Positions 1 to 34,761 of a stretch of 34,761 nucleotides of DNA are shown piece after piece. Numbering within the stretch: position 1 is the first letter of the stretch; each line of letters begins with the position of its first letter. A model generated the notes under the pieces. It was not told the origin of the DNA. It saw nothing but the letters and a program-made list of their open reading frames with translations, and searched no databases. Source of the stretch: Gammaproteobacteria bacterium (lineage in GTDB: Bacteria; Pseudomonadota; Gammaproteobacteria; PS1; Pseudothioglobaceae); NCBI GenBank assembly GCA_028599035.1, contig JAQRMT010000004.1, positions 1 through 34,761 on the forward strand, given 5' to 3'. Both the position numbers and the translations under genes were made by a program.

Positions 1-2
1 TA

Positions 3-71
3 ATTGGCACAGCGTTATTTTTATATGTTTTATTGGATAAAAAACATCTTAAGCCAAAACAACACACATAA
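3..71 (+). CDS. C-terminal end of a truncated ORF (possible membrane protein), stop overlapping the attC-like site
   Basis: Frame 3 from the window edge reads ...IGTALFLYVLLDKKHLKPKQHT*, a hydrophobic stretch with a basic tail; the TAA at 69-71 overlaps the attC-like site. Upstream part is outside the window. Confidence 0.4.
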   Translation: MGTALFLYVLLDKKHLKPKQHT

Positions 72-125
72 CAAATCATTCCAGCGGACTGGCTACCGCC
101 CGCTCGCTGAATTCAAGCGTTAGTG
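66..125 (+). other. Integron attC-like (59-base element) recombination site
   Basis: CATAACAAATCATTCCAGCGGACTGGCTACCGCCCGCTCGCTGAATTCAAGCGTTAGTG. Outer TAAC/GTTA core-like boxes, inner CAGCG/CGCTG boxes at equal spacing, imperfect palindrome. The right arm GAATTCAAGCGTTAG resembles the right arm of classical attC sites. Confidence 0.55.
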
Positions 126-142
126 CCACAAAGGAATAAACA

Positions 143-477
143 ATGGTCTATATGGCTGCTATTATTGATTGACATTCTAAAGCAGTGTTGTCATACAGAA
201 TACCCAACGCTTGAAGAAACTGGGTATCACAATATCTATGGATGGCAAGGACAGGGCTACAGATAATATCTGTATTGAACGCTTCTGGCGAAGCGCAAAA
301 TGCGAAAGAATTTATCTGAATGAATATCAATCCATTGGTGAGCTAGTCACTGATGTAGACGATTATATTGAATTTTATAATGACAGGAGATTCCATGAAA
401 TATTGAAATATAAAAAACCAATGGATGTGTGCCAAGAAAGTATAAAATTAAACCAGAAAAAGAAGAGGGCTTCTTGA
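143..477 (+). pseudogene. Degraded IS3-family (OrfB/DDE) transposase remnant
   Basis: Frame from 143 reads MVYMAAIID*HSKAVLSYRIPNA (in-frame TGA where W is expected), then a frame change/deletion to LKKLGITISMDGKDRATDNICIERFWRSAKCERIYLNEYQSIGELVTDVDDYIEFYNDRRFHEILKYKKPMDV, typical of the IS3 rve C-terminal region. Confidence 0.85.
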
Positions 478-522
478 GGTTTGCTATATAAGAAAATTTA
501 AAAAGTTGTTAAAGGTTTTGGG

Positions 523-951
523 GTGATGTTAAAAATGTTTATGATTGAGTACAAAGATATTGGATGGTGGTATTGGCTAGTAACGGCGATACTGCTTACT
601 GCTGGGGTGTTAGGAAATGAGCTGGGCTTTATTTCGGCTATTGGGCTGACATCCTTTCAACTAATTCACTATATTATCAGAGAGAAAGGTGTTAAGGCTT
701 TTCCTGTTCAGGTGCGTTTTTGGTATCTAACACTTCTTATTGTGTCCTTGCCAGAGCCAATGCAGTGGCTATACTGGGTGCCTTGTGTTGGAACTTGGGC
801 GCAAATAATTTTTGGCTATTGTGCAATGGCTCGTTTGGTCTCTCTATGGCCTTGGAATAGAAAAGAAAAACTATCACTAAAGCACCTGATAAAAACATTT
901 CTATCTCGTCCTGTCAGAGGAAATATTCAACAAGGTTTCTCAAGAAAATAA
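523..951 (+). CDS. Conserved-looking small multi-pass membrane protein, function unknown
   Basis: 142 aa ORF with several hydrophobic segments and a basic C-terminus; several alternative starts (523 GTG, 526 ATG, 535 ATG). Confidence 0.65.
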   Translation: MMLKMFMIEYKDIGWWYWLVTAILLTAGVLGNELGFISAIGLTSFQLIHYIIREKGVKAFPVQVRFWYLTLLIVSLPEPMQWLYWVPCVGTWAQIIFGYCAMARLVSLWPWNRKEKLSLKHLIKTFLSRPVRGNIQQGFSRK

Positions 952-957
952 ATTAAC

Positions 958-2712
958 TTAACTCGTTGAATTTATCCATTGTTTTTGTTGTTTTAAAGTG
1001 GCCTTATTTGCTTTATTATCAACTGTTAAAGTGCAATGTGTTTTTTCACTATGGGCGATAATAAGTGGTATTTCACTGGGTAATTCGTCTCTTAAAATAC
1101 CAATCTTAATACATTCGCCCTCAGTGTAGCCGTCCATCGCTTTGCTCAAATCTTTGGCGGACAGTTTATCGTTATTAATGCTGGTAATTTTATCCCCCAC
1201 ATACAAGCCTGAGGTTTGTGCGCAGGTGTTGTCGAAAATATGCGTAATAACGGCATGTTCCTGTGTTTTATTGATGGCAAATCCATAGATCGATAAATCG
1301 TTTTTCTTGTGGATAAATTCACAGTTAATACCGATATATTCAAATGCTTCTTTAAGTGGCAAATCATCCACGCCATATAGATATTGTGCAAAGAAAGGAG
1401 TGAAATCACTTTGCGTAAGGTGCTCAATTACTTGTTGTGCGGTATTGTCTTCTAATCCACTTGCTTGATAATTACCCCAAATCAGGCGTAAAACATCGTC
1501 TAACGAGTGTTGGTCATTAGTGCGTTTGCGTATCTCAATATCCAGCACAAACGCTAATAATGCGCCTTTGGTGTAATAACTTACAATTGCATTTGGGGCA
1601 TTCTCATCTTGTTGATAAAACTTTGTCCATGCGTCAAAACTGGACTCTGCCAGTGATTGTTTGTAACGACCTCTGCCTTGTTGCACTTTGGTTACAGTTT
1701 GTGCAAATAGACTTAAATATTGCTCGATAGAAAGTAGCTCAGTGCGTAATAATGAAAGCTCGTCATAGTAGGAAGTCCAGCCTTCAAATATCCACAGTTG
1801 CTCGGTGTAATTTTCACGACTCATATTCAGCTCGTGAAAACTGGCAGGTTTAATGGTTTTTATCCACCAAGCGTGGAAATATTCGTGCGAGCAAAGTGCC
1901 AAAAAGCGGGTGTATTCGGGCGTAATGTCTTGTTGCTCTTGGGTGGGTAATTCTTTTCTAGCGCAAATTAAACTGCTGGATTTTTTGTGCTCTAACCCTC
2001 CATAATCCTTACTGGTTGCCAAGGTTAAAAATAAATAATCATCAAAAGGAATATTGCCACCGAAAAAATCAATATGATGCTGGCAAATACACATTAAATC
2101 TTTTCTTAATCTGGCAATATCAGTTGAATGTTCGCCAGTAATGGTCATGGCGTGTGGTGTGCCTGCTACGCTAAATTCAAAACGGGTAAAGTCTGCCATC
2201 TCCACAGGGTGGTCAATCAAATCTTGGTAATTATCAGCTGTGTAAAACTCCGCACTTTGTTGCTTGTCTTTTAGCGTTAAACTGGTCGCACAACTCCACT
2301 GCCCTATTACATTATCTGATGGGTAGTTAATTAACACTTCGCATGGATTGTCCTCAAAACCCAGTGGCTGTAAAAACACGCTACTGCCATTAAAAAACGC
2401 ACGCTGGCTGGTTAAATAAGCACAGCGCACTGACAAATCAAAGGCATAAATTTCATATTCCAAAGTAATACTGTTAGTGCATGGGTAGGTGATCCAGTGG
2501 TTTTTATCAAGTTTCTTCATCTTCACTGCTTGATTGCAACTGTGCGCCTTAATGCTGACAATATGCTTGGCAAAATCACGAATTAAATAACTGCCTGAAA
2601 TCCAGTTTGGCAATGAAAATACTTGCCCCAGTGGATTAGGATTATCAAGCGTTAAACGCACTTGAAAAACATGTGCATGCGTATCTTTGGGTGTTATTTG
2701 ATACTTAATCAC
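958..2712 (-). CDS. M61 family metallopeptidase (glycyl aminopeptidase-like) with C-terminal PDZ domain
   Basis: 584 aa; SHEYFHAWWIKTIKP zinc motif (HExxH-like), GWTSYYDEL, PDZ-like QTSGLYVGDKITSINNDKL. Confidence 0.9.
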   Translation of the reverse strand: MIKYQITPKDTHAHVFQVRLTLDNPNPLGQVFSLPNWISGSYLIRDFAKHIVSIKAHSCNQAVKMKKLDKNHWITYPCTNSITLEYEIYAFDLSVRCAYLTSQRAFFNGSSVFLQPLGFEDNPCEVLINYPSDNVIGQWSCATSLTLKDKQQSAEFYTADNYQDLIDHPVEMADFTRFEFSVAGTPHAMTITGEHSTDIARLRKDLMCICQHHIDFFGGNIPFDDYLFLTLATSKDYGGLEHKKSSSLICARKELPTQEQQDITPEYTRFLALCSHEYFHAWWIKTIKPASFHELNMSRENYTEQLWIFEGWTSYYDELSLLRTELLSIEQYLSLFAQTVTKVQQGRGRYKQSLAESSFDAWTKFYQQDENAPNAIVSYYTKGALLAFVLDIEIRKRTNDQHSLDDVLRLIWGNYQASGLEDNTAQQVIEHLTQSDFTPFFAQYLYGVDDLPLKEAFEYIGINCEFIHKKNDLSIYGFAINKTQEHAVITHIFDNTCAQTSGLYVGDKITSINNDKLSAKDLSKAMDGYTEGECIKIGILRDELPSEIPLIIAHSEKTHCTLTVDNKANKATLKQQKQWINSTS

Positions 2713-4085
2713 TGGATGAGTTGGTCAATCGCTGCCTTAAATTCAAATACAGCTTGTTGATAATTTTTAGCAACTTGTGCATAGTTAAGTTTAATAACTT
2801 GCTCATTGTTTTGTGCATTAATGACAAAGCTTGCCTGCCCATTACCGTTGCCATAACGCTGTTTTTCCTCAACAGTGCGTGCTTTGGCAATCGTTTGTTG
2901 TTTTAAGTTAAGTTGCAACATTTGTTCAAGTAAGGTGATTTTTTTTCTGAGTGTTTTTGCTTGTGTGTAAATATTGAGCAATTGTTCACGCTTGTTTTGC
3001 ACCAAACTTGCTAACTGAGCGCTTGCCTTGGCAATGTTGCTACTACTTTCAATACCGCCCAGCGGATAAGATAAGCCCAGCCCTATTTTCCACGAAGTGC
3101 TTTGATTTTCGAGTGATTGCGAATAATTGGTATTCTCACCTGCACTGCTAACACCTAGGTTTAAATCCAGTTTTGCTTTAGATTGATTTTTAAAACTACG
3201 CAACTGGCGTTTGAGTGTTTGTTGTGCCAAATCGCTGATTTTTAGCGTTCTAGCATTGTTTGATAAATATGTTTTTAAGGCGATTTCTTGTGGGTGATAA
3301 GTTTTATATAAATCAGTCTCAGCCACCACTTGTTCAAAGGCTAAATCCAACATAACAGCGATTTCATAACGCAACAATATTAAGTCTTGTTGTGCTTGTA
3401 ATAATTGCTGTTGCGCTTTTTGATAAGCATCTTGTTGTAGTAAAACATCAACTTTCTCAACCACCGAAGCGGCGTATTTTCGCTTAACCAATGTCAATTC
3501 TTCTTTTGACAATGCTAATCGATGTTCGTTAATCAACTGTTGTTCTTGTGCATACGCCAGTTCAACAAAACGCCCTAATTTTTTTAAAACAAAGTCCTCT
3601 TCCGCCTCTAAGCGTTCTAATCTATTTTGCGTAATGGCAATCTGTGCCACATCGCCGCTTAAACGCTCATTAATGCCGTCCTTATTACGCAGTAGTGGAT
3701 AACGATAATCAATTGAAAATTGATTATCAGTGGTATCAATGCCTTTGCTTTTGTCTTTCCAAGTATGTGTAAAAGTAATATCACTGCCTGTGTCGATATG
3801 CTTTTTACTCGCAGAAAGTCCAATAGAGGTAGTATTTAGGCGATCATAGGCAATACTGGACGATGTATTGGCGGCATTATTTTGATTTTGATACAGACTC
3901 TCAAGTGCAATCGTCCAATCTTCATTCGCCTTTGTGGCTTGCTTCTCAATGCGTTTAATCTCGCCAGACAGCGCCTGTTGCTCGAAAAAAGGATGGGTTG
4001 CTCTCAGATGCTCAACAAAGCCTTGCTCGGTCAATGCTTGTGCATTAATAGCGCTCAATAATGTGATAATAAAAATACGCTTCAT
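2709..4085 (-). CDS. TolC-family outer membrane efflux protein
   Basis: 458 aa with N-terminal signal peptide and two long Q/A-rich coiled-coil regions typical of TolC/OEP; overlaps the flanking genes by 4 nt. Confidence 0.8.
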   Translation of the reverse strand: MKRIFIITLLSAINAQALTEQGFVEHLRATHPFFEQQALSGEIKRIEKQATKANEDWTIALESLYQNQNNAANTSSSIAYDRLNTTSIGLSASKKHIDTGSDITFTHTWKDKSKGIDTTDNQFSIDYRYPLLRNKDGINERLSGDVAQIAITQNRLERLEAEEDFVLKKLGRFVELAYAQEQQLINEHRLALSKEELTLVKRKYAASVVEKVDVLLQQDAYQKAQQQLLQAQQDLILLRYEIAVMLDLAFEQVVAETDLYKTYHPQEIALKTYLSNNARTLKISDLAQQTLKRQLRSFKNQSKAKLDLNLGVSSAGENTNYSQSLENQSTSWKIGLGLSYPLGGIESSSNIAKASAQLASLVQNKREQLLNIYTQAKTLRKKITLLEQMLQLNLKQQTIAKARTVEEKQRYGNGNGQASFVINAQNNEQVIKLNYAQVAKNYQQAVFEFKAAIDQLIQ

Positions 4086-4597
4086 CTTAATGCCGCCTTT
4101 TTAATTTCATTGATAATGGCATAGAGTTTTTTGCCCGTGGTGTTAATTACCACATTGGCAACGGCTTGATAAAAATCCTCTCTGGCACTCAGCAAATCAC
4201 GAATGGTTTGCTCTCGATTGCTCGATTGTTCTAACAAGGGGCGTGATTTAGATCTGGCAGTGCGTTTAACCAATTGTTCAACGCTAGAAGATAAATATAC
4301 CACAAAGTGATTTTTTAGCAGTTCACGGTTTTCTGTCTTAATCACGATACCACCACCTGTGGCAATTACAATATTGGGAATGTCGCACAAATCTTTAAGC
4401 ATTTGCGCCTCACGCTGACGAAAGCCTTCTTCGCCCTCTACATCAAAAATATGATCAATTGCCACACCCGTGCGTGCCACAATCTCAAAATCAGTGTCGA
4501 AAAAATCTCGCTTCAACACACACGCAAGACGACGACCAACCGATGTCTTGCCAACGCCCATTGGGCCAACTAAAACAACATTAACAAGTTTGTCCAT
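4082..4597 (-). CDS. aroK: Shikimate kinase
   Basis: GPMGVGKTSVGRRLA Walker A, DTDFEIVARTG, ATGGGIV motifs. Confidence 0.95.
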   Translation of the reverse strand: MDKLVNVVLVGPMGVGKTSVGRRLACVLKRDFFDTDFEIVARTGVAIDHIFDVEGEEGFRQREAQMLKDLCDIPNIVIATGGGIVIKTENRELLKNHFVVYLSSSVEQLVKRTARSKSRPLLEQSSNREQTIRDLLSAREDFYQAVANVVINTTGKKLYAIINEIKKAALR

Positions 4598-4605
4598 GAT
4601 AGCGA

Positions 4606-4797
4606 TTATGCCAATTCATATTTTGCACCGCAATACGGACAAGATGCATGGCCTTTGTCATCAAATTGCAAAAACACTTTGGGGTGCATATTCCATTTTT
4701 GCGCCTCTTTAGGTGGGCAATGTGCGGGAAAATCGTCCATCTCTACCAGATTAAAACTAACATTCTTTTGGTGAAAATCATCTATATCTGTAGCCAT
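4606..4797 (-). CDS. Zinc-finger domain (zf-CHCC / NDUFS6-like) small protein
   Basis: 63 aa with HCPPKEAQKWNMHPKVFLQFDDKGHASCPYCGAKYEL. Confidence 0.8.
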   Translation of the reverse strand: MATDIDDFHQKNVSFNLVEMDDFPAHCPPKEAQKWNMHPKVFLQFDDKGHASCPYCGAKYELA

Positions 4798-5727
4798 TTA
4801 ACAGCCTCCTTTGCTAATCCATCGCTTATATTGGTCATTACGACCGTATACGCAATCAAAATACAAACTTTGTAATTGCTCAGTGATAACCCCACGCGTG
4901 CCTGTGCCGATTGTGCGATTATCTAACTCACGAATTGGGGTAACTTCTGCCGCTGTGCCGGTAAAGAAGGCCTCATCAGCACAATACACCTCATCACGGG
5001 TGATGCGTTTTTCAACCACTTTATAGCCTAAATCACTCGCCAATGTAAAAATCGTATCACGGGTAATACCTGCTAATGCTGAGGTTAAATCAGGGGTATA
5101 AACCACCCCATCACGCACGATAAAAATATTCTCACCACTACCTTCTGCGACAAAGCCATCCACATCTAACAACAACGCCTCGTCGTAACCATCTGTCATT
5201 GCCTCTTGCAGTGCCAACATTGAATTAATGTAATTACCGTTCGCTTTAGCCTTGGTCATGGCGATGTTAACATGATGACGCGCATAACTCGAAGTGCGAA
5301 TACGCAAGCCATTTTTCATATTATCTTCACCCAAATACGAGCCCCATTCCCACGCTGCAATAATGGTATGCACTTTTAAGCCATCAGCACGCAAGCCCAT
5401 GCCCTCCGAGCCATAGAAGCACATAGGACGAATATAGGCGCTGTCTAAATTATTCTTACGCACAGCATCCCTTTGAGCCTGATTAATTTCAGCCTTAGAA
5501 AAACCAATATCCATGTTCATAATTTTGGCAGAATTAAACAATCTGTCCGTATGCTCTTCTAAGCGAAATATTGCCGCACCTTTGTCGGTCTGATATGCGC
5601 GAACACCTTCGAACACACCCATGCCATAATGCAATGTGTGTGTCAATACATGGACTTTGGCATCACGCCACTCAACCCACTCGCCATCAAACCAAATTAA
5701 ACCATCTCTATCATCAAATCCTGCCAT
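4798..5727 (-). CDS. ilvE: Branched-chain amino acid aminotransferase
   Basis: 309 aa class IV PLP aminotransferase: HTLHYGMGVFEGVRAY, VDGFVAEGSGENIF, FFTGTAAEVTPI. Confidence 0.95.
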   Translation of the reverse strand: MAGFDDRDGLIWFDGEWVEWRDAKVHVLTHTLHYGMGVFEGVRAYQTDKGAAIFRLEEHTDRLFNSAKIMNMDIGFSKAEINQAQRDAVRKNNLDSAYIRPMCFYGSEGMGLRADGLKVHTIIAAWEWGSYLGEDNMKNGLRIRTSSYARHHVNIAMTKAKANGNYINSMLALQEAMTDGYDEALLLDVDGFVAEGSGENIFIVRDGVVYTPDLTSALAGITRDTIFTLASDLGYKVVEKRITRDEVYCADEAFFTGTAAEVTPIRELDNRTIGTGTRGVITEQLQSLYFDCVYGRNDQYKRWISKGGC

Positions 5728-5730
5728 TTT

Positions 5731-6954
5731 CTATTCCTTATCTAACTCAAAAGCGCTATGCAATGAACGCACTGCTAATTCTAAATATTTCTCATTAATT
5801 ACCACTGATATTTTAATTTCAGAAGTAGAAATCATTTGAATATTCACATTTTCCTGATGCAATACCTCAAACATTTGCGCTGCAATCCCTGCGTGAGAAC
5901 GCATACCAATACCCACCAACGACACTTTAACCACTGTGTCATCACTCTGCACCATCCTCGCATTCAAATCTTTGCAAATACCTTGCAAGATCGTTTGCGC
6001 CTTATCAAAATCATTGCGATGCACAGTAAAGGCAAAATTCGTTAAACCCTCTCGTGCTGACACGCTCTGCACAATCATATCCACTTCAATATTCGCCTCA
6101 CTAATCGGCTTGAGAATTTTATAAGCGACACCCGGCTCGTCAGGCACGCCAATTAAACTGAGTTTCGCCTCGTCTTTGTTGTGGGCAATGCCCGAGATAA
6201 CTGCTTGTTCCATAATATTTTCCTCGCTGGTAATTAAGGTGCCTATCGGATTGTCAATCATAGAGGACAACACCCTCAAAGGCACTTTGTATTTTGATGC
6301 AAATTCGACCGAACGAATTTGTAACACCTTAGCGCCAAGTGATGCCATTTCCAACATCTCCTCGTAACTCACTGTGTTCATTTTCCTAGCATTCGGCTCA
6401 ATGCGTGGGTCAGTGGTATACACGCCATCCACATCCGTATAAATCTGACATTCATCGGCCTTCAATGCCGCCGCCAAAGCAACCGCTGTGGTGTCTGAGC
6501 CACCCCGCCCTAGCGTGGTAATATTGCCCTGCTCATCCACCCCTTGGAATCCAGCAACCACCACGACCTTACCCTCATTCAGACTGCCATGAATGCGACG
6601 GTCGTCAATTGATTTAATGCGTGCCTTGCCGTGCTCACTGTCGGTAACAATCTTCACTTGAGAGCCAGTATAAGAAATCGCATCACAACCCAACTGTTGC
6701 AACGCCATACACAGTAACGAAATCGTTACTTGCTCGCCCGTCGTCAACAAAACATCCATCTCTCTTAAAGAAGGTGTGTCCTGAATGCCCTGTGCAAGTA
6801 TTGTCATGCGATTGGTCTCGCCACTCATCGCCGATACACTGACAACCAGCTTATCGCCAGTAGCAGAAAAGGCTTTGATTTTTTCAGCAACCACTTGAAT
6901 TCGTTCCACTGAACCAACCGAAGTGCCACCATATTTTTGAACAATTAACGCCAT
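5731..6954 (-). CDS. lysC: Aspartate kinase
   Basis: 407 aa: VQKYGGTSVGSVERI, GRGGSDTTAVALAAAL, ACT domains. Confidence 0.95.
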   Translation of the reverse strand: MALIVQKYGGTSVGSVERIQVVAEKIKAFSATGDKLVVSVSAMSGETNRMTILAQGIQDTPSLREMDVLLTTGEQVTISLLCMALQQLGCDAISYTGSQVKIVTDSEHGKARIKSIDDRRIHGSLNEGKVVVVAGFQGVDEQGNITTLGRGGSDTTAVALAAALKADECQIYTDVDGVYTTDPRIEPNARKMNTVSYEEMLEMASLGAKVLQIRSVEFASKYKVPLRVLSSMIDNPIGTLITSEENIMEQAVISGIAHNKDEAKLSLIGVPDEPGVAYKILKPISEANIEVDMIVQSVSAREGLTNFAFTVHRNDFDKAQTILQGICKDLNARMVQSDDTVVKVSLVGIGMRSHAGIAAQMFEVLHQENVNIQMISTSEIKISVVINEKYLELAVRSLHSAFELDKE

Positions 6955-7023
6955 TAAACTATCTATAAAAGAACTTTCCTCAGAATTATACCTTTATCCC
7001 CTTTTTCTTACCTTTTATTTTTA

Positions 7024-7149
7024 GAGACCTTTGCATAAATAGGAGTAATTATGTTTGCTGACGGCTTAGGTGCGTTGTGCTTTTTATTTAAGAAGGCGGT
7101 TTGTAGAGATGCATTCCCAAGCTGGAGCTTGGGAATGCATAAAGGTCTC
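7024..7149. mobile_element. MITE-like non-autonomous element with IS5/IS1106-like terminal inverted repeats
   Basis: GAGACCTTTGCATAAAT at the left end, ATGCATAAAGGTCTC at the right end; flanked by TTA (7021-7023 and 7150-7152); no coding capacity. Confidence 0.75.
7109..7140. repeat. REP-like perfect palindrome (14 bp stem, 4 nt loop) inside the MITE
   Basis: ATGCATTCCCAAGC-TGGA-GCTTGGGAATGCAT read directly from the sequence. Confidence 0.85.
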
Positions 7150-7218
7150 TTATAATCAGTATTAAAACAATGCGGCACTTATCAAGTAAAATATTAATTT
7201 TTCTTTTTTAAAAAATAT

Positions 7219-8466
7219 ATGACTTTTAATCTATTTACTTTACTATTTTTGATGGCAATTCTTAGTTATGTTGTGGTTTTATTGTGGCTCAATACACGAC
7301 AAACAAAGGCGGTGCTTGATTCGTTTGATAAGGTGCCTGACGAGTTTTCAGAAAAAATCACCTTAGAACAGCATCAAACAGCAGCCGACTACACGCAAAA
7401 AAAACTGATACTTAATTATTTTGAGATAGTTTTTTCCGCAGTTGTTCTGCTGGTTTGGACTTTGGGTGGCGGATTGGATTGGCTGGATGGTTTTTGGCAT
7501 ACATTGACTAACAACATACTGCTGGTTGGCGTGGGTTTTATTATTAGCCTGATGTTAATAGGCGCTTTGATTGATTTGCCATTTAGCCTGTATCGCACTT
7601 TCGTTTTAGAAGAAAAATTCGGCTTTAACAAAACCACAATAAGCACGCTGATTAGCGATATGTTAAAGGGTTTTGCGTTGATGCTGGTGATTGGCTTGCC
7701 GCTACTGTATGCGGTATTGTATTTAATGAACGAAATGGGGGAATATTGGTGGGTTTTCGTCTGGTTGATGCTTACTGGGTTTTCGCTGTTAATGCTGTGG
7801 ATATATCCCTCGTTCATTGCGCCGATTTTCAATAAATTTAAGCCTTTGGATAATCCGACCTTGAAAACCAAGATTGATCATTTACTGAAACGCACGGGTT
7901 TTAAAAGTGATGGCGTGTTTGTGATGGACGGCTCCAAGCGTTCATCGCACGGTAATGCTTACTTTACAGGGATTGGCAAAAGCAAGCGTATTGTGTTTTT
8001 TGACACCTTGCTTAAAGGCATGAATGACGAAGAAGTGGAGGCGATTCTTGCACACGAATTAGGGCATTTTCACCATCAACATATTCGCAAGCAGATGATT
8101 ATCTCATTTGCTACCTCGTTAATCGGCTTGGCATTACTTGGCTATCTTATCACTCAGGCTTGGTTTTTTCACGGACTGGGGATGAGTCAAATAAGCAACC
8201 ATGCGGCGTTGGTGCTATTTAGTTTAACGCTGCCAGTGTTTAGTTTTTTCATTGAGCCGATTAGCCATGCCTTGTCACGCAAGCACGAATTTGAAGCCGA
8301 CGCTTTTGCCGCTAAACACACAAATGCTGATGATTTGGTCTCAAGCTTGGTCAAACTTTATCGTGATAATGCTGCAACGCTCACCCCTGATAGGCTATAC
8401 TCAGCATTTCACGATTCACATCCAAGTGCGTCCATTAGAATAAAACACTTAAGAGGAAAACAATGA
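7219..8466 (+). CDS. M48 family metallopeptidase (Ste24/CAAX-protease-like)
   Basis: 415 aa multi-TM protein with AHELGHFHHQH zinc motif and ISHALSRKHEFEADAFAAKH. Confidence 0.92.
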   Translation: MTFNLFTLLFLMAILSYVVVLLWLNTRQTKAVLDSFDKVPDEFSEKITLEQHQTAADYTQKKLILNYFEIVFSAVVLLVWTLGGGLDWLDGFWHTLTNNILLVGVGFIISLMLIGALIDLPFSLYRTFVLEEKFGFNKTTISTLISDMLKGFALMLVIGLPLLYAVLYLMNEMGEYWWVFVWLMLTGFSLLMLWIYPSFIAPIFNKFKPLDNPTLKTKIDHLLKRTGFKSDGVFVMDGSKRSSHGNAYFTGIGKSKRIVFFDTLLKGMNDEEVEAILAHELGHFHHQHIRKQMIISFATSLIGLALLGYLITQAWFFHGLGMSQISNHAALVLFSLTLPVFSFFIEPISHALSRKHEFEADAFAAKHTNADDLVSSLVKLYRDNAATLTPDRLYSAFHDSHPSASIRIKHLRGKQ

Positions 8467-8738
8467 AAATACTACTAATAACCATTACACTACTGTCTAC
8501 GCTTGCGTTTGCCAATGAAGAGGGCAAGGAATTGCACAACGAATCTTGCGTTGCTTGCCATATGGTGCAACACGATGACGATTTTTACACACGCAAGAAT
8601 AGCAAAATGAAAAACCATTTTGGCTTACGCGCCCAAGTCAGCGCTTGTGCGCAAAACTTTAGCACGGGTTGGTTCCCCGATGAGGAAAAAACTGTGGTTG
8701 ATTACCTAAACAAAAAATACTATCAATTTAAGCGTTGA
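8463..8738 (+). CDS. Small periplasmic c-type cytochrome, single haem
   Basis: Signal peptide MKILLITITLLSTLAFA followed by CVACH haem-binding motif. Confidence 0.85.
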   Translation: MKILLITITLLSTLAFANEEGKELHNESCVACHMVQHDDDFYTRKNSKMKNHFGLRAQVSACAQNFSTGWFPDEEKTVVDYLNKKYYQFKR

Positions 8739-9694
8739 GCCTCACACGACGCCAACAATGGCATATTGAAAAAATTCAAGCCGAGCGTATTGCTAGAGCT
8801 AATAAAGCCTCAAGCAATACCGAAAACCTGCCAGAGACAACTGAGGCACAAATAGGGCTGGTAATTACCCGCTACGGACAGCGGTTATTGATTGAAAATA
8901 GCTCGGGTAATTTAATCCAATGCACTGCTAGACGCAACATTGATCCTTGTGTGGCAGGCGATCAAGTTATCTTTCAGGCAGTTGATAATGACAGCGGCGT
9001 TGTTACCGCCCTGTTGAGGCGTGACAACGCACTGGAGCGCTCGCACAAACTGATTGCTGCCAATATTGATGAACTATGGCTAGTGGTGGCAATCGAGCCG
9101 CATTATCAATTTGATTTAATCGACCGCTATTTAATCGTGGCACAGAACGCCAACCTAGCGATCAACATTATCGTCAATAAAATTGAACTGAGCGATAATA
9201 TTAATCAAGTCAAAAAAGACTTTGCTATGTATGAAGATATTAGCTACCCAGTGCATTATCTGAGCGTTAAAACACAAATCGGCATTGACACGCTGAAAAC
9301 CCAACTTAACGACAAAGCGCACATATTCCTAGGACAATCAGGCGTGGGTAAATCGTCCTTAATCAATCAACTCATTCCTAAACTAAATTTGCGGGTGAAT
9401 GAAATTTCCAACAAAAGCAAGCTCGGCAAACACACTACCACTGCCACCACACTATATCATATCCCCACAGGTGGCGACCTAATTGACTCTCCCGGTGTTC
9501 GTGAATTTCAGTTAGACACGCTAAACGCCAAAGAAATCCTAGAGGGATTTAAAGAATTTAAACCGTTTATCAGTCAATGCAAATTTAGAAACTGCGCACA
9601 TATTAATGAGCCTAACTGCGCTGTCAAAAATGCACTAGAAACAGGTAATATCCACCCAAAGCGCTACGAAAGTTATCTTGCACTCATCGCTTAA
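8735..9694 (+). CDS. rsgA: Ribosome small subunit-dependent GTPase A
   Basis: OB fold plus circularly permuted GTPase: FLGQSGVGKSSLINQL, DSPGVREFQL, zinc-binding CKFRNCAHINEPNCAV; TTG start overlapping the preceding stop. Confidence 0.95.
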   Translation: MSLTRRQQWHIEKIQAERIARANKASSNTENLPETTEAQIGLVITRYGQRLLIENSSGNLIQCTARRNIDPCVAGDQVIFQAVDNDSGVVTALLRRDNALERSHKLIAANIDELWLVVAIEPHYQFDLIDRYLIVAQNANLAINIIVNKIELSDNINQVKKDFAMYEDISYPVHYLSVKTQIGIDTLKTQLNDKAHIFLGQSGVGKSSLINQLIPKLNLRVNEISNKSKLGKHTTTATTLYHIPTGGDLIDSPGVREFQLDTLNAKEILEGFKEFKPFISQCKFRNCAHINEPNCAVKNALETGNIHPKRYESYLALIA

Positions 9695-9715
9695 CTGAGA
9701 AGCCCGGTATCTCAA

Positions 9716-11074
9716 TTAATTAAATTCCATCTGCCTAAAGATACGCGCAGCATTTTGTCGATGCAATTCACGATAAGTGCCCCAATCCCTGTAAGCAGAC
9801 TGGTCAATATTGTAAGCATCTACTAGACTACCGTCATCCTCTAAGATTTTTGCAACCTCATCGTGCATATATGCCAAGTAGTTTTTGGTGAATTTAGTGA
9901 CTGTTGTCAAATCAGTTGGTGTGCCATGTCCAGGGATAACAACCTCAGGTGCTAATGCCTCAATTTTATCCCAAGTCTTAATCCACGCCGCAATGTCAGT
10001 ATGTGGGAATACTGGCAACATTCTCTCATTAAAGGCTGTATCACCACTAATCAGTAATTTCTCTTCAGCTAGCCATAATTGAATATCATCTGGCGAATGT
10101 GACGCGCCAATATGTATTAACTCAATCTTAGTATCACCCATTGTCAAATCAAACTTCTTATCAAACACCACATCTGGACGAATAACAACGGTGCCAATGA
10201 GTTTGTCTTTTTGTCGATTTAAAGCACGCAAGTAAATAGCTTCACCTTTTTCCACAATCTCTTTATCTGCTTCTTTATGTGCAATAATAGTAACGCCTTG
10301 CTGTTTCCAATAATTAGCACCCAAAATCGCATGACCCTGAGAATTTTCAAACACCACATACTTCACACGCTGTTTAGTGACTTTCTTAATCTCTTTGTGC
10401 ATTGCCTTAGCCACAAGATAACTACCACCCGCATTAAACACCAATACACCGTCAGTTGTTACAATAAATGATAAATTATTATTATGATTTGAATTCTCAT
10501 AAGTGCCTGGCTGTGTTGCACCAACTGCTGTATAAACATTCTCAATCACTTCAACGGGCTTTCTATATAAAATATTATTAGGTTCATAATCACTGACCTT
10601 TACTGGATTAAGTTCTTGTTTCCAAGCCAAAAAACCATCCTCATAATTCTTCACATTGGTATAACCCAACTCCATCAAGGTTCTAGCAGCCAATGGTGAA
10701 CGAATGTTACGACCGCAATACACGACAATAGGTGTATCTTTAGTCTTTACATAATCAGTAATCTGCGTTTCTATCCAGCCACGAATAATATTGACATTCT
10801 GACCACGCTTAATCGTACCCGTATGTTTAATCTCAAATGGTGCACGTACATCAATCAACAACACGCTTGGGTCGCTATCTAGAATTTTTATCAATTCTTC
10901 AGTATTGATATTGACCAATGACCGCTTAACAGGTTTAGATTTCTCAATAACTTTAACTATAGGTCTTTCAACAACAGGCGTAGACTTTTTACTAGAATCT
11001 GAAAACCAATCACTGAAAGAAGCATTAGCATTTGTAAAAATAAAAATTGTGGTAATTATTATAAAATAACGCAT
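9716..11074 (-). CDS. Exported rhodanese - metallo-beta-lactamase-fold fusion protein
   Basis: N-terminal signal peptide, rhodanese domain with active-site loop CGRNIRS, then an MBL-fold domain with GASHSPDD, SGDTAF, IPGHGTPTD. Confidence 0.88.
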   Translation of the reverse strand: MRYFIIITTIFIFTNANASFSDWFSDSSKKSTPVVERPIVKVIEKSKPVKRSLVNINTEELIKILDSDPSVLLIDVRAPFEIKHTGTIKRGQNVNIIRGWIETQITDYVKTKDTPIVVYCGRNIRSPLAARTLMELGYTNVKNYEDGFLAWKQELNPVKVSDYEPNNILYRKPVEVIENVYTAVGATQPGTYENSNHNNNLSFIVTTDGVLVFNAGGSYLVAKAMHKEIKKVTKQRVKYVVFENSQGHAILGANYWKQQGVTIIAHKEADKEIVEKGEAIYLRALNRQKDKLIGTVVIRPDVVFDKKFDLTMGDTKIELIHIGASHSPDDIQLWLAEEKLLISGDTAFNERMLPVFPHTDIAAWIKTWDKIEALAPEVVIPGHGTPTDLTTVTKFTKNYLAYMHDEVAKILEDDGSLVDAYNIDQSAYRDWGTYRELHRQNAARIFRQMEFN

Positions 11075-11104
11075 AAACCTTCCTATTAATAAGTTAATTT
11101 AAGA

Positions 11105-11740
11105 TTATGACACAAATAACACAACATTGTTAGCAAAAAACTTAACTTTTACACCCCACTGTTGCGCTAAATAACGCATCGTTTGCTTAGAGAAAAAACA
11201 AATATGTGTTGGGTCGTTTTTGTAATACCAAGTAGAAAAATCCACTTCTTTTGTTATCATTTGCGTCATTATTGCCAATACACCACCTTTCTTAAGCGTA
11301 GAAAATAAGCGATTTAACTCAAATTTTGGGTCACTCAGATGCTCAAACACCTCGGTAGCAGTAATAAAGTCATATTGATTACTAAAAATGGTTGGATTAT
11401 TGGCATAAAATTTATCAAATAAATCTACTTGATGCCCTTGTTTTTCAAACATCAACGACAAAGTCGGCCCAGGTCCAGAACCAAAATCCAAGCCATTGGC
11501 ACTTGCGCCAATATGCGCCATAACTGGGTCAAAAACCTGGGATAAAAATGCCTGATAACGCCTGTCATCAGGATTGTTATGATGCGCGTCATAACGCAGC
11601 TTTTCCTCGCTATCGCTGAGATGATAGGCTTTTGGTATAAACACCAAATCACACTGCCCGCAACTCAGATAACTAACGCCCTTGTTTTGATAATAAGGCT
11701 GAATTTTCTCAAAATGACATAATGGACAGTGTACATCCAT
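11105..11740 (-). CDS. Class I SAM-dependent methyltransferase with N-terminal zinc ribbon
   Basis: CPLC...CGQC ribbon; GLDFGSGPGPTLSLM motif I; ITATEVFEHL. Confidence 0.88.
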   Translation of the reverse strand: MDVHCPLCHFEKIQPYYQNKGVSYLSCGQCDLVFIPKAYHLSDSEEKLRYDAHHNNPDDRRYQAFLSQVFDPVMAHIGASANGLDFGSGPGPTLSLMFEKQGHQVDLFDKFYANNPTIFSNQYDFITATEVFEHLSDPKFELNRLFSTLKKGGVLAIMTQMITKEVDFSTWYYKNDPTHICFFSKQTMRYLAQQWGVKVKFFANNVVLFVS

Positions 11741-11746
11741 TGGCGT

Positions 11747-12235
11747 TTAATGCGAGCAGGAACTGCCGTGAGCATGGATATGTCCATGTTCTAATTCTTC
11801 TTTACTCGCCTCTCTAACGCTTTCAATACTGATATTAAAATGCAGCGTCTGCCCCGCTAAAGGATGATTGGCATCAACGATAACCGTGTCTTTGTTAATC
11901 TCTTTAACGCACACAATAAACGGATTTCCCTGCTCATCCTGAGACTGTAACTCCATACCTATCGTAAGATTATCAATACCTTGTAACGCCGCCATCGGGA
12001 TTTCCTGAATACCCTCAGAATGATGTTCACCATAAGCCTCTTTTGGCTCAACTTTAACCTCACAAGACTCGCCAACTTTCATCCCTTCTATCGCTTTTTC
12101 CAAGCCAGGTACAATATTACCATGCCCCTGCAAAAACGGCATAGGCTCTTGTTCTTTGGTCGAATCAATCACTCCACCCGCCTCGTTTTTTAAAGTGTAA
12201 TGCATCTCAACTACTTTGTCTTTTTTTACGGTCAT
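11747..12235 (-). CDS. slyD: FKBP-type peptidyl-prolyl cis-trans isomerase, SlyD family
   Basis: 162 aa: VVEMHYTLKNEAGGVIDST, GHGNIVPGLEKAIEGM, His-rich C-terminus HGHIHAHGSSCSH. Confidence 0.92.
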   Translation of the reverse strand: MTVKKDKVVEMHYTLKNEAGGVIDSTKEQEPMPFLQGHGNIVPGLEKAIEGMKVGESCEVKVEPKEAYGEHHSEGIQEIPMAALQGIDNLTIGMELQSQDEQGNPFIVCVKEINKDTVIVDANHPLAGQTLHFNISIESVREASKEELEHGHIHAHGSSCSH

Positions 12236-12287
12236 TCTTACTCCTTGTTTTTAATGAAAATAATGGTTTTTTTGTTAGTAGACAAGC

Positions 12288-12578
12288 TTACTTCTTGTCT
12301 TCTGCACTCTTTTCTTTTATAGAGCTAATAACTTTTTCTAAAATTCCATGCATTTCAACCAAACCAGTCACTGGTAAAACTAAACGATGGGAAGCTTTGC
12401 GCATCTCTCTCTGCTCCTCAACATCATCCTCATTCAAAATAGGCATTGCTTGATAAAAATCAATCTTTGCAACATTGTGGCGAACACCAATCGACAAAGT
12501 TCCATCGACATAAGTTTCATTAATTAAATCCATTTGCTCTGATGGATTAAACTCTTCTTGTTTGTTTTTAGTGGCCAT
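12288..12578 (-). CDS. Hypothetical protein, possibly DUF3467-like
   Basis: 96 aa ORF; YVDGTLSIGVRHNVAKIDFYQAMP ... RLVLPVTGLVEMHGILEKVI. Family suggestion is from pattern memory only. Confidence 0.6.
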   Translation of the reverse strand: MATKNKQEEFNPSEQMDLINETYVDGTLSIGVRHNVAKIDFYQAMPILNEDDVEEQREMRKASHRLVLPVTGLVEMHGILEKVISSIKEKSAEDKK

Positions 12579-12656
12579 TTTTTACCCCTATTTATTAAAA
12601 AGAGACAATTATATAGGAAAAATCCAAACACGATAAGCAGTTACTCTCTTACATAA

Positions 12657-12682
12657 AAAAAGCTTCCCAGGGGAAGCCTTTA
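12657..12682 (-). terminator. Rho-independent terminator downstream of tRNA-Lys
   Basis: Minus strand AAAGGCTTCCCCTGGGAAGCTTTTTTT: GCTTCCC/GGGAAGC stem followed by a T run. Confidence 0.8.
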
Positions 12683-12688
12683 AAAATA

Positions 12689-12764
12689 TGGTGGGGCGTG
12701 AGCGATTTGAACGCTCGACCAGCGGATTAAAAGTCCGATGCTCTACCAACTGAGCTAACGCCCC
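12689..12764 (-). tRNA. tRNA-Lys (anticodon UUU), 3' CCA encoded
   Basis: Minus strand GGGGCGTTAGCTCAGTTGGTAGAGCATCGGACTTTTAATCCGCTGGTCGAGCGTTCAAATCGCTCACGCCCCACCA; GGGGCGT/ACGCCCC acceptor, CTTTTAA anticodon loop, GTTCAAATC T-loop. Confidence 0.96.
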
Positions 12765-12801
12765 ATAAAAAGATGAAATTATACAGTAATGTAAATTTCA
12801 A

Positions 12802-13080
12802 TTATTTTTTATTTACAACTTCTCTAAGTGATTTACCTGGCTTAAAAAATGGCGTAAATTTTTCACCAACCTGTGTTCTTTCTTTGGATCTTGGGTTGAT
12901 GCCTAAACGCGCTTTTTTATGCCTTCTATGAAAACTACCAAAGCCTCTAATTTCAACACCTTCACCAGTAGTAATACTCTCTGTAAGTGTTGTAAGGATA
13001 ACATCCACACACGCCTTTATCTCTGATTTTGGCAGGGTAGAGTTTTCAAATAAATTAAGAATTAGGTCTGTTTTCTTCAA
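12802..13080 (-). CDS. ihfB: Integration host factor subunit beta
   Basis: 92 aa HU/IHF family: GEGVEIRGFGSFHRRHKKARLGINPRS; directly downstream of rpsA as in other Gammaproteobacteria. Confidence 0.93.
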   Translation of the reverse strand: MKKTDLILNLFENSTLPKSEIKACVDVILTTLTESITTGEGVEIRGFGSFHRRHKKARLGINPRSKERTQVGEKFTPFFKPGKSLREVVNKK

Positions 13081-13084
13081 CGAC

Positions 13085-14758
13085 TTAGTCTTTGGCTTTC
13101 TTCAATAAATCGCCTAGTGTAGCGCCTTCTACAGACTCAGCAGATTGTTTGTTATAGTCTGCCATCGCTGCCTTTTCTTCAGCCGAATCTTTTGCTTTGA
13201 TGCTAACGGCAATATTGCGCGTTTTTCTGTCGATATTGACAATAGCCACTTCGATCTTGTCACCTACTTTTAACACAGTAGAAACATCATCAACACGCTC
13301 TTCTGAGATTTCACCCGCTTTTAAGTAGCCTGTAACTTCGTCCGCTAATGTGATAACTGCACCCCTTGCCGTTACTTCAGCAACCATGCCTTTCACCACA
13401 GAGCCTTTCTTGTTTAGAGAGGCAAAAGACATAAAGTCATCTTCTTCCAACTGTTTAATGCCTAAAGAAATTCGCTCTTTCTCAGCGTCAATATTCAAAA
13501 TCACAACTTCAAGTTCTTGACCTTTAGAATAATTAGAAACTAACTCATCTGCAGGTTGTTTTTCCCAAGAAAGATCTGCCAAGTGAATCAAGCCATCAAT
13601 ACCGCCCGGAAGACCGACAAATAAACCAAAATCTGTAATTGACTTAACACTAACACCAATCTTATCGCCTTTATTATGTGAGGCTTCAAATGCCTCCCAA
13701 GGATTTTCCTGCGCTTGTTTCATTGATAAGGAAATACGATGTTTAGATTCTTGTACATCTAACACAACCACATCAACCTCTTGACCTAGCTTGACAAACT
13801 TAGAAGGACGAGCGTTGGCATTTGTCCAATCCATTTCTGATACATGAACTAGACCTTCAACACCCTCTTCAATGCGCACAAACGCACCATAATCTGTCAA
13901 ATTAGAAACTGTGCCTGAAACTTTTTTACCCAGTGGCAAACGATCAGAGATATTATCCCAAGGACTCGCTGTTAATTGCTTCAGACCTAAAGACACGCGC
14001 ATTTTTTCTTTGTCATAATTAAGCACTTTAACGGTAATTTTGTCACCAATAGTCAGCTTCTCAGAGGGGTGATTAACTCGTTGCCACGAAATATCAGTAA
14101 TATGCAACAAACCATCAACACCGCCAAGATCAACAAATGCACCATAATCGGCTAAGTTTTTAACCACACCTTCGATTTCTTTGCCCTCTTCAAGTGATTC
14201 AAGCAACGCCTCTCTGTCTGCAGAGTTAGCCTCTTGCATGACTGCTTTTCTAGAAATAACAATGTTGTTTCTAACTTCGTCCATCTTAATAACAATTGCC
14301 TCAATCTCTTGACCTGTTAAGTATGAAAAATCTTTAACTGGATGTGTATCGACCAATGAACCCGGTAAGAATGCTTTAACCACACCAATATCAACAGTCA
14401 AACCACCTTTCACAGCGCCAGTAACAATACCAGTAACCACTTCTTTGGCGTTCATTGCAGCCTCAAGTGTTTGCCATAGTTTAATGCGTTTGGCTTTTTC
14501 CCTAGATAATAAAGTATGCCCCAATCCATCATCGATAGACTCTAAAGCGACTTCTACCACATCCCCTTCTTGGATTTCTAGCTCGCCTTGTGGGTCTTTA
14601 AATTGATCTAAAGAGATAAAAGCTTCTGATTTTAACCCAACATTGATAACCGCTTTTTCACGATTGATGCTGACTACAGTACCCATTAATAAGGCACCTA
14701 CTTTGACATTTTGTTGTTCTTCGCTGTTCTCAAACAGCTCTGCGAATGATTCTGACAT
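13085..14758 (-). CDS. rpsA: 30S ribosomal protein S1
   Basis: 557 aa with repeated S1 domains (GVVKNLADYGAFVDLGGVDGLLHITDISW etc.). Confidence 0.97.
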   Translation of the reverse strand: MSESFAELFENSEEQQNVKVGALLMGTVVSINREKAVINVGLKSEAFISLDQFKDPQGELEIQEGDVVEVALESIDDGLGHTLLSREKAKRIKLWQTLEAAMNAKEVVTGIVTGAVKGGLTVDIGVVKAFLPGSLVDTHPVKDFSYLTGQEIEAIVIKMDEVRNNIVISRKAVMQEANSADREALLESLEEGKEIEGVVKNLADYGAFVDLGGVDGLLHITDISWQRVNHPSEKLTIGDKITVKVLNYDKEKMRVSLGLKQLTASPWDNISDRLPLGKKVSGTVSNLTDYGAFVRIEEGVEGLVHVSEMDWTNANARPSKFVKLGQEVDVVVLDVQESKHRISLSMKQAQENPWEAFEASHNKGDKIGVSVKSITDFGLFVGLPGGIDGLIHLADLSWEKQPADELVSNYSKGQELEVVILNIDAEKERISLGIKQLEEDDFMSFASLNKKGSVVKGMVAEVTARGAVITLADEVTGYLKAGEISEERVDDVSTVLKVGDKIEVAIVNIDRKTRNIAVSIKAKDSAEEKAAMADYNKQSAESVEGATLGDLLKKAKD

Positions 14759-14786
14759 ATTGTTTTCTTTGATGTTGACCGGTAAA

Positions 14787-14817
14787 AAAAATCCAACAAC
14801 GGTATAAGTTGGGTTTT
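14787..14817 (-). terminator. Possible weak terminator/attenuator between cmk and rpsA
   Basis: Minus strand AAACCCAACTTATACCGTTGTTGGATTTTTTTT: CCAAC/GTTGG stem with one mismatch above the T tract. Confidence 0.35.
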
Positions 14818-14849
14818 ATCGGGTTAGTTTATTTAAAAGACTTAACCGC

Positions 14850-15527
14850 TTAAGCCTTAATTAATTCGCTCACTTGAGCGATCACCTTATCAATTGACAA
14901 CTCTGTGGTATCAATAATAAGCGCATCATCTGCTGGCTTAAGGGGTGAGTTTTTGCGAGAACAATCTCGCTCATCTCTTGCCACCACCTCTGCCAAGATT
15001 TGCGACATTATACCCATAGTGCCTTGCGCTTGCAATTGTTTTAAGCGTCTTTTAGCTCGCTCTTGTGCACTGGCAGTTAAAAACACCTTAAATGGTGCGT
15101 CTGCAAAAACCACCGTGCCCATATCTCGCCCATCTGCCACTAGTCCTGGCGCTTGTGCAAAATCTTGCTGACGCTTTAAAAGCGCAGTGCGTACCACGCC
15201 AACAGATGCAACTTTAGAGGCCATTTCACCTGTTTGCTCGGTACGCAGTATTTTGGACACATCTCCACCCTCTAAAAACACACTAACCAATTCGCTGCCT
15301 TGTTCGGTTTTAAATTCTAAATCAAGGGTTTGTGCAATTTTCTGTAAAGCACTTTTATCAGCAATATCCACACCTCTAGCCTCAACCGCCAAAGCAAAAG
15401 CACGATAAATTGCCCCAGAATCCAACAAATGCCAGCCCAATTTTTGTGCCATAACTCGTGCAACCGTGCCCTTGCCTACACCGCTTGGCCCATCAATCGC
15501 TAAAATCGAAATAGTGTTTTGATTCAT
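14850..15527 (-). CDS. cmk: Cytidylate kinase
   Basis: AIDGPSGVGKGTVARVMAQKLGWHLLDSGAIYRA; VADGRDMGTVVFADAPFKVFLTAS. Confidence 0.96.
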   Translation of the reverse strand: MNQNTISILAIDGPSGVGKGTVARVMAQKLGWHLLDSGAIYRAFALAVEARGVDIADKSALQKIAQTLDLEFKTEQGSELVSVFLEGGDVSKILRTEQTGEMASKVASVGVVRTALLKRQQDFAQAPGLVADGRDMGTVVFADAPFKVFLTASAQERAKRRLKQLQAQGTMGIMSQILAEVVARDERDCSRKNSPLKPADDALIIDTTELSIDKVIAQVSELIKA

Positions 15528-15862
15528 TTATCCACACCCTTAAACTCGGATACTCGAATTTTGCCATTAATTATTTTTGATTTGCGTTGATTAATTTTTT
15601 CCATCTTTTGCCAAAATGCTTCATTCAAGTCAAAATCAGCGCTAATTGCCGTGCCTAACAATAAAATCAAAAGGTCTGCCGATTCTTCCGCCAAGTATGT
15701 TTTGGATTTGCCTTTGGTAACACAGGCAGAAATCTCGCCTAATTCTTCTACCATCAATGCCACACGATACGCCAAATCCTCGCCACCATTATTTTTAAAA
15801 TCATGTTTGTTATGAAATTCTTGAATGGTTTCTAGCATGTTTTTGTATGAATTCTTATCCAT
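15524..15862 (-). CDS. MazG-like nucleotide pyrophosphohydrolase
   Basis: 112 aa with VEELGEISACV ... ESADLLILLLGTAI (EExxE / ExxD metal motifs). Confidence 0.8.
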   Translation of the reverse strand: MDKNSYKNMLETIQEFHNKHDFKNNGGEDLAYRVALMVEELGEISACVTKGKSKTYLAEESADLLILLLGTAISADFDLNEAFWQKMEKINQRKSKIINGKIRVSEFKGVDK

Positions 15863-16049
15863 TTTTTTATCCTTATAAATCTAATATTCCAACTACTTGC
15901 CCCAATACATATGTTTTCGTTTTGCCTGATTGAATATCATCTGATGACTTTGTTAGAAATTTTTTCATTCAATGCATTAAGGCTATGGGCAATGATTTTC
16001 AAACATAATGCCATAAATTCTTGCAAAGATTAAATCATTTTTTGCATCA

Positions 16050-16259
16050 TTATTTCTCCACGAGCATAAAAAAGAGTGAATGATATCTATAGTGTCTTGC
16101 TCTTTTTATGGGTAAAAGTCGTGCTTGAAGCTTGAATGAGTGCTCTAAATATTTTAAAAACAATATCCATGAAGTTTGCTCTACATAATCCAGTTCGCTG
16201 CCACAGCCTGCATCTTTATGAAGTATGTTGTCTATATTTTCGAAAGTTTGTTCAAACAT
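16050..16259 (-). pseudogene. Truncated N-terminal relic of a type I restriction-modification methyltransferase (HsdM)
   Basis: MFEQTFENIDNILHKDAGCGSELDYVEQTSWILFLKYLEH is the typical HsdM N-terminus; then an unrelated tail KLQARLLPIKRARHYRYHSLFFMLVEK* and no downstream catalytic motifs. Confidence 0.82.
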
Positions 16260-16326
16260 GGTTTGTCATGGTATTTTTATGTAAATCAATAGACATTATA
16301 ACCTATTGATTAAATTTAACGACGCA

Positions 16327-16357
16327 CAGACAATAAATCAGAAAAACAGTGTATAAT
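16327..16357 (+). promoter_or_regulatory. Candidate sigma70 promoter for rpsF-rpsR-rplI
   Basis: TATAAT at 16352-16357; weak -35-like CAGACA at 16327-16332 with long spacing. Confidence 0.4.
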
Positions 16358-16429
16358 GTGCGTTCCCTTGCTTGACTGAGTGCTTACTTGGCAGGCTTTT
16401 TTTATAATAACCATAAGGAGAAAACACTC

Positions 16430-16777
16430 ATGAGACACTATGAGATTACACTAATTGTGCATCCTGACCAATCGGCACAGGTTGAGACAATGACAGGCAA
16501 ATACAAAGAAATGATTACCGCTGATGGTGGTAATATTCACCGTGAAGAAGACTGGGGTCGTAAGCACCTCGCTTATCCAATCAACAAAATTTACAAGGCG
16601 CATTACTTGATGTTAAACATTGAGTGCGACCAAGAGACACTGGATAAGTTGAATTATAATTTCCGTTTTAACGACGCTATTTTAAGAAATTTAATTATTT
16701 CCAAAAAAGCAGCGATTACTGAGCCTTCCATTATGATGAGCGCTAAAAACGAAGACAAAAAACAGGGCAGAAAATAG
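16430..16777 (+). CDS. rpsF: 30S ribosomal protein S6 (start revised from the ORF track to the ATG after AAGGAG)
   Basis: [27 protein letters not shown] at 16415-16420 upstream of the 16430 ATG. Confidence 0.95.
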
Positions 16778-16786
16778 GAGATTATT

Positions 16787-17041
16787 ATGGCTAAGCAACA
16801 AAAAAGAAAACGCAGACCACAGGTTAAAATCAACAGTTTTTGTCGTTTCACGGCAGCAGGTGTTAAAGAAATTGATTATAAAGATGTAGAAACTTTATTA
16901 AAAAATATTGACGAAAGTGGCAAAATCACGCCATCAAGAATGACTGGCACAAATGCTAGATTTCAGCGTCAATTAACTACTGCAATCAAACGCGCTAGAT
17001 TTCTAGCGTTGATTCCTTACACTGATAAACATAAAAAATAG
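16787..17041 (+). CDS. rpsR: 30S ribosomal protein S18
   Basis: 84 aa; [24 protein letters not shown] ... [37 protein letters not shown]. Confidence 0.97.
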
Positions 17042-17050
17042 GAGTTAATT

Positions 17051-17506
17051 ATGCAAGTAATTTTATTAGAAACAATTGGTAAATTAGGCGGTTTAGGCGA
17101 TATAGCGAATGTTAAATCTGGCTATGCACGGAATTTTTTAATCCCACAAGGTAAAGTAAAGCCAGCAACTGAGACTAATATGGCCGAATTTGAGGCGATT
17201 AAAGCAGACTTAGAAGCAAAAGAAGTGGCAGCAATTAAGGTGGCACAAACTAAGGCAGATGCAATGACAGGCGTGGTTTGTTCACTTAAAGCAAATGCAA
17301 GCGAAGAAGGTAAGTTATTCGGCTCTATAACCACAGCAGATATTGTTTCAAGTTTAGCAACAGCAGGCCATGAAGTTGAAAAACGCAATATTAACTTATC
17401 TGAGGCCATTCATCATGTTGGCGAATACGATATTAGTGTCACGCTACACACCAATCTTAGTGTTGACATTAAAATTGTGGTTGAAGCTGCAGAAGAGGGG
17501 CAATAA
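17051..17506 (+). CDS. rplI: 50S ribosomal protein L9
   Basis: MQVILLETIGKLGGLGDIANVKSGYARNFLIPQGKVKPAT. Confidence 0.97.
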   Translation: MQVILLETIGKLGGLGDIANVKSGYARNFLIPQGKVKPATETNMAEFEAIKADLEAKEVAAIKVAQTKADAMTGVVCSLKANASEEGKLFGSITTADIVSSLATAGHEVEKRNINLSEAIHHVGEYDISVTLHTNLSVDIKIVVEAAEEGQ

Positions 17507-17513
17507 CTTACTA

Positions 17514-17706
17514 GAGACCTTTGCATAAATATAAATAATCATCAAAAATCCACTTTTCACCCGCTTGGAAATTTTTTTTAAACCCAGCCTTAGCCCTCCT
17601 AGAGGATTGCTGAGTGTCGCTAACCCTGCTAGGACAAGGTTTAAGAAAATCACCAATCTGGCAAAAATTGAATTTTGCTAATCATCCCTATTTATGCAAA
17701 GGTCTC
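17514..17706. mobile_element. MITE-like element with 18-bp perfect terminal inverted repeats, same family as 7024-7149
   Basis: GAGACCTTTGCATAAATA at both ends in inverted orientation; flanked by TACTA at 17509-17513 and 17707-17711. Confidence 0.85.
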
Positions 17707-17728
17707 TACTAAAAAATAAGTTAAAATC

Positions 17729-17754
17729 AAAACCCTCCTTGTGAGGGTTTTTTA
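17729..17754 (+). terminator. Rho-independent terminator upstream of dnaB
   Basis: AAAACCCTCCTTGTGAGGGTTTTTTATT: AACCCTC/GAGGGTT stem plus T run. Confidence 0.85.
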
Positions 17755-17774
17755 TTACTTTTTTATACCAATCT

Positions 17775-19223
17775 ATGGACATCGAAAACACCAATATAGC
17801 ACCAAATTCAATCGAATCAGAGCAATCTGTGCTTGGTGGATTGTTACTGCATAACGAGGCCTGGGATGAAGTAGCAGATGCGTTGGTAGCAGATGATTTT
17901 TATACTGCCTCTCACCGACTTATTTTTGATGCCATTGCCTTGTTACTAGAGCACAGCAAGCCTGCTGATATTTTGACAGTCAAAGAACGCCTTAAAAAAA
18001 CAGGTGATGAAGAGACGGCAGGTGGTTTTCCCTACTTGGCACGAATTGCTGAAAATACGCCAAGTGTTTCAAATATTCAAACTTACGCTAAACATGTGCG
18101 TGAATTGTCAGTCTATCGACAGTTAATCCGAACCAGTCAAAAAATTGCTGATGCAGCTTATCACCCAAAAGACATGGAGCTACAACAATTAATTGATATG
18201 TCTGAAAGGGAAATTTTCGCCATTGCAGAGCAAATTACCCGTGGCAAACAAGATGTAGTAAATGTCAAAAATGCGACCAAAAATGTGGTTAATTTAGTGC
18301 AACAATGGGCAGAAAATAAAGGCGGGCTTACTGGATTGGAGACAGGCTTTAGCGAATTAGACAAAAAGACTTCTGGCTTGCAAAAAGGTGATTTAATCAT
18401 TATCGCAGGTCGCCCTTCAATGGGGAAAACAGCACTGGCAATGAATATTGTCGGCAATATTGCCATCGAACAAGGTAAACCAGTGTTGGTATTCTCTTTA
18501 GAGATGCCAACTGATGCGTTAATACTGCGAATGATTTCCTCATTTGGGCATATTGACAGCAAGAAAATCCGCGCAGGCGAGATGACAGAAACGGACTGGA
18601 GTAGTTTTAGCCACGCCGTAACTGCAATGGATAAAAACGATATTTTGATTGACGAAACTCCCTCCATAACACCGACAGAAATTCGTGCAAAAGCCCGCCG
18701 AATTAAAAGACAGTATCCTGATTTAGCACTGATTATGGTGGATTATTTACAATTAATGACGGTGCATGGTAGGAATGAAAATCGGGTGCAAGAAATCTCT
18801 GAAATTTCTCGTTCATTAAAGGCACTGGCTAAAGAAATCGAAGTGCCAGTAATCGCCCTATCGCAACTTAATCGTGGCGTTGAATCCCGTCCTAAAGCCA
18901 ATAAAGGGCGTATGCCGCAGATGTCTGATTTGCGTGAATCTGGCTCGATTGAGCAAGATGCGGATATTATTGGCTTTGTTTATCGAGACGAACAATACCA
19001 TGATGAAAGTTACGCCAATCCAGAAGAGGTCGGCAAAGCTGATTTAAAAATTGCCAAGCATCGTAATGGCGAAACTGGCACTATTAAACTGGCATGGATT
19101 GGTCAATACACCCGCTTTGAAAACTTAGCATTCGACGACCAAATGCAAAACGCACCTGAGGACTGGCAAGTAAATGCAACCGATAACAACAATGCACCTA
19201 ATTTTGACACAGAGGTGTTTTAA
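17775..19223 (+). CDS. dnaB: Replicative DNA helicase
   Basis: 482 aa: IIAGRPSMGKTALAMNI, VFSLEMPTDALILRM, LIMVDYLQLMTV, ALSQLNRGVESR; no intein. Confidence 0.97.
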   Translation: MDIENTNIAPNSIESEQSVLGGLLLHNEAWDEVADALVADDFYTASHRLIFDAIALLLEHSKPADILTVKERLKKTGDEETAGGFPYLARIAENTPSVSNIQTYAKHVRELSVYRQLIRTSQKIADAAYHPKDMELQQLIDMSEREIFAIAEQITRGKQDVVNVKNATKNVVNLVQQWAENKGGLTGLETGFSELDKKTSGLQKGDLIIIAGRPSMGKTALAMNIVGNIAIEQGKPVLVFSLEMPTDALILRMISSFGHIDSKKIRAGEMTETDWSSFSHAVTAMDKNDILIDETPSITPTEIRAKARRIKRQYPDLALIMVDYLQLMTVHGRNENRVQEISEISRSLKALAKEIEVPVIALSQLNRGVESRPKANKGRMPQMSDLRESGSIEQDADIIGFVYRDEQYHDESYANPEEVGKADLKIAKHRNGETGTIKLAWIGQYTRFENLAFDDQMQNAPEDWQVNATDNNNAPNFDTEVF

Positions 19224-19226
19224 CAG

Positions 19227-20276
19227 GTGCGTGCTGTTGCAACCATATCTCAATTGGCGCTGACACACAATTTATCCGTTGTTAAGCGCATAACACCACA
19301 GACAAAAATCGTGGCAATGGTTAAAGCCAACGCTTACGGACACCATCTGGATTTAATTACACCGTTGATTGAAAACGCCGATATATTAGCAGTCAGTGAA
19401 TTATCAGAAGCACGGCAACTACGGCAACTAACCCATCGCCCTATCCTACTACTATCAGGCATCTACACCATGCAGGAGTTGCAAGAGGCAATCGATTTAA
19501 ACTGCCAGATTGTCGTGCATCATCCCTCACAAATACACTTGATTAATAACAGCACTCAAGCATTAAGTATTTGGATAAAAATTGATACTGGCATGCACAG
19601 ACTCGGTTTATCCAGTAAAAAATACCAGCAACACCTGCCTCACCTTAAGTCCAACACATTGATTAGTATTGAATGCGTGATGAGTCATTTTGCCTGTGCA
19701 GATGACAAGAGCCATCCTATGAACCAACAACAACTCGCAAAATTTGAAACGCTAACAAGCGATGAAAACAATCGTTCAATGGCAAATTCTGCTGCGATTT
19801 TATCACTGCCAGCATCGCTGTTTGAGTTTGTGCGCCCCGGCATTATGCTCTACGGCGCTTCCCCTTTTACCGACAATAATACTGGTTTAAAACCCGTCAT
19901 GCGACTATCAGCACCCGTACTTTGTCTCAAAACCATCCAAGCGGGAGAGATAGTCGGCTATGGTGCGAATTGGATAGCTAAGAAAAAAACCACCCTAGCC
20001 ATCATTGGCATTGGCTATGGCGACGGCTACCCCCGCCATGCCAAAAATGGCACGCCTGTATTGATTAACAACGCCTTGTGCGCATTAGTGGGGCGAGTGT
20101 CTATGGATATGATAGTCGTGGATATTGGAGATATTGAGGTATTGATTGGCGAGCGTGCAATTTTGTGGGGTGATGAGAAACTGCGTGTAGAAACCATAGC
20201 GGAGCATAGCAATACCATCAGTTATGAGTTATTAACTGGCGTTAGCAGCCGTGTTAAATTTGTGCGTAGCAAATGA
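19227..20276 (+). CDS. alr: Alanine racemase
   Basis: AMVKANAYGHHLDLI PLP-lysine motif; WIKIDTGMHRLGL; GRVSMDMIVVD; GTG start. Confidence 0.95.
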   Translation: MRAVATISQLALTHNLSVVKRITPQTKIVAMVKANAYGHHLDLITPLIENADILAVSELSEARQLRQLTHRPILLLSGIYTMQELQEAIDLNCQIVVHHPSQIHLINNSTQALSIWIKIDTGMHRLGLSSKKYQQHLPHLKSNTLISIECVMSHFACADDKSHPMNQQQLAKFETLTSDENNRSMANSAAILSLPASLFEFVRPGIMLYGASPFTDNNTGLKPVMRLSAPVLCLKTIQAGEIVGYGANWIAKKKTTLAIIGIGYGDGYPRHAKNGTPVLINNALCALVGRVSMDMIVVDIGDIEVLIGERAILWGDEKLRVETIAEHSNTISYELLTGVSSRVKFVRSK

Positions 20277-20971
20277 AGCATTTTATCCAAATCAGTGATT
20301 GTCATATTGACGACACAGCGCAATCACTAGGTGTTGATAGCCAAAAAAACCTAGCAACCGTGGTTAATAAAATCACCACCCTGCCCAGCGATGCCTTGCT
20401 CATCAGTGGCGATTTAACTCACAACGGCACCCCCCAATCTTACCAAACACTGAGAGAAATCCTCTCGCCCATTCAAACTGATATTTTTGTCATTGCTGGC
20501 AATCATGATAATTTTGGGCATCTTAGTGCCGAATTTGCGCCCTGTTTATTTAATCAATTCACACTAGGGCTATGGGATATCATCAGTATTAATTCCGTAC
20601 AAACAGGCAAAACCAGCGGTTTCGTTAGCCAACATGCACTCGCTAAATTAGACCAACAACTAAGCCATTCCAGCTCCAAATATAGCCTCGTCGTCCTACA
20701 CCACCCTATCGTATCAATGAACAGCACATGGGACGACACCCTGTCTTTAGAAAATCCAGACGACTTATTTGCCACACTTAAACGACACCAAAAAATACAA
20801 GCCGTGCTATTTGGCCATGCACACGAATCAGCAGAATTTAACCAAAACAACATCAAAATTATCGCCTGTCCTTCAACCGCTGTCCAATTTAACAACGAGT
20901 CAAGAATTGGTTTTAATCATTACACACTGCTTGACGACGGGCAACTACACTACACTACACAATGGATATGA
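20273..20971 (+). CDS. cpdA: Metallophosphoesterase, CpdA-like (3',5'-cAMP phosphodiesterase family)
   Basis: SDCHID, SGDLTHNG, AGNHDNFG, LHHPIVSM, FGHAHES metallophosphoesterase motifs. Confidence 0.75.
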   Translation: MKHFIQISDCHIDDTAQSLGVDSQKNLATVVNKITTLPSDALLISGDLTHNGTPQSYQTLREILSPIQTDIFVIAGNHDNFGHLSAEFAPCLFNQFTLGLWDIISINSVQTGKTSGFVSQHALAKLDQQLSHSSSKYSLVVLHHPIVSMNSTWDDTLSLENPDDLFATLKRHQKIQAVLFGHAHESAEFNQNNIKIIACPSTAVQFNNESRIGFNHYTLLDDGQLHYTTQWI

Positions 20972-21870
20972 CAAATAACACAGAAACAAACGCCGAAACC
21001 AAATTGGTAGTTGCTATTTCATCAAGGGCACTGTTTGACTTGGACGAATCACACAAAATCTACAAGCAACAAGGCGTAGAGGCATACGCCAAGCACCAAC
21101 AAGAAAACGAAGAGGTTATTTTAAAACCCGGTGTTGGCTTTACCTTGGTTAAAAAACTGCTGAACCTCAACAGCCAACAAAACCCCATCGATGTGATTTT
21201 GTTGTCTCGCAACAGCGCCGATACAGGTTTGCGTATTTTTAATTCAATAGAGTATTATGGCTTAAACATCGCCCGTGCCGCCTTCACTCGTGGTGAAAGC
21301 ACGCACTCCTTACTCAATGCGTTCGAGGCAGATTTATTCCTTTCCAGTCATTATGAAGATGTACAAAAAGCACTAAAATCTGGCTTTGCCGCAGCTTCCA
21401 TTGTCGGCACTGAATCTAAACATGCCCACGAAACCCAGCTACGCATTGCCTTTGACGGTGATGCAGTATTATTTTCTGACGAGGCAGAAAAAATCTACCA
21501 AGAACATGGTATTGATGCCTTCGCAGAAAACGAAAAAAACGCCGCCAATATCGAACTCCAATCAGGCCCTTTCAAATCTTTCTTAAAATCATTGCACGCC
21601 ATCCAATCCTCGTTCCCAGAGACAGACAACCCAATCAGAACAGCACTCGTTACTGCCAGGGGTGCGCCCTCACACAAACGCGTTATCCACACCATGCGCG
21701 CTTGGGGCATTCGCATCGACGAATCCTTCTTCCTAGGCGGGCTTGACAAGGGGCTGTTTCTCAAAGAATTTGGCGCCGACATTTTCTTTGATGACCAGCA
21801 CCAACACTGCCAATCTGCCGCCCAATATGTCTCCACCGGCCATGTCCCCAACGGCATCACCAATAAATAA
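20962..21870 (+). CDS. 5'-nucleotidase (PF06189-type)
   Basis: VAISSRALFDLDESHKIY, VILLSRNSADTGLRIFNSIEYYGL, RIAFDGDAVLFSDEAEKIY, ADIFFDDQ. Confidence 0.85.
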   Translation: MDMTNNTETNAETKLVVAISSRALFDLDESHKIYKQQGVEAYAKHQQENEEVILKPGVGFTLVKKLLNLNSQQNPIDVILLSRNSADTGLRIFNSIEYYGLNIARAAFTRGESTHSLLNAFEADLFLSSHYEDVQKALKSGFAAASIVGTESKHAHETQLRIAFDGDAVLFSDEAEKIYQEHGIDAFAENEKNAANIELQSGPFKSFLKSLHAIQSSFPETDNPIRTALVTARGAPSHKRVIHTMRAWGIRIDESFFLGGLDKGLFLKEFGADIFFDDQHQHCQSAAQYVSTGHVPNGITNK

Positions 21871-21960
21871 AATAAGGTTTTATCTTGATTGCTTGTTTTT
21901 TCTACAACTATCAAGACCCTCATAGTAAAATGGGTGCAATTCATTATTCATCTTTAATTA

Positions 21961-23229
21961 ATGCCTAACAAAATCAACGCTATTCGTGGCATGAACGACT
22001 TACTCCCCAAAGAGTCTGCTTTGTGGCTATCGTTAGAAAGAACAATTTTTGACTTGTTTATTTCCTATGGCTTTAAAAATATCCGCACGCCAATCGTAGA
22101 AAAAACCGATACTTTTCACCGTGCGATTGGACAGGCGACGGACATTGTGGAAAAAGAAATGTATACTTGGGCGGATTCTAATGGAGACTCATTAAGCCTC
22201 AGACCTGAAAATACAGCAGGCGTAGTGCGAGCAATGATTGAGCATAATCTGCCTAGAGAAGGCATTCAAAAAGTATTTTATCAGGGCGCAATGTTTCGCC
22301 ATGAACGCCCACAAAAAGGGCGTTACAGGCAGTTTCATCAGATTGGTGCTGAGGTGTTTGGCGCTGATAGCGCTAAGATAGATGCAGAACTTATTGCCAT
22401 GACACATTCACTTTGGCAGGGCTTGGGGCTAAAAAACATATCGTTGGAAATCAACACGCTAGGCTCAGCCGAAGCACGGGCGAATTATCGCACAGTATTG
22501 GTTGATTATTTCACCCAGCATAAAGCTCAATTAGATGAAGATTCTACAAGGCGTTTAAGCACCAATCCGCTAAGAATTTTAGACTCTAAAAACGAGGATT
22601 TACGCAACCTAATTGAATCTGCACCTAAATTAATAGAGCACCTTGACGAGGAATCCGCCAAGCATTTCGAGGAGTTTAAAGCCTATCTAAAATGCCTGAA
22701 CATCCCCTACACCATCAACACCCGCTTAGTGCGGGGGTTGGATTATTACAATCGCACAGTGTTTGAATGGACTACCACCGATTTAGGTGCACAAGGTACG
22801 ATTTGTGCGGGGGGTCGTTACGATGGTTTGGTGGAGCAAATGGGGGGCAAACCTTGCCCTGCAATTGGTTTTGCTTTGGGTTTAGAGCGCTTAATTCTAC
22901 TCCTGCAAGCGCAAAACTTGCCTATTGGCAAACAGCCTCTGTCTATTTATATAATGGCACTGGGTGATGCGGCGCAATTAAAGTCATTACAAATTTCTGA
23001 ACAACTACATCAGGCATTGCCAGCAGTAATCCTTTATAATGACATCACGCTGGGTAGTTTCAAATCACAATTTAAAAAAGCAGACAAAGCCAAGGCAGAT
23101 TTTGCGATTATTTTGGGTGAAGAAGAGCTAAACAACAACCAGGTGGCAATTAAGCCCTTAAAAGGTCAAGGTGAACAGTTGCAAATGAATTTTGACGAAA
23201 TAGTGAATTATTTAGAGGAACAAAAATGA
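21961..23229 (+). CDS. hisS: Histidyl-tRNA synthetase
   Basis: NAIRGMNDLLPKES; RPENTAGVVRA; LVRGLDYYNRTVFEW; GGRYDGLVEQMGG. Confidence 0.97.
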   Translation: MPNKINAIRGMNDLLPKESALWLSLERTIFDLFISYGFKNIRTPIVEKTDTFHRAIGQATDIVEKEMYTWADSNGDSLSLRPENTAGVVRAMIEHNLPREGIQKVFYQGAMFRHERPQKGRYRQFHQIGAEVFGADSAKIDAELIAMTHSLWQGLGLKNISLEINTLGSAEARANYRTVLVDYFTQHKAQLDEDSTRRLSTNPLRILDSKNEDLRNLIESAPKLIEHLDEESAKHFEEFKAYLKCLNIPYTINTRLVRGLDYYNRTVFEWTTTDLGAQGTICAGGRYDGLVEQMGGKPCPAIGFALGLERLILLLQAQNLPIGKQPLSIYIMALGDAAQLKSLQISEQLHQALPAVILYNDITLGSFKSQFKKADKAKADFAIILGEEELNNNQVAIKPLKGQGEQLQMNFDEIVNYLEEQK

Positions 23230-23843
23230 AGAATTTTATCGAAGTGGGTAAGACCGAAGAGGAGCAAGCCGAACAAATCAAAAAGTGGATTAAAGAAAAT
23301 GCACCACAGATTGTTATCGGTATTTCGTTGGGTTTAGGCGGTATTTGGGGGTTTGATTATTATAAAAATCAACAACATCAACAAGCCATACAAGCACGGG
23401 GGCATTACCTGTCAGTAACCGCCAACCCAAACAATATCAAAGCTCTAAATACACTAAAAGAAGAACACGCTGAGAGTGCTTACACACAACAAGTCAATTT
23501 TGTAATGGCAAAACAAGCAATGAGCAAGGGTAATTATCAGGCTGCACTGGATTATTTATCACCACTCGTTGGCAATGAGAACGAATTTATCGCACAAAAT
23601 GCAAAGCTTAGAGCTGTCAGCGTGCATTTAGAAATCGGCAATACTGATAAGGCACTTAAAGTGCTGGGCGATAATAGCAACAAGGCGTTTAGCGCTTTAT
23701 ATGATAACGCCAAAGGCGATATTTACTTTGCAAAAAATGATTTTTCTGCCGCTAAAAAGCACTACCAATTAGCGCTTGCTCAATTGTCTGATGAATCAAG
23801 AATGAGAAGCTTGATTCAAATTAAACTCAACGACATTAATTAA
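23226..23843 (+). CDS. YfgM-family TPR-like membrane-anchored protein
   Basis: EEEQAEQIKKWIKENAPQIVIGISLGLGGIWGFDYYKNQQ TM anchor plus TPR-like region; between hisS and der. Confidence 0.85.
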   Translation: MKNFIEVGKTEEEQAEQIKKWIKENAPQIVIGISLGLGGIWGFDYYKNQQHQQAIQARGHYLSVTANPNNIKALNTLKEEHAESAYTQQVNFVMAKQAMSKGNYQAALDYLSPLVGNENEFIAQNAKLRAVSVHLEIGNTDKALKVLGDNSNKAFSALYDNAKGDIYFAKNDFSAAKKHYQLALAQLSDESRMRSLIQIKLNDIN

Positions 23844-23852
23844 GCTTTTTCT

Positions 23853-25250
23853 ATGCCTGTTATTTCCCTCGTTGGACGACCGAATGTCGGCAAGTCCACA
23901 TTATTTAATCGCCTAAGCAGGTCGCGTCAAGCCTTAGTCTCTGACTTTGAAGGCCTGACTCGTGATCGCCAATATGCAGAGATTTTATTCGATGAGGACA
24001 GTGAGACTTTTGCCACTATTATCGATACTGGCGGCTTAACCAATCAAGACAATATTATCGATAATGGCATTCAGATACAGGTGCTAAACGCACTAAAAGA
24101 GTCCGATGTTATTTACTTTATCGTCAGCAGCAGAGACGGTGTAATCGGCTTAGACAGAGAAATTGCCACACAACTGCGCAAACTTAAAAAAGACATTGTT
24201 TTGGTTTGTAATAAGGCGGAAGGCTTAGACCCGTCTTTAGCGGCAGAGTTTTACGAATTAGGTACAGGTGAGCCGATTTTAATATCCGCAGAACACGGGC
24301 AAGGGATTGGTGAGCTGATTGATTACACCTTACCCCTGCTGCCAAAGGAAGTCGAAAGCGAAGAAGAAGAGGAAATTGAAGGCATTGCTGTGGCAGTGCT
24401 AGGCAGGCCAAATGTCGGAAAATCTACTTTAATCAATCGCATCTTAGGCGAAGAGCGGGTGCTAGCGATTGATCTACCCGGCACAACCCGTGACAGCATT
24501 TACATCCCTTTTGAATGCGAAGGACAAAAATACACGCTAATTGACACTGCAGGCATTCGTCGCAAACGCTCCACCCACGAAAAGATTGAGATATTCTCCA
24601 TCATCAAAGCGCGTGAGGCAATGGAACGCTCACATGTGGTGGTGTTGATGCTAGATGCCAGCGAAGGCGTTACCGAACAAGATGCCACTTTGCTGGGAAT
24701 GATTGCCGACCGAGGTCGGGCACTGATGATTGTCATCAACAAATGGGATGGCTTGGACGAATATCAAAAACAAGAAGTAAAGCGCAAACTAGATGTTAAA
24801 TTATCGTTCGTTAATTATGCCAGCGTGCATTACATTTCTGCCCTACACGGCTCAGGTGTGGGCAAACTGTTTGCGCCTATTATTACTGCTTACACCCATG
24901 CTGGCGCTGAATTTAGCACGCCTAATTTAAATAAAATTTTAGAAAAAGCCAATCACGGACACCAGCCGCCGCCCGTTAAAGGCAGAAGATTAAAAATTAA
25001 ATATGTCAATCAAACCGATGTTTTTCCGCCCACTTTAACCTTTCATGGTAATCATTTGCACAGCGTGCCCAACGCCTACGAACGCTATTTAAAAAACTTC
25101 TTTATCAATGCACTAAAACTCACCAACACCCCGTTGCGGATTGAATATAAAAGTGGTGATAATCCTTTTAAAGACAAAAAAAATGTGCTGAATGCCAGAC
25201 AAATCGCCAAAAGGCGTCGTCTGATGAAGTTTATTAAGAAGAAATCTTAA
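23853..25250 (+). CDS. der: Ribosome biogenesis GTPase Der (EngA)
   Basis: Two GTPase domains (LVGRPNVGKSTLFNRLS and VLGRPNVGKSTLINRIL) plus KH-like C-terminus. Confidence 0.97.
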   Translation: MPVISLVGRPNVGKSTLFNRLSRSRQALVSDFEGLTRDRQYAEILFDEDSETFATIIDTGGLTNQDNIIDNGIQIQVLNALKESDVIYFIVSSRDGVIGLDREIATQLRKLKKDIVLVCNKAEGLDPSLAAEFYELGTGEPILISAEHGQGIGELIDYTLPLLPKEVESEEEEEIEGIAVAVLGRPNVGKSTLINRILGEERVLAIDLPGTTRDSIYIPFECEGQKYTLIDTAGIRRKRSTHEKIEIFSIIKAREAMERSHVVVLMLDASEGVTEQDATLLGMIADRGRALMIVINKWDGLDEYQKQEVKRKLDVKLSFVNYASVHYISALHGSGVGKLFAPIITAYTHAGAEFSTPNLNKILEKANHGHQPPPVKGRRLKIKYVNQTDVFPPTLTFHGNHLHSVPNAYERYLKNFFINALKLTNTPLRIEYKSGDNPFKDKKNVLNARQIAKRRRLMKFIKKKS

Positions 25251-25303
25251 ACACTATCACACTAAAAGTGATACAATAAATTTTCAAACAAACGCTAAAA
25301 AAA

Positions 25304-25480
25304 ATGGAAACAATAACAATTCAAAAACAAGAGTTAAAGGCTTTGATTAAGGAAACACTGAATGAATACTTTCCAAAGTATGAATTTATTTCCAACGCTG
25401 AACAAGCAGAAATAGAAGCCCTATACCAAGAGCACACTTTTGATAAAGCAATAGATTCAGAAGAATTTATTGAGCTTTAA
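25304..25480 (+). CDS. Putative type II antitoxin (small acidic protein)
   Basis: 58 aa METITIQKQELKALIKETLNEYFPKYEFISNAEQAEIEALYQEHTFDKAIDSEEFIEL*, directly upstream of a RelE-like ORF; just under the ORF-track cutoff. Confidence 0.65.
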   Translation: METITIQKQELKALIKETLNEYFPKYEFISNAEQAEIEALYQEHTFDKAIDSEEFIEL

Positions 25481-25481
25481 G

Positions 25482-25736
25482 ATGTATCATCGCCTTATTG
25501 TTAGAAAATCAGTTTACAAATTTATCAACACCTTAGAAAACCCTTAGAGATACTTGTTAAGACTTGAGGATTTAAAGTTTTTCAAAACAAATAAACTAAA
25601 TTTAGACATCAAAGCATTAAAAGGCAAGGCAAAAGGTTTTTACCGATTAAGAATTGGAAGAATTCGTTTTATTTTTTATGAACTTGACAATAAAATTATC
25701 GTTGATAAAGCTGATTTTAGGGGCAACATTTATTAA
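25482..25736 (+). pseudogene. RelE/ParE-superfamily toxin interrupted by an in-frame amber stop
   Basis: One frame: MYHRLIVRKSVYKFINTLENP*RYLLRLEDLKFFKTNKLNLDIKALKGKAKGFYRLRIGRIRFIFYELDNKIIVDKADFRGNIY*; TAG at 25545-25547. Confidence 0.75.
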
Positions 25737-26016
25737 ACAAAAATTACTTTAGCAGTAGTTTTATCAACCTCGACTTGCAGTTCGCAATAACCATTTTCAT
25801 AACTGATTGCCTGTGATGGGTCATCACTACACGCACAGCCGGGCAGAATTTCACGAAAAAACACCCCAATTTTTAGTTGGATAACTTGCTCAAATTCAGC
25901 ACTTGAAAGAAGGTTAATATCAATAGATTCCTCATCGATATTGCCACTATGATGACAACACTCAATAAGCGGCAAGTTGTCAAGCGTTAAGTATTTAAGC
26001 GTTTGTTGGGGCGACA

Positions 26017-26017
<1 letters not shown>
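25733..26017 (-). CDS. Conserved-looking hypothetical protein
   Basis: 94 aa ORF abutting pyrG, with cysteine motifs ECCHH and GCAC. Confidence 0.6.
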
Positions 26018-27690
<1,673 letters not shown>

Positions 27691-27843
27691 CTAAAAATAG
27701 GCATCTAACCAACACTTTATTTAACCGTCAAGCCAATGATAATCCACAGGATTATAAATGTACCCTTACCACCTGAAAATAAAATCACGCTTGCTACTAG
27801 GTTATCGGGAGTGATTAAAATGAACTTTTTTTTAACGCCATCT

Positions 27844-27869
27844 GGTTTACAGGGTCGGTTTACAGGGTC
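27844..27869. repeat. Tandem 13-bp direct repeat (GGTTTACAGGGTC x2)
   Basis: ggtttacagggtc ggtttacagggtc in the intergenic region between pyrG and the ABC exporter. Confidence 0.9.
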
Positions 27870-28083
27870 GATGCAGGTTTTTGCCTAGCTCGTTGCTCCT
27901 TAAAAAGTAATCAAAGCTTTCGATAATTTGTTTTATCAGTAAAATCAGTCTTAAAATATAAAAAATATTATCTATTGCTTTTATTTTTACTTCCATGCCA
28001 TTATGCAAGAACACGAATGCAAAAACTAAGGGTGATTAACAAAACATTGTGAAAGCGATAGATTTATCGGTAAAATTCGCCAA

Positions 28084-29802
28084 ATGGGTTACAAAAATTT
28101 TATTTCAAGGCTGTTTTTCTATCTAAAGTCGCACATTAGCAAACTTGTCTTTACCTCGTTAATGATGGTGCTGGCAACAGCGCTAGAAAGCTCAATCCCT
28201 GAAATCACAGGACGCATTGTTGATGATTTGTTTGTCAGTGGACGCAACGAGCAGACTGCGCTGCTTTATGCGGGTATTTTGCTGGTGGTTATTGCGCTGA
28301 GTTCTGTATTCGCACTCACTTCTACGGCTGCCAGTTCTTGGGTTTCTAACAAGGTGATTATGGATTTGCGCAGCAGTATGTTTGCCAAGTTGTTAAAATT
28401 GCCAAAATCTTATTTTGACCAGCATCCAGCCGGCAAGATACTGTCTAAATTAACCTACGATGTGGAGCAAATTGCTAGTGCTGCCTCTACGATTTGGTTA
28501 GATTTTATTAAATCTTTTGTGTTTGTGGTTATTTTAATTGGCTATTTGTTTTATAAAAGTTGGGCATTAAGTCTGTCGTTGATTGTGTTTCTGCCTTTGG
28601 TGTTTTTGGCGGTTAAACTGTCTTCTGAGCGTATGCGTAATTCTAGCAAAGAAGTGCAGCAATCTATGGGCAATATGACGCACCTGCTTGATGAAAACAT
28701 CTCGGGCAGTTCTTTGGTGAAAATCTACAATGCGCAACAACAAGAAAATGCTAAATTCTCTGACTTGATTAATAATATTCGCCAGCAACGCTTTAAAGTG
28801 GATATGACCAGTGCTTTTAATATGGTGTTTATTAATATTCTAATTGGCTTGTCTTTAAGTACGGTGGTGTATTTTTCTGCCACTTATTTACAAATGAGTG
28901 CGGGCGATTTTTTGTCTTATTTTACTGCAATGGGGATGCTGGTCAAGCCTTCCAAAAGCCTTATTAATATTAACAAACCACTACAAACAGCAATGGCAGC
29001 TGGCGAGAGTGTGTTTGGATTAATGGATGAAAAAATAGAAAAAAATGAAGGCAAAAAACACCTTAAAAACGCTAAAGGTGCGATTCAATTCAAAAATGTT
29101 TGTTTTGGCTATAACAATGAAAATACCGTTTTAAATAATATTAATTTAGACATTAAAGCGGGTGAGAGTGTTGCTATCGTAGGCTCTACAGGTAGTGGAA
29201 AAACCACCATTATTCAACTATTAGCAAAATTCTACTCGCCGAACTCAGGCTCTATTAGCATTGACGGCACTGATATTAATCAATTTGAACTCAGTTCATT
29301 GCGCTCACAAATCGCTTTTGTTGACCAAAATATACGATTATTTAACGACAGCGTGAAAGGCAATATTGCACTTGGTCAGCTTGACGGTATGAGTAATGAA
29401 AAGATTGAGAATGCCGCCAAAGTAGCCAATGCTTATGATTTTATACAATCACTAAGCGAGCAGTTTGATGCTGAGATTGGTGAAGATGGCGTGAAACTCT
29501 CTGGCGGTCAGCGCCAACGACTAGCCATCGCTAGAGCCATCGCCAAAGACAGTCCGATTTTAATCCTCGATGAAGCCACTTCCGCACTCGATTCTGCCAC
29601 TGAAAAACAAGTGCAAGATGCAATTAACGAAATGCAAAAAGACCGCACCACCATTATCATTGCACACCGCCTTAGTACCGTGCAAAAGGCCAATAAGATT
29701 GTGGTGCTTCGCCAAGGGCAGATTGTTGAGCAAGGCTCACACCAAGATTTGCTCGATGCCGATGGCGAATATGCCTCGTTGTATAAATATCAGTTTGATT
29801 AA
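28084..29802 (+). CDS. ABC exporter, fused permease/ATPase, MsbA-like
   Basis: 572 aa; six-TM N-terminal domain, AIVGSTGSGKTTIIQLL Walker A, LSGGQRQRLAIARAI signature, ILILDEATSALD Walker B. Confidence 0.92.
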   Translation: MGYKNFISRLFFYLKSHISKLVFTSLMMVLATALESSIPEITGRIVDDLFVSGRNEQTALLYAGILLVVIALSSVFALTSTAASSWVSNKVIMDLRSSMFAKLLKLPKSYFDQHPAGKILSKLTYDVEQIASAASTIWLDFIKSFVFVVILIGYLFYKSWALSLSLIVFLPLVFLAVKLSSERMRNSSKEVQQSMGNMTHLLDENISGSSLVKIYNAQQQENAKFSDLINNIRQQRFKVDMTSAFNMVFINILIGLSLSTVVYFSATYLQMSAGDFLSYFTAMGMLVKPSKSLININKPLQTAMAAGESVFGLMDEKIEKNEGKKHLKNAKGAIQFKNVCFGYNNENTVLNNINLDIKAGESVAIVGSTGSGKTTIIQLLAKFYSPNSGSISIDGTDINQFELSSLRSQIAFVDQNIRLFNDSVKGNIALGQLDGMSNEKIENAAKVANAYDFIQSLSEQFDAEIGEDGVKLSGGQRQRLAIARAIAKDSPILILDEATSALDSATEKQVQDAINEMQKDRTTIIIAHRLSTVQKANKIVVLRQGQIVEQGSHQDLLDADGEYASLYKYQFD

Positions 29803-29853
29803 TTTCTGTCCGTTTTAAAAAACAACTAGGACAATTTAAACAACTAAAAAAGA

Positions 29854-31236
29854 CTAGCTTTTAACCACTATCATTTTATGCTCAAGCATATCACGCATGG
29901 TGTAACCGATACCGCCAACACCGTAGCCTGAGTGTTTTCTGCCAGCGAACGGCATCCAATCAACTCTAAAAGTGGTGTAATCGTTAATCATTACTGCGGA
30001 GGCTTGTAGTTTTTTTGCTACCTCCATTGCGGTTTCTATATTGTCACTAAATATTGAGGATTGGAACGAAACCTTTAAGCTGTTTGCTTGTTCGATAGCC
30101 TCATCCAGTACTTGATAGCCATACACGCAGACCACAGGGGCAAACACCTCTTGAGTGGAAACTTTGGCATCTTTGGGGGGATTTAACAGCACAGTTGGCT
30201 CATAACTTACAGCATTGATACGCTTGCCACCAGTTATTAATTGTGCGCCTGAAGCAACAGCTTCATTTACCCATACCTCAATTCTATCGGTTTCTTTCGG
30301 TGAGATAAGAGGTCCTAAATCGGTATTCTCATTAATGCTATTGCCGACTATTTGCCCTGCGGCAACGGTGGCAATTTTCTGTGCTAAATTCTGCGCACGG
30401 CTTGCTGGCACATAAACTCGTTGCACCGAGACACAAACCTGCCCAGAATGATACATACTGGCTTTAACCACGCCATTCACAAAACCTTCTTCATCCGCAC
30501 ACTCATCAAAAATCAACGGCGCAACACCGCCATGTTCTAAGGCACAACGCACACCTGGCGCTAATTTTGATTTTAAATACCAGCCAACCTTAGCAGAACC
30601 AATAAAACTAAAAAATGCCACCCTGGTGTCGGTAACGAGTTTTTCTGCATTTTCATTATTCAATAACGCCACTTGCACCCAACCAACTGGCAAACCCGCT
30701 TGTTGAATCAACTCCGCTAATCGTAGCGTGCATAGTGGTGTCAAACTGGCAGGCTTGATAATCACGGGACAACCCGTAGCAATCGCAGGAATCACCTGAT
30801 GTATCGCTAAATTTAGCGGATGATTGAACGCACTTACCGCTACCACCACGCCGATTGGCTCAAGTATCGTATGTGCTTCATGCCCTGCCCCTGCTGGAGT
30901 GTAATCCATCGGGATTTTTTTACCCTTAATATTGCCCAGCTCCCTAATGGCGATGTGAATACCGCTAATAGCACGAGTTACTTCCACCCTTGCATCACGG
31001 ATAGGCTTCCCTCCTTCGTTGGCAATCAAACGGGAAAAATCCTCATGTTCGGCCTTTACCAAATCGGCTAATTTTTGCAACACTGTAATGCGTCGAGTCT
31101 CAGACAAACGCCCTGCCCTGTGCTGCTTTTGTGCAGTGGATAACATTTGCTCTACTTGCGCACTGTCGTGCATTGCTAATTCGGCAAGAACTTCGCCAGT
31201 GTAAGCTTGTTTAACGGTTAATGTTTTTTGTGTCAT
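29854..31236 (-). CDS. NAD(P)-dependent aldehyde dehydrogenase family protein (start revised to the ATG at 31236)
   Basis: MTQKTLTVKQAYTGE...; AFNHPLNLAIHQVIPAIATGCPVIIKPA, FIGSAKVGWYLKS, ALEHGGVAP, HSGQVCVSVQRVYV (catalytic Cys). Confidence 0.9.
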   Translation of the reverse strand: MTQKTLTVKQAYTGEVLAELAMHDSAQVEQMLSTAQKQHRAGRLSETRRITVLQKLADLVKAEHEDFSRLIANEGGKPIRDARVEVTRAISGIHIAIRELGNIKGKKIPMDYTPAGAGHEAHTILEPIGVVVAVSAFNHPLNLAIHQVIPAIATGCPVIIKPASLTPLCTLRLAELIQQAGLPVGWVQVALLNNENAEKLVTDTRVAFFSFIGSAKVGWYLKSKLAPGVRCALEHGGVAPLIFDECADEEGFVNGVVKASMYHSGQVCVSVQRVYVPASRAQNLAQKIATVAAGQIVGNSINENTDLGPLISPKETDRIEVWVNEAVASGAQLITGGKRINAVSYEPTVLLNPPKDAKVSTQEVFAPVVCVYGYQVLDEAIEQANSLKVSFQSSIFSDNIETAMEVAKKLQASAVMINDYTTFRVDWMPFAGRKHSGYGVGGIGYTMRDMLEHKMIVVKS

Positions 31237-31257
31237 ATATTTTTCTATTTTAATCTT

Positions 31258-31303
31258 AGACCCTTGCATAATGATGAATAACCATCAAAACACTACATTT
31301 TAA
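31258..31303. repeat. Degenerate single end related to the GAGACCTTTGCATAAAT elements
   Basis: AGACCCTTGCATAATGATGAATAACCATCAAAACACTACATTTT aligns with GAGACCTTTGCATAAATATAAATAATCATCAAAAATCCACTTTT (left end of 17514-17706); no partner end found nearby. Confidence 0.6.
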
Positions 31304-31355
31304 ATTTTTCAGCGGACCTTGTTTGTTGAAAAACTTAACATTAAAATATTTATCC

Positions 31356-32990
31356 TTAATCAAATTGTTTTAAGTCGTCTAGCAATGTTTTGGTATTTTG
31401 TGAATAGTCAATCGGCACATCTATCAAATGCACACCACCACTCGCAAAAGCCTTATTCATCATCGGCGCAAGTTCATCGCTCGCTGTTACTCGATGTCCA
31501 GTTGCACCATAACTTTCAGCGTATTTTACAAAGTCTGGATTGTTAAAATCCAGTGCAAAATTTGGCAAGTCTTGCGCTATTTGCTTCCACTTAATCATGC
31601 CGTAACCATTGTCGTTGAAAATAATCACCACCAAATTTAAATGTAGTCGAATAGCGGTTTCTAATTCCTGAGAGTTCATCATAAAACCCCCATCACCACA
31701 CACTGCCAACACTTGTCGTTGTGGGTACATCAGTGCACAAGCAATTGCCACAGGCAACCCCGCACCCATTGTCGCTAATGCATTATCAAGCAGCAAGGTG
31801 TTCGGTTGGTTAGTGTGATAATGTCTAGCAAACCACAGTTTGAACATGCCATTATCAAGCGACACAATGCCGTCATCTTTCATCACTGAGCGCACATCAC
31901 TCACCACCCTTTGTGGCAACATTGGAAATGAGTTATCGCCGTCAAGTGCGTGAATGGCATTTTTAGTACGCTCACGAATTTCATTTACCCAGCTGGTATC
32001 ACAAGCAAAACACATACTGAGCGCCTGTGTTAGTCTGTCTACTGAGTTACTAATATTGCCGACCACTTCTACCTGTGGATAATAAATGTCTTTAATCTGC
32101 GCCGAATAAAAATTAATATGAATCACCTGTTGCTGATCGCCTTTCATAATAAATGGGGGTTTTTCAATAATGTCATGCCCAACATTAATAATCAAATCAG
32201 CTTTTTTAATCGCCTCATGCACATAATCTTTGGAGGAAAAGGCCGCTGTACCAATAAATTTATCATCAATACCACTCAAAACGCCTTTGCCCATTTGCGT
32301 ATTAAAAAACATAATGCCTGTCTTATTCACAAAATCAGACAAGGGCTGACGAATGCGCTTACGATTTGCGCCTGCACCCACTAACAGCAAGGGTCTTTTT
32401 GATGCTTTGATGGCATTAACCGCCTTCTCAATCGACCTATCACTGGCAAATACTCGGTGAATAGTTTGTCGAGGAAAGACGGCATCATTTTGCACATCTT
32501 CTTTAGCAATATCTTCGGGTAATTCTAAATGCACTGCACCTGGTCGCTCTTCTTCAGCGACTCTAAATGCACCACGCACCAATGCAGAAATTTGCCTACC
32601 ATACATAATTTGATCCGTATCTTTCACCAACGGGCGCATCATGGCAACAATATCAAGAATTTGAAATTTGCCCTGTAACCCTTCTTTAATAGGCTTTTGC
32701 CCAGTGATGACCACCAACGGCATACCGCCCAATTGTGCATAAGCAATTGCCGTTACCAAGTTGGTAGCACCCGGCCCAAGCGTGGCTAAACACACACCTG
32801 CCCTACCCGTCAAACGCCCATAAGTCGCTGCCATAAATGCAGCAGCCTGTTCATGACGAGTGAGAATAAATTTAATCGATGACTTTCTTAAAGAATCCAA
32901 TAAATCAAGATTCTCCTCACCAGGAATGCCGAAAATATATTCTACTCCTTCATTTTCTAATGCTTTTACAAATAAATCAGACGCTTTCAT
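31356..32990 (-). CDS. Acetolactate synthase large subunit-like TPP-dependent enzyme
   Basis: 544 aa: FGIPGEENLDLLDSL, TRHEQAAAFMAATYGRLTGRAGVCLATLGPGATNLVT, GDGGFMMNSQELETAIRLHLNLVVIIFNDNGYGMIKWKQ TPP motif; no ilvH small subunit adjacent. Confidence 0.88.
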   Translation of the reverse strand: MKASDLFVKALENEGVEYIFGIPGEENLDLLDSLRKSSIKFILTRHEQAAAFMAATYGRLTGRAGVCLATLGPGATNLVTAIAYAQLGGMPLVVITGQKPIKEGLQGKFQILDIVAMMRPLVKDTDQIMYGRQISALVRGAFRVAEEERPGAVHLELPEDIAKEDVQNDAVFPRQTIHRVFASDRSIEKAVNAIKASKRPLLLVGAGANRKRIRQPLSDFVNKTGIMFFNTQMGKGVLSGIDDKFIGTAAFSSKDYVHEAIKKADLIINVGHDIIEKPPFIMKGDQQQVIHINFYSAQIKDIYYPQVEVVGNISNSVDRLTQALSMCFACDTSWVNEIRERTKNAIHALDGDNSFPMLPQRVVSDVRSVMKDDGIVSLDNGMFKLWFARHYHTNQPNTLLLDNALATMGAGLPVAIACALMYPQRQVLAVCGDGGFMMNSQELETAIRLHLNLVVIIFNDNGYGMIKWKQIAQDLPNFALDFNNPDFVKYAESYGATGHRVTASDELAPMMNKAFASGGVHLIDVPIDYSQNTKTLLDDLKQFD

Positions 32991-33007
32991 TTTTTACACC
33001 TCCTGAA

Positions 33008-34504
33008 TTATGGATACAATTCACTCATCAACACCGATTTTCCATCATTTTGGACAATGCGGACATGGGAACGATTAAGTTCGCGTGGCTCTTTTACCCC
33101 ACAAGAATGCGCAATAATTTCAACAGCGTGGTTTATATTATCAACATAATTCGCAACCTTGAGGGCTTTATTTTCTGGGTTCAATCCTTTTTGCAATCTT
33201 TTATTGTGCGTGGTAATGCCAGTCGGACAGGTGTTTTTATTGCATTTTAGTGCCTGAATACAGCCAATTGAGAACATAAAACCCCTTGCACTGGTAACAA
33301 AATCTGCCCCTGCGCACAATGCCCATGCAACACCAGTTGGGGTGATTAGCTTACCCGAGGTAATGACCTTAATGCGCTGTTTTAAATTATATTGATTAAG
33401 TTTATCTACCAAAAGTGGCAAGGTTTCTTTAATCGGTAACCCAACATTATCCAGCAGTGACATTGGTGCCGCACCTGTGCCGCCATCGCCACTATCAAGC
33501 GTGATAAAATCAGGTGCTTGCGCTTCACCTCGTTTGTTAATTTCTTGAAAAAAATCATCCAGCCACGCTGTTGCCCCAATCACCGACTTAAAGCCAACAG
33601 GTTTGCCAGTCACTTCACGCACATGATTAATCATATTCAACAAATCAGTCGCGCTGTTTATCTCAACATGGCGATTAGGAGAGACAGAATCCTTGCCCAT
33701 ACTAATGCCTCTAATTTGTGCAATCTGTTGTGTTACTTTAACACCTGGAAGAATGCCACCCTTGCCTGGTTTAGCGCCTTGGCTCATTTTAATTTCAAAC
33801 ATTTTAACTTGCTCATGTGCGGCAATTTCACGCAATTTTTTATCACTTAATTTGCCTTTTTTATCACACACCCCATATTTAGCGGTGCCAATCTGGAATA
33901 CGATATCTGCCCCGCCCTCCAAGTGATAGGGCGACAAACCACCTTCGCCTGTGTTATACCAACAATTTGCCATTCTTGCGCCATTTGATAATGCCAATAC
34001 TGCAGGCCTTGAAATAGCGCCAAAACTCATCCCTGAGATATTAAAAATTGATTTTGCTTTATAAGGTTTTTTACAAAAACCTTTGCCGATAATAATGGCC
34101 TTAGTCTCCACACTCTCTTCATCCAGCGTAGGAAAGGGGCAATTAGCAAACAAAACCGTGCCTGTTGGATTAAGGTTTTTAGTAGAACCAAATGCCACAG
34201 TAGTATCAACATTATTTGCCGCCCTATGCACCCAGTCTCTCTCGGCACGGTTAAAGGGCATCTCTTCTCTATCCATGGCAAAGAAATATTGCCTAAAAAA
34301 CTCGCCTAAATTGGAAAAAATACTACGAAAATGTCCGACAACGGGATAGTTTCGTAAAATAGCGTTTTTTCTTTGGGTAACATCAAAAATAAAAGTAACC
34401 ATTACCACTAGCACAGTCAAGCCAATCATAAAAACGAATAAAGTAGAAAGCACCTCTAAAACAGGTGTTACTATTTTTACTACTTCTGTCATTTCTGTTT
34501 TCAT
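33008..34504 (-). CDS. Membrane-anchored FMN-binding glutamate synthase family protein
   Basis: 498 aa: N-terminal TM segment, FNISGMSFGAISRPAVLALSNGA, NTGEGGLSPYHLEGGADIVFQIGTAKYG, SQGAKPGKGGILPG, LDSGDGGTGAAP, CNKNTCPTGITT. Confidence 0.92.
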   Translation of the reverse strand: MKTEMTEVVKIVTPVLEVLSTLFVFMIGLTVLVVMVTFIFDVTQRKNAILRNYPVVGHFRSIFSNLGEFFRQYFFAMDREEMPFNRAERDWVHRAANNVDTTVAFGSTKNLNPTGTVLFANCPFPTLDEESVETKAIIIGKGFCKKPYKAKSIFNISGMSFGAISRPAVLALSNGARMANCWYNTGEGGLSPYHLEGGADIVFQIGTAKYGVCDKKGKLSDKKLREIAAHEQVKMFEIKMSQGAKPGKGGILPGVKVTQQIAQIRGISMGKDSVSPNRHVEINSATDLLNMINHVREVTGKPVGFKSVIGATAWLDDFFQEINKRGEAQAPDFITLDSGDGGTGAAPMSLLDNVGLPIKETLPLLVDKLNQYNLKQRIKVITSGKLITPTGVAWALCAGADFVTSARGFMFSIGCIQALKCNKNTCPTGITTHNKRLQKGLNPENKALKVANYVDNINHAVEIIAHSCGVKEPRELNRSHVRIVQNDGKSVLMSELYP

Positions 34505-34761
34505 TTACCACTCCTTTTTTCTAAATTTATGAGTATCATAAAAGCACCAAACTATATAGAATGATACCTCAAAGCACTTAAACAGGGTGTTATATAATAA
34601 TATTCGCAATAGTTAAATTTAATCGCCTGATGGCAAGTCCGCACTAGGAAAATTATTGGTAACAAACTTTATCAAAGATAGCGCAAAAATATGACTGGTT
34701 TTATCAATAATTTAAAGCCCTAGACTAAAGCCTTACTTGCCTCATATGCACCAGTAACGAT

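Follow-up and report, generated by a model that had tools for sequence, protein, structure and literature searches.

The left end of a contig from a gammaproteobacterium of the family Pseudothioglobaceae carries an imperfect palindrome that overlaps the end of an open reading frame (ORF). This locus raises the question of whether the palindrome is an integron recombination site (attC) and, if so, to which integron it belongs. The window analysed is the whole of contig C66 (34,761 bp), from a genome of 1.30 Mb in 131 contigs that is 98% complete. The site lies 66 bp from the contig end and, as C66 starts at base 1 of the window, the sequence further left is unreadable. The features of the locus, with the basis of each assignment, are the following.

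3-71, + strand: 3′ end of a truncated cassette ORF, ending in ...IGTALFLYVLLDKKHLKPKQHT and a stop codon; read from the sequence, the ORF being cut by the contig end
66-125, + strand: attC recombination site, 60 bp; from the sequence, covariance models R1 and R2, and homologous sites in the own genome and 20 other genomes of the sampled family
66-72, + strand: R'' core box ACATAAC, within which the cassette ORF has its stop codon TAA (69-71); from the sequence
81, + strand: first extrahelical base, C on the top and G on the bottom strand; column 16 of alignment A2, fitting the conserved bottom-strand G of L''
from 82, + strand: L'' of the attC; from the sequence
88, + strand: second extrahelical base, A on the top and T on the bottom strand, 7 nt from the first; invariant column 23 of alignment A2
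to 109, + strand: L' of the attC, the terminal loop between L'' and L' being short; from the sequence
119-125, + strand: R' box GTTAGTG, with the crossover at G119/T120; the box from the sequence, the crossover by analogy with cassettes having both ends visible
120-142, + strand: probable first bases of the next cassette or of the flank, TTAGTGCCACAAAGGAATAAACA, ribosome-site-like; inferred from similar cassette starts
143-529, + strand: truncated IS3-family transposase remnant; from dispersed copies in relatives and matches to rve_3 and NF033516
958-2712, - strand: flanking chromosomal gene, by inspection encoding an M61-type peptidase, which anchors the integron locus on the left; from the gene order of the relative G002

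The boxes reported by the first-pass annotation were found exactly as described: TAAC (69-72) and CAGCG (82-86) are separated by 9 nt, as are CGCTG (105-109) and GTTA (119-122), the right arm reads GAATTCAAGCGTTAG at 109-123, and the stop codon of the ORF ending in KPKQHT falls within R''. Of this ORF 22 codons are visible, the contig end having removed the rest. An attC is bounded by R'' (YAAC) and R' (GTTR) boxes around an imperfect palindrome of about 55-140 bp, and here ACATAAC and GTTAGTG enclose 60 bp. Published attC sites have a conserved bottom-strand G in L'' and extrahelical bases 6-8 nt apart (PMC2727003). When the bottom strand was inspected for such bases, as the first-pass annotation had proposed, both were present, corresponding to C81 and A88 of the top strand. 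To the right of the site, the IS3 remnant interrupts whatever stood there, including any next cassette; dispersed copies in relatives align to window positions 143-208 and about 214-529, and positions 211-474 match rve_3 and NF033516.

Boxes of this kind could occur by chance, and scans for the motif alone lacked significance. The palindrome YAAC-box5...rc(box5)-GTTR was found three times in the window versus 2.4 expected from Markov-shuffled sequences, while a looser motif, TAACN(38-58)GCGTTAG, turned up in 31 of 100 shuffles. The bottom-strand hairpin was also weak or marginal (MFE -8.9, z -1.34), with mismatches in the upper stem and a canonical stem that is not the MFE fold, and Rfam gave no match across window positions 1-1500. 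Homology gave a different result. A BLAST search of the own genome revealed a second copy on C38, 82% identical to the window site (E 7e-6). An alignment of nine sites from the same lineage (A2) keeps R'', R' and the bulged C and A, and five pairs of the stem showed compensatory changes, none of 500 shuffles being equally good. Covariance model R1 scored the window site at 67.3 bits; this model includes the site and is circular for it, so an independent model, R2, was built from 19 sites, all from other genomes. R2 provided the covariance-model check that had been suggested, returning a strong match of 55.7 bits (E 1.6e-12), the only one in 34.8 kb at E<=10, with E-values that are rough because the calibration was short. 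The same model recovered the sites on C38, C104 and C71 of the own genome and scored sites at integron-integrase loci of other genera, such as Thiomicrorhabdus. An E-value of 1.6e-12 from a model holding no sequence of the own genome refutes a chance match, to which we assign a practically nil probability. At the sequence level, it is homology, not the palindrome or the hairpin, that proves the window site to be an attC.

A generic dispersed palindromic repeat (REP or MITE-like) that merely resembles an attC would also be compatible with a palindrome at chance level and with the similar copies dispersed in the genus. The first-pass annotation had named such a repeat as the observation that would overturn its reading. 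Within the genus the palindrome is indeed found repeatedly, though at the ends of cassettes and in the orientation of their ORFs: the copies sit 3′ of ORFs, with the stop codons within R''. Among 50 sites of the genus, ORFs of at least 60 codons ended in frame at the TAA of R'' in 10 cases versus 2 for each other frame. Moreover, cassettes with both ends visible start with GTTRRRY, complementary to their own R'', and are preceded by attI or another attC. In the own genome, these are the cassettes of C38 (GTTAGCA...ORF...TGCTAAC), C56 (GTTAGCC...ORF...GGCTAAC, directly behind attI, with a 97-bp attC and then the start of a second cassette) and C71 (GTTAGTG...ORF...CACTAAC, behind another attC). 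The orientation relative to ORFs, the cassette starts, the attC matches beside integrases of other bacterial genera and the apparently intact integrase of the genome refute the repeat, whose likelihood we judge to be very slight. Two further observations concern single units of the own genome. A cassette-like unit on C104 (L020, 798-1547, - strand) contains an FkbM-family methyltransferase gene behind an attI flank of a second type; the unit starts with GTTATAC, which is no match to its R'', ACCTAAC. For the C38 cassette, an empty-site comparison gave no clean empty site, the two flanking genes not being adjacent in relatives, and the left flank was attI-like.

The first-pass annotation had also advised a search for further attC sites and an integrase gene. 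Both are present in the genome, in which we found, besides several attI sites, no fewer than five additional attC sites; the sequence upstream of the window is unreadable. C121:247-1200 encodes an integron integrase (TIGR02249, 430 bits versus a cut-off of 265). Aligned to V. cholerae IntI4 (2a3v) over residues 14-328, the protein keeps R, K, HxxR, H and Y, as well as the integron-specific insert. We take these residues, read off the alignment, to have the catalytic roles that they generally have in tyrosine recombinases, and the integrase is, judging by its sequence, apparently intact. Upstream of the gene lies AAGGAAATATGTCCTTATAATAATAG/TT, which is common to G004 (another genome of the genus), where it also stands beside intI and is then followed by a cassette. 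This sequence was taken as the putative attI, the part conserved beside intI in both genomes being ...CCTTATAATAATAG/TT. With the site ending a cassette ORF, the R2 match, and the integrase, attI and further attC sites in the same genome, the attC interpretation was borne out, and we hold with high confidence that the window attC is an integron cassette site and a member of an integron.

Four near-identical attI copies were detected in the own genome, at C121:57-150, C38:1-95, C41:74-166 and C56:12932-13025 (L248, L256, L267 and L262, respectively), and three of the four have behind them only a 5′ fragment of intI. A second attI type occurs at C38 and C104, and in G005 it adjoins a different integrase-like gene. 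Contig C38 begins exactly at the attI crossover. On C121, attI is followed by a GTTCACAC...GTGTGAAC hairpin and then by the contig end. At L001 (1-59) and L177 (1-75), and also on C9 of G004, a perfect GTT...AAC hairpin stands behind attI where a cassette would ordinarily start, the hairpins being GTTCACAC...GTGTGAAC and GTTAGATGCGACCGC...GCGGTCGCATCTAAC. In addition, C71 (L018, 8920-9822, + strand) encodes a second IntI-like recombinase that scored below the cut-off (186 bits), has HxxR apparently replaced by QTFR, lies near two attC sites and has relatives in G005, G007 and G075.

The position of the window site relative to the C121 integrase was examined by gene order. In G002, a relative with a complete chromosome, the order is ilvE-aroK-tolC-M61, 1.2 kb with one apparently unrelated gene, and then ttcA-lpxL. 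In the own genome, these genes are found on two contigs: those from ilvE to M61 lie in the window, which ends on the left with the attC, and C121 starts on its left with attI-intI-ttcA-lpxL, in an orientation that agrees with the M61 side on C66. Since G002 has the order M61-ttcA-lpxL and the two halves of the own genome match in orientation, the window attC is probably the distal end of the integron of the C121 integrase. We regard it as likely that C66 joins C121, so that the window attC would be the distal end of an integron located between M61 and ttcA and broken by the assembly. An assembly gap separates the two contigs, and a single attC is visible within the window. Further attI copies are located close to the ends of C38, C41 and C56, so another partner for the window attC is possible. 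As to the claim that an array or an integrase-less cluster (CALIN) lies to the left, the end of an integron whose integrase is on C121 is more likely than a CALIN; the upstream sequence is unreadable. A possible orthology of the window attC with the G002 attC at 1540516 was rejected, as that site lies beyond lpxL. At the M61 position of G006, L243 shows, beside the attI at 818705, a large cassette with what is apparently a restriction-modification pair (by inspection) and a truncated attC.

The main competing explanation accepts the attC as real and places its platform elsewhere or considers it lost: the site would then belong to a stray single cassette (SALIN) or to a CALIN, as a remnant of decay or an insertion at a secondary (attG) site. 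Isolated attC units are indeed common in the genus; the complete G002 chromosome has 11 attC matches spread across it and no integrase over the cut-off, the C38 and C104 cassettes of the own genome stand alone behind attI-like sequence, and several sites of G002 and G006 (AATAAATA/GTT) have no attI-like flank. Against this, synteny places intI-attI beside the window locus, G006 has a cassette behind attI at the same M61 position, and an attI-like flank, not arbitrary sequence, precedes most of the single units found elsewhere. We therefore consider a SALIN or CALIN improbable, and the integron between M61 and ttcA is the reading that we prefer.

Further analyses of the family showed attC matches in 21 out of 60 sampled genomes and an integrase over the cut-off in 6, the G004 copy being apparently damaged at its C-terminal end. 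The attC sites were often single and dispersed, and many single units were preceded by an attI-like flank of 45-90 bp, in some cases together with a 5′ fragment of intI. At E<=0.01, attI copies numbered four in the own genome (plus two flanks of the second type), eight in G004, six in G011, three each in G006 and G003, and one in G002. In G004, G011, G006 and G003, each of the dispersed attI sites had a TATAAT/TATACT-like box at a distance of about 8 bp in front of the crossover, and the cassettes that followed were mostly different. Genomes of the genus carry several dispersed attI sites, an unusually large number, often without an integrase, which is the less expected part of the findings and lies outside the window. 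In the literature searched, no description of multiple attI sites was found, which is weak evidence given that only open-licence papers were covered. As many units carry an attI-like flank, copied or decayed attI platforms fit better than arbitrary targets, and attG insertion as a general explanation was set aside for most units. Near 711k and 1285k of G002 (L149 and L151), two single cassettes have in common a non-attI left flank ending in AATAAATA/GTT, which is a possible recurrent secondary target. A tentative extension would be a distributed integron, in which several attI sites of the chromosome, each having a -10-like box and a mostly different cassette, would share a single integrase or have none, the window attC being part of one such unit; we consider this possible, though doubtful.

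In the preferred reading, the window attC would most likely be the site of the last cassette in a chromosomal integron between the M61 gene and ttcA. With its bottom strand folded into a hairpin by the C121 integrase, the site would be cleaved at R' and recombined with attI or a further attC, and cassettes would thereby be inserted, excised or reshuffled as circles. The integron system may still be active. Because of the imperfections in its own stem, the window attC may recombine at a low rate.

The findings show that a genome of 1.3 Mb, from a sulfur-oxidiser lineage rich in symbionts, has a system for gene capture whose integrase is apparently intact, although restricted gene acquisition is often assumed for such a lineage. 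Integrons of the genus, being in many stages of decay and dispersal and having visible ends at attI as well as attC, also lend themselves to a natural comparison, in which scattered landing sites can be tested against decayed platforms.

The window attC itself is a standard kind of site. Like the attC sites (59-base elements) of chromosomal integrons, it has an R''-L''-L'-R' layout with a GCGTTAG right end, two extrahelical bases 7 nt apart, an unpaired central spacer and a stop codon within R''; unlike them, it has a short terminal loop, only 60 bp in all and mismatches in the upper stem, which make it a weak folder. Chromosomal integrons and integron elements in such symbionts are already known. 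Integrons are therefore less unexpected there than the first-pass annotation supposed: Table 1 of PMC10295459 includes CALIN and In0 elements from Bathymodiolus thiotrophic symbionts, the same kind of host, and G004, in the genus of the window, carries dispersed attC sites and intI. According to papers citing Loot et al. (2024), SALINs and insertion at attG sites likewise involve single cassettes dispersed over the chromosome; in contrast to such attG insertion, many units here carry a 45-90 bp attI-like flank. Finally, the table of PMC10295459 lists elements without attI, locus or dispersal, whereas the present analysis gives the integrase, attI, locus and cassette boundaries for another genome.
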